The position numbers were made by a program, and so were the translations under genes. This document shows positions 1 to 64,000 of a stretch of 64,000 nt of DNA, in pieces (position 1 is the stretch's first letter; every line of letters begins with the position of its first letter). Under the pieces are notes generated by a model. That model ran no database searches. It saw only the letters and a list, made by a program, of their open reading frames with translations, and was not told where the DNA came from. Origin of the DNA: Rhizoclosmatium globosum (Eukaryota > Chytridiomycota > Chytridiomycetes > Chytridiales > Chytriomycetaceae); the NCBI GenBank assembly GCA_002104985.1, contig MCGO01000052.1:1-64000 (forward strand), written 5' to 3'.

Positions 1-2310
1 AAACAAAGACCAGATACTTTACAAGAATCTGTGCTAGCTCATCTGGAACAAACCGAAATAAGTCTTTATGAAATCCAGAGTTTGCACTTGATTTGTTGTA
101 TCTTTTTTCAAACCGTGTTGCTAAGTAAATCACCCCAAACAAGGACACAAATTACCTCAAGTTGATGCATAATCTGTGCTCAAGAATCATCAAGTTCCTT
201 TTTCCCAACCCAGAATTCACAATAGTCGTCATTTGAAACTCTGTTGTTCTGGGAGGCATTCCACAAAACAATGCAAGACCAAGCATCATAATGGAAATAA
301 AGTTGTCCACTTTCGCTAAAAAAGAAAGAAAAGGGTCAGATGAATGCAGCAAATTGAACCAAAATACCAGTGTACAGCTCCATTGCCTCTGATTTGTAGA
401 TAAGTCTTGTGGGCTCAAAAAAACTCAGTCCTCAAGTACTTGGTCTTTTTGATGTGCATTTCAAGTCTGTTCCCATTTTCTTCATTAAATGTAGAGCTGT
501 TGGCTTGCTCTGTCATGAAGCTGTAGCCTGGTCTTGAGTTTGAGACATTGTCAGTCCAATCATTTGGGTGAAACGTGAAGTCTGAAACATCCATCCCAAA
601 CAGCAAATTACTGAGATCTGTTGTGATCACTCTAAAGTAGTTTGCTCGACCTTCCCGGAACATGGTCTTTGAAACACCCAAGCGACCATCGATAACCAAC
701 TTTGGCTCATTAGGCAAACTGTAATCCCAATGCTTGCTAATGAGATTGGCTGTATTACTGCCCATCATGATCAATCCACACGTGGACTTGAATTGCTTCA
801 TTTTGGCATAAGGGAGACTATGCTTCCCATAGCTGACAAGCTCAATAACTTGATTGATTTCCCTTGTTTTAAACATATTTAGAAAGAGCAGACAAATACA
901 AAAAACTCACTTTTCCTTCTCGGCTCTACTCATCCAAGTTCCAAAGAAGCAATTTCTTGACACCATTCCAAGACAAGACAACGACAAGTAAACAAAAAAT
1001 GAGTACATGGCCCAGTCATGAGCTGTTCCTTGCAAAAAGTACCATCAGGTTGCAGGAATCTTAGCAACAAGAACTCCTCCACCAAATGGATTTGACTTAG
1101 GGTTAGGGTTCAGACCTTCAAATCCAATATCTTCAAACAAGACAATTCGCAGCAATTTGATCAGAGCTTCTTGCTGATTCTCAAAGACTGCATTTGTTCT
1201 GCAAAGGAGAGGAACATCAAGGGCCTCCAAGAATCCCTCAACAGCTCTGTTGACCTCATTACTTAGCATTGGCATCTTTGTTCTTGTGTTGGAACCCTGC
1301 TTACGAGCAATCAACATGGTTACAAATACTCCAAGTGTTCTAGCGTATGCTGGGATAGTAGTTTTGACATCAATAGGCTTGAAAGCCTTTCCTGCATATC
1401 CAGAGTCATTTGTTGATTTACGGCCAGCATTCTTGATCACAGTGCGGGTTGGTTGGGTTCCAGGCAGAGTTGCCAACTCATTGACTTTCTCCAAAAATAA
1501 ACGACAGAGAATTACAATGGCCTTTGTGTCTTTTGTCTCATTCAATATGGCAATGTAGTTGGCTGGATTCTTGATTGCATCAACACCAAACACCAACTTG
1601 TCCCATCCCATCTATTTCACATAGAGTAAGTAATGGACCCACAGGAAAACAAAAGACATACATTATTCAAGAATGGAGTGTTTGTTTTGCTTGAAGAGGC
1701 AATCAAACCAGCAGTTTCCAATCCAGTGGATAAATAAGCTTTTGAACGTGATCCAGCAGTGTTTTTAATCTTCTTCTGTTTACGGGCAAAGCTCTTGAGT
1801 TCCTTGGATCTCATCTTGGCATCAAAGCCTTCCTCTGGGTTATACATTCTGTAGACACGAGTGTGAACTTTTGTCACTTTGGTTGGCCTGTATCCCAGTA
1901 TGGATTCTTTGGATGCTTGTTTCGACAGTGAACCCTGATGCCATTCTCTGTAACACAAACATAGGCACAATCCAAGCACATGAACCCAAATATGGCAGGA
2001 TGAGTCAAGCCACACTTTGCCTTTCTGACATGATTCTGGAGCTTCTCTGGATGGCTTACAGCAAGGTCACACTTGATGCAGTTGAACATGTTGTTGTCTG
2101 AATCTCTTGGAATAATTGTGAGTACATCTTCCTCTAAATTAAGATGTGTTATTTATGTTTTCTTTCAAAAGAACTTACGTGTGTAGTCATTGATCCAATA
2201 TCGAACAGAAACAACTCGCTGGTGAACCATCCTCCCATGTTTTGCCAATGCATACTTGTTGCTGAAGGCAGGAACGTCCTTGCACTCTTCCATGGAACAT
2301 TCTCGTTCTG
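1..2310 (-). CDS. C2H2 zinc-finger/OrsD-like protein, partial (telomere-linked-helicase-associated type)
   Basis: Recognised by family style, not by search. An N-terminal exon (about 2310-2179) holds a C2H2 finger (CSMEEC, then H and H), followed by a 45-nt intron (2134-2178) and a second Cys/His segment (FNCIKCDLAV). Further down come a PxxARTLG-type block, the motif GMPPRTTEF near 270 and RFVPDELAQILVKYL near the left edge; these resemble fungal OrsD-like proteins that are often fused to RecQ-type helicases. Introns of standard form lie near 1612-1661, 840-892 and 320-440. Two lesions are visible: a one-base frame change near 1885 and an in-frame TGA at 1045-1047. The gene leaves the window at base 1, so any helicase domain would lie outside. 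Such genes are usually multicopy and behave like mobile or subtelomeric genes (family knowledge). The N-terminal end is uncertain. Confidence 0.5.
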
Positions 2311-2828
2311 ATCTATTGTTGGAAAGTGGTGGTAGTAAGTAAAAAGGATTTAAAGTATGATGATCAATGAGGAATAATCAGAAAGGATAGCAATGCCTTA
2401 TTTAACATAAAAGATATGGGGCTTTTGAAGGGATGAATAGATGGAGTTCTTCAAGAGCTATCATTTGATGAACCAACCACCCAACACAACCACCCACAGC
2501 ACATACAACTATCACCATCCCACCATCACCAAACACAAAGAAACCCCCCTTGGCATAACCCCGACCCCTTCAGCCCACTCAGACATCCAAAATTATTGTC
2601 GGATCATAAGTTGCATCCTGATGTACAACTCTCTCCATTTTGAGATACACACAACTCAAACAGACTCATACTCACCTTTGGGTTTCACTCATTTCTCCTC
2701 TCTTGGTCTGACGTTACAAACTCTTTTAATCCAACAGTATAGAACCACTATACTATATCCATTTATGGAGTAAGATATATCTATGGTTAATTATCACACC
2801 AGTTTGGAAGCATGGTAGCATGAATTTT
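2311..2828. other. intergenic, no supported gene
   Basis: About 520 bp between the zinc-finger gene and the NLR. A 110-codon plus-strand ORF at 2441-2773 is rich in Thr, His and Pro, has no recognisable domain and is not flanked by splice signals, so it is not called. Confidence 0.5.
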
Positions 2829-2871
2829 GGTAGCATGGTAGCATGGTAGCATAGTAGCATGGTAGCATGGG
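2829..2871. repeat. 8-bp tandem repeat (AGCATGGT)n
   Basis: Five or so head-to-tail copies of AGCATGGT with one variant (AGCATAGT), just downstream of the NLR stop codon. One or two further copies lie at 2809-2822. It is a simple minisatellite with no visible function. Confidence 0.85.
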
Positions 2872-2921
2872 TCTATGGGTCTAACCCAACTGACCCAAGA
2901 GTATAGAAACCCTAAACTCTT

Positions 2922-5900
2922 TTATTCTTTGAGACTCAGGCAAAAGACATTATTATTAATGCACCAAGTAACAGCCATATGATCAAAACTAAACCTTATT
3001 TCTTCACCAAGATTGTACAGGTATGTTCCATCTATATTACAAAGCCATCCATCTGATATAGCTAACTTTGAAGAGCTAAATTTCTCTGATAAGGACATGA
3101 ATATTTCTGATTTGTCATGTCTGCCCCAATTAGATGTTTCAATGCACTCCCCTGTTTCCACAGACCACAATTTGATTGTTTTGTCATTTGATTCAGAAAT
3201 CACTGTCTTTGAGTCAGGTGAGAATGCCACTGAACACACTTTCCCATGATGCCTAGCAGTATTCTTGACATATTCCCCTGTTTCTGCAGACCACAATCTA
3301 ATTTGTTTGTCAGCAAATCCAGAAACGACAGTCTGGGGGAATAGTCTGGGAATGCCACTGAAAACACTATGCCATCATGCCCAGCAAGGTTCTGCACTTT
3401 AACACAATTCCTTGTTTCAAAAGACCACAATTTGATGGTTTGGTCATTTGATCCAGAAACCACTGTCCTTAGTGAGAGTGCTACTGAATTCACTGAGTCA
3501 GAATGCCCAGCAAGGGTCTTGATACATTCTCCTGTTTCTACAGACCACAATTTGACTGTATGGTCACCTGATCCAGAAACCACTGTCGTTGAGTCAGGGT
3601 GGAATGCTACTGAATTCACTGCGTCAGAATGCCCAGCAAGGGTCTTGACACATTCTCCTGTTTCCACAGACCATAATTTGACTGTTTGGTCTTCTGATCC
3701 AGAAACGACTGTCCTTGAGTTAGGTGAGAATGCCACTGATCTCACAGACAAAGAATGCCCAGCAAGGGTCTTGACACATTCTCCTGTTTCCACAGACCAT
3801 ACTTTGACTGTTTGGTCTTCTGATCCTGAAACGACTGTCCTTGAGTTAGGTGAGAATGCCACTGATCTCACAGACAAAGAATGCCCAGCAAGGGTCTTGA
3901 CACATTCTCCTGTTTCCACAGACCATACTTTGACTGTTTGGTCTTCTGATCCAGAAACAACTGTCCTTGAGTCAGGTGAGAATGCCACTGATCTAACAGA
4001 CAAAGAATGCCCAGCAAGGGTCTTGACACATTCTCCTGTTTCCACAGACCATAATTTGACTGTTTGGTCTTCTGATCCAGAAACGACTGTCCTTGAGTCA
4101 GGGGAGAATGCCACTGATCTCACCATACTGGAATGCCCAGTGAGTGTTAATGGGCCCCAGTTCTTTTCAGCCCCGATAGTTATACGTGCAGTTACAAGAT
4201 GACTATATTGCTCAAAGTACTTAGTTTCTTGAGGCACACCAATAAGTGCATGATTGTAGACCTGGAGTGGACTAGCCAATAGTTGGTTGCGGAAATTAAA
4301 GCCAATGAATTTCAGGTCATTGAGTAAAGAGAGTATTATTTTCATGTCATCTGTTTGTTGTTCAAATTTTGAGAAGAGGTATTTTATGATCTCAATTGCG
4401 GGGAACACATAGCTCAGGTTGGAAATCAGGAGCAGAGCCTCTAAGTAGAAAGGAAGAACAGAGGTCACAAAGTTGTGAAGGCTCTGAATCATAACCTCTT
4501 GTATTGCAGATGATGCAGTTTGAAATCCTGTCAAATAGTGTTGAATCCAAAATTCCAGTGCATACAGAATATCATCATTCAAAGCTGGCAGCTGAGCCAG
4601 ATTTTCCTTGTTGTAAAACTTTGTTGAATCTAACCCTGACATATTGCGGGTTAAGTTGGTTGCCAAAATTTTGAGGCACTGTACAGCAAGTTGTGAGTCT
4701 ATAGCTACAATTTGAAATTCTGTGCCACTTCGGCTTTTATCATAAAAGAAATCTTTTACACTCTTGTGGAGTACAGATATAATTCCATTTTCAAATTTTA
4801 ATATGGAACGGCACTAAGTTTTGTTAGAACAAACCTAACAACATAGACAACATACATCAGACACTACAGATTCAACTTCAGAATAAATCAAGTTGCCAAC
4901 ATTGGCCAAGTGCACAATACTAAGTGGCTTTTTGAGGCCAAGCAATACAGAAAATACTCTTTTAAATACTCTCAGTTTTTCAGAAACTTCCATGTTGAAA
5001 TCTCTGTCATGAAATTGATACTCTAAGATTGTTTTATAAACTGCATCAGTCCCTGGCTCCAGCCCTTGGATAGCCTTCAATGCAGAGTCAGGATCCAGCT
5101 TCTTATTAATAATATGCTTGCACATGTTACAAGCAAAAATGAATAGACCTGCTGATTTTTTCTGAAGTTCTGAACAGCATTTAGACTCAATAGAATTTGG
5201 AAGAATGGTTTTCCAATAGTTACTAAGCTTGGTGTTGATCACCTTCTCCAAATCTTCCAAGTTGCTTTTGTCAGATATGTCCAACATAAATGGACTCATC
5301 AACTGCAGGGCTTGAAATATATCTTTTTCAGGACGGCCTGTTGTAAAGACTTTAACCCATGGAGGGAGTTTCTTGCATGTGTCGGACAAAATTGTCAAGA
5401 TTGAGTGACGTTCCTTTCTCTTGAGTTCATCTAATGCATCAATAATAATCAAAACAGTCTTGTTGTTTGAAGTCAGTTTCATGAGCCCATCAACTACTAA
5501 GGTTTCAAAGGCTACTATTGGAACCTTGAGAATACTTTGTTTGTTCTCTTTCACACGCTGATCATCAAGAGCCTTTTCAGCCTCAACATGCCTTTTGAAT
5601 TCACCACCCAATGTTTGGCAAAGTTCATACACAATAGATGAAATAAGAACCAGTGGATCACTTTTGCGCGCATCATTATGCTTGCATATAAACATGGCTC
5701 CTAACACATACTGCTCTTTGGGGAGATTCACACGTAGACTGTACACCACAAGTGACTTCCCAGTTCCAGCAGCACCATGCATAAACATGGCTCTCTCATC
5801 AGTCACTCTCCAAGCATTCAATGAGTCAATGACCTGTAAACGGGTGCCTGGCACATATTCCTCTTCAAAAGAGGCATAGTCCTTGGAGAAATCAACTGGT

Positions 5901-7166
5901 CTCAGCCACAGATATAGTGGTGCCAGAGTAGGATCAACTGAAGACAATGATCCCTTTCCGCAAACTTCTTTGTAAGTATTGTGGATGAGGTTTTTCCATT
6001 GGTCAGTTGTTGCATCTGTTCCCTTTAGTTCATGGTATAATTTTCCAGCAGTAATAAAAAAGGGGGCTGGAAATTCATCCCTCAACGCAACTAAATTTGG
6101 CACATTGTCATTGCTAAGATGAACTGGCATAATGTTTTTCTTGAGATCTGCAGCATATTTGATTTCACGATTGCAATTTTCCGATTTCTGAAGGCAATTA
6201 GTAAGAGCCTCATCAAAAGCAAAGATCTCACAAAGTAAGCCTCAGAAAAGAATGCCATAACTATTTTTGATGTGGAAATGCCTTGTGGCATTGCAGTGTA
6301 AACATCACTTGTCATACCTCCTTTGTTGTCCTTCCAAACTTTCAATTGAGGAAAACTTGTTTTCAATTCTGCATAGAAGAGTTCAACAATATTCATGTCT
6401 GCCCAACAGTAAGAGATAAAAACATCAAAGACCTCTTTAGACTTGAAATCAGAGGAGGCACTCATAGTTAATGTGTCCTCCTGTGGCAGTTGGGAGCTTG
6501 TTTGGAGCTGCAGGCTCCTTTGGCCAGGAGTTTCAAATACCAAATCACATGAATAAGATGTGAGTGTCTTCTTCAGTGAAGAACTTGTAGTGATTGGAAG
6601 CACCTGGTTGGACATCAGGTCACAGCGGTAAAACTTGATCTCAGTGGCAACATAAAAGTGTAACATAACCTGCTTGCATTTAGAAACACTATGTTGCCAT
6701 TAAAAGACAACTCACATTCTTTTCCAGTTCATCAATCTCCAATGATTTCAATTCAACAGTCACAGGATCTTGATTTGTCTTTGTCTTGGGACTAATTGTA
6801 ACAATATATGACTCTGCAAAGTCAAAGAGTAGCTCCTTTTCACAGTCTTGAACCAATTCAAAAACATTGGACAGTATCACATCCTGTGTGAGCATAACAT
6901 GGCTGAATCCCTTTCGGTTTTCAATCGTAAAATACAGCTTGAGTGGCTGATCATCAGGATACTTCTGAATGTCTTTGATCTATTTTCGAAAATATTGAGT
7001 TCAGCGGGGAGAATAAAACCACACAATTCACCTTTTGTTTCAAATCAGACACGGTTATTTCTGCTTTGTTTACTTGAATTTTGAATCGTTTAAGAGGTTC
7101 GGAGAACGGCTGAACTCTCAGTTTGTCTTTCGGAAAGAGAAAGTCCATGACAAGGAACCAGACCAT
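2922..7166 (-). CDS. NLR-like STAND receptor: Ubl/CRN-like - TIR - NACHT - WD40
   Basis: Five exons: 7166-7032, 6979-6716, 6669-6232, 6187-4856, 4813-2922; about 1350 residues. Residues 1-130 resemble a ubiquitin-like/Crinkler header (ITVSDLKQKIKD). Residues about 212-320 form a TIR domain (DVFISYCWAD, later AFFSEAYF, then NCNREIKYA after a 44-nt intron); the Glu in NREI aligns with the NADase Glu of SARM1-type TIRs. NACHT follows with Walker A GAAGTGKS near 416 and Walker B LIIIDALDEL near 523, then the HKSVKDFF segment usual before fungal WD40 regions, and eight WD40 repeats of 42 residues. STAND receptors of this plan sense ligands through the repeats and signal through the N-terminal domain (family knowledge); a role in non-self recognition or cell death is inference. 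A one-base loss in a C run near 3340 breaks the frame before the last two repeats. An upstream 5'UTR intron (7169-7287) is likely. Confidence 0.88.
3520..4160 (-). repeat. near-identical 126-bp WD40 repeats inside the NLR
   Basis: At least four consecutive 126-bp units (42 residues each, LAGHS...GECVKT) differ at only a few bases. Examples are the blocks starting near 3646, 3772, 3898 and 4024. Flanking repeats are more diverged. High identity between neighbouring units points to recent unequal exchange or gene conversion, as known for HET-D/E/R-type NLRs of Podospora. Confidence 0.92.
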
Positions 7167-7287
7167 CTCTATAAGGATATCAATGTTAATGAGTGATCCC
7201 ACGAAAAAAAGTGGATTGAATGCACCTCTGTCTTCGAAAAGGCAGAGGATAGCGAAGGGATGCGTGCGAGAAAAAGAAGACACTCAC

Positions 7288-8203
7288 CAATTTAAGCAAC
7301 GAAAGTAATGATCTGTGCGTTAAAGATGGTTGTTGGTAGAATGGCTAAGCTAGTTACGAATGAATTGATCAGTAGCAACGTTTCCTGGCAAGAGGAGGCT
7401 ATGTCAGTAACAGTCTCTTAGAGTGTTCAAATGGGGGGAAGAGGATAGACAACGATCGCAGTGAAAGATAACACAGATTGCAGCGTAGATACTCCGAAGT
7501 GTGCGTTTATGATCATTGTCATTACCAGCGGAGCTCTAGACTGGAAAGGGACGCAAGATCGTGGCATTGATTGGGCATTGATGCTCACCTTTTTTCGTTT
7601 GTGCCTTTTTTATCAGATTCTAAATCCCTTCAGTCAAGTAAATATGATTCTTTGGTGATTGTATACTCGATACGGCACTGATCGTTTTAGCGAAGGCGTT
7701 GGATAGTTTGTTCAGGTTATTGGCACTAATAAATCAGACTTTGAGTTGACTTGTTAGATCGGCGAAAACTCCTTTGATTTGATAGACCGCATACCGTAGT
7801 AATCGAAGAAAGTCTGACCAGTTTGAAACGACTGGAGCGGCGGAGCCCTACGCATCTGATGCTAATATTGAAAGTGCCAATGACCAATCTATTCAGCAAT
7901 CGAATTCGACACGAGTATCAGCGGAATCGCGATCAATTGTCTGGGTGAATGATTATTTTGGTTAGGAGTGAATGATTATGTTGGATCGAGACAAGCGGAT
8001 AGAGTATTAATGCACGCATTCAATCCAGGAACATAGGCGATGGAAATATAAAGTACATTTATGCGATTTGTTTGAAGCCATGAGTTCTTTGTTGTTCTAA
8101 TTTTATTTCCTTCTTTGAGAGAGAGTGGCACTGGGGTCCATGTGCACGTCCATCTGTTCTTCGTCAACAAACAGTCTCAAAACAAAACAACTCAGCGAAA
8201 CCA
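7288..8203. promoter_or_regulatory. divergent intergenic region between NLR and PEX22-like genes
   Basis: About 0.9 kb separating two divergently transcribed genes, so it should hold both promoters. A 65-codon ORF (7461-7658) has no recognisable features. The phrase GTGAATGATTAT occurs twice near 7945 and 7970. No clear TATA box or operator was identified. Confidence 0.4.
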
Positions 8204-9689
8204 ATGTCAACTTCATCGATTCGAAAGCGACGACCAATTGCGTTTGCGGTGCTTGGCATTGCAGCGCTTTCGTTGTTGTTGTTGTTGGAGCAGCGACTCT
8301 GATGGCCTCGCTGTCTTCGAATGAGTCATCGACTGACTCATCGACTGACTCATCGACTGCGAAGACAACACCAAAGACAACACCAAAGAAGAAGGACAAC
8401 TTGATCCAGCGACCCGGCTTTGTCCTGTCAATCTCACTGAACAACGTGCGTGTCACTTACTTGTTGTTAACCCCAACTTAACCCTAAAACAACTAAAAAC
8501 AACTAAAAACAACTAAAAACAACTAGATTATCGTGTGGAATCCATCGCCGTGTCCCAACGATCCAACGTTCGCCTTCCAACCCGACGCCCTTCGCTTTCT
8601 GACGTCGCTGCTCCAGTCGCCGCAACGACCCGTTGTCCACCTGATTTCAACAGTGATCAATCCAACACAAACTGAATTAATTCTTGATCTCCTTCGCTCG
8701 AACGGCCTCTTTTCAAAGGGCCTTGATCAAAGACGGGTCCTCTTTTGCGACACGGTCCAAGGCCGCGTTCACTTGGTCAAACACTTGGGCTCAGTGGTCC
8801 ATGTCGATGATGACGACCAAGTTCTGGTAAATACAGTATTTGTATTTGTCATCATTTGATTTAATAGTAACGATTCGTGTTTCAGATTGACCTAGTTCCA
8901 CACGTAAAGAAACTGATTCGTGTAAAGAGAAGCGTCAAAGTGACTGTTGAAGCAGACATCAAACGAATGTCCCAAACGTCTCTTCGCTCAAAACTTTCTG
9001 CTTCACCGACCCCTTCCAGACCCTCCTCACCCCTTTCATCACCCACTTCGCTCAACCGCCGCCGCTCTGCTTCCCCAATCCAAATTGAAGATGACGAAGA
9101 CGAAGAAGATGAAGGCGTCGGGTCGATTGGTTCCCTGAATGAAGACAGGGACTCTTTCGTATCCCCAATCACTATTCCATCCACAAAGACTTCGTCTGCA
9201 TCCACCGCTCGTCCTCCTTCTTCGACTCCAACCACTCCAACAACAAATACCCCCACCTCCGCATCAGACAAACCCTTTATATACCAAAACTTGATGCGTT
9301 CCATCCACCAGCAAGACCCTTCAACACATCAACAACTAGTCGTTGTGAACGGATCCGCCACTCCTTCGTCTCCCACTTCCATCTCATCAGTTTCGTCAGT
9401 CTCATCGAACGATGGAGACTACAAAAAAGTATCTACCCCTCAACCTCAAGCTCCACTCCAAAATCCAATACTTTCGGTCTCCATGCCTTCAAAGTCATCT
9501 GGGGCACTTCTTACACGTTCTACTTCACAAGCTTCCTTCAAAGGCCCTACTTCGTATTCTTCTACATCATCTAGACCCTCTCAACTATCCCTCTCTTCGA
9601 TAAAACCTGATGTAGTACCTGAAGCCCTTCTCCATGCGTCAAATGTTGAGTTTGTCGAAGGCATTGCGGAGAGCAGTTTGATGCCATGA
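8204..9689 (+). CDS. PEX22: PEX22-like peroxisomal membrane protein
   Basis: PEX22 anchors the ubiquitin-conjugating enzyme PEX4 at the peroxisome for recycling of the import receptor PEX5 (family knowledge). Exons 8204-8445, 8527-8826 and 8886-9689. The start at 8204 gives a basic N-terminus (SIRKRRPIAFAVLGIAAL) leading into a single membrane anchor. The anchor loses frame near 8290 where one base, probably G, is missing; restoring one base makes the exons sum to 1347 nt, divisible by three. The core reads VVHLISTVINPTQTELI, RVLFCDTVQGRVHLVKHL and VVHVDDDDQ, the pattern of the PEX4-binding domain. After VKKLIRVKRSVKV comes a long Ser/Pro/Thr-rich, probably disordered tail with an acidic stretch (DDEDEEDE) of about 220 residues, longer than I would expect for PEX22. 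Confidence 0.78.
8470..8526 (+). repeat. 10-bp tandem repeat in PEX22 intron 1
   Basis: Four or so copies of AACTAAAAAC fill the 3' half of intron 8446-8526, right up to the splice acceptor AACTAG. Each copy contains a branch-point-like CTAA. Confidence 0.85.
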
Positions 9690-9950
9690 TAAAGTTGAAT
9701 GTCGTGAAGTTCAGATGCTCTGTGCCTTCAAATGATAACAGTATAGCTCATGGAGGTCTATTATATATTTGTAATACCAATAATACTCGAATATTACCCT
9801 GTCTCATAGTTCCACAACTCAACTGATTAATGTTGTTTGAGTTAAACGCTAAATTTCATTTCGGCTAGAGATAGAATCCAAGAACTTGATTATCATCGCA
9901 GGTTAAATTAAGATGATTGTATTTGCACTAAAAATCCAACAAGTTATCCG

Positions 9951-11703
9951 TCAACGACTTTCCAGCATCGCCAGCAGCAATACTCTTTTTCGGAACACTA
10001 ATTCCTGTATCGTCTTCACCAAACCGTTTCCTCTTCCCTCCGCTTCCTCAACAGCAGCTACAACTTTTCCACTTGATCCACTACCAGCAACAACCACTGG
10101 TGTCGCTCTTTGTTTGCCTCCAACAGATGCAATAGCAGGAGTCTTGACTAAAGGGCTGGGTTTATAGAAAGCAGTACCGGGCGTTGAATTCCTACTCATA
10201 CTGTTACTGCTGCTTCGCCCACCCGCAGAAACCAATGGAGAATAAGACGCCCGCAATTGATGATCAACACCCCCTCGTCCACCTCCAATTCCTCCCACCC
10301 GTCCCCCCAACAATTTAATCGCTGCTGGACTCAACATACGTTCCCTCCCACCACCAAGAGAAGCCGTGGGTTTCTTAAACTCTCCATTCGCACTCGCACT
10401 CAAACTCGCACTCGTCCTTCCCTCAACTCGAGCTTTCATATCGCGTTTCGCCTTCTCCGCCAATTTATCCGCCACGACTTCACGTCTGGGAGTATCTGGG
10501 ATCCTGAACCCTTTTGTAGAGGAATGATCTGCACCTGAATCCACAAGCATGGGAGTTCCTTCAATCATTCCCCAGGTCATTAAATCTTCTGGATCGATAT
10601 CCGCATGGGGTTCCAAAGACGGAGTGGACGGCACAAAGGTGAATCCTTCGACTTGAGGTGCTGTTGATGTACCAGCACTCGTTGATGAAGATGATGCAGC
10701 GCCATGAGGAAAGAGGGCTGGCGTCGCTGAAGCCATGTTTCGCCATACTTCTTGAGTCGCGAGTCGATCAGCAGCAGCATCACTGGCAGCTCTTAAAACA
10801 GCGTCATTTGAAGGGGAGAAGGAATCGAGACGGGTTGCATTGTGATTGATTGATTTTGGAGGCAGTTTTGCATGGGGTTTTGAAAGAACATCTGCGAGAG
10901 TCGTTGGTGCTGCGTCCTGGTAATACATGAGAGCATTCTTTGCCTACTTCAAGTGTTAGTTGGCGTGAATGTCCAAGAACCGTCATTACCTGATATTTCC
11001 AAGTCTGCACGGGGGCAACGTTGTGCGGAGCAGCTTCCAGCAAATGTGCATTTGGATTTAAAGTGGAAGAATCAGAGGGAGTATTGGTAATCAACAAAGA
11101 ATCGTCCTTTTTTGGCTGACTTCCTTCCAACAACAATTTCCCTTTTTGTTCCTTGTCAAAGAACCAAATATATTTCCTCCGTCGTTCCTGGTTTTCTGCG
11201 TGGATCAGTTGCGAGAAAGAGTGGTTGTCCTCGGAGGTGTGAGTTGCCTGGTACTGGTCAAGGGACAGGCCGAGTGTTGGATCCACGGGCTCAGCTGCTG
11301 CTTCCGTTGTTGCAGTGGTAGTAGTAGCATCGAGTGTGTGCAGAGGAGTAAAGCCAGTGACAAGGGGCGTGCTAATACCACTCGTAGCACCAGTACTAGC
11401 ACTAGTAGGAGTCCCACTAGCCCCGCCTACAGCACGCTTCATGCAACTACTATTCCTACTCGTCAACGTCTTCAGCTCCTCGCCAAGTTGCCGCACTCGC
11501 ACAAAGTCACCCGCTTCGACCGCAGAAAGAAACTCGTTTTGTGTTCGCAGTCGTCGAAGGTTCGGGAAAAAGTCTCGTTCAATTATGGAAGACACGTTTG
11601 AGAGGTGCGCATCTTCTTCAAGGATTTCTGAAGGAGGCGCTTGTGGGGGAAGGTGGATTTGGGATGGATGGGCTCGTTCCAACTTGCTGATTTCTTTGGA
11701 CAT
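9951..11703 (-). CDS. ESS2/DGCR14 family splicing-associated protein
   Basis: Two exons, 11703-10990 and 10943-9951, joined across a 46-nt intron with branch sequence AACTAAC; 568 residues with no frame break. Hallmarks of the ES2 (DGCR14, S. pombe Bis1) family are present in order: SSIIERDFFPNLRRLRTQNEFL near the N-terminus, QTWKYQAKNALMYYQD across the splice junction, and LMTWGMIEGTPM with FRIPDTPRREV and KLAEKAKRDM in the C-terminal half. ES2 proteins are nuclear and associate with the late spliceosome (family knowledge). The remainder is low-complexity Ser/Thr/Gly sequence. It converges with the PEX22-like gene, leaving about 260 bp between stops. Confidence in the family is high. Confidence 0.9.
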
Positions 11704-11781
11704 TTGTTGTGCTTTTTCGGATAATGGATTTATTCAGAGAAGTATAATAAATACAAAAATAGATTTAAGTTTCCAATTCTA

Positions 11782-13959
11782 TTATGCAACACTCTTTTTC
11801 CGTTCCTTGTCGTTCTGTTGGAACGCCCAGCGACAGTAAATATTTGTAAACAGAACATTCATAATCTCAGATCGTGCTCGATCGAATGCTCCCACTTTCC
11901 ATTCTCCAGAATCATAAACTTGCTTCAACTCTTGTCGAATCTCTCCCGATAAATTGACTTCCATCTGACCCCCAGGCTTACAATACAGCAGATAGAATTG
12001 ATGGTACTTGGAAACAAGTTCCTGTGGTACCGCTGTAGCATTCAGTTGCCCCAACTGACTTGTTGTTGAACTTCCATTCGCTCGGCTGACACTCTCCACC
12101 GACTGTGATCGATCATGGAAAATGCTTAAGGATATGACACTTGTTTTCCCTTTTTGCTGTTCGCTAGAAACCGACTTTCTTGGCTTTTCGGACTTTTTCA
12201 ATGAAATGGAATCGTCTTCTTGGACAGGTGCCAGTGCCGAATTGGTTTGAGATGGAAGCGCTGAATTTGTTTGAGAAGACGACACTTTTCGCGATGGACT
12301 CAGCATACTGCTGCCTTCTTCATTAGTTGTTGTAGTCGTCGCAATACTGGCTGTCCTCCACCTCTTTTCAGTTCCAGACTGCAACGCTGTACTTGTAGAT
12401 TCTCGTGTCCCCTTCCTGCCCATACTTTCTACAGTATCTAAAGCTTCTTTGGAAACTTCTGCAATCACATCATTCTTTTTTTGAAGAAATTTAATGTTTG
12501 CAAATGCAGCTGACGCTTTTCGTTGGGACTCTGTGCCACAGTTTATATTTGATGGTTGCCTCGAATGCTGCCGCCGTCTCATTATTGTTGATATAGCCTC
12601 ACGTTTCAATGCTTTCAGCGCTTCCAAAAAGTACATATTCTCTCCACACATGTCTGATATTCGAAACGGTTACTATATTACGCTAACTAGCAGCTCACCT
12701 CGAATCGCATACTGTTTGATATCCTCAAACAATGTTTTATCCTCCAATGCCATTTGGAACGACTGCAAGTTAAGCTCAATTACAACCTGAGCTGTCTTGT
12801 AGTCTTCGATATAGCTGAGAATTACTGGCACTACAATCGCCATAATGTGGCTCACAAAGTGTGGAATAATAACCCTTATCAAAGCGGAAAATGCTATTAG
12901 GTTTGACGATAAACCACAGAAACTTACAGCCAGTTAGGATTGAATGATAGCGCTTTCAACGATGGTGTTTCTTGGAATATGAGATACACTATTGAACACG
13001 GGGCTCCAACAGAATAGCTAATCAAAAGCTCCCCGGCTATGAAATTACTATCTCGAATATCGTGCACAAGCCATACTGCAAGAAGTCCTCCAAAGATTTG
13101 TATCTGCCTCATTTTTTAAAACGATTCCAGGCAACTGCCCAAGGACTTACGAAAATAACGCTCACTGCAAGAAGACCATATTGCAACAAATCAAACAAGC
13201 ATATTGTAGATAATGGGACTATAGAATTTGACGGTGATAAAATCTGTACCAAAAACACAATTTAACTCACCAATAACTAAATCTAAATAAACTAACCTGC
13301 ACAATTATAACATACACAACCGTCGTAACATATAGCCCACCCATCAAATAATTCAGCCGCTTGTATATCACTTTATCAATTATCCATTTATCCGTCTTCT
13401 TGTTAAACCATTCCTTCACAGTCCAGAACCCCAACACAACTTCATCCCGTTTTTTCGAGACATCTTCAGTCAACTCTTTTTGACTTAAACCTCGAGCCGT
13501 GATCTGGTCCGCGGAAAGAGGATACCCAAACTCGTCGACTGGACCGAGGGAGAGGTTTGAACTTGCTCCAGGTCTTACCGCCTTGACTTCTTGGAACAAC
13601 ATGTTTTGGTTGTATCGATATTGTATGTACAGATATACGTTTTTCAAAAGCGTATTGCTTGTAAAGACTGTCATTCCAATGTTGATAATCCACACTAAAG
13701 AAAATAGGTTTTCAGAGCGAGCGTAAAGAGTAACCAGCAAGTTACATCGTATAAAGCAAGGTACATCGGATGATATAGCGCCACTCATAATTGTAAATAC
13801 ACAGAATATTGACGAAACAGCTTGAGTTATTGTAACCGCCATCGATCGCGCTCTAATGACTGTTTTCTGTCTTCGAGCATAATACAACGCCGTTGTTATC
13901 AGCCAGAAGATGAGCCACGATATCAGGATAGCCGCTGTGGTTGCGTCAGGGAATGACAT
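11782..13959 (-). CDS. seven-transmembrane protein with C-terminal RGS domain
   Basis: Five exons, 13959-13297, 13243-13151, 13103-12928, 12874-12699 and 12653-11782, sum to 1980 nt (659 residues) with no break. The first 360 residues carry several hydrophobic segments (AAILISWLIFWLITTALYY, IFGGLLAVWLV, MAIVVPVILSYI), consistent with a seven-helix receptor. An RGS fold follows: LNLQSFQMALEDKTLFEDIKQ, CGENMYFLEAL, and near the end YHQFYLLYCKPGG, INLSGEIRQEL-like and FDRARSEIMNVLFTNIYCRW. The RGS halves are separated by about 190 Ser-rich residues (near 12540-12040). Such proteins are expected to accelerate GTP hydrolysis on G-alpha in response to a membrane-sensed cue (family knowledge); the ligand is unknown. 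Confidence 0.8.
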
Positions 13960-14325
13960 TCAGGATTGTTAAAGATTTACAAAAAGTGCACCACTTCAGA
14001 GAATGGGAACCTAAAAAATGTATCTTGAGTCACCGCGAAACGTTTTTTCAAACTATGCTATGCATTTGGTTTAGCTGGAATCTTCGTGGTTTTTGTCAAA
14101 ATTTGGTTGAACAACTTGATAGATGAAATCAAGAAACCAAAACATTCATTGGCCATATTTATATGGAAATATAAGCTTGAGAAAAGACAGTTAATAGTGT
14201 TAAACATTATAATTTCTATTTGCAGCAAACAAAATGAAATTCGTGACACTCAAATCAGTTGTGTGACTCTGACCCGATACCGACAGTCCCAACTATCCAT
14301 TTAATGACAACTTGTTTACCAAAAT
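13960..14325. other. intergenic, AT-rich, no gene seen
   Basis: About 365 bp upstream of the 7TM-RGS start. Only short ORFs without recognisable domains are present. Confidence 0.5.
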
Positions 14326-14710
14326 CCCACAGTGAAGCCTCAATAGAAGTGACTCGAGGAGTCGTTCGAATATAACCCACATCACATATGATTCTTGTTC
14401 CCATTCATAAAACAACAAGCACATCCTGTCAAAATATGGCATGACCATTTCTAACCACCCGTAACTCAGAAGCCACTCGGTTCACACTTTTCCAGTGTTG
14501 CGATTGATTCGGACCGTTTTGATGGCATACGTCCGCAAGTCGGCTACGCTTTCCTCATGGTGATGGTCCCTTGTGCTCCAGCCCCAATAGCGGCAGCCCC
14601 AACGATCCTTGTAAAAAACTCGTCAAGTTTTGCGCTTCCGTTAAGCAAATAATCTAGTATAAAGTGAGTAAAATATTGAGTTCGAAACTGAACTACCAAC
14701 GACGGCGACC
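14326..14710 (-). pseudogene. rearranged partial duplicates of the adjacent kinase gene
   Basis: Bases 14326-14415 match 15972-16060 (the TPRVxSIEASLWD end of the coiled-coil part). Bases about 14455-14700 match 15725-15965 (the glycine-loop start of the kinase domain). Identity is high but with many substitutions and indels. The two blocks lie in the reverse of their order in the intact gene, so at least two partial copies or a rearranged copy are needed. The kinase block keeps the reading IGAGAQGTI but stops at TAG a few codons later. The rest of the kinase domain is absent, so no function is expected. Confidence 0.8.
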
Positions 14711-14986
14711 TTTCGAACTGAAAATCCAGAAAGCATGTCGCAATCTCGCAATCAGAGGATGATGGTAGTCTTGCTTCCATTATTGGGGCAAAACTGGCAG
14801 TATCTTCAAGTACGCTCAAATCAAGTTGCTTTTCTGTTTGATTTCGAACTCGACTATGCCACTTTTGATTTTGATACACAGCTTTTGTTTTCTATTGGGA
14901 CAATGATAAAGAATAACAACTCATTTTTTCAGAGGGGTTCCAACATATGTTTCATAACAATATTTTTAAATTTCTTAGCAACCTGG

Positions 14987-17176
14987 TTAATATTTATTAG
15001 GCCTATTGATGCCTCGCCAAAAATTGCCGCACATTTGCCGGTCTTTACACGCCAACATATTGGACTGAGAAAATAAGTATTAGAGACACAAAATTAATAC
15101 TATTCCATCGCACCTGTTGGATTTGCTGCGCAGTGGCTCGTGCAGTTGGATCAACCAGCATACACATCCCGGCAACAAAACCGAGGGTTCGCACAAGAAC
15201 ATCATCAGATGGTCCATGATGTAAATGATTGACCCTGGCAATAATTGCGCGGGTGACCACTCCTGCGCTAAACAAGTCACACGCGGTTCCATAACTCGCC
15301 GACAAGCCAGAGATTGTGTCGTAGACTTCAGGGGCAATGTACCCGTCAGTTCCTACTCCATCTGTCAATCCAACTGTAGGCGAGTTGCATGGCGCTGACA
15401 AGTCGAAGTCCGCTAAAAAAACATCAGTTGTCATTAATCACATCACAAAAATCACTCACCAATCACCAGCATCGCCTTTTGCACCGACAAAAGCAAGTTG
15501 CTGGGTTTAATGTCGCGATGACAAACACCCATAACATCGTGCAGATATTCCAACCCCCCAATCAGGTCAAAAATAAGCACCCCGGCAACATCAGCATGAA
15601 TCACTGGCGCCACTGCCAGAAGTCCATGAAGAGACATTTCGAAATACGGCAGGACCATCTCAACCCTGTTTTGGCGCTTGAAAAACTCCATGGCAGCGAG
15701 AACATTTGGGTGGTCCGAGTATGCCAGAACCCGCAACTCAGATGCCACTCGGTTCACGCTTCTCCAGGTGTTGCGATTGATTCGGACCGTTTTGATGCAT
15801 ACCTCTGCAAGTCGGCTACGCTTCCCTGATTGTGATGGTCCCTTGAGCTCCAACCCCAATAGTGGCAGCCCCACAATCCTTGTAAAATACTCGTCAAGTT
15901 TTGCGCTTCCGTTAAGCAGAAAATCTAGTATAAATGAGTAAAATATTTGAGTTTGAAACTGAACTTACCGACGTCCCACAGCGAAGCCTCAATGGAACTA
16001 ACTCGAGGAGTCAATGGAATATAGCCCAGGTCACTTGCTTCTTGTTCCCATTCCAAGGGCAAGCGCGACAATTCCGTCAAGTATTTTTCAGTGACTCCTT
16101 TCAATTCAAGTTTTACAGTTTTTAACTCGTTTCCAAGCTCACAATTGGCCTGTATTTTGTCCTCAAGGTCGTCCTGTAGTTCTTCAACCTGTTCAAGTAG
16201 CTTTTCGTAATCATTTTTCAAAGTCGAGGTGCTTTCACTTTGGAAAAGAGTGGTTTCATCCGATTGAGTCACTTCGTCAAAATTATGTTCTGAGGCATTT
16301 TCTTCTGGAACAACAATGGCGTCGTTCGTATCGGTATGGAAAAGGATAACACGCGACTCAAGGCAAGATATCTGCTGTAGATATTGATGAACGAGGACTT
16401 CTAACTCTTTGATTGCAGTGTCTTTGACTTTAATGGTTTCTGCCATTCCTTCTAGCGATTCATTTAATGCAACTGCTTCAACTTGTTGACCTCGTATTGT
16501 CTGATGGAGCTGAGTGATGGTTGTACTTTGGTCATTAATGAGAGCGTTATGACTGTTAATGACAGACTGGAAATCTTCACATTGTTCAGAATTTTTTTGT
16601 TGTGTTTGTTGTGCGAGCAATTCCAAATTGAGATTTGTGGTGTCTTTGTCTTGAATGATTGACTTCATTGTTTCGATTGATGCTTTCAACTTCACATCTT
16701 CAGTTTGTTGAGCTTCAATTACCAGTTGCATTTCAGTGATTGTTCTCTCTTGATGGGTGGATTTAGTGCGATAGTTTTCTCTAAGTTTGTGAGTCTCGAC
16801 AGTGAAGTTTAATTCCTTAACATTAATCGCCTTCAATTTATATTGCAGAATCAGTAAGCCTTAAGCATATCTAACTCAATAACAAGACATACAGTTTCAT
16901 ATTTTTCTGTCAGTTTTTGTACAATGTGTTGGGTCCTTGCTTTGACGCGCTTGTCGATCAAGTATTTGGCGTTGGCGAGGTTTCTTTCAAGGTTATCGAC
17001 TGTTTCCGTGCAGTTGGGTTCAGAGGTGGTCTCGCAGATGTTGGGGCGAAAACGAATCCAAAGATTTTTGAGTTCCTCCTTTAAGGCGATTTCAGAAAAA
17101 ATGTCAAAGTAGTGAGTCAATATACCTGAAGGTTTGTGTTTGGCCTGTGAGTGGGCTGAAGGAAGCAGCCAGGCAT
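14987..17176 (-). CDS. coiled-coil protein kinase with DFD in place of DFG
   Basis: Six exons (17176-17126, 17078-16893, 16830-15969, 15924-15460, 15412-15114, 15064-14987) sum to 1941 nt, 646 residues. The N-terminal 360 residues are Gln/Glu/Leu-rich coiled coil ending in IPLTPRVSSIEASLWD. The kinase domain has VCIKTVRI (VAIK lysine), HRDIKPSNLLL (catalytic loop), ADFDLS where DFG is usual, and YIAPEVYD. The glycine loop reads as IGVGAQGTITIREA only in a second frame; in the main frame that stretch is LPLLGLELKGPSQ, so a compensated pair of indels is likely. Exon 6 adds a short Cys-containing tail. Substrate and pathway are not deducible. Activity cannot be assumed given the altered loop and DFD motif. 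Partial copies lie just downstream. Confidence 0.72.
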
Positions 17177-17301
17177 GTTGGAGTCGTTCTTTTGGGGGGA
17201 AGAAGATGGAAAGGGATTACCAACACCGGCCTTTGTTCTCAGAAATAATTTTTCACTCCTGGTTAATCATTAGGAAGGAGGAGGAAAAGAACAATTGAAA
17301 G

Positions 17302-18530
17302 ATGAGCGAAACATTCACGTTGTTGATTGGCAGCAACTCCAGACACCTTGGCCAAGTAACCTTCGATGCGACTGCCAACCACCTTTCTCTTTCCGAAACA
17401 AAAGAGATTGGCCACCGACCGTCCTGGATCCACATTCACAAATCTGTTTTGGTGACAAACATTGAGGCTGACATTGGCAAAGTTGTTGTCTTTGACGGGC
17501 CAAGCACCCCAAATGACAACTTGTTGAACCTTTCTGGACTTGTTCATCGATTCGAGTTGAAAGTGGCGGCGCAGATCCGTGTCATTTGGACGTGTCGAAG
17601 GACGGGACGACTCTGTTTGCTGCCAATTACAATGGCGGAACTGTCTCGTTTCATTCACTGAAAGATGGTAACTATCATTAATTACTACCTACTTGCTACT
17701 TGCTACTTGCTACTTACTGCCACTGGTATTGCTGGCTGTAGTATCTCTCCAATCTACCACCTCTAAATCACCATCCCTCTTAATAGGCTCAAACGAACGA
17801 ATCCTCGACTTCCGTGGCTTCCGTCCAAACAAGATTGCACATCCTCACATGGCCATCATGAATCCATTCGACCATCAGACTCCCCCAACATTTACATTAC
17901 AGACCTCGGCTCAGACTAGTAATCCCCCCACTTCCCCACCAATAATTAATCTAAACACCACCCTCTTCCTCCAAAGTCTCCACATTGTTCACCTAGACCC
18001 AACAACCTCGAAACCCATCATAAAATCCGGCCTCGAATTCCCATCCGGTTCCGGTCCCCGCCACATTACATTCCATCCATCCGGAACAATCGCCTACGTG
18101 AACCTCGAACTCCACTCCACACTCGCCGTAATCTCTCTCGTCCCTTCCCTCTCCATCCTTTCCACCCATTCCCTCAAGCCACCTTCCGTCCCTGTTGAAA
18201 CCCCAATGCAATCTGCTGCCATCATCCTCTCCCCTGACGCCGATCTTGTACCTCTCTAACCGTGGCGACCCTTCAAAAAATGATACGGTCGTTCATTTTC
18301 CATTGGATCAAATTGGGTTGGTTTCAGGAGCACCAACTTGGACAAAGACGGATGGATTCTGGGTACGTGGGATGGGAATGAGTCCTTCTGGGGATTATTT
18401 GTGTGTCGGGAATCAAGAGACTGATTCGTTGGTCATGTTCAAGCGTTCTAACGAAGATGGGTCTTTGGAAAAGGTTGCTTCACTGCAATTGGAGGATGGG
18501 TTTAAGCCAACCTGTGCTGTGTGGTTGTGA
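17302..18530 (+). CDS. 6-phosphogluconolactonase-like seven-bladed beta-propeller (lactonase family)
   Basis: Exons 17302-17667 and 17787-18530. Lactonase-family marks are LLIGSNSRHLG at the N-terminus, ADPCHLDVSKDGTTLFAANY at the end of exon 1, GSGPRHITFHPSG in the middle, then YLSNRG and GNQETDSLVMFKR near the C-terminus. Three single-base losses are inferred: one A near 17560, and one G plus one T near 18235-18245. Adding three bases gives 1113 nt, 370 residues, the usual family size. Members hydrolyse 6-phosphogluconolactone in the pentose phosphate pathway or act on related lactones (family knowledge); the exact substrate is open. The intron contains a 7-bp repeat. Transcribed away from the kinase gene. 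Confidence 0.82.
17683..17718 (+). repeat. 7-bp tandem repeat in lactonase intron
   Basis: About four copies of ACTTGCT/CTACTTG close to the 5' splice site of the intron 17668-17786. Confidence 0.8.
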
Positions 18531-19050
18531 ATATATGTGATTGATAGATAAAGGAATAAGTGCTGAATGCATAGAAAAGCTGGAGGATATCTGTTTGTGT
18601 TCTTCATGGCAGTTAGTTTAGCCGATAAAGATATACGTTTTGAGTAATGAGTGCCGAACGCTGTCACCCATCATTGGCCAGCAATCAAATCACAAGTGGC
18701 GGGGTAACGATACAAAGCTCGTTTCCTCCTACCGAAATACTTAAGCGCTTTTGGCAGTGCAGAAGTGCTTTGGAAGAGCGCTTGAATGCCAAGAATCGGA
18801 GCAGTGATTAGAAATCAGAAATGATTTCACATGTTTCATCTTTTTGTGATTCGTCAACACTATTCCCGATTTACAATCAAATCCACGATTCAAGCGAAAT
18901 TAAAATCACCCACGTTGGACAGATTTGAAAAGTATTCATAATCCGGAAGACGGAACGGGAACTGGTTGTCAGCCAAATTGTTCCGTGGGCCTCCTCCAAA
19001 AAAAGATCTTTCTTCCTCATCTCTGCCCATTTCAAATTGGATTGAAAATC
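18531..19050. promoter_or_regulatory. upstream region of the ABC transporter gene
   Basis: About 520 bp between the lactonase stop and the ABCC start, both on the plus strand. It should hold the lactonase terminator and the ABCC promoter. No clear motif was identified. Confidence 0.4.
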
Positions 19051-23541
<4,491 letters not shown>

Positions 23542-23612
23542 GGTTATTATTTCTATGATTATATCGTTGCCAGATAGAGGCAAATAAAACAAGTTATTAT
23601 CAAATCTTAAGA

Positions 23613-25466
23613 TTACGTTGAATGCTCGTTCTTTTGAGCTTCCTTCCTCTTTGCTCGCTTCAATATTCCCCACTCCATCAGAAACATGGACCCTGTAGTT
23701 ACTGCTGCACCGAATCCGAGCATTCCAAAGCTACTCCAGTCAGTAGGTTTAGTGACAAAGCCAATTGTGACAAAGGATATCCCAACAGAAGCCATAAACA
23801 GAGCTCGCTTCCTTGACGATATGTTTTCCCTTCGTTTTCGACTTTTCTCGTCACTTTCTGTCGTATGTCGCTGGAATGGAAACCGATTTCCTTCTTGTGA
23901 TCGAAAGGATATCCATCGACTAGGAACCTCCTCTTCCAAATGCAACAGCCGTAGAGTCACGAAAGCAAGAAATACAACTCCATGACTGGTAAAGTAAATC
24001 GCCACATAATCCCCCTTCAACCTCGGACCAACACCTTCACTCAAAACCCCATTCGCATCCTTTGCAAACTCAACTTGCACCAAATTTGCCATACACACAC
24101 CAAGCGTAATCACACCCAATACAAGCGGTGTATGCACGAACCGCCACAACACATTCGTAAACCAACTCCTCACAAGCGCATGTTTAAAGTGATTCCGGCC
24201 CTCCGCCCTGAAATACATTGTGTTCAATGAAACCGCAATCAACAGCGCAAGCATCATGAGCCCCAACCCGTTTTTAATCCATGAGAGTTGTGCGTCATAC
24301 AAGAAGGAAGCTGCAACAGTCCCAATCGCAATTACATAGAGCCCACCATGTCGTTCGACTGTGTGTTCAAAGTTCAGGGCGATTCTGTACGTTTTTCGGT
24401 GCATGTATTGATTCAGTTTCTGGTTTGTTGCGTGGAGCGCTTCGACGGGGAGGATGAGACTCATGAGAAGGATGATGATGGGAACGTTGATGTCAAGAAA
24501 TATTCCGAGGAACCATAATACTTGGCGGAGTGTTTCTCTAGTTTGGGTTCCATTGATGGGACAGAATACGACTGCAAGGTAAAAGAGGCTGGCAATGAGG
24601 CGGAAGACTATGCCAGGAAGACTTGATTTTGAAAATTGTGGGTTGAAAATGCAAATAGAGACAGCTTGAGCAAAGGAGAGATACAGTTGAGAGGCGCAAA
24701 AAGCTGTCAAAAAGACACCAGATGTGTTGAGAACTGGGTCTGGATTGAATGCATTTGTGCAAGTGTTTCCCATAATCATTAACGCTGAAGAAAGAATAAA
24801 AGTATGAATCTTGTGGTAGAAGTCGCCATGATGGATGGATTGGTTGTACAACGTCACTCGTTCCCAGTGAATAATAGCAGGAATCATGATGAGAACAAAG
24901 TCCTTGACGGACTCCCAAGTTTGATTTGTTTGCACGAGCAGACCTGCCTTATAGAAAACCGAAATGTATAAGAGATCTGTGAATGTTTCAGTGTATGAGG
25001 TGCGCAGTTCATCACTGCTGCGATAGAGAGTATTTCCATAGTAATATTGCCGTATCTTTGGTTTACGAAAAAGCTTTTCCTTTGCTTTGATGTTGTGGGT
25101 ACGAACGATTTGGACGTCTTCAAATGTGACTTTTTCGATGTGATTTGGATTGCTCTCTCCCAAAAGATCAGGTGAATTAGGCGAGTCCCACTCATCCAAG
25201 TAAGCCGCCGTTGAATCGGATGAACTGATTTCATTTTGACTTTGTGTTTCAGATGTGTCTTCCAACTGCTGCATGGCAAGACAAAGAAATGAAAGCTCCT
25301 CAGTGCGCACAGCCAATTCGTGTTGATAATAAGCCCTGAGTTTATCATTATTTTGTGGGGCTTTTGCCTGAGTACGGCTTGGATTGTCAATGTCGCCTAC
25401 TATTATTTTCAGAGACGAAGAACATTCATCTTCGGTTTTTCTTTGCCGATCTTGACCACATGTCAT
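23613..25466 (-). CDS. LtrA-like multi-pass membrane protein
   Basis: One uninterrupted 617-codon ORF. An N-terminal hydrophilic region of about 150 residues precedes roughly a dozen hydrophobic segments. FTDLLYISVFYKAGLLV and the later ERHGGLYVIAIG match the pattern of the low-temperature-requirement A family (FDLxFVxxF, ERHGLFxIxxLGE). The function of LtrA proteins is poorly known; a membrane transporter or sensor role is inferred only. It converges with the ABCC gene (about 70 bp between stops) and its start codon abuts a tRNA-like fragment on the other strand. No frame break, unlike the neighbouring ABCC gene. Confidence 0.65.
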   Translation of the reverse strand: MTCGQDRQRKTEDECSSSLKIIVGDIDNPSRTQAKAPQNNDKLRAYYQHELAVRTEELSFLCLAMQQLEDTSETQSQNEISSSDSTAAYLDEWDSPNSPDLLGESNPNHIEKVTFEDVQIVRTHNIKAKEKLFRKPKIRQYYYGNTLYRSSDELRTSYTETFTDLLYISVFYKAGLLVQTNQTWESVKDFVLIMIPAIIHWERVTLYNQSIHHGDFYHKIHTFILSSALMIMGNTCTNAFNPDPVLNTSGVFLTAFCASQLYLSFAQAVSICIFNPQFSKSSLPGIVFRLIASLFYLAVVFCPINGTQTRETLRQVLWFLGIFLDINVPIIILLMSLILPVEALHATNQKLNQYMHRKTYRIALNFEHTVERHGGLYVIAIGTVAASFLYDAQLSWIKNGLGLMMLALLIAVSLNTMYFRAEGRNHFKHALVRSWFTNVLWRFVHTPLVLGVITLGVCMANLVQVEFAKDANGVLSEGVGPRLKGDYVAIYFTSHGVVFLAFVTLRLLHLEEEVPSRWISFRSQEGNRFPFQRHTTESDEKSRKRRENISSRKRALFMASVGISFVTIGFVTKPTDWSSFGMLGFGAAVTTGSMFLMEWGILKRAKRKEAQKNEHST

Positions 25467-25540
25467 GGGCGAATGGCCAAATGGTTACCGCGCTCGACTA
25501 TGAATCAAGAGGTTCTAGGTTCGACCCCTGGTACAGATCC
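25467..25540 (+). other. tRNA-like fragment (pol III A and B boxes), possible SINE head
   Basis: Box A (TGGCCAAATGG, 25474-25484) and box B (GGTTCGACCCC, 25518-25528) sit at tRNA spacing. A T-arm folds (CTAGG/CCTGG) and an imperfect anticodon arm can be drawn with ATG in the loop. The acceptor stem fails: 5' GGGCGAA does not pair with 3' TACAGAT. A purine-rich stretch with A runs follows to about 25645. It is therefore read as a tRNA pseudogene or tRNA-derived SINE head. No second copy occurs in the window. Confidence 0.5.
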
Positions 25541-25717
25541 TGTTGCTGAGAGGAAGAAAGCCGGAAAAACTCCGGGTAAACCCCAACGGAAAATGAGATC
25601 GGATAAAAAAGATAACAGTGTGAAAATTGCATTCGAGAAAAAAACACGAGCCAACTGATGAGGCCTTGCCTCCTATCTATTCTTCTCATTCTTTTGGTCG
25701 CCACTTCTGTCATTCAT

Positions 25718-28700
25718 ATGGCTCAAAACAACTTCCATCGCACTCGCCATGTTGGAGCAAGACAAGCTACTCGACCAGAACTACGTTGTGTAATGGGGCC
25801 ACTCTTACAAGAGTTTGCAAGAAATGTGTCCCTCCTACGCTCCGATGCCATGCTTGCAATCAACCTTCACCTAGAGCGCAACCCAACTGGTATTTAACAG
25901 CTCAAATTAATATCGTTTAAATTCATTGGGACTTAAAATTAGGTCACGATCATCTTGACATTGAGTTTTCAGAATCCTTCTTCCAATTTGCACTCAAGTA
26001 TGCTTCTGGAAATCTGCTCGCCAATAATTATCATGCCCCACTTCCAATTGGTTTTGTACTTCCTGGCAATCCTGTTGGCACACCCTACATCCTTCCAGTT
26101 GGTGCAGCCCTTCAGGCACACCAAAACACCCGCCGTTCTGTCACAAGACATTACTTGTTGGAAACTTTCCAAAACTTTCATCATCCATTTAGTTGTGACA
26201 ACAATGGTTTTCAGAATGGACAACCCATCCAACCTGGTCTTCGAATGGTTCCCCTCTTTAACTGTCCCGGCTATGAATGGGAGCAAGTTATTGCCATTGA
26301 AGCCAAACGATTGCGTACAGACTTTGAAAATGCACTTGCTCGCAGATTCATTGCCAATTTAGGCAAGCTGGCTGAGGAGGTTTGTTGATCTTGTCTGAAA
26401 TTTACTTTAAATCTTACAACATAATTCAGGTTTTCAACTTTCATTGCTTCCTGCATGGATACCAACCTACCGCTGTTATCAAGGCAACTGCAAAGACAGC
26501 AATATACAATTACCTGACCCCACCATTTGGTGCCCCACTTGCACTTCCTGTAGCAGTTCCACAGGCAGTGACCAACAATATTGTTGCATTTCTTCTCCAT
26601 CACAGACAGTTTCTTGTTGCCATGCCCTTCAATAACATTCAGCGTGGCCCACACTTTGAAATGAATCTTATTAGGGCAATGTCAAGAATGGGCAATAATA
26701 TTTTGGCTTATACCAGAGAGTAAGTTTTTATCTGTCAAGCCTTCATTTGCTAATTTCAAACATACTACCATTGAAACAGTTTTATTCGCCCAGATATGGC
26801 ACTCCTTGGAAGTGAAGCTTATTTTTCTCTTGCACCACTTCCAACCAATGCTACCACGGCTCAAGCAGTCTTTTGTGGGATAGACTATCGTGTTCTATGT
26901 CAATATTTTATGCCACGACTGAGGGACCTTTTGGGGCCTCTTGCTGTTCCACTTCCTCAACCACCAGGTGGAGTTAACTTTCCACCTTCACTTGTAGCTG
27001 CTGCTGCACATTTCCAGCACATCATTGTACCTGCATTGGGAATAATTAGTCCACCAAATGGGGTTGGAAGATACAATGGTCATGGAGGGACTCGAGCTGA
27101 ACATCGTGGCATAATTGGACTGTTTTTTCGAGTTGAATCTGTTCGCTGGAGTCGCCACTTGAGGAATGATGTTGATTGTATGTAAAACTTTATTGCATTG
27201 AATAATTCTAAAGGGCCCTAGCTTCATATTATCTTCAAACTGATGGCAGAAGCTTTTCATGGACTCTGAATACCAGACAAGCCTTTGTTCAGAACAATCT
27301 TGCAGCAAATGCCAACAGAGTTCCTCACAAAAGTTGGACTGATGATGCAAATTCACTCCCACAAAATTATAACTATAACCAATTCATGATAAATGGTCGT
27401 GGAATGGTGCGTGTGGATCATCACATAAACAATATGGGAATTGTGAATCAAATTCAAGCTGGAATCTTGGATCCTCACAATGTTATTAGTGTTGACCCAG
27501 GTTTGATTTCTGTGTTTGGCTTACTAAATCAGCTTCTAATATTTATTTTACCTATTTAGGTATCAGGAATGTTGTAACTTGTGTCAATAGTGATATCCAG
27601 CTCCAAATCAACAATGCTGCTGTTGCTCCAGTTCCAGTACCTCCGCCTGCACATCCTCCATCACGACAGATTATTCATGACCACGTTGTTCAGGTTTCCC
27701 ATGGTCATATGCGTCAAATCAATGGTTCTAAGCTCTCTGAAAAGAGGGAAGAGGTGTTCCGAGACAATGATCACCGCATCAACTTTGCATATGATGTCCT
27801 TGCTCAAAATTCTCCACGTGTTATTGGTCAACGTACACTGGGTCATTGGTGTCAATGGACCTGGATGGTCAAGCATTTCCAGTCAGAATTCTTGTTGCAA
27901 GAGTATTCTCGTCCCCAGCATCTAAAGTGGAAGCAGAGCAGTTGTATGAAACACCAGCGGGCTGAACAAGCTCTCATCAATCGTATGGCTGGGCGCATGA
28001 CAGACACTGATTGGAACAGTATGCAAGGCAGGATTGTTCCTGGAGCAAGAAAACTCCGCCGTCGAACACGCCGCTTGAATAATATTCCAGCTTTTCCTGT
28101 TGCACCAGTCTATTTTGCTTATGGCGATGGATCTTGGAATCACCAGAGACCATGGGCACCTGTTCCCAACAATGTCAGTTTAACGCAATGGTTGGCAATA
28201 CTAAATATGTGTTTTTCACACAGAGAATCAGAGAAAAGGCTGCTCATGAGCACTTTGTGTTTGTTATTGATGAGCATTTGACTTCACAGCGGTCCCATTG
28301 TCTCAGTGCTGGCTATGAGGCAGGAGGTGTGTTCCAATATCCACCAGTTGTGACAGTAAGTAATCAACAAAGTAAGTCTTACATTAATGTTGGACTAGGT
28401 TCAACGTCCTATTCTTAGATGCCCCCACAAGAAACGCAAGTTTCAGGATCTTCACTGGAGAAAATACTGCATTGATGATGACAAACAACCAATGCATCCC
28501 TTTGTTCAATGCCCTGATCTTACTAACATCCAGAGTTCAGTTTATGGTCTTGTTGAGTGCCCACTCATTCCAGGACCCCCTACTGTATGTATGCTTGTGA
28601 CTGGTACCAGCACTAACATTTGTTGCTAAGATTGTGGACAAAGATATTCAAGCTGCATGCAACATTCGCCACTTGCTGTTTCATTACAATCATACTGGTG

Positions 28701-28723
28701 GTCGACCTGCAGCTTTCATTTAA
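25718..28723 (+). CDS. Fanzor-type (eukaryotic TnpB-like) RNA-guided RuvC nuclease
   Basis: Nine exons: 25718-25889, 25943-26379, 26430-26719, 26780-27177, 27222-27500, 27560-28173, 28224-28355, 28399-28584, 28631-28723. They sum to 2601 nt, 866 residues, with no stop or break. The C-terminal half carries the split RuvC fold of TnpB/Fanzor proteins: RuvC-I ISVDPGIRNVVTCV (Asp about 524), YGDGSW before RuvC-II, RuvC-II VIDEHLTSQRS (Glu about 747), and RuvC-III VYGLVECP then VDKDIQAACNIR (Asp about 841). Fanzors use a small RNA transcribed beside the gene to cut matching DNA and are carried on transposable elements (family knowledge). The zinc-ribbon cysteines between RuvC-II and III are not in tidy CxxC pairs. 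The start at 25718 is chosen because the in-frame ATG at 25658 would add a secretory-looking leader. N-terminal 500 residues are unassigned. Confidence 0.85.
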
Positions 28724-28854
28724 CAGCCCTGGATACATTCCTGATTAACAATACAAAGAAATTTGGTATGGCCTTGCTTTCCTTATGGCATAATTCTAAT
28801 TATTTTTTACAGGTATGTTTTTTTCTTTTACCTTTTGTTTTTTTTAATGTTCTT
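28724..28854. other. short interval 3' of the Fanzor gene
   Basis: T-rich sequence between convergent stop codons (28723 plus, 28855 minus). It is one of the places where a guide RNA of a Fanzor locus could be encoded, but no structure was established by eye. Confidence 0.3.
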
Positions 28855-29136
28855 CTAAAATGTTAAATACAGTAATTTGGTCTGAATCTCAGCAATTCTG
28901 CCTTCAAGAGCATTCTGATGTTCGCTGGAGCCAAGCACAACAACTTGGTTGAAATCAGAGTCGTCTGAGAAGGCGAGTGGATTCGTGTCAACCTGGTCAG
29001 TTGTTTCTTAGGCTTCTCAGTCTCATTCACCTGATCTTACCTCTTTCACTACTTTGACCCATCCACCATTCAACCGGAACATCATGTGCATGCCACACAG
29101 CTGCTTTCCTGCTGCATCCAGTTCAGCGCCTTCCAT
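28855..29136 (-). CDS. small hypothetical protein or 3' gene fragment, convergent with Fanzor
   Basis: Two exons, 29136-29041 and 28992-28855, joined across a 48-nt intron with standard ends (GTAAGA...ACTGACCAG); 77 residues. The product contains HMMFRLNGGWVKVVKE then DSDFNQVVVLGSS and ends IQTKLLYLTF. I do not recognise the family. The clean splice junction and good codon content support coding. Upstream minus-strand sequence keeps an open frame a little further (INPRLN before the Met), so it may be the 3' remnant of a larger gene. Its position, tail to tail with the Fanzor gene, could mean it belongs to the same mobile unit (inference). Confidence 0.4.
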
Positions 29137-29443
29137 ATTCAGTCTTGGATTGATCACTGTTGGAGATGAACCAAAACGCAATTACAAACAATAATTTTCA
29201 AGAGAAATACATAAAAAAGTGGACATTCTATTCACATCCTTAATTTGGTCTATCGAATTAGGTACAGTGGGTACAATCAACCAACTTGAAACAAACAACA
29301 ATCATAGAGTACATTCTCTTCAACTCCGACAGAACAATCAAAGCGGACCTCCGGCGATCAAAAACGTTGTACAAACAAGAAACAAATGCGTTGAAAAGGG
29401 GCCACGAAGTATTGTTTTGAGATTTGCAAAATAATACTCCACA
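29137..29443. promoter_or_regulatory. upstream region of the first G8-domain gene
   Basis: About 300 bp, AT-rich, no recognised motif. It precedes the secreted-protein start at 29444. Confidence 0.35.
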
Positions 29444-32400
29444 ATGGTTCGCGGTCCCATAATCCTCGCAAGTCTCATTGCAGTTGCTACGGCTCTATCC
29501 CTGCCTCTCAATGCAGGAATACAAGCAAGAGCTGCCAGCCTGTCCAGGGCCATCAGAACTGCCAGTATTCCAACACTCAACAACCAGGAAGCCGATCCAC
29601 AGCTGTACAGCCAATACATTGGCAAGGCAATCCAGAACCACTGGTCTGAAGTGGTTGTCTTTCCTCGTCCAGATACAAGCAACGTCGCGAACGAGAACAA
29701 GTAAGCCTTCTGTTAATATAACTCGGTTGAACGCATTAATAATCAAAAACAAAAAAAAAAGCGCGCAAGTAAATTGTCCTCACTTGAATGTAAATCTCAA
29801 ACAATGGGAATCTGCGTCGACCTGGCCAAACAACACTGTTCCTCCGGCTGATGGCCAGAGCATCACTATTCCAGCCAACACTTCGGTGCTTATTTCTTCC
29901 GCATCTTTGAATCAAGCAAACACATACGGAACTATTACCATCAACGCTGGGTCAAGTCTCGTGTTTGATGACGCCAACGTGACAATGCACACAAACGGAA
30001 TCCTCATCAACGGTGGCTCTTTGTGGCTTGGGTCTGAGACATGCAACCTCAAGGGATACATTACTATCGTCCTACATGGTGCAAAGCCCGCTGACGTCAG
30101 CCTAACGAATGTGCCAGCTGTTGCTGTAAAAGGTATGTTTTTATTTTCCTTACGCTTCTCATCCATAACTCGATTCATATTCACTAAAACTCAAGGAATT
30201 GCCGCTGTCAATGGTGGAACACTTGACATCCACGGGGTCACCTATGCACCGACTTGGACGCGTTTGGCCGCCACTGCGCTCAAGGGTGAAAAGCAGATTC
30301 TCATTCAAGACATTGTCAATTGGGAAGTTGGACAAACAATTCTCATCACGACCACTGCAACCAAGGACAGTCGTGATTTTAACCAAAACGATGTTGCCGT
30401 TATTGCAAGTATTGGATTGGCTTCAGGAATTGGACCTTCTGTCAGTCTGATTACTCTTGCTGCCCCTCTTTCTTTCAACCACTATGGTGGACCCGAGTAC
30501 CAAGCTGAAGTCGGTCTTCTCTCTCGTCGAATTGTTGTCAAGGGAGACGACCAAAACTCGAACCTTACCACCACTCCTGCTGTCTGTGTTGGCGATGCAC
30601 AGAGTCAAGTCTCTACTTGGCCATGCGGTGCTCCTCAAGGATATGGAGGTCACATTATTGCCATCGGTTCTGCAATTGGTCGTGCCAGCGGTCTTGAATT
30701 GTTCCAAATGGGTAAGTTCCCTTCACACAAATTAATACAACATACTTAAAATCACTTTACTTAGGACAAACAAACGTAATGGGAAGATACCCATACCACA
30801 TCCACCAAGCTGGACAAAATGGTATCAACAGTTACTTAAAATCCAGTTCCATCCACCAAAGTTTCTTCCGTTGCATGTCCGTACACGGTTCCCACAATGT
30901 AACGATTTCCAACAACGTCGCCTACGACATCACTGCAAACTGTTTCTACATTGAAGACGGAATCGAAGAAGACAACACATTCTCATACAACCTCGCCGCA
31001 CACATCCATTTCCTCGGAGCCCCTACAAAACCCACAAACTTCTGGACTCAAGGCCTCGACACCGTGTTACAAGACCCAATTAACCTGATTGTACCCACCG
31101 ACGTCTCCGCTGCGTGCTTTTACATTACAAATCCCAAGAATTCGTTTATTGGAAACGCAGCGAGTGGAGGATGGGCCGGATTCTCGTTCCCAAGTATGCC
31201 AGCTCCTATCGGTCTCGCCGCCTCCATCACTGGAATCACGCCAAGCGCGCGTCCATTGAAGCAGTTTGAGGGGAACTCTGCACACTCGACTGGATTCTGG
31301 TGGGGTAACGCTGCGGGTGTGTACATTGGAGGTCTACTTAAAACGGAGGCGAATGGAACGACGAGTTATAATCCTGGTCGTGTCGTTACCGCGCTTGCTC
31401 AGACGTGTTTGACGCCGTTGGCTACTGGAACGTCGTGTAGTGTGCAAAACTATTCGTGGATGCGGTTTAACAATACGAAAGTGTTCTTGGGGAACAAGGG
31501 GTTGATGCATTGGGGTGTTCGCGTGGAAGTTGTCAAGTATGAAGGTCACGACCTTGGGACAAGTGCTAGCGTTTTTGGGCAAGTCTGGATTGACAAGATG
31601 CTTGCAATTTGCCGCACAAATAACACATTGATGCCATACATCAGCGGTTGTCCAACTGCAACCACGGGATGGTCAAAGTGTGCCGCCAGAGATACTTCTT
31701 ACTGGACAAACTTCCTCGGTTTCAGTTGGTACGACGTTGGACAGAACCACATTATTTCGAACACAACGTTCCGTAGCTGTACAGACAAATGGAAGTCTGC
31801 ATTATACACAACTAACATGGCCGTCTTCCAGTTCTTGACTCACAGCGACCAATATGTTCCAGGAATTATGCAAACCACGCGAAACATTGTGTACCAAAAC
31901 TGTAACCCAGACAAACTCTTCAAATTCAGTATGATCCAACGATCCACTGTTTCAGGACGCCTGCAGAGTTGGCTCGATTACGATGGATCCGCGAGTCTCT
32001 CCAGTGGCCGTACTCTTATGGGTTCCGCTTGGGCAAACGAATGGTGGAATGTTTACGGTTCTCCAGCATGCCGTCTTTCGACAAACAACCAAAGCCTGTG
32101 GCTTTGCACAAACGACCAAATTTATGAGGCATCCATTACCTTGAACGCGGATCCAACCCAATCTGCTTTGATTGGCACAAGTCTATGCTCAAACGGTGAC
32201 TTGACGATCGCATGTCCAACAATTGGCTATGCAGCTCACCTTGGCGGCAAAAATATTACGAATGGATTGGCGATTACAGTTAATACTCGCATTACGGGCC
32301 CAGTTGTTGCAGACGGAGCTGGATGGTTTGTGCAATACAACCAAGGGGCCCCTGTAATCTTACAGTGAGCGCGGCACAGTTTCCAACAGAAAAAATTATA

Positions 32401-32825
32401 TTACGTTGGTACTTCCGTACCCTGTTGGTACAACGTTCAACGTGACTGCACGAGCGGCAACATGGTGCTACACCAGCAAATGGACTCCCAACGTTTGCGT
32501 GCAGCCTTACAAGCAAGCAGCGAATTTGACTGCTTTCCAAACGATTCAAGCGACTGGATCGGGGGATACTTATTACTTTGATAATGCTGCTGGACTTTTA
32601 TACGTCAACATTATGCAGCTTCTTGACAGTCAGCTGGGAACCAATAATGTGTTTAATAGAACTCAAGTGAACCCACAGCAGTTTACAAGAGCTGGCTTGA
32701 CAATCAACTACCAGACTTACAATTCAAGCTTAGTTATTAACGCAAAGTGCACACCTGTGAACGGAGTGTTTTGCAGCTTGGGCAATTCCACGTCGCCGTT
32801 TACGCCGTCAAAGTTGACTGTATGA
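29444..32825 (+). CDS. secreted G8-domain/parallel beta-helix protein (CEMIP/TMEM2-like), copy 1
   Basis: Exons 29444-29700, 29762-30132, 30196-30711 and 30765-32825. A signal peptide (VRGPIILASLIAVATALS) starts the protein. The G8 domain (WESASTWPNNTVPPADG, SLVFDD, GSLWLGSE) is followed by parallel beta-helix repeats with GRYPYHIHQAG, where CEMIP-type proteins have GRYPxHFH, and by LKSSSIHQSFFRC and GSHNVTISNNVAYD. Two single-base losses near 32356 and 32388 interrupt the last 150 residues; adding two bases gives 3207 nt, 1068 residues. CEMIP/TMEM2 act on hyaluronan in animals; here the substrate is unknown and a cell-wall or extracellular polysaccharide is a guess. The tail with FCSLGNSTSPF lacks a clear anchor. 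A paralogue lies inverted at 50.1-53.5 kb. Confidence 0.85.
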
Positions 32826-33219
32826 AACTAGTTTTTCCGCTTTGGGTGTCAATTTCATTATTAATTAGTAACACATTATTAATAATTTTTCCGCATCTCC
32901 AAACAATAAATGAAAACAAGTTTGTTCCAGCTTTAAGCAGCTGCGAGAGCTACCAGAGAAATGGCAGTGCTAGTAGCGACTCACAGTAGAGAGACGATTG
33001 TCACTACTTTGTATCTTCAACGCACCCATATGCTTCTAAAGGCAGAATAAAGAAAGTGCTATCTAGTACCATACTCACAGAGACTGTCAGCATTGCATAA
33101 CCAAATTACATAAGGGGAGGAGGAGATCTTGAGCTGTCAGGAAAAGCAATTGCGAAATCACAAAATCGACCGGCGGAGGAACCAAAAAGAAATCACCACT
33201 CACTCACCCAACCAACCAG
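32826..33219. other. intergenic, no gene seen
   Basis: About 390 bp between the G8 gene stop and the first F-box gene on the same strand. No notable motif. Confidence 0.4.
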
Positions 33220-34777
33220 ATGCAGAGGCAATATCCACGGAATTCGCTGCTTCGGATCCCACCCGAGGTACATCGACTCCTGGTGCTCCCTAGCAACACC
33301 CAAGCAGTGGCCTAGGGGACTGGGGCTTGAACGGAACTTGAAAGCTAACTCCAACGCCAAACCAGGTCATCTTCAATCTCACAATCGACTTCCTGAGCCA
33401 CGCAGACGTCCTCATCTAATCAAAACATGTTCGTTGCTCAGACGGACACTGGATCCGTCGCAGCGACTGTGGGCTGCCATGGTTTGGAAGCGATTTGGGA
33501 TCAACTACATCCACGCGGGCGGTGACTGGAAGCGGGTGCTTTTTGAGCAGAAACACTGAAACTGTGTCCGCATTTATCGGATATTAGTGATGCAGTGGTG
33601 GCAGATAGGGCAAAGCAGTTGCGTTGCAGCGTTTTTATTTCCGTTGTCCATCTCCACCTTGTCTAACTTTCCTGGAACTCTATCTAGCTATGAAACTTGC
33701 TTTTCTGCATTTGATAATGTCGCTAGTATCAGGTGTACCGATTCTTCATGCTCCCATGGTGCTCCGGTTTGTTGGCTGTTCCAAATATAGTGTGCTCACG
33801 TAATACCCACCTTTCTGACTTAATATCATTCACAGGATCTTTGGATGTGTATGACGGAAGGCTGTACTTCTGTTGGATGCGGAAGAACGAAATCTCAGCA
33901 TGCCATGCTCCACTATGCATCCAACCAGCATCACATCTCTCTCAAAATTAATACACTGGAAGTCTGGTGTTATCAATGCATTAAATGGGTTGGAAAGCGT
34001 GGCAAGTTTCGAGCCGAAGAAGAACGAGTTGAGTATTTGTTTAGACTTCTCACGGAATGGGTGATGAGAAATCCGTTTTGTGAATAAGGGGCCAAAGGAT
34101 ACATTCACAGAATTCAACCGACACTAACCAAAAATCATTCATACAACAAACAAAACAGGTTGACGCTATCGTCAAACACTTTACAAAGTCGAAATCACCT
34201 ACGATTCAATCACTCCAACATCATACTACTACAAGACCGGCGACACTTGGAACGCGAAATGTATCAACTTACTGAAACCGACAAAGTGTATTTCTTGTCT
34301 GTGGAGTTCTTGCTTGCATGGCGCAAATTCTTGCTTGGAAACGAAATGCCACCTGAGGAAATCAATAACCAGTCACTCGTTGTTGCGCGTGAAGATTATG
34401 CATATGTTGGATCTCCACAAGGCTTCCAAATGGGTTGGAGTTGATGAATCCTTATATGGCTCCATTCCATGATTTTGGAATCATTTCAGAGGTGAGTCCG
34501 TCTGTGTCTTATAGAAGAGACATGGGAATCTAAAACATGCTCATAAAAGACATCCTGGAAGACACTATGCAAGTTTTATAAGGGCGGTCCTGCAATGTCT
34601 GAAGATAACATTCCAAAAGACAATCCGGTATACTTCCCGCTTCTTGAAGAGATTGCAGCGGGAAAGCAGCGAATCATTGAGCAATGCAAAACAAGGAAAC
34701 CAAACGCAAAGAGTGTTGTTCCTATCTCCACCTCTGCCACCTTTTCTAATTACCAACAACTTCCATCATCTCTATAA
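33220..34777 (+). CDS. F-box / ZnF-UBP / DUSP protein, copy A
   Basis: F-box region LLRIPPE, then after an intron IFNLTIDFLSHADVL, SLLRRTLDPSQRLW and INYIHAGGDWKR. A ZnF-UBP domain follows (RCTDSSC, DLWMCMTEGCTSVGCGRTK, HAMLHYASNQHHI, LEVWCYQC), split by an intron near 33768-33835. A DUSP domain comes next (DKVYFLSVEFLLAWRKFLLG, EINNQSLV, DFGIISE, TSWKTLCKFYKGGPAMSEDNIP). F-boxes bind SKP1 in SCF E3 ligases, ZnF-UBP binds the free C-terminus of ubiquitin, and DUSP occurs in USP4/15 and USP20/33 deubiquitinases (family knowledge). No protease domain is present. One-base losses occur near 33417, 33558 and 34420. The stop at 34777 leaves only 96 bp before copy B. Confidence 0.8.
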
Positions 34778-34873
34778 ATCCATGCTTCTGTCCCAATTAA
34801 AGTTCTGTTGCAATTTGTTTTTAGTTTTAGTTTGTAAAAGCAAAGAAAGAGGGCAAGCCAAAAATAACCATCA

Positions 34874-36150
34874 ATGGCACGACCGCCGGTATCAATCACA
34901 ACACTTCCAATCGAGGTTCGCATCCAACTACCACCAAACAACCAAATCCGAAAACACTTTCACGAAACTCCGGCCCCTTCCGTCCATTCCCCAAATCCTA
35001 AACCCCAAATCCCACCACAGGTCATCCACCACCTTTCATCCACCTTCCTCACTCCAACATCCGTCTCACACTTAAGCCAAACATGCTCCCTTTTCCGAAG
35101 GCACTGGATTCAGAGTCGCTCTGGCGCTTACTCAGTGACAGGTGTCTCTCCATATCGTATATTGAGCCTGGTGGAAGCTGGCGCAAAAACTGTCTGGACC
35201 CTCAATTCATCGATACTGCGTGTCCACATTTGAGCAATGTGTGGAAACCAGAGTGCGTGAAGGAGCGGAAGGAAATGTAAGCTTTTTATTGTTATCCATA
35301 TCACTTTTTTGTAGACTCATTTGTGTGGATAGGTATAAGAGGTTATTAGGGAGCATTCCGTATGATAAAGTTCGATGCTCACATCCAGGTTGTGAGATTG
35401 GGACCCCGGATCTGTGGTTCTGTTTGGAGGAAGGGTGTACGAGCATGGCTTGTGGGAGGACAAAGAACAAACACGCCCTTCAGCATTGTAACGCTACAAA
35501 CCATTTATTAATTTCCGGATAAACACTTGGAAGTATGGTGTTTGAATGTGTGAAATGGGTAAGTTCAAGCATTCCCTCCGTTTTTGGATGGCAACTGAAC
35601 GATTTTTAAATTAGGTTGGAAATAGGCTATGCCTTGGCGGAACAAACGACTGTACAGGAAATGGTTCGAGAGCTCGTAGATATCCCGCAGGAACCGTTTT
35701 TGACTTTCCATAAAGAGGCTCAACTACGTGACCGCAGATTCTTTGAACGTGACATGTACACCTTTCAGAGTCTGAAAAACCTTTTTTTATCTCTGAGTTT
35801 CTACAGAATGGGGCAATTCCTTGTTGGATACGGCCTCCACCTTCTATCAACAACAAATCCCTCATCCTACCAAATGAATTCTGGCAGAGACAAATCTCCC
35901 TCTAATGAACCCATCGCTTGTTCCCCACGTTGATTTCGGTATCATTGGCGAATCCGCTTGGGAAAGTCTCTTAAAACATACGGAGGTGGACCCCAGTCCC
36001 CTCGACAATATCCCAGCCACAGACCCTTCCTCACCGAATAGTCACCGCTATCTCATCGCGAAATCAATAATCGTCGAACAATGCCTCGAAAACGCTCGCA
36101 GACTGAAACCAGGAACAGGAAAGAACAAAACCATTACAACAGAAACGTAC
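34874..36150 (+). CDS. F-box / ZnF-UBP / DUSP protein, copy B
   Basis: Same domain order as copy A. The start MARPPVSITTLPIEV is followed by IPPQVIHHLSSTFLTPTSV, QTCSLFR, SLWRLLSD and ISYIEPGGSWRK (F-box region). After an intron (about 35279-35331) comes the ZnF-UBP domain (VRCSHPGCEIGTPDLW, LEEGCTSMACGRTK, HALQHCNATNH). The DUSP domain spans about 35720-36060 (FLTFHKEAQLRDRRFFERD, DFGIIGESAWESLL, YGGGP in a shifted frame, DNIPATDP). Several single-base losses break the frame, for example near 35097, 35520, 35790 and 35975. No stop codon separates its C-terminus from copy C, so the two may be one double-length protein or the stop may be hidden by an indel. The C-terminal boundary given is therefore nominal. 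Confidence 0.7.
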
Positions 36151-37480
36151 ATGATTAAATCCTCACTCATGAAACTCGTTGAATCCCAAAACAAATACAC
36201 GCATCCAACGCGGGCGACGACAGGTGTTCCGAACGGGTCGATTCGAAGGAGGAGGAGTAGCGTTGAAGAAACCCTGCTAAAGAAACAGCAAGGACTATTG
36301 GACCTTCCGCATGAAATTATTTATATGGTTGCGTATCATTACTTGGATTGTAACTCTGTCATTACGTTGACAAGGACGAACAAGATACTTCGTGGGGTTT
36401 TATACACGTCGCAGAACCTGTGGCAGAAATTGACAATGGATCGGCATGGGATTAATTATATTGAGGAGGGTGGGGACTGGAGAGACGCGTGTTTTAATCC
36501 TGACTTCTACGAGTTCTGTTGTCCACATTTGTCAGCATTGTCAACTATCGCGGTGCAGGAGCGCACGGAATTGTAAGCTATTTTCATCTAATTAAATTCA
36601 ATTCTTAATTCAACATAACTACAGTCTCGGAAAATCATCCAATACTCAACACTAAGCTGCATGTCCTGTGCAACACCACCACCAGACCTCTGGCTCTGCC
36701 TCTCCCCAAACTGCACATCTATATCCTGCGGCCGAGCAAAACACCAACACGCCTTAGAACACTCCCAGACACACCGACACCCCTCGCCGTCAAACTATTC
36801 AACCTCGAAATCTGGTGTTACGCTGTACGTTCACCCTCGACCCACCTTATTCTCACCTCTTAAACACACTCACGAAAATAAAATCAGTGCGTAAAATGGA
36901 TCGGAAACCAACTCCAACCCCTTGCCGAACAACAAAAACTTGCGTCCCTAACCACATGTCTTCTCGCCTCGGCTCCAGAGTCGACAAAAACCAAGTTCGT
37001 TGAATAAGCAGAGGATGAGGAACGCCTTATGCATATCGTTGAAGACGGGGACCGCGTGTTTTTCGTGAGTCGAGCGTTTTTGGATGTGTGGATGCGCTTT
37101 TTGGTTGGAGATGAAGGTGTTCCTGTGGGTGGGATTGATAACTCTGGGTTGGTGGATGAAAGCGGTGGAAGATGGATGAAGAGTGATTTGTTGCCGTTGA
37201 TTGATTTTGGGATTGTGAGTGAGGTGAGTCTTATTAGTACAGGGATATTGGAGAAATTGCATCGATTAATTTGTTTGGCTTTCTGCAGACTTCGTGGAAT
37301 ACGCTAGTACGGCGGTATGGAGGAGGACCTGCATTGTCAGAAGCGAATATACCCAGAGACGATCCAGCCATTTCAGCCTGTTGCGAGAAATTGCGGAAGC
37401 AAAAGCGAATATTGTGCGACAATCGCGAGATGATGCGAGACTGTTGCGAGGATCCAATTCCACTTGTCCATAGACGATAA
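36151..37480 (+). CDS. F-box / ZnF-UBP / DUSP protein, copy C
   Basis: F-box region LLDLPHEIIYMVAYHYLD, RTNKILRGVLYTSQNLW and INYIEEGGDWRD, then a short intron near 36574-36626. ZnF-UBP follows (CMSCATPPPDLWLCLSPNC, SISCGRAKHQHALEH, LEIWCYA with one C missing near 36783), another intron (about 36830-36887) and CVKWIGNQL. The DUSP domain is the clearest of the three: DRVFFVSRAFLDVWMRFLVG, GGIDNSGLV, IDFGIVSE, intron, TSWNTLVRRYGGGPALSEANIP. Candidate starts are 36151 and 36169, both inside an ORF continuous with copy B. One break near 37006 precedes the DUSP. A ubiquitin-handling adaptor role is inferred from the domains. Confidence 0.78.
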
Positions 37481-37573
37481 TGAGGAAGACTAATACCTAA
37501 CTTATATGAACGCCATAATACTGTTTATTTCTTATGTATGTGATATATATAATAAACCAACCTCATCCCGTGG

Positions 37574-40216
37574 TTACTTTCTTCCCTTTTTCTTATTCTT
37601 TCTCTTCTTGATCCCTTCAACAAAAGTGTAGGGACGACAGATTCATCCACGTTCATTCCAACACTCACATCTTCACTCACACTTTCCGATTGCTCGTCCC
37701 CAACTTTAGAACCTTTCACATTGTCCACAACCTCCACCGCAACTTTCTCTTCAACCACAGCAGAGCACTTACGCTACTCTCTCCCGCCTGAATCCCTGTA
37801 GTCAACGGCTTTCCCTCGAGTATCTCCATTCCACGTTCCCAAAGTCTCAACGGAATCAACCCTGGATTCGAGCGATACAGAATCATGACACGTAACGCGT
37901 CACAGGGGCGATTGTGTGTTCTGGGACGGGGTATGACGAGAAATCGAGCGTGGCAGTTGGATCGTCCATAACGGATTGATACATTCGGTTCAGCTGGTAA
38001 TGAGTGCAGTATCCTAGTGACAAGTGGAGATCGATACGGCCTGGTCGAATGAGTGCAGGGTCAAGGACTTCAGGGTGGTTACTCGTCATGATAATAATCA
38101 CGTTTTCGTTAAGCATATGGCCGTCTGTCAATTGTCATTAAGTTCACACAAACAACCAAAAAAAAAAAAAACTCACCAAGACAGTTCAAAAGCATACTCA
38201 AAGTGAACCCAGTGAACAAACTCTTCTTCCCGATTTTCAAGTCCCAAAGTCCATACCAGCGCCCATACCAGGTGGCAAAGCAGGTCCAGCGAATCCTCCC
38301 CAGCACCTCCAAATCCTCCAAACCCAGCAGCCCCAAATCCACCTCCACCCCAAATCCCCAAACTCACTAAACACGTCATCAGGAACGATATCAACAATAT
38401 CCGCGACAGTTTTCTTTTTCTTCTTTGGAGTCTTTTTGATTTCACGTTCCTCCTCCCCGTCTCCATCTTCTCCATCTTGAGCCTCCTCACCACCACCTCC
38501 ATTTCCTTCATCCCCATCTTCGTCTTCCTCGTCACTATCCTTTTCCGCAAGTTCCTCGACCTTCTTCTTTTTCCGCTCGATACGCTTTTCTTGGAACGTG
38601 CGGAAGCGGTCTACTTTTCGGAGAGCGAATCGACGTTCTCGGGAGTGGACTTCGCCGGATTGGGCGTCAATGTCCTCGAATACGATGATGGCTGGGAGTG
38701 TTATTAGTATGTGATGTGGGAATGACAAGTGGCTTGGGGAATACCGTTTTTGGGGACAGAGCTGAATGCGGATTGGAGTTCATTGTCGCTTTTGATTTCT
38801 TGGAGGTCAATGTAGTATAGGTCGCGGTTGTCTAAGAGTGGCATTAAGGATTAGTATTCACTGATGACTAAAAATATAAAAAATGTCTCACGCACATGTA
38901 GCGAAATGGCATTAATCAAACTAGTCTTTCCTGTTCCTGGCTTCCCACTAAACAAGTATCCACGACGGTACGGCAGACCCATCCGTTTATAAAACTCTCG
39001 GTCCTGTGTGAATGTCTCCAAATCCTTCAACAAGAGTTCTTCTTGCGTCTTGTCGAGGCGACGGAGGATAGACCACGAACAGAACGCAAGTTTTGGACAA
39101 ACGTCCAGTACGAGTATTCGGCAGGACGTTCGTAGCGAGCACGGCGCTTTTTAGAGCATTGGTCTTTTGCGTACATTTTCGAGACTGTGTTTAGGAAGGT
39201 TTGCATTTCTTCAAGGGTGGCGTTTCCTTATCGACGCGACGGACGAGGATTGGAGGTTCCCTGTTCTGTATGAATGTGAAAGTTTGAGCCTCAGTAGTCA
39301 ATAAATAATGGAACGTACAATCATAGGATTCACTTCAGCCCGTTTCTTGTCATCGCCTTCACCACCGCCAGAAGTGTTATTCTGGTTTGATAAATCAAAC
39401 TGAACGACAAAGTTTTGTCCTTCATGTTCGATTTCGAGTTCTCTGTCTCCACGTGGAAGAATGTTGAAGTGTGGAATGCTATTTGGCTCAAGTCAACACC
39501 ATCTTCATCCTTTTCGTTTCGGAATCTGAGTCGCCGTCATTCTCTGGAATATAAGGCACCATTCTATATTCTCCTTTGGTCTAAGAATAAAATAGGTTAG
39601 CTATAAGCAATTTAAATATTCAGTTGATAGAAGATACCTGATGTTTTGACTTGAGAGTAATCAGCCATGCCAGAGCTTTCCAGTGCAAATTCTCCTGAGG
39701 TTCATTCCATCGATCCATTCGATGAAATTCAATTTTGACAGATAGATTTGTATCGTTCTTTGCCTGTTGAGCCAGAGTTTAGACCTATCCAGCACCCACA
39801 TTTCCAAGTAACCAAGTTCCAACTGAAACAAGGACAACCCACACACGCACCTCCGTATCATCATCGATAATCTGCCTAATAACACTCCCACCGAGACCAA
39901 GGAACGCCATGACAAGCGTCACCAAAGACGAGATAACAAACATGTCGACAACCATGTTCCCAGTGTCCAGCGCAACCAGCGAAGGAAGCAGGGCCATGAG
40001 ACAGCCCTGGATCTGCGCACCAGTCAGCAGTTCTAGCAGAGGGACGCATTAGTCAGCTGCGATACCCACGATACCCACGATACTAAGACAAAAGTACCCA
40101 CCCACAATCGGTGCAAGTGATCCGTTGTTTTCCTTGTCCAGCGCTTCTCTCATTCCCTTTTTGAAGCCACGCCATCGATGCGAGGCAAATGTGAGGGCGT
40201 CCTGGCCAAGTCCCAT
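37574..40216 (-). CDS. BCS1-type AAA ATPase with N-terminal membrane anchor
   Basis: N-terminal exon MGLGQDALTFASHRW from 40216, then a membrane segment (MFVISSLVTLVMAFLGLGG), a BCS1-like N-domain (NLSVKIEFHRMDRWNEP, AWLITLKSKHQ, LPRGDRELEIEHEGQNF), and the AAA core: RRGYLFSGKPGTGKTSLINA (Walker A), IIVFEDIDAQS (Walker B), NVIIIMTSNHPEVLDPALIRPGRID (sensor region, arginine finger) and PCDALRVMILYRSNPGLIP. About 130 residues of Lys/Glu/Asp- then Gly-rich sequence separate Walker B from the next core element (about 38640-38250). Several introns and one-base losses occur (near 39520, 39230, 39090, 38360, 37905). The basic tail ends near 37574. BCS1 proteins translocate folded Rieske protein in mitochondria; fungal BCS1-like paralogues have varied, mostly unknown roles (family knowledge). 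Confidence 0.82.
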
Positions 40217-40371
40217 CGTTCTCAAAGAATTCTTTTTTGGTTGGTTCGATGGATGACGTTTCACCTTTCGTTGAACATCAAAACCTGTGTCTCTCTCTTC
40301 TTTCAATCATGGAAAACATTAATATTCGTGTATTTTATTATATTGGGTCAGATAGTCTAATCACGAGAAAA

Positions 40372-41323
40372 TCAAAGGAACAACAGACCAGAAACTACTC
40401 CAATCAATCCACCGACAACTACACCCTCAGCTCCACCTACAAGAACCTTTGGTGGAACGGTAGTAGCAATCAATGGAACGTATGGCGTCTGAACAGCTGG
40501 AGGTACTGGAGTAGTCTTTGCAACAGCTGGAGTAGTCTTTGCTGGGACAGGAGTTGGATTCGTGGCAGCTGGAGTATTGGCACATGTTGTTGGAACAGAT
40601 GGAACCACTACAGCTGGTGGTGTCGATGGCTTCACGTTCACTGCTGTAGTGCATGTAGTAGGGAACAACTGGTGTCACGACAGCTGGGGGCGTGACGATC
40701 GGCTTGGTATTAACCACAGAAGTGGTACAGGTTGTTGGAATCACTGGCACAACAGGGGCTGGTGGGGTACTTGGTTTCACGGCATTCGAGGTACAAGTGG
40801 TTGGAATATTGTTGGCGGGAGGGGTCACCACCGCTGGCTTTGTGTTTGCTGGTGGAGTGTTGACAATGGCAGTAGTGGTACAAGTCGTTGGAATCACTGG
40901 AACAACAGGTGCTGGTGGAGTCGTTGGTTTGGCAGTGTTGGAAGTGGTGCAAGTAGTTGGTACAACAATAGCTGGGGGTGGAGTCACAACAGCTGGTGGA
41001 GGCTTCGTAACAACTGGTGGAGTGTTGATTACAGCAGTAGTCGTACACGTGGTAATAACAGGAACAACTGGTGCAGCGGGTGTAGTTGGCTTGATATTTG
41101 CTGGAGGAGTATTGATCGTAGCACATGAAGTAGGAACAGCAGGAACCACGACAGCTGGTGGAGTGTTGATCGTGCATGTGGTGGGAACAGGAGGAACAAC
41201 AACAGATGGAGGAACCTTTGGAGTGCACTTCACTTGCTTTACAGGGGTTTGCTGTGGAGCAACTGGAACGTTATTGGCAGCAACAAGAGAAGCAGCGATC
41301 ACAAGGACTGAAAGGGCAACCAT
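40372..41323 (-). CDS. threonine/proline-rich repeat surface protein, GPI-type
   Basis: Start at 41323 gives a signal peptide (MVALSVLVIAASLVAA). The mature region is about 15 imperfect copies of a V(I/V)PTTCTT..NTPPA.. unit, each with one Cys. The C-terminus GGLIGVVSGLLFL is hydrophobic with no basic tail, as in GPI attachment signals. A one-base difference near 40665 shifts the frame between VVTPVVP and PTTCTTAVNV; both sides have the same repeat style, so one protein is assumed. Heavy O-glycosylation and a role at the cell surface are inferred from composition. The opposite strand is open over the same interval, which follows from the biased composition and is not evidence of a second gene. 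Confidence 0.72.
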
Positions 41324-41624
41324 CGTGAAACGAAGTTTTTCTCCTTCAGGTTTCAAACCTTTTCTGTGAGTATATCTGTGTGTTCATCAAAGTTCGACTT
41401 GAAACTAGTTTTTTTCGGGGGTGATCAGTGAGACTTGGTGATGAATGTCCGTCTTCCAATTGAATTTTTTCTTATAACGATAAGCCACACGCTGATTGGA
41501 AATAGAACATGAACAGTGCTTAAGGAAATGAAGCAGAAGATGGAAGGGGTTCATGATCAATTGATAATGAAGGGATGGAAGGGTGACCAAGCATCGCATC
41601 CCGCCATTACTCCTCCCAAAATAA

Positions 41625-43108
41625 ATGAGCGAGAAAGAGGCTCTTCTGTTAGCTGCTACCACCACCTCATCCACCTCAAATGCTACAACCTCATACTCAC
41701 TAGTAGTATTCCCAGTTGTACTGCTGACCACTGTCGGACTTCGAATGCTTGGCCTCGTATCTTCCATTCATGTTTTGGGTGTTTTGGGTGTGGGTGGATT
41801 TGCCGGGATTTGTCTTCTGGTTCAGTCAATCAACAAGAAGAAAGAAGATTCCAAGGCTGAGAAAAGTGAGAAGAGTGTGGAACGATGGTCTGAGAAGAAG
41901 GCCCACGAATGGTAAGCTTGGACACCAACACTATCCCACACTATTCAACGCGCTCACTAATAATTATTACTTTTTCAATAATAGGTACGCAAAGCAACCC
42001 TGGCTCGTTGGTGCCAATTTCCTCCCTTCAACAGCCTCAAACCAACTTGAAATGTTCCAAGCCGAAACATTCAATCCATCTTCAATCGACCGTGACCTCA
42101 AACTAGCCGCTTCAATTGGAATGAACACAATGCGCGTCTTTTTGCACGACCTCTTATTTGACAATGATCCAACAGGATTCCTCGATCGAATCGACATATT
42201 CCTCTCAATCTGCTCAAAACATGGAATCCGCCCAATGATTGTCTTTTTCGATTCGTGTTGGGACGCGAATCCAAACTTGGTTTGTCTCCCCCTACCATTC
42301 TCCATCACATTCTAAACAAAGACAAAGGCCCTCAACAACCTCCCGTGAAAGGCGTCCACAACTCACGATGGGTGAAATCCCATCCCTCCAACACCTGGGC
42401 GACCTCTCCCAACAACCCCGTCTCGAACACTACATCCGTTCCGTCATCCGCCGCTTCAAAAACGACCATCGTATCTTGCCTGGGATATCTGGAACGAACC
42501 AGGAAACTTTGGGTCCTGGGATTACATGCCCGTCATCACTCAGCTCTTTCCCAAGATTTACAGATGGATTCGGGAAGAAGGCGCGACTCAACCAATCACG
42601 TCCGGTGTGTATGGGTTTGATGATCCGTTTACAGAGTTTCAGGAGTTGCAGGTATAATGATGTCCTCTCTTTTTACTCTGATTCTAGACTGATGACATGA
42701 TGCTTAGATTGCACTCTCGGATATAATCACGTTCCACTCATATGACCCTCCTGCAACGTTTTTGAAGTACTTGAACAGATTGAAACCTTACAACCGTCCA
42801 ATAATCTGCACAGAATGGCTCGCGCGCACGCTTGGATCGACGCCGGCTGCAATCTTGCCAGTTGGAAAGAAGGAGAATATCGGTATGATTAATTGGGGAT
42901 TGTGGATGGTCGGATGCAGACAAAGTTTCCTTGGGATAGTGTGGGAATCCTACGACCATGAACCAAACCCGTGGTTCCATGATTTGTTTACTGGGGATGG
43001 GTTTTGTATTCTGAGGAGGAAGGGAATGTGTTTCGGAGAGAAACGGAGAGGTGGTTTCTGTTGAGCTTGACGCGCTTTCTTTCTAGCTCGAAACAATTCA
43101 AATATTGA
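41625..43108 (+). CDS. membrane-anchored TIM-barrel glycoside hydrolase (GH5/cellulase-like)
   Basis: The N-terminus (MSEKEALLLAA) leads to two hydrophobic stretches (SLVVFPVVLLTTVGL, LGVLGVGGFAGICLLV), so a type II membrane protein is likely. After an intron (41914-41984) the catalytic part reads WLVGANFLPSTASNQLEM, LAASIGMNTMRVFLHD and GIRPMIVFFDSCW, then DIWNEPGNFGSWDY (acid/base Glu) and PIICTEWLART (candidate nucleophile Glu). WFHDLFTGDG follows near the end. This matches GH-A clan enzymes annotated as cellulase or beta-1,4-xylanase-like. Single-base losses occur near 42375 and 42487 and again near 42905-43010. The final frame ends at 43108. Substrate cannot be told from the sequence. 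The gene lies just upstream of the MITE. Confidence 0.75.
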
Positions 43109-43186
43109 AACTGGAAATAAAATCAACAGACTCCACGTGATTTCTATTGCTCTCCCATTGAAATCATGTAAATACACTAATCTTCT

Positions 43187-43653
43187 TAGGCTCGGTGCCA
43201 GCCTCTCCTCTCTCTTTTGTTGGGCATTTTTCTCGCCATTTGGCCTAGTTTATTCAAATATATAATAAAGAGATGAACTTATGAATCTTTCTGTAACTAT
43301 TTAGCTTGAAACAGTGTTCTCAAATAAATTGTTCTTCAGGCATGATAGACTACGAAATTCACTATTTTAGTTGTTTTAATGTTAGTAGATAACGTGGCAA
43401 TATGGGAAGGAGTTTATACTCTGTCCTTGGTAAGTGCATCACAAGAGTCATTTGCAGAAATCGCCATCGCTTGACGTCAAAATTTGAGGTTCATAATAAT
43501 TGTACTTAGCTAATCTGTGCCAAGTTTGTGGAAATCGATGGGCCGATCGCAGAAAAGCGGTGATGCGGCATGTGGTTCGATTTTCTAATTGATTAATCAT
43601 CCAGAGAAAAATGCCCCAACAAAAAGAGAGAGGAGAGGCTGGCACCGAGCCTA
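43187..43653. mobile_element. 467-bp MITE with 50-bp terminal inverted repeats and 9-bp target duplication
   Basis: Left end 43187-43236 begins TAGGCTCGGTGCCAGCCTC; right end 43604-43653 is its reverse complement apart from one-base length differences in T and G runs. The element is bounded on both sides by the perfect direct repeat TAATCTTCT (43178-43186 and 43654-43662). The interior is AT-rich and has no ORF of note. Long inverted repeats with a 9-bp target duplication are typical of Mutator-like elements, so this is probably a non-autonomous MULE. No transposase gene or second copy is present in the window. Confidence 0.9.
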
Positions 43654-43702
43654 TAATCTTCTACCCCTTCATTTTATAAGAATCACAACACCTCTTGAAC
43701 CT

Positions 43703-43890
43703 CCTTCAACAATTCATCCATATGATTCCTATTACTCTCCCTCCCAATTTCCGTAGCAACAGAAAACGTATCCGATCCTCTGATCTCCCCTCACACAACT
43801 TTTCCATTTTCCGCACGAGAAGCACCATACGCAGTAGTTTATCTTCATGATCCTTTTGAACGTGAAGGACCAGTACAGAAATAGTTCATC
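43703..43890 (-). repeat. duplicate of the 3' end of the bZIP gene
   Basis: Direct repeat of 43965-44145 (about 185 bp, roughly 95% identical by eye), from CTCCTTCAACAATTCATCC to GTGAAGGACCAGTACAG. The second unit covers the bZIP stop codon and last codons; this one lies beyond the stop, so it is a decayed duplicate of the gene end. The MITE sits 40 bp away. Confidence 0.88.
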
Positions 43891-44051
43891 AATCAATCAC
43901 GAAAAAGGAACCAATTTATTCCAATTCACTATAAACACACAAATCACAAAATCTCTTGACCTCCTTCAACAATTCATCCATATGATTCCTATTACTCTCC
44001 CTCCCAATTTCAGTCGCAACAAGAAAACGTATCCGATCCTCTGATCTGCCC

Positions 44052-45191
44052 TCACACAACTTTTCCATTTTCCGCACGAGAAGCACCATGCGCAGTATTT
44101 ATCTTCATGGTCCCTTTGAACGTGAAGGACCAGTACAGAGAACAGAGTTCATCAATCAAGTCGCCGGCAGAAGCGAAAGAGGGGATAGCTGTGAGAGCGT
44201 CACGAAGGGACGGATGCGCGGTTGGAAGGATTATAAGGGAATGGGAAGGTGGGGAAGGAAGGCGGGGTGCTTGATCTGTGGTATTTGGGGTCTCTGAATA
44301 TCTTGTATAGTTTTTGCAGTGTTTGGCATTGAGTTGGATAAAGTTGTCGAGGTGGAGAATGAATTGTTGTCTGTCGAGGAGGGTGCATTCATCGAGGATA
44401 CGAAATCGAGCGGCAGTGATTGCGACTAGGTATTTTTGATGGTGCGTTTGTCTGTACATGTTGCTTGAGCCTTTTTTTTTAGGAAGAAGGTTATTAGTTC
44501 TTTTGAGGAGTACAAAAAAATAAAGTAACGGTACCGCGAATAGATCTAATAGTTGGTTGACGTTGGTTTGGGCTGAAGGAGAATTCTGGACTGAGGCTAA
44601 AGAAAACATGGCGGCACGAGCAGATCTGTTTGAACGGGACCATATCGATCGACAGGAGACTTTCTGCGCATTGAATTGCTGTTTGCAGCGTCTTTCACAT
44701 CCACCCAATCGAGATCCGATTCTTCTGTTGCGGTAGCATCGTCGAATGGTACTGTCGCTTGAGAGAAGGCCGGGGACTGGGTAGGTAAGTATGGCATTGT
44801 TTTCTCCGACTGATTTGGAAGCAGGTGGATCATTTGAATGCAAGGTAGAGAGGCAGAAGGTGATGCAACAGTAAGCACTTGACATTTGATTGATAGTTTC
44901 TTCGAGTTCTTTTACTCTCGATCGAAGGAGCACGTTTTCCCGTTCGAGATTTGCGACCAGTTGAGCCTTTTTGTCTCTGAGGCGACGCTGGGCCTCGCGG
45001 GCTTTTGCGGCGGACTGGGACGCGGCGGGTGCGACGAGTCGTTTGCGGCCACGTGGAACTTGGTTTTCAAGAAAAGCATTGGTGGTGGTCGTGGTGGTGG
45101 TGGTGGGGCGCATCCCACGTGCGCCGCGAGTGGGTACTTGGTCGAGCGTCACTTGTTCAGGTGCACTGTGTTCTGCTTTGAACATCGACAT
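44052..45191 (-). CDS. bZIP transcription factor
   Basis: The start at 45191 (MSMFKAEHS) is preferred to an upstream ATG at 45242. A Thr-run linker precedes the basic region AAKAREAQRRLRDKKAQL and a leucine zipper (ANLERENVLLRSRVKELEE). The C-terminal third contains SSNMYRQTHHQKYLVAITAARFRIL, DECTLLDRQQFILHLDNF and ALTAIPSFASAGDLIDELC, a folded domain I do not recognise. Between them (about 44880-44590) the most protein-like reading lies in a second frame (SQATVPFDDATATEESDLDW), so a pair of compensating indels or an unseen intron is likely. It would bind DNA as a dimer in the nucleus (family knowledge). Targets are unknown. Confidence 0.78.
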   Translation of the reverse strand: MSMFKAEHSAPEQVTLDQVPTRGARGMRPTTTTTTTTNAFLENQVPRGRKRLVAPAASQSAAKAREAQRRLRDKKAQLVANLERENVLLRSRVKELEETINQMSSAYCCITFCLSTLHSNDPPASKSVGENNAILTYPVPGLLSSDSTIRRCYRNRRIGSRLGGCERRCKQQFNAQKVSCRSIWSRSNRSARAAMFSLASVQNSPSAQTNVNQLLDLFAVPLLYFFVLLKRTNNLLPKKKGSSNMYRQTHHQKYLVAITAARFRILDECTLLDRQQFILHLDNFIQLNAKHCKNYTRYSETPNTTDQAPRLPSPPSHSLIILPTAHPSLRDALTAIPSFASAGDLIDELCSLYWSFTFKGTMKINTAHGASRAENGKVV

Positions 45192-45480
45192 TCTGCAAAA
45201 AAGAAATAAGTACTGAAGCGTACTTATAGAATCATTCTTCAAATGATATCAAAATGGTAGTTTATTCTAAGATAATGAAATGGACACAAAGTAAAGAAAT
45301 GAACGCAAAGAACAAAGAATGCAGAAAGATAAAGGGAAAGATCTATCCAACCAAAAGCTACCAACCAACCACACCAAGGTTTCATTGCACGCCATTCTTT
45401 AACAACAGACGGATGCTTTCAATCAATGTGCAGCCATGTTAACACGTTAACCACTTCGTCCAACCAAAAGGATGCAACAA

Positions 45481-46292
45481 TCACAAGCTTCTTAGCACCC
45501 AAATGCTCGCCAAGTGAAGATTCTTCGCACTTACAATGACAATGGCACTGGATTTTGTTTTGCGTTTAGGACGGCGGTTACGTGTCACCGGGGCAAGTTG
45601 TGGTACTGGGGCATAAGTAGCTTGAGTCAATTGGAACAAATCAATTGGTGATGAAATGAATGCAGGAGCTTGTGGACTCGCTTGTGGACTCAGCAAGCTG
45701 ATTGAACTGAAAACCGGAGTGGTATTACTTGGAGTTGGACTTGCATTCAGTGGAAAACAATTCTGATGGTGATGATATTAGTATATAGAATATAGAATAT
45801 AAGTTGTAGTGTTCATCATATACCTGGATTTGGAGTAGATTCCATTCCTTCGGCTTATGGGACAGTAGCCAACTTGAAGGAATTGAGGTAAGAACTCCTT
45901 TCTCATCAAAGACTCATCCAAAAAAGGGCGAACTGAACCCGGATGGGCATGGCCGAACCCAAACGTGTCATAGGTTTGCACGAAAAGTTCAACCGATGCA
46001 GGTGCTTGAAGTAAGTGAGGAAGAGGCTCAATACTTGCGTTTGGCTGTTGGGTTGGAACAACTGAGACATTAGCAGTGATTGGGATTTGGGGATCTTCTC
46101 TTCCAATTCGAGGAGCCTCTTTTGACAAGAAACCTCTTGTTCTGTCAAGCCCATAAAATTTGAGTGTCTCATCAGAAAATCACACTTTGCTCGACAACGA
46201 CAGCTGGATAAATAGGGAAGGAACACAATGAAAGTGCAGTGTATATTGCGTTTTGATAGTACCGAGGAGCCAAAATGTCTTGGGATACCCAA
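45481..46292 (-). CDS. hypothetical protein, fragmentary model
   Basis: Three overlapping minus-strand reading frames appear to form one gene. An N-terminal piece holds CRCRAKCDFLMRH and EVSCQKRLLELEE. The middle reads QIPITANVSVVPTQQPNAS, then TYDTFGFGHAHPGSV. A last exon carries NRRPKRKTKSSA and is Pro/Ala-rich. A frame change falls near 46100 and an intron near 45720-45830 is plausible. The basic and Cys-rich parts suggest a nuclear protein, but no domain is recognised. Confidence in the exact structure is low. Confidence 0.35.
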
Positions 46293-46622
46293 TATTCAAC
46301 GTGTTCGTAGTAGATCAGCAGATTAACACGAGAAACAATCACCTTAACGCGAGAACCTTGTCATTGGCAAGTAAAAACAGCGATTGATATGAAAATATAG
46401 CGTAGGATAGAGATGGCAATACAGGGTTCGGGAACAAGCCAGTTGAATGCGGGGAACATCGCGGGGAACATGAGCCACCCTTTTAATTCCGTCTATTCAA
46501 ATCACCGTCGAATCATGATAAATCAGATTATTGAGTTCTAAGTGTGTTTTATTTATTTATTTATTTTTGAATTGTTCGGACACGCCACGTTGAAAAGCAG
46601 ACATTCTTCAAAACATCCAACA
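46293..46622. promoter_or_regulatory. divergent region upstream of STIL
   Basis: About 330 bp between divergently oriented genes, with a TTTATTTATTTATTT run at 46549-46565 close to the STIL start. No defined promoter element was identified. Confidence 0.35.
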
Positions 46623-49600
46623 ATGAGCGCAGACGATGCCTCTGAACTGGGCCCCCTTTCGCGGTACTTTGGACAGACAAAGACAACCAATCAATCGAAA
46701 GTGAATGTGAAAGTGCATTCGCAGGGACAGTTGCCATCCAAACAAGCACTGGAGACAGTCGATGCTGCGTACTCGTATGCTCCACCGGCTGCGGCAAAGT
46801 ACTTTCTGTGGTGTGTTTTTAGAGAGAGAAAGAGGGAGAAAGAGGGTGTAAGAGAGAGAGAGAGAGAAAGAGAGAGAAGCCTCGCTTGGACCCTACCTAG
46901 TACCAACACCACCCAACCAGCACCACCTTCTAAATAGAAATCAGCACTAATTCAACTGAATTCACTCAGGGACGCGTCTCCAACCTCGCCCACTTTAAAA
47001 CTTGCGTCAACCACTTTGCCAATCAAAACAATCAGAATCCACACTTGTGCGGTAATGCTCTTTTGGAAATTAAACTGAAAAGCGGCTTTCTTCTTGGCCG
47101 CACAACCGATTCGCACTCTTGGATCAATATTCAAAAGTACTTGTTTTGGACAGATTGGATGCTGGAAGATGGTAGTCCAACAAGAACAACAACAACAACA
47201 AGTAGAACTGAAGAGTCCCACTGTTGTTCTCAGTGGCGATGTTGTCGTGCCACTTGTTTCGTGTCTTAATGCAGCTGCGTATCAGTCTCTCATGAATGTA
47301 CGTGCGTGATTGAGTGTGAAATCGAATCACCGATTCGTAAATTATACGTTGAATCTCAACTATCGAATCAGGAATTCATACTCATTCACAGTCGACACTC
47401 CATTTCCACTCGCAATTGCATTCGATTCAACTTCAGATTCTTTGACAGGTACTTTCAGTACTACTTTATGTTACTCATCAAACAACTCTGAATAGTCCGT
47501 CAACTGATTCCATCGTTTGACATGTCCATCACTCAAATCAATCCCATCCGTCTTGTTCCCACGACACTCTCCACATCCCTACTACGATCTCCCGATTCTA
47601 CCTCAGATACAACGTCTATCGATTTTGGGTACATTCCTCCTCACTTGAACTCACCCCACTACTTTCTAACACGAACAAAACCCCTCAAAAAGCTATATTA
47701 CAATCGACCAAGCTCGTCACATACTCCTCCTCGACCGTCAAGACAGAATGTCCTTCCAACTACCCCTCGTAGGATTGTATGTATTTACTCTCCCCTTCCC
47801 TCTTCCCACTCAACCTAAAATCTCTTCTATTCTGATAGGTGGCTCAAAAACGTGTTATCACCAACCCACCCATCTCTACAAACACTATGCAAACGATACT
47901 AATGGACACACGTGTTCGGAAACTGGATACAGGAAAGAATGTGATGCTGGTTGTTTTGATTTGTTTGGAGTCGTCTCCTGTGATGGGAAGGAGAATGTGG
48001 TCGTGGCGTTCGATTGAATGCTTCATTGAATGACCCACTTTGACGTCCGTGATGCGATCGAGGACTTCTCCAAAGGCGTCTTCTCGGTCGAATAATGTAT
48101 TGACGCGGGTGACTAAATTCTTTGAAGTGTCGTTTGAGGTGTGACTCTTTGTCTTGCTTTTTTTTGATGGATTACCTTCTTTTTTTTATTAATCGCATAG
48201 ATGAACAGGCTGATGAATATGTATTCAAAGTAGTTGGTGATTCACGAAAGATTTGTGTGGGGAAACTGGCACTGGGAGAAAGAGACTGGAGATGATATTG
48301 CGGCTGTGTTGATATGGATCCTGTTGATATCTTTCATGAGCCTGGGTTTGTTGAAGCGATGGATACTGTTTATGGAGTGTGAGTTTTTATTAGTGTTCGC
48401 GGGACGTCTGCTAACACTGATTTATCAGAAAGGTAGCTCTGCCCGAACCTGAGCCGATTCCCCCAGAACCGATAGTGTCCATGCCCGAGCAGTCTGAAGG
48501 CGCGTCCGTCTATGAAAATTGGAACCAAAATCGTTCACGCATTCCAATCCCGAGCCTGCATCGTCTCAAGTTCATGAACTGCAACAACCTTCATCCCCAC
48601 AACCAACTTCATCTCCAACTCAACCAACTCCTACAATTACATTCCTCTCATACCTTCTCTGTCTATACACGGACAATCTCCCATCGACCCATACAATTAA
48701 TGCATCAACAACAAACACAAATGTACATGATGTTGATGCAACGGCAATGTGAAATGATGCTCGCACTAGCGAACCCTGCCACTGCTTCTACAACAGGGAT
48801 GCCTGCAGCACAATCAACCCCACTTCTCCCGTCCTTGTTTGGAGCGATGAACGCAGCCCCTCCTACCCAAGTCGCGTCCGTTGGTACTAGTTTAGGAAAA
48901 GACGTGAGTGGGAACATTTCAACAGCGTCCGCATCGAGTTCGACACAGACGGGCACAGCAATGTGTTCCATCGGAACAAACACGTCGTTGGTGTTTGATG
49001 AATCGGTATGCTGATTTTTGCTCCACCCTTTTCGATTCAAATTCATGTTTTGCCATAGATGTTAGGAAATCGAGAACAAAACCTGACACGAAATCATCCG
49101 TTCAACTTTTACCACCACCACCACGACACTGAACAGCCTATCGTGGACCCTAAACCCGATCGGATATCGAAATATCATCGCTTGCAATTGACCTTACCAC
49201 AAGTCTGCACATCAAGCCAGACACACCAACCTCAACGCCTCTTTCCAATCCATCTCGAAAATCACCGAGTATCCTTCCGCCGCCGGATACAGGAACAAAC
49301 TATAAACCGTTTTACACGTTTGATTCCATCCCGCTTCAGTCTGTTGACCAGACGATGACTGTGCGTGGCGGCGGTGTTGAAAGAAGCAGTGGTATGGGTG
49401 GTAGTGGTACCGTGAGGCGAAGCGGGGTTGGAGATGAGAATAGGAGTTCGAGGCGGCCGCCTGTGTATCCGAAGACGGGTTGTGGTACCGGAGGAAGAAG
49501 TAGTGGGAATGGTGCGGCGGGTATGGAAGGTGTATCGAGTTGTGATGTGAAGGGTCGGAGTGTGAAGCGGGATTTGTATGGCGGTAGTGGTGGATCTTTA

Positions 49601-50072
49601 TTTGGAGGAGGCGAGGGAAACGCGATCATCGAAGGGTTTGGAAGCGAAATAGGGAGAAATAACGGCAATCCAGAATCTGTGCGTGGAGGTAGATGTACGG
49701 ATAATAAGGTTGGAGGGATGGTTGGGAAACGAGGAGGAGGAGGAGTAGGAATGACTGGGTCAGATTCCCAAATTATGATTTCGCTGGATATTTCGGGATT
49801 GAAAACAATGAGTTTGTCGGGGACTCGACGTTTGAGGGTGTGGATGAGAGTAAGTTGGAAGATGAAAAGACACGGGAGTTGATTGCGCAGTTGGTTGATA
49901 ACCCCGAACAGTCGTTTATATTTCGGGATGCTGACACGAGTCCTCGGAAAGGTGGTGTTGGGTGGAGTTGTTTGAGAACCGGTCGATGGTTGGGAATGAG
50001 GAGTCTTTGTCGCGGGAACAACATTCTAAAGCTACTCTTGAGTATTTGGCGAAATATGGCATGTTATCATAA
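46623..50072 (+). CDS. STIL: STIL-like centriole assembly protein
   Basis: STIL (Ana2/SAS-5) links PLK4 and SAS-6 during centriole/basal-body assembly (family knowledge). The N-terminal exon runs from 46623 to 46810. After a GA-repeat intron the junction reads FLWDASPT, like human ALWDPTPT. Later blocks agree in order with vertebrate STIL: SPTVVLSGDVVVPL, INPIRLVPTTL, ITIDQARHILLLDRQ then QLPLVGLW across an intron near 47777-47840. A Met/Gln-rich helix (QMYMMLMQRQCEMMLALANP, about 48718) is in the place of the central coiled coil. The C-terminus ends KATLEYLAKYGML, matching the STAN motif (YMKRYGL). A Gly/Arg-rich segment lies at about 49355-49740. Several frame changes between these blocks reflect introns and single-base losses, so the exon model is approximate. 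The presence of STIL supports a flagellated organism. Confidence 0.85.
46827..46882 (+). repeat. GA-rich microsatellite in STIL intron 1
   Basis: Imperfect GAGAGAAAGAGGG repeats filling part of the intron 46811-46969. Confidence 0.85.
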
Positions 50073-50106
50073 AACTGTGTTTTATTTGATTACGATTATG
50101 TGCAGT

Positions 50107-53100
50107 CTAATACCATTTGTTTGGTGTTACGATGTGGTCATAACTCAATGGACAATATACACCATCGATAGAATAGCAATAAGCGTCACAACTAGTTGCG
50201 CATGATATGCAGCCTGATTCAAACTCAGCCCCGCCCTCAAAAGGTTGTTGGGTTGTACTGACTCCGCTGAAATGTCCAATTTGTCCCCAACTGATCATCC
50301 GCAAGTGGCACATATTTAAATAAAGCAGACCATTCACATTATCAAAGTAATACACGTCCCCTAACCCATTCGCTTCATTCTGAAAATCTGTCAAACTCCA
50401 AGTCTGTCGATACTCATGTGTACAAACAGTTGGACTCCATTGATTGTGTAACAATAATCAGCAGCTTTAGCCGTGATTGTAAATGTTGTTCCAGGTGGAT
50501 ACGGCGTTACCAATGTGATGTAATTGGATGGGTCTGGAAACTGCGTTTTCGAAATGACGAGTGAAATGGGTGCACCGCGGTCGTACTGCACAAACCAGCC
50601 GACGCCATTTGCAACAGCAGGCCCAGTTATTATAGTGTTTGCTGTGAACGCGTATCCGTTCCTGAGCGTCTTTCCTCCAATGTGAGCAGCATATCCAATG
50701 ACGGACAGTCGATGGATAAATCGCCATTTGAGCAAATAGAATTTCCAATGAGAGGAAGTTGTGACGCATCACTAGTGAGGTAGAAGGAGGCTTCAAAGTA
50801 ATTGTCATTCGTGCAAAGCCACAGATCTTGGTTGTTAATTGCAAGACGCATGATGGATCCACATCCCACCATTCACCTGCCCATGACGAGCCCATAAGTG
50901 TGCGACCTTGTGATAATGTGGCTGTGCCGTCATAGTCAACCCTGCAGTGAATTTAATTTACGGATAAAGGGTTTCAAAGTCCGTACCAACTCTGGAGACG
51001 CCCTGAAACAGTGTACCGTTCATAATGCCCAAACATGAAAAAATCATCAGGTTTACAGTTCTGGTAAACAATATCTCGCGTTGTCTGCATAACTCCCGGA
51101 ACAAACTGGTCACTATGTGTGAGAAACTGCCACACCGCCATTGTCGAACTATCATACGCGTCTTGCCAGTCATTATTGCATCCTCGAAACGTGATATTCG
51201 ACAAGATGTGGTTCTGTCCTTGATCATACCATTGAAATCCTAGCATATCCGTCCAGAATCTCATGTCTCGTTCTGCACAATCATCAGCCTTGGAATTCGC
51301 TGACGAGCACCACTCAAATATGGAATAAACGTATTCTCCGTGCGACAAATCACGAGCATTTGGTCAATCCAGACCTGTCCGAAAACACTTGCACTCACAC
51401 CCAAATCATGACCCTCATATTTGACAACTTCAGAACGTTGACCCCAGTGCATAATTCCCTTATTTGACAAAAATACTTTGGTATTGCTGAAGCGCATCCA
51501 CGCTCGACTTGGAATAGGGCATCCGAAATTTTGAAGAGGCGACCAACAAGTATCAGCGGAGCCAGCGGTAACTCGACCGGGTTATATTCCAAAAATCGTT
51601 CTTATGATAGCTGCCCACCGACGTATATCCCCGCTCCATTGGACCACCAAACCCTGTGCTGTGTGCCGAATTCCCTTCAAAGAGCTTTAAGGCCTTGAGC
51701 TGGGGTTAAAATCTGTATTCCAGCTGCAAGACCATCGGTGCAGGTAGTCCAGGAAATGAGAAGCCTGTCCATCCTCCACTAGCTGCATTTCCGATGAACG
51801 AGTTGTGTGGATTAGTAATATAAAACCCAGCCGCCGTTATATCCGTTGGAGCAATCAAATTGACTGGATCTTGCTTGACAGGATTAAGTACTGTTCACCG
51901 AATAACGTTTGGTCCGTCACATCTCCAAGAAAGTGAATATGTGAAGCCAGATTGAATGCAAACACATTGTCTTCTTCAATTCCATCTTCGATGTAGAAAC
52001 AGTTTCCAGTGATATCATAGCGACGTTGTTTGACACTGTCACGTTATGTGACCCATGAACGGAGACGCAACGGAAGAAGCTTTGATGGATGGAGCTGGAC
52101 TTAAGTAACTGTTGATTCCGTTTTCCGCGGCTTGATGGATGTGAAAAGGGTACCGCCCCATCACATTGGTTTGCCCTTGAATGGTGATAAGAGTAATGCT
52201 TCAAATTAGGTATGAACTGACCCATTCGAATAAGTTCAACGCCACTAACGCGGCCAATTGCTGTACCTACAATAATAATATGGCCACCATACCCGTGAGG
52301 TGCACCACAGGGCCATGTGGACACATCGCTAACATCATCTCCCACACAAACAGCAGGTGCAGTCGTGCGATTTGAATACTTGCTGTCTCCCTTCACAACA
52401 ATCCGTCGACTCAACAAACCAACTTCAGCTTGATATTCAGATCCTCCATAATGATCATACAACAGAGGCTCTTTGATCGTCACAAGACTCGTTGTCGCCC
52501 CAATATTCTGAGCAGCCTTAATATCTTCGATGACGGCAATATCATTCTGATTAAAATCTCGACTATCCTTAGTCGCAGTGGTCGTGATTATAATCGTTTG
52601 TCCCACTTCCCAATTTACAATATCTTGAATGAGTATCTGCTTATCACCCTTTCGCGATGTAGCAGCCAGACGTGTCCAAGCTGGAGCATACACCATTCCA
52701 TGTACATCAAGAGTTCCTCCGTTATGACAGCGATCCCTGAAACTTAAGTATTAATGCTAACACAACGGCCCCCGAACAATTTTACCCTTCAGAGACGGTT
52801 CGGGCACATTATTCAACGAAACTCCAACCGGTTTCTTCCCATGCAATACTACAGTAATATAGTTCTTGAGTCGACACGTCTCAGACCCATCCAAATCCCG
52901 CCACCATCAACTAATATCCCAGTCGTTTGTAGAGTAATATTCGCATCGTCGAAGACAAGGTTTGAGCCAAGGTTATAGTGATTGTTCCATACACGTTTTT
53001 GGAGTCGAGAGATGTGGATGAATAAGAGGATGTTTGGTGGGACGGGATTGCGTACCGTCTGCCAATGGGACGACGCCGTTCGGCCATGTATCGTTTGATT

Positions 53101-53454
53101 CCCATCGTTTTAAGTTTAATAACCGGTGTGGACATTCGTCTGAGCGCTGTCGAAGTTATTTGATGTTGAGTTTTAGTTTGACAGGAATGCATGAGAAAGT
53201 GAGTCCCCAATGAGATACCTGTTTTCATTCCAGACATTGCTTGTATCAGGCGAGGAAACGTCACAACTTCGGACCATGATTTTGGGTTGTGTTTCCAATA
53301 TATTGGGAATACTTTTTTGGATAGCTTGGGTGGTTTTGAAGAGTGGGGCGATTGAAGATTGATGATAACCAGAAACTGAATCGCCTGATTGAGATGATGA
53401 AGGTGCAGAAAATGCTGATGTTGCTGCTATGGAGATGACGAAGACGTAGTACAT
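50107..53454 (-). CDS. secreted G8-domain/parallel beta-helix protein (CEMIP/TMEM2-like), copy 2
   Basis: Inverted paralogue of the 29.4-32.8 kb gene. A signal peptide (MYYVFVISIAATSAFS) starts at 53454. The G8 part is interrupted by frame changes (LVFDDANITLQTTG, IWMGSETCRLKNYITVVLHG). The helix part aligns closely with copy 1: ILIQDIVNWEVGQTI, TKDSRDFNQND, AEVGLLSRRIVVKGD, STWPCGAPHGYGGHI and LKSSSIHQSFFRC. The C-terminal part reads WSLTDFQNEANGLGDVYYFD to CYSIDGVYCPL, with stop at 50107. More breaks are present than in copy 1 (near 53160-52900, 52130, 51900, 51600-51700, 51290, 50720 and 50420), so it may be partly decayed; single-base losses explain many of them. It converges with STIL, with 34 bp between stops. 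Confidence 0.8.
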
Positions 53455-53485
53455 TGGAAATAGATGAAAATGCGATAAATTAAAA

Positions 53486-53815
53486 TTAAGTCAATATTCT
53501 TCTCCAGACTGCTTGCTCCATATCAAACTGAGTTTGTACATCCACAAATTCGCTGAAATCTTCAAGGGTATAACTCAAGTGGTGTTCATCGCAGAGGTAA
53601 TTGGCTTTAGCAGATGTTAGAGGAGATTGACCTCCGGATTTTTGCTTATTTCGGTGGCTGTAAACGCCGGCCACTGATGACGAGACCAATCAAAGTAAAC
53701 GATATCAGTGCAGAACTGTAGAATCAGCCAGAAACGAGTATCGGTGATAAGAGCTGCGGCTCCAACAAGTACAACCCGCACAGGCTCACCCCTCCATCGT
53801 CCTTTGAACACATGG
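53486..53815 (-). CDS. hypothetical fragment upstream of G8 copy 2
   Basis: Two overlapping minus-strand frames: one reads RGEPVRVVLVGAAALI and DIVYFDWSRHQW (53617-53811), the other SSSVAGVYSHRNKQKSGG then SAKANYLCDEHHLSYTLEDF and QTQFDMEQAVWRRIL to a stop at 53486. The second piece has protein-like composition and is probably the C-terminus of a gene; the frame switch near 53660 may be an indel or intron. I do not recognise the family, and no start was found. It ends about 30 bp before the G8 start codon. Confidence 0.3.
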
Positions 53816-53975
53816 TATTAACTAATCAGTTCAACTTCCACCAAAAAATTGACCGAAAAGCAAACCACAAAAAAATCAATTGATAAGGTTGAACCCCACG
53901 CAGGCTTAACGAAAAAGGTATAAGAAGCCCGTCTTTGTTCCTTCAACGACACTCATCCCGAATATTTCTCAGTAA

Positions 53976-54292
53976 ATGCAACTTCTTGCCATCATCGCCA
54001 CCGGTTCCTTGTTGGTCTCTGCAGTCCCTGCAGCAGTCACCACCTGCACAACGACCATTGCACCAAAACCGGCTGCAACCACTTCATGCACTACAACCAC
54101 AGTTGTCGCTCCAAAGCCAGCTACCACGATCCATGCACGACCACTACCGCTGCCGCTATTGTTGCGACCACAAAGCCTGTGGCTCCAGTCGTTCCTGCCA
54201 CCAGTGCAAAGCCAAAGACTCAACTTTACAGTGGTGCTGAATCTGTAGTTGTAATTGGAAGTGCTCTTGCTGCTTTTGCCATGGTTTTGTGA
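53976..54292 (+). CDS. small GPI-type secreted protein, YSG family member 1
   Basis: Signal peptide MQLLAIIATGSLLVSAVPA, then Thr/Pro/Ala-rich mature sequence with repeated TTCTTT/SCTTTT units, a junction QLYSGAES and a hydrophobic C-terminus (VVVIGSALAAFAMVL) without a basic tail, as for GPI anchoring. One C is missing near 54129, which splits the ORF. A TATA-like sequence (GGTATAAGAAG) lies about 55 bp upstream. It shares the architecture signal / Thr-rich / (L)YSG(S/A) / short hydrophobic end with three other small genes at 57.7, 58.7 and 59.8 kb. Probably a cell-surface or zoospore/sporangium wall protein; this is inference. Confidence 0.72.
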
Positions 54293-55090
54293 AAACAATC
54301 AGAAATACGCTGGGGGTAGGATTTATGCTGTTGTTCTCAGTTGTATCGATTTCTCATCATGGAATTTAAATTGGAGTTGTTTGTGGTTGCTGTGTTATGT
54401 TTTGATTAGAATAAAATACCTTCACGACTCACTGTGATTATTATACAAACCCAGCTACATTAACTCCTTTCAAAATGAAATTGCTGCGGAGAATATAACG
54501 CGATACTCTCGTAGTTGAGACTGCTGAGACTTGAATGCGATGAGAATAGGTTCAACCCACCACAAACACGTTTCTGCGCCCTGTTTATGGTTCACTACAT
54601 CGGTACTATGTATTTCAAGAATAAATGGCTATAAAACCAGGTTTGAGACTGTATGCCTTTAATAAGGGGCCGATGACCACTCAGCCACGGTTTGAGTTCG
54701 TAAGGCATCCGGTTCGGATGCAAGAGAGAGTTATATATTCACAACAAATCCTTCATCGATTTCATATCCGAAAATGACAGGATGTCACATCATGCAGAGG
54801 CAAGGACAAAAGTGATCCAAGGGAATTGGTCAGTCTGAACTTCAAGAAAAAATCCAAAAGTGAGTGAACATCCTCTCTCAGCGCCTTCCTGAGAGTGATC
54901 GGCCGCGATCCAATGAGCGACGGTACTTGGCACGGGTCAATACTACATGAATGCATTGGTTTCGAGTGTGATCAGGGACTGGCAGGACATTCACCGAATT
55001 GATTGATGAACCACGCGGAGTGCACTCACTAATACATTTAATATTCAAACAAACAACAGGACATCTCATCCCGTCCTCATACGATCAAAA
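54293..55090. other. intergenic, no gene seen
   Basis: About 800 bp between two surface-protein genes on the plus strand. Small ORFs only. A TATA-like TATAAAAC occurs at about 54631. Confidence 0.45.
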
Positions 55091-56220
55091 ATGCACGCAA
55101 TTACCCTTCTTTCTCTTGTTGCTGCTGCGGCTGTTTCCGTAAGTGCCTCACCTGACCTTGTTGGCAGTGTTCAGGCATGGGCTGTCCAACTTCCGTCAGC
55201 CAAGTGCTGGACGACTTCTCAGGGAGCACTCGCTGACCTCAAGACTGGTGACAATGCTGGTCTTGTCGCGCTTTGTCCATCTTTGATTGACAACTTTGCC
55301 AACGGATGCTACAACACTGCCACAACTGCCACTGCCACCACTACCACTACTACCACTGTTTCCGGTGCTGCACCTTCCGCCACCGGAGCTGCTTCAAACC
55401 AAAATTCCCGACGCGAAGCCTCGTCGTCCACATTAAATGCTGAACTCGTTGCAAATGTCCTCGCAAACGTGATTGATTTGTGTGTTACCGCCCAAGCCTT
55501 TGTTGCCATTGACACCGCAAAGTACGTTGCTGCTGATTTTACTCCAGTCGCTGTCTCCGCTGCCGATGCCGCTTCCTACGCCCTTGGTCTCGATGTTGAC
55601 ATTGACGCGCTTGCCAAGGCATTTGTCCAGACCCAGGTCCCTTTGACTCCAGGCCAAACCGTTCTCTTCCAAGGCCCTGCCCTTCCCTCTGTTGCCGCAG
55701 CTAAGGCCGTCGTTGGAAAGCTCACTGCCGCAAACAGAATCATCAACTCTCCAGTCATCTACAACTTCAACAAGACCCTTATTTCATCTGAACAAGCTAA
55801 AGACAACGTCTACGCTTTCAAGGCTGATGCGTCCCTCACATTAAACTGGATCGGTCTCTCCCTCTCAAAGGACTCCAAGCACATTGCCGTCGTTTACGGT
55901 TCCGAGGCCAGGGTTTCTGGATTTCTTTTGTCTTTGACTTGTCTGCAATTAGACAGAGAAGACAGAGCAACAATGCTATTACTTTCACTCTGCTTTCTGG
56001 TTCCGTTCCAATCAAGGGTACTCCAGTTGTTAAGGTTCCAACCACAACCACCACTTCTACCTCAATCAACACCTGTACCACTACAACTACCACTACCACT
56101 ACTCAAGCTCCATACAACCCAGCCACCACCACCACTCCAAACCAAATCTACAAGGGTAGTGCCTCTTCTATGTCTGCCAGCCTCGTTGCTGCCGTTCTCG
56201 TGTCTCTTGCTTTCTTTTAA
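55091..56220 (+). CDS. secreted alanine/threonine-rich GPI-type protein
   Basis: Signal peptide MHAITLLSLVAAAAVSVSA is followed by a folded-looking N-terminal part with spaced cysteines (AKCWTTSQGALADL, LVALCPSLIDNFANGCYN). A Thr run comes next, then an Ala-rich middle domain (LDVDIDALAKAFVQTQVPL, VYNFNKTLISSEQAKDNVY-like). The end is Thr-rich and closes with YKGSASSMSASLVAAVLVSLAFF, a GPI-type signal. One G is missing near 55912; with it the frame continues GQGFWISFVFDLSA to the stop at 56220 and gives about 376 residues. No family is recognised. The YKGSA junction resembles, but is not identical to, the YSG junction of its small neighbours. Confidence 0.72.
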
Positions 56221-57674
56221 GCGAAAACACTCCCTACTCTTTTTATTTGATTTCTTCATTTTCTTCCTCTTCTGTTTCTGGTGCATTCACACGCTGCCAA
56301 ATAGTTTTACAGTACCTCTTCTAACTTCTTTTTTTCCCCTTCCTTATTACAAGTTCCTTCTTTATTGGTGTGTGTTTTTAAATCTTCTTTATTTGTGTTG
56401 GTGACATGGAGTGATGTGGGCTTTTTTATTCGGTGTACTTTTGGGATTGTTAACCTGGTTGGATTGTTTTGTTGTATCTCATAAAAGTGGTGTCAGCTTT
56501 TTCTTTTGGCACAATTAGGGAAGTGATTTTCATAATAATGTGTGATTCATTGCATCAAATAGCAGGGGTCGTGATGCACAGAAAAAAGTGCAATTTATCA
56601 CTTTTGAACCAAGATGCATCTCCGCAGCACCGCTATTAAGTATAAAAAGTTGTTATCTTGCTATTCATGCAATATTAATACTTTCTGCAATTGAGGGATA
56701 TGCTAATCACAACTCGTTATAGACAATATTTTTCAAAATATTGAAAAGTGTTAGTCGATTTGTAAGACCAACATTGGCACCAGATCAATTCATAGTCATC
56801 CCCGACGAAATAACAAGTTGAACCGCAAGACCTTTCTACCAGATTTTGCAAACAATCCATTAAGACTTTATGAGGTAAAAGGAACACGGAAGCGCACTTC
56901 TTATTTTGTGGTCACAATTCTCGCTTATCTTCTTAAATGTATTCAATGTATTTAAAAAGTTGTTCTTAAAGGTCTCTGATTGTTTCAGGCCATTCCGTTT
57001 TCTTTTCATATGTATTTGTTTTTTGAATTCTTAAAACAGTCCAAGGATATTTAAATCAGAAAAAAGGAGCACTTGGTGATCTAAAAGATACTCTGGCAAT
57101 GGCAAATCTTTTTGATTCAAGAGAAGGGAACGAGTAAGAAAGAAGTTATTGAGGTTTGAAGGAAAATCGCGATTTTACGAACCAAAAGCGAATTCAAAAA
57201 ACGGAGCACTTGGCCCTCATAAACGCATCAGTTACTTTGTCTCAGTCAAAATTGATGCTTATACGTTTTGATTTCATGAATTATTAGGTTGGAGTTTGGT
57301 GAGTGTCCCTTTTGACCCAAGGAAATTTTGTGAGGCAAAGTCGCAAAAAGTGCGACATCACCCCCTGATCAAATAGCGCTGATAAATCGGTTTTGCCTTC
57401 CATCAGAGAGACATCAAATGATGTCTCACGATGAGGGGGAAACCAAACAAGAAAAGGAAATGAATGAAAAATATGGTATGCGCTAATTTCCCCTTGTCTG
57501 AAGGAGGCACTATCAACTGCAAATCATGGATGTGTTGGAACCCTCTGATGCACCTGCCAAGGGAGGAGGCAAAATGAGGCGTGCCAAAAATCACCACCTA
57601 ATTTGCATAAATCACAACCAACAAAAAGCCCACGATCCCCTCCAGAAGAAAAACATCCACAAAAAACCAATCAA
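56221..57674. other. 1.45-kb gene-free AT-rich interval
   Basis: No ORF with coding character on either strand. The phrase GGAGCACTTGG occurs twice (about 57067 and 57204), each next to an A run, and AATATTTTTCAAAATATTG (56727-56745) is an imperfect palindrome. No RNA gene or inverted repeat pair was identified. Confidence 0.5.
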
Positions 57675-58057
57675 ATGCAGTTTACATCCATCCTCCTAGC
57701 TGTCGCCGCTGCTTCCGGTCTCGTCTCCGCTCAAACAACAAACAGTCAACTACCCTCCGATCAGCTACCTCTGTCTCCACTCGTGTTACTGCCACTTCCG
57801 TCTCCACTCGTGTCACCAAGTCCCACAACACCCACAAATCCAAGACCGTTGTTCCATCCTCCACCATTGTTCCAACCACTTCCAATGCAGCTCCAAATGT
57901 GATTGCTCCAGCTCCTGTAAACGCTACTTCCACTGCTGCTGCTGTGTACGCTGGTCCATCTACCGCAGGAAAGCCAGCAACTAACGTGTTGTACAGTGGT
58001 TCTGAGACCGTTGCTGTTTCCGTTGCTGCTGCCGCAGTTGTTGCTTTGTTCATGTAA
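57675..58057 (+). CDS. small GPI-type secreted protein, YSG family member 2
   Basis: Signal peptide MQFTSILLAVAAASGLVSAQ. The mature part is Ser/Thr/Val-rich (ATSVSTRVTATSVSTRVT, a 9-residue duplication) and then Pro/Ala-rich. The junction VLYSGSETVAVSV leads into a C-terminal Ala/Val stretch ending ALFM. The frame changes between the signal peptide and the repeat near 57755, where one base is missing. About 127 residues once restored. Same architecture as members 1, 3 and 4. Confidence 0.72.
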
Positions 58058-58267
58058 AAGAAATATTGATGGAAGAGGTTTGGTTGGAGAGAAACTTTCT
58101 TTACGGTGGCTCTTGCTTACATGGTTGCTTTATGATTGCTACGTTAGATATGAAAATACATTAGATTTAAATGTTAGCGTTCCTTATACGATTACTGCCC
58201 TCCATAAACAAACACTCCTCTTCTGACTGCATCACCAACAACCACCTCACCGTCAACACGAAAAGGA

Positions 58268-58339
58268 TGCACACCCCAGGAATCGAACCTGGATTTGCTC
58301 GGCCACAACGAGCTGTACTGACCGTTATACGAGGTATGC
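58268..58339 (-). tRNA. tRNA-His (anticodon GTG)
   Basis: 72 nt fold into a full cloverleaf: acceptor GCATACC/GGTGTGC, D arm GTA/TAC, anticodon arm GCTCG-TTGTGGC-CGAGC with anticodon GTG, variable AAAT, T arm CCAGG-TTCGATT-CCTGG, discriminator A. No intron. The extra G at position -1 of tRNA-His is not encoded, as usual in eukaryotes. A and B box promoters are intact. Confidence 0.96.
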
Positions 58340-58685
58340 AGATGATAGTGGAATCAGCATGAACACTATATTGCTTATAGAAAAAGAGTTGTCAAAGATG
58401 AGGACCTTCTCTTGCTGAATCCCGACAATGCCTCGATGTGCATTTGCTTGATGGACGTGATCTGGTGTTGTTGCCAAGGCAGGCAACACAAATCATCAAA
58501 ATTGAACCTTTATTGATGAAATCCATCACTGAAAACACCAATTTGAATTTAAAATCGTTGAAGCAGCAAGCCTTATTTATTGAGGCTGAATGAAATGAGG
58601 CTGTGATACATCAATACTTCAAAAAACATTGGGGGATCATGAAGTATTGGGACAAAAACCAACCTCCAAGAGATTATCTTCCCCT
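58340..58685. other. intergenic, upstream of tRNA-His and YSG member 3
   Basis: About 345 bp with no supported gene. Confidence 0.4.
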
Positions 58686-59010
58686 ATGAAGGTTTCAACA
58701 TACTTCTTGCTGTTATCGGCTGTGCTGCAGTTGCTGTGTCTGCTCAGAATGCTTCAGGAACTAAAACGAACCACACGAAACGAACTCGTTCTACAATCAC
58801 AACTGTATCTACTGCAGTGCCAACAACAACTACTGCTGTCACGACAGCTTATTTGGCCCCAACCGTGGCTTCGCCAGCTCCAACTTATGCTGCCACTACT
58901 CCAGCACCAGTTCCAACCAGCACCTCCAAACCAAAACTTTTGTACAGTGGAAGTGAGCTATTTTCTTGTCATCGGCCGCTGCGGCAGTCATCGCTCTGTT
59001 TGCAATGTGA
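58686..59010 (+). CDS. small GPI-type secreted protein, YSG family member 3
   Basis: Start MKVSTYF continues, after one missing base near 58708, as LAVIGCAAVAVSAQ (signal peptide). The mature sequence is basic then Thr-rich (TKRTRSTITTVSTAVPTTTT) and Pro/Ala-rich. The junction LLYSGSE is followed, after one missing G near 58957, by IFLSSAAAAVIALFAM and a stop at 59010. About 108 residues. The two small losses sit in TT and GG runs. Confidence 0.72.
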
Positions 59011-59793
59011 AGCAGTTTTCGAAATGCCATTCCCATTTCAAGTTGATACCTATGAACCTCATTTTAAGTCAATTAATAAAAGCTTTTAGTTTTTTGAATA
59101 CGGATGAACGTTAAAAGTGACAATAAATAACCCTGATATTCAAATGATCGAAGTAACACCTGACCACACAGCAAATTCATATGTCCAAGCATATTCTTAA
59201 AATAGGAGGTTGAACATATTGTCTCTCAAGTTGGCGTTTGAAGGGATTGCACTAAGGGTGAATTCAAACACTTCAAATATCATGAGTATGTTAAGAGTTG
59301 ATGTAAGCAGATATCCCATGAGTGCACAGACATCAGTTCTTAAAAAATCACATATCTTTACTTTCAGCGATGAGTAATGTGATTTTTCTTATGGTTAAGT
59401 GTTTGTGGGTTCTGCGGACGAGCGGAATTGGTCGCTTGCACATGTTTAGGAAAGAACACGCAAATATGTAAAGAAAGAGCGCTGCCAAGAGGTGGCGGTG
59501 AATGCTCTCACCTTTTCTTTCTGGTGCCTCCCATTAAGGGGATGGGCTTGTGCAGATCGATTTGACTCTATTATGGGGCACCCGGAAGCTCGCCTTGTCC
59601 CAACACAGCTCAAGTGTATCTATCGGGATTATCGCAGCTCTATCAATCACGCCGTATTGCTCTGAGTGTGTAGAACACAAAATGGGTCCTCCTTCCCGAT
59701 ACGGGTGTCTTGTTTGATTAAATGGCCTGAATCGTTCAAAAACCAGGATCGATTTCACCAACTTCATCTTCACCAAAAACAACTCTTCTAAAA
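59011..59793. other. intergenic, no gene seen
   Basis: About 780 bp between two YSG-family genes. A minus-strand ORF at 59534-59782 shows no coding character. The region should contain the promoter of the gene at 59794. Confidence 0.45.
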
Positions 59794-60003
59794 ATGCAAT
59801 TCATCTCCCTTGTTGCCATCTTCGCCGCTGCCGTCTCTGCCCAATACGGTGACGTTGCTGCCTCTGCTACCTCTGCTGCCCCAGCTGCCTCTGCCTCTGT
59901 CTACGGAGGAGACTACTCTGCCCCACAGACCGCCCTCTACTCCGGAGCTTCCTCTGCTGCTATCGGTGCCGCTGTTGCCGTTGCCGCCGTCTTCATGTGC
60001 TAA
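59794..60003 (+). CDS. small GPI-type secreted protein, YSG family member 4
   Basis: Intact 69-residue ORF: signal peptide MQFISLVAIFAAAVSAQ, an Ala/Ser-rich mature part of about 25 residues with VYGGDYSAPQ, the junction ALYSGASSAAIG and a hydrophobic end (AAVAVAAVFMC). It is the shortest and only unbroken member of the group. The codons are strongly C-rich at third positions (GCC, GTC, TCC-type), unlike most neighbours, which may reflect high expression (inference). Confidence 0.78.
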   Translation: MQFISLVAIFAAAVSAQYGDVAASATSAAPAASASVYGGDYSAPQTALYSGASSAAIGAAVAVAAVFMC

Positions 60004-60900
60004 ATGCCCTGCTACCAATTGCCTTTTGCGTACTTAGATTGTAGTATAGATGGTTTCAGAGCTGATATGATACACCAATAAAAGAGTTGGAGTGATATAG
60101 AGTACTTATGATGTTGTCCCTACGTTTTTTACTCCTGAGTGCATAAGCAGGACCAAGTGAGCAACGAGCTCTGACCGCAGAACCGCTGATTTGCTGATAC
60201 TTATTTGGCAGTGTCGGAGTAGGAACAGTGATATCAGTGGAACGGTGCCTTCACTGCTGTGTTCTCGGCCCGACAATCTCTGTCACCACAACAACTCTCG
60301 CCGGCTCTACAATGGAGGACGGACAAGGACAAGGACCAGTTGGCAAGGACATGTGAATGTGAGAGGTGGCGTCACCTGCACTTCCTCAAATTGGGCTTGT
60401 GGGAACCAGAAATGACTCATCATCGAAGTGCCCCCCAACCTTCCCACACCGGCCCCTTTCTTTGATGCTCACAGACAATTGCTTATTGCTTGTCGCTAGA
60501 ATACTCTCTCTTTCATCCCTGGAAATAATGAAATGTAAAGGTCCATGATTGATTGCAATCAATATCACATATCAACAAACAACATTCAAAATATTTGCAT
60601 TCAAGTACGTTTCCTATCAGATACCTGGTACTTGGAACTTCTGATGGTTCTGATATATCACCAACTGTGATTTCACAATCGACGACAAAACATTGGCTTT
60701 ATCGATACAGTGCATTTATTCCATTATGAAATGGACTGAAATTCAAATGTGGGTACTACGATGACGAAACGTGTTCCCCTTCACTCATTTTCGTCCAATC
60801 AAATCACTGGAAGAGAACCATTCACCCATTCATCACAACACCCACCAAATGAATCCAATGTCAGGAATGAATTGCGAAAAACATCCCAAAAAAGCATTCA
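60004..60900. other. intergenic, possible 5' exon of the carboxypeptidase
   Basis: About 900 bp. Plus-strand ORFs at 60191-60415 and 60749-60952 have no recognisable domain. The signal-peptide exon of the carboxypeptidase should lie in the right part but was not identified. Confidence 0.35.
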
Positions 60901-62515
60901 AGTCATGCCGTCAGTGCTTCAGACTTTCTTGTCACGAACCTTCCTAACGTAACTGCTCGCTGCAGTTGACATTCAATGGCCTCTATGCTGGCCTTCTCTC
61001 TGCCGTAAGCTTTATTTTGTTCTTTTCACTTTTAAGTCACTGACTCTCTTGCCCAGTCAAATAATGTATCCAATCCCGCCAACTATTTCTTCACGTACTT
61101 TCCCGCCCAGAATCCAACAGGTCCAGAATCCAGCGTCTTCTTATCTGGTTAATGGAGGTCCAGGCTGCTCTTCTCAGGACGGATCTTGGATTGAAAACGG
61201 ACCTGTCAGAATGAATGCTGATGGCAGTTTTTCAGCAAACCCTTTCTCGTGGCATAATCAGGCGAACTTGCTTTACGGTGAGTTTCCTTTTATCTTCACA
61301 ATGCTTTCTAAATATCGCTCCAATCAGTGGATCAACCCCTTGGAACTGGGTTCTCGTTGGATTCCATCAACCAACCATTCTCGGAAGCTGCTTTGGCCGG
61401 ATACTTCAAGACCTTCTTGAATAATTTTGTCACTGTTTTTCCAGACCTCAAGTCCAACGAGATTTATCTGGCAGGAGAGTCATACGCTGGAATCTACATC
61501 CCAAACATTGCAACCACTTTGATCAAGGCCCAAAACTGGACCGGCACCAATGCCGCTATCAACCTAAAGGTATTGCCCTCGGAAACCCATCGCTGGATGG
61601 CATGCAAAACCTATTCCCTCCCTTTGAACAACTCGACAAGTTCAACTTTTTCAGTGACACAAAGTTCTTTGACAAACCTGGCGGCATCGCCGTTAAAGCA
61701 CAAGCACAAGCTCACGTCCAAGAGTGTCGCGACTTGTTTGCACAAGGCATCGATGCATTCCCACCAAAGAACTGTTATGTAAGCGGACTCCTGAACGACT
61801 GGTACAAGTCCGATCCAAGACACACAACGTATGGTGTGAACAACACCTGTTTCAGCGCGTACAACATTGACACCGAAGTTCCTTGCACTGGTCCAGATCT
61901 GCCCGACTTTGCCTCCATCAACCAACTATCCCGATACCTCAACACTGAATCCGTCCAACGCGCACTCCACGTCCGCGATGCGCTTCCAAGCAATTTCAAA
62001 TGGAGCTTATGCGCAAACGAATTGAACCTCGCTGATGAATGGACCACATCCTCCACACCCTTGCTCGACTCTCTCGTGTCCTCGAACGTGAAAGTTGTGG
62101 TTTACAATGGAGACCGCGACAGTCTTGCAAATTATATCGGGACGGAACGGATTCTTGCAAATGTTTCTTGGGCGGGTGCATATGGCTTCCAGAATGGATC
62201 AATGGATTGGAGAGTGAAGTCTGCTGTCGGTGGTAAAATCTGGAGTGAGCGTGGTTGACGTATATTCGAGTTGCCGATGCGGGGCATCAGGTTCCGTCGG
62301 ATAAACCGGAGGCGGCGGTTGGGATTCTCGAGAACTGTTTTCGGTGGGAGACGATTGAATGGTCAAGGAACTACGACTGTTCCGATGCAGAGAATTCTTC
62401 TAGTTCTTTGGCTGCTACTATTTTGTCAGGAACATCCAGTTTACTTGTGACGAGAACTGTGTCAGTTATTCCCAGCGTTTATGGTGCTGATGTTCCCCAA
62501 GACCATCACAAATAG
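60901..62515 (+). CDS. serine carboxypeptidase (peptidase family S10)
   Basis: Secreted or vacuolar S10 peptidases remove C-terminal residues from peptides (family knowledge). The first supported exon reads SDFLVTNLPNVTARCS and TFNGLYAGLL. After an intron come NYFFTYFPAQNPTGPES, NGGPGCSSQDGSWIENGP (oxyanion region), GTGFSLDSINQPFSE, LAGESYAGIYIPNIA (catalytic Ser near 61483), VVVYNGDRDSLANYIG (Asp near 62110) and VADAGHQVPSDKPEAA (His near 62287). All three catalytic residues are present. Single-base losses fall near 60965, 61140, 61570 and 62250. The tail is Ser/Thr-rich and open in two frames (stops 62515 and 62726); the second contains PTGAPALVTPQLYS and a hydrophobic end, possibly a GPI signal. 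The signal peptide is not located. Confidence 0.85.
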
Positions 62516-62870
62516 CTTGGGAGCTGTGACTGTTGTTTCTGATTATCTTGGAGTTTTTCCTGCAGCGATCGTTCCCACTGGAGCACCTGCACTGGTTACA
62601 CCGCAGTTGTATTCCTTGGCCTCATCTATCATTCCGCTTTTTTGTTTGCATTCTCGCATTATTTCTTTTCTGATTTGTTTCATTATCATGAGCGTTAAAA
62701 ATATAGAATGCATTTTGTTTCTATAATGAAATCTCTTGAGTTTTGGTATGTTAATTGGAGCAAACAGAATAAATTCACATCATCGATCGTTGCACCACAA
62801 TAGCATTACAGATAGACATTCATTTTCTATATAGAATCCACTTTTCATATTCCCCAGCATGATAATGACA

Positions 62871-63995
62871 TCAAATTAAAAACGACACTGCCATATTACC
62901 CACAACAATTAATCCAGTGACGACAAATACAACCCAATTCGCACCGCCGGCTTCCCATATCACACCACCCAAAGTCGGCCCAATCGTTCGCACAATCGAT
63001 GCCAAACATCCTCCCAACCCATGTATCAGCCCATACTGCGTCTCAGGCACAGAATCCGTTATCAACATGACGACAGAAAGATACGTGAGCCCATCCCCCG
63101 TTCCCATGAAACACATCAACAAAACAAGTCCATACACAGGAACCTCATATCCACCATCATGAATCTTGTTCCCAAGGCTCGAAAACGATCGCACCACAAG
63201 ACTTTGTAATTCAGACGTATCCCGACTCGCCACAGCTTCCCCAGCAGATTTCCCCAGCTCCACAAGACTCGCCTGATATTTCGTCCATCCAATCCAAACC
63301 TAAACGGCACAAAAAAAATAGCAGGAAGCATGAGCGCAACGCCAAGCCGATACGTCCATTTCGTGCCAAACACGGAATTTGTTTTGTAGTAAAACCCTTT
63401 CACGAGAATCTTCATGAATGCATAGACAAACATGGAGTTGAATGCGACTCTTTGGCTTAAATTGTATCCGCCTTTTGCGACGGGTGCGGCGGCGATGAGG
63501 GATAAGGCTGTCAAGAAAATAGCGTTTGAGAGGCAGAAGAGGGTATACAGTGAGAGAGGGACGATTGTTCGGCGAGTAAGGATGTTTAAGTACGGTCGAA
63601 TGTGTTTTGAGAAAAAGTCTTGGTTTGGGTCCATGTCTTCCTCGTCTTCGGGCTCAGAGTCTTCAGGGCTCGCAACTGTTTCAAGTGCCAGTCGCTCTTT
63701 CGTGCAGCCAAAGCAGATTCCATGGTTTCCAATTGTATTGAGTCAGTGATATCTAATTCGACACCAGATATTCGTCGTCGTGTTGCGCCAGAATCAAGGC
63801 TTTTTCTCGGGACGGCAGATAATGCTGGTGCGTATGATTCTTCACTGGAGTCAAACATGATTTGATTGTATCCTTTTGTCGATACGGCCATTTCCACAAC
63901 TTCGCCCTTTTGCCCGGGTTTGGGGGCCTGGAGACTTCGAAGACAATGATTCCACTGACAAGAGCTGTTGATACACCAATACTACAGGCCAGCAA
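62871..63995 (-). CDS. major facilitator superfamily transporter, partial (C-terminal half)
   Basis: The minus-strand gene enters from the right edge. A hydrophilic central loop (SGATRRRISGVELDITDS, then acidic SEPEDEEDMDPN) is followed by membrane segments of the second MFS half: FCLSNAIFLTALSLIAAAPVA, RLGVALMLPAIFFVPF, VYGLVLLMCFMGTGDGLTYL, SVPETQYGLIHGLGGCLAS, GPTLGGVIWEAGGANWVVFVV and a final helix ending SFLI. The GPxLGGxIWE and GLIHG patterns suit multidrug or zinc-induced-facilitator-like MFS proteins. One-base breaks fall near 63890, 63660 and 63290. The substrate is unknown, and the N-terminal half lies outside the window. Confidence 0.82.
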
Positions 63996-64000
63996 ATACG

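Follow-up and report, generated by a model that had tools for sequence, protein, structure and literature searches.

A mobile element of 3,473 bp (3.47 kb) lies at positions 25400-28872 of a 64,000-nucleotide stretch of DNA from the chytrid fungus Rhizoclosmatium globosum (contig C369; the whole stretch is called the window here), with TA at 28873-28874, and its sole gene, of nine exons, encodes a protein that we read as Fanzor1-like. The element is likely to be mobile DNA directed to CCTA sites, with a gene product that is predicted to be an RNA-guided DNA cutter whose RNA comes from the right end. This reading is built on the gene, the ends, the copies, the target, the empty sites and the ghost elements, all observed in the genome, and on a right-end guide RNA predicted from homology and analogy.

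The element and its gene

The ends of the element were defined by a search for other copies, as the original prediction had proposed, and shared homology fixed them at 25400 and 28872-28874. Homology among the copies begins at 25396 and ends at 28874, with unique flanks beyond. Subtraction of the host CCTA (25396..25399, plus strand) leaves the whole element at 25400..28872 (plus strand). The TA at 28873..28874, to which no strand is assigned, is either a target duplication or the element end. The left boundary reads CCTA followed by CTATTATTTTCAGAGACGAAGAACATT, and the right boundary, read inward, TA followed by CTGTATTTAACATTTTAGAAGAACATT. Copy boundaries place the left terminal inverted repeat, CTATTATTTTCAGAGACGAAGAACATT, at 25400..25426 (plus strand) and, together with the right-end pattern, the right one at 28846..28872 (minus strand). 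These 27-bp ends, of the GAAGAACATT type, are imperfect inverted repeats that, compared by eye, match at 17 of 27 positions; their inner 10 bp are identical and lie at an equal distance from the TA.

In the 5' part of the element, a decayed tRNA-Arg(ACG)-derived sequence at 25466..25541 (plus strand) was recognized by alignment. It aligns to three of three loci called tRNA-Arg(acg) by ARAGORN, is itself uncalled, and shows 87-92% identity to at least 20 places. The sequence is also present in the near-identical copies and, at 81%, in C367:235, one of the older copies. A- and B-box-like stretches are kept (matched by eye), and the sequence could be a candidate internal RNA polymerase III promoter. 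The tRNA and Rfam scans of the window returned only a tRNA-His at 58265-58340. The C367:120 copy carries about 217 extra bases near the equivalent of window 25458-25467, flanked by a 10-bp repeat and looking like another insertion.

The intact nine-exon gene with canonical splice ends that had been predicted was borne out. It comprises 2,601 nt and 866 aa with no internal stop in the window copy, and its eight introns of 43-60 bp are all GT..AG. All exons are on the plus strand: exon 1 at 25718..25889, exon 2 at 25943..26379, exon 3 at 26430..26719, exon 4 at 26780..27177, exon 5 at 27222..27500 (holding TDG 439-441, D524 and P525, with the G526 codon split by intron 5), exon 6 at 27560..28173 (RuvC-I after DPG), exon 7 at 28224..28355 (RuvC-II E747), exon 8 at 28399..28584 and exon 9 at 28631..28723 (RuvC-III D841 and the stop).

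An intact copy of the family was absent from the protein database searched, where the R. globosum protein P0001 was the only match found; a search with residues 505-866 likewise gave P0001 alone among 1,383 candidates. P0001 spans the first five exons and the greater part of the sixth, spliced together at identical joins, and matches the C24 copy, which is without 28159-28791. Its C-terminus consists of unrelated residues that can be read, by eye, from the right flank of C24. Judged by these matches, the sole public protein found is the product of the shortened C24 copy. Because of this, the family would likely escape surveys of annotated proteins. The public gene model also uses an upstream in-frame ATG, which adds a hydrophobic signal-like stretch (window 25658-25717), an N-terminal extension that is odd for a nuclear nuclease.

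The protein and its family

The motifs named in the original prediction, DPG, DEHLTS and DKDIQAACNI, are present in that order at 524, E747 and D841. Among the marks of Fanzors described in PMC10711439 are DPG and a RuvC-II glutamate that has moved to a place six residues ahead of the zinc finger; in Fanzor1 the WED domain also has a TDG motif. In the protein studied here TDG (439-441) lies upstream of DPG (524-526), the RuvC-II glutamate stands in the context E747-H-L-T-S-Q-R, and D841 of RuvC-III in DKDIQAACNI. A motif given for Fanzors in 2013 reads D-X(125,275)-[TS]-[TS]-X-X-[C4 finger]-X(5,50)-RD (PMC3627910). The 226 residues from D524 to T750 fit its first part, D-X(125,275)-[TS]-[TS]. 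Relative to the TS pair, E747 matches the register of the published alternative site; this register rests on the TS, and the expected Cys is S754. After TS the protein continues QRSH, and residue 756 is R in the majority sequence of the family. RuvC-III reads KD (840-841), not RD, followed by IQAACNI, so that the aspartate is kept and the arginine replaced by lysine. The ordered set exceeds what chance would give: with a pattern composed when the protein was already in view, none of 20,000 shuffled versions of the majority protein contained the whole set (TDG, DPG, E-x2-TS, D-x3-A-x-NI), and 60 of 20,000 contained the looser part DPG..E..[TS][TS]. The C4 zinc finger is absent: there is no CxxC between RuvC-II and RuvC-III in the copies readable there, and the majority sequence has only single Cys at 782, 798, 812, 828 and 846 in this region.

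The profile check suggested with the original prediction yielded no significant match. The only Pfam model at E up to 10 was OrfB_IS605 (E 0.48, residues 517-545, over DPG), which speaks for the reading preferred here but is sub-threshold at 11.1 bits against a cut-off of 30.5; the majority protein gave E 0.75. Searches of the whole protein against Pfam and PDB sequences produced no significant TnpB or Fanzor match, and neither the C-terminal 403 residues (PDB, PHROGs, NCBIfam) nor the majority protein (Pfam) had a significant match. A search of the R. globosum genome with the PF07282 profile gave 0 matches, with the control matched in 6 of 14, and the viral contigs searched gave none. When TnpB InsQ of E. 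coli was used as a PDB query, it reached the TnpB-like protein L79 (9b0l, E 8.9e-10), and none of the 36 sequences listed was named Fanzor; the silence of single-sequence searches thus says little about Fanzor1s. A single-sequence structure model of P0001, which is without RuvC-II and RuvC-III, had a mean pLDDT of 31.7 and was unusable.

The Fanzor-type assignment therefore stands in part, supported by the TDG, DPG and shifted-glutamate motifs and by an architecture like that of the Spu-1 element of Spizellomyces, but not by the missing C4 finger. Since this published defining feature is missing, the protein is called Fanzor1-like. We read the motifs as those of a Fanzor1-like variant, for which strict membership would need a structure or a deep alignment; its mode of action is probably that of a Fanzor1. 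A nuclease that is catalytic in spite of lacking the usual zinc finger would, if real, be of structural interest.

Copies, target site and empty sites

In the genome searched (56.9 Mb) at least 18 near-identical copies were found, the window copy and the shortened C24 included, together with at least seven that are older or present as fragments (C201:112, C367:235, C373, C179:207, C334:419, C89 and C367:179); with 52 of 142 candidates scored in the protein search, these counts are lower bounds. Additional loci carry right-end pieces only. Among the 17 other near-identical copies, six are undamaged over 2,601 nt, six over the 2,322-2,331 nt examined, and five are altered: C334:277 has a gap of 5 bases that touches one of the splice acceptors, C367:16 a 1-base gap, C201:400 six gap bases (possibly in frame), C334:450 one stop, and C24 its deletion. 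The damaged neighbours of the original prediction were not recovered, as no second copy was listed inside the window among the candidates scored; damaged relatives lie elsewhere in the genome. The window copy itself deviates from the family majority at residues 316 (against 17/17 others), 654 (17/17), 756 (16/16) and 776 (15/16), each compatible, by eye, with one C-to-T or G-to-A change.

Against the majority sequence, seven older copies measured have dN/dS of 0.64 to 2.7 and are pseudogenised, as expected for dead copies. For the most diverged fragment, C112, the ratio was 0.35 when 117 codons were compared with the majority sequence, and 0.37-0.82 when the comparison was with three of the older copies, which is weak evidence of past constraint. 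The value of 0.39 for the young copies (15 silent and 20 replacement changes) carries no weight, since shared differences were counted repeatedly. C112 and C356 share stretches of about 1.28 kb that are 99% identical, with a diverged piece of the gene's last three exons (88% and 95% pieces) and a different right end; they may represent another type of ghost or a second subfamily of Fanzor. An older copy at C334:454000-456900 has an internal inversion of about 1 kb and keeps its right end (98%).

A search of the genome with the right-end pattern gave 33 matches (control 0). These were Fanzor copies and pieces of the right end, the ghosts, short relatives and, in contigs C68, C79 and C326, a sequence that is unrelated. 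This unrelated sequence, AATGTTCTTCTGGCACAAATCCAATACAGGTA, occurs as inverted pairs about 10-11 kb apart in the three contigs (C68:16729 and 27974; C79:617373 and 628618; C326:790 and 10557).

Three ghost elements (C157, C235, C391) of 828-835 bp have a left part of their own and share with the Fanzor element only the last ~195 bp (28680..28874, plus strand) at 92-94% identity. All three adjoin CCTA. Most of the ghost left part is matched at 76-83% by five older loci. The three of these that were read (C63, C1, C221) all have a TTTA target and a block AATGTTCTTC near the right end, and by eye no transposase was seen among their reading frames of more than 120 aa. The old Fanzor copy C373, whose left end is readable, is at TTTA as well.

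CCTA lies directly 5' of the element in 17 of the 18 near-identical copies. The exception, C334:450, has CGCA within a CG run, and its left-flank similarity to C381 and C155 stops there too. The mirror site, GG after the right TA, occurs in 0 of 18. For comparison, CC precedes 147 of the 5,600 TAs in the window on both strands. The joined flanks of the 18 near-identical copies and three ghosts were then searched in the genome for empty sites, and at least three homologous ones were found: C290 for C174, C170 for C399, and C363 for the ghost in C391. CCTA is single at the junction in all three. Thus CCTA belongs to the host, and the insertion either brings about a duplication of TA or has TA as its end. 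In the window, a minus-strand gene that encodes an LtrA domain (E 4.2e-22) is split by the element, and the frame of this gene is continuous across the rejoined CCTA; by eye, the joined flanks of C334:705, C201:304, C201:400 and the ghost in C235 are in frame too. By analogy, CCTA is the predicted TAM.

Deletions close to the junction were seen at two of the three empty sites. The C170 site is identical to the filled C399 over the left 547 bp and misses 17 bp at +2..+18 after CCTA, with further indels at +159, +165 and +253. The C290 site differs from the filled C174 by one indel in 1,108 bp, a 1-bp deletion at +6, and 8 of 21 substitutions fall within 47 bp left of the junction. Of this cluster (C290, 210100-211600), seven of eight are T/A in the empty site and C/G in C174. 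CCTA is intact in both, and the deletions lie within 18 nt of it; the chance of the two together is of the order of 1e-3 by a rough estimate made after the deletions had been seen. At the third site, C363, the nearest indel relative to the ghost in C391 is at +27..+29 in a CTT run, with substitutions at -15, -9, +8, +18 and +19, and from the alignment this pair does not look like the result of a cut near +16. The empty alleles could be scars of RNA-guided homing, in which the nuclease would cut unoccupied alleles beside CCTA, at the stretch matched by the guide of the filled allele, and end joining would leave small deletions. We hold this doubtful; ordinary polymorphism or an excision footprint is more likely. 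If true, traces of a eukaryotic transposon nuclease at work on the empty sites of its own element would be preserved in the genome.

Predicted guide RNA, rival explanations and known systems

A structured RNA overlapping 25541-25717 or 28724-28860 had been suggested as something to look for. The latter side is retained, shifted by analogy with SpuFz1 to about 28792-28874 plus flank, and the former is not favoured. In PMC10432273 the SpuFz1 guide RNA is described as a 75-nt right-end scaffold and a 14-15 nt guide from the flank. Here homology resumes at 28792 in C24 (28792-28874 kept) and in C367:235 (28792-28867 common), and an 83-nt scaffold at 28792..28874 (plus strand) is predicted from this homology and the SpuFz1 analogy. 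The predicted guide stretch would be the first ~15 nt of the right flank (28875..28889, plus strand). Folding of right ends, which have long T runs, was no better than that of shuffles (z +1.1, +0.9 and -0.1). A five-pair hairpin recurs in 4/4 folded right-end sequences, and an alignment of 10 right ends gave a covariation term of +0.2, that is, no covariation. A guide RNA on the 5' side, in 25460-25717, showed no excess stability (z 0.10), and the ghosts share the right end instead; the decayed tRNA-Arg copy lies just upstream of 25541-25717.

In this reading, an RNA made from the right end would take its guide from the right flank. What protein and RNA together would recognise, CCTA followed by the right flank, is just the sequence of the empty site. 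Alleles that lack the element, or sites from which it was excised, would then likely be cut and repaired from a filled copy, so that the element is kept or copied. Spread to new sites would require a transposase in trans. None is encoded in the single-gene element, and the PF01359 search of the genome, which found nothing, is uninformative because its control was also silent.

Other explanations, some compatible with this one, were weighed against it. The protein could be a Fanzor1 relative with the choice of CCTA made by a transposase alone, the nuclease being irrelevant to where copies are found. Gene-less ghosts likewise at CCTA (3/3) would fit, as would the older short relatives with the common inner repeat block at TTTA (3/3 read of 5 loci). 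A transposase acting on near-symmetric ends would, however, be expected to leave roughly half of the copies with the mirror site on their right side, and it is seen in 0/18; the ghosts still carry the right end, and service in trans is conceivable for them. This explanation has a real but minor chance of being correct. Somewhat less probable is a gene that is a mere passenger, with frames intact only because the burst is young and with a nuclease made inactive by loss of the zinc finger. Against it stand D524, E747 and D841, all kept in the majority sequence, and, weakly, the C112 ratios given above (0.35 and 0.37-0.82). For it speak the lack of a C4 finger in those copies that could be read at this place, the five of 17 other near-identical copies that are altered, and the seven pseudogenised older copies (dN/dS 0.64-2.7).

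That the protein is a member of some other RuvC/RNase H family, its likeness to Fanzors being convergent, is very unlikely. It would account for the fact that neither profile nor sequence searches gave a significant match to TnpB or Fanzor, but the ordered motif set, found in none of the 20,000 shuffles, and a host element built like Spu-1 argue against it. The reading of a CCTA-directed element with a predicted RNA-guided nuclease is preferred.

The biological role of Fanzors is stated to be unknown in PMC10432273, and the family described here adds a further system in nature in which Fanzor function can be studied. Its chief asset is that homologous sites with and without the element occur as pairs within a single genome; many near-identical copies, ghosts and a predicted TAM come in addition, and together these make homing and service of the ghosts in trans testable. 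Rhizoclosmatium and Fanzor were not found together in the open full-text literature, to which the search was confined, subscription papers being outside its scope.

The element is like IS200/IS605 TnpB elements, as far as these are described in PMC10711439, in its insertion downstream of a short fixed motif and in a guide that, here by prediction, begins at the right flank; it is unlike them in having inverted repeats, TA at both ends and a spliced eukaryotic gene, and in being without TnpA. With the Fanzor1 elements of Tc/mariner type reported in PMC3627910, some of them Fanzor-only, it shares TA at both ends and inverted repeats, but it has CC on the left only, and no mariner transposase was seen (PF01359, control silent). 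The SfAV Fanzor1 element is, from the accounts in PMC10711439 and PMC3627910, likewise a non-autonomous TIR element encoding only Fanzor1. Its right-end RNA includes the TIR and target duplication (PMC10711439), as would the RNA predicted here; it differs in its viral host, its TTAN duplication and an RNA that was shown by sequencing (PMC10711439, PMC3627910).

The closest likeness is to Spu-1/SpuFz1 of Spizellomyces punctatus, a chytrid Fanzor-only element for which 17 or 19 full copies, 30-33-bp inverted repeats and putative TA duplications are reported (PMC3627910, PMC10432273). The account in PMC10432273 gives it 30-nt inverted repeats, two fixed bases CA at the left, a TAM of CATA and 134 ghost loci, with the transposase not found. 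Two fixed bases before the left repeat, ghosts with a common right end and a transposase not found are thus features of both elements. As described there, Spu-1 has one ORF against nine exons, about 2.1 against 3.47 kb, 633 against 866 aa, and CA against CC before TA. The R. globosum element further differs from the Spu-1 so described in being without the C4 zinc finger, in its imperfect repeats, and in the paired empty sites shown for it here.
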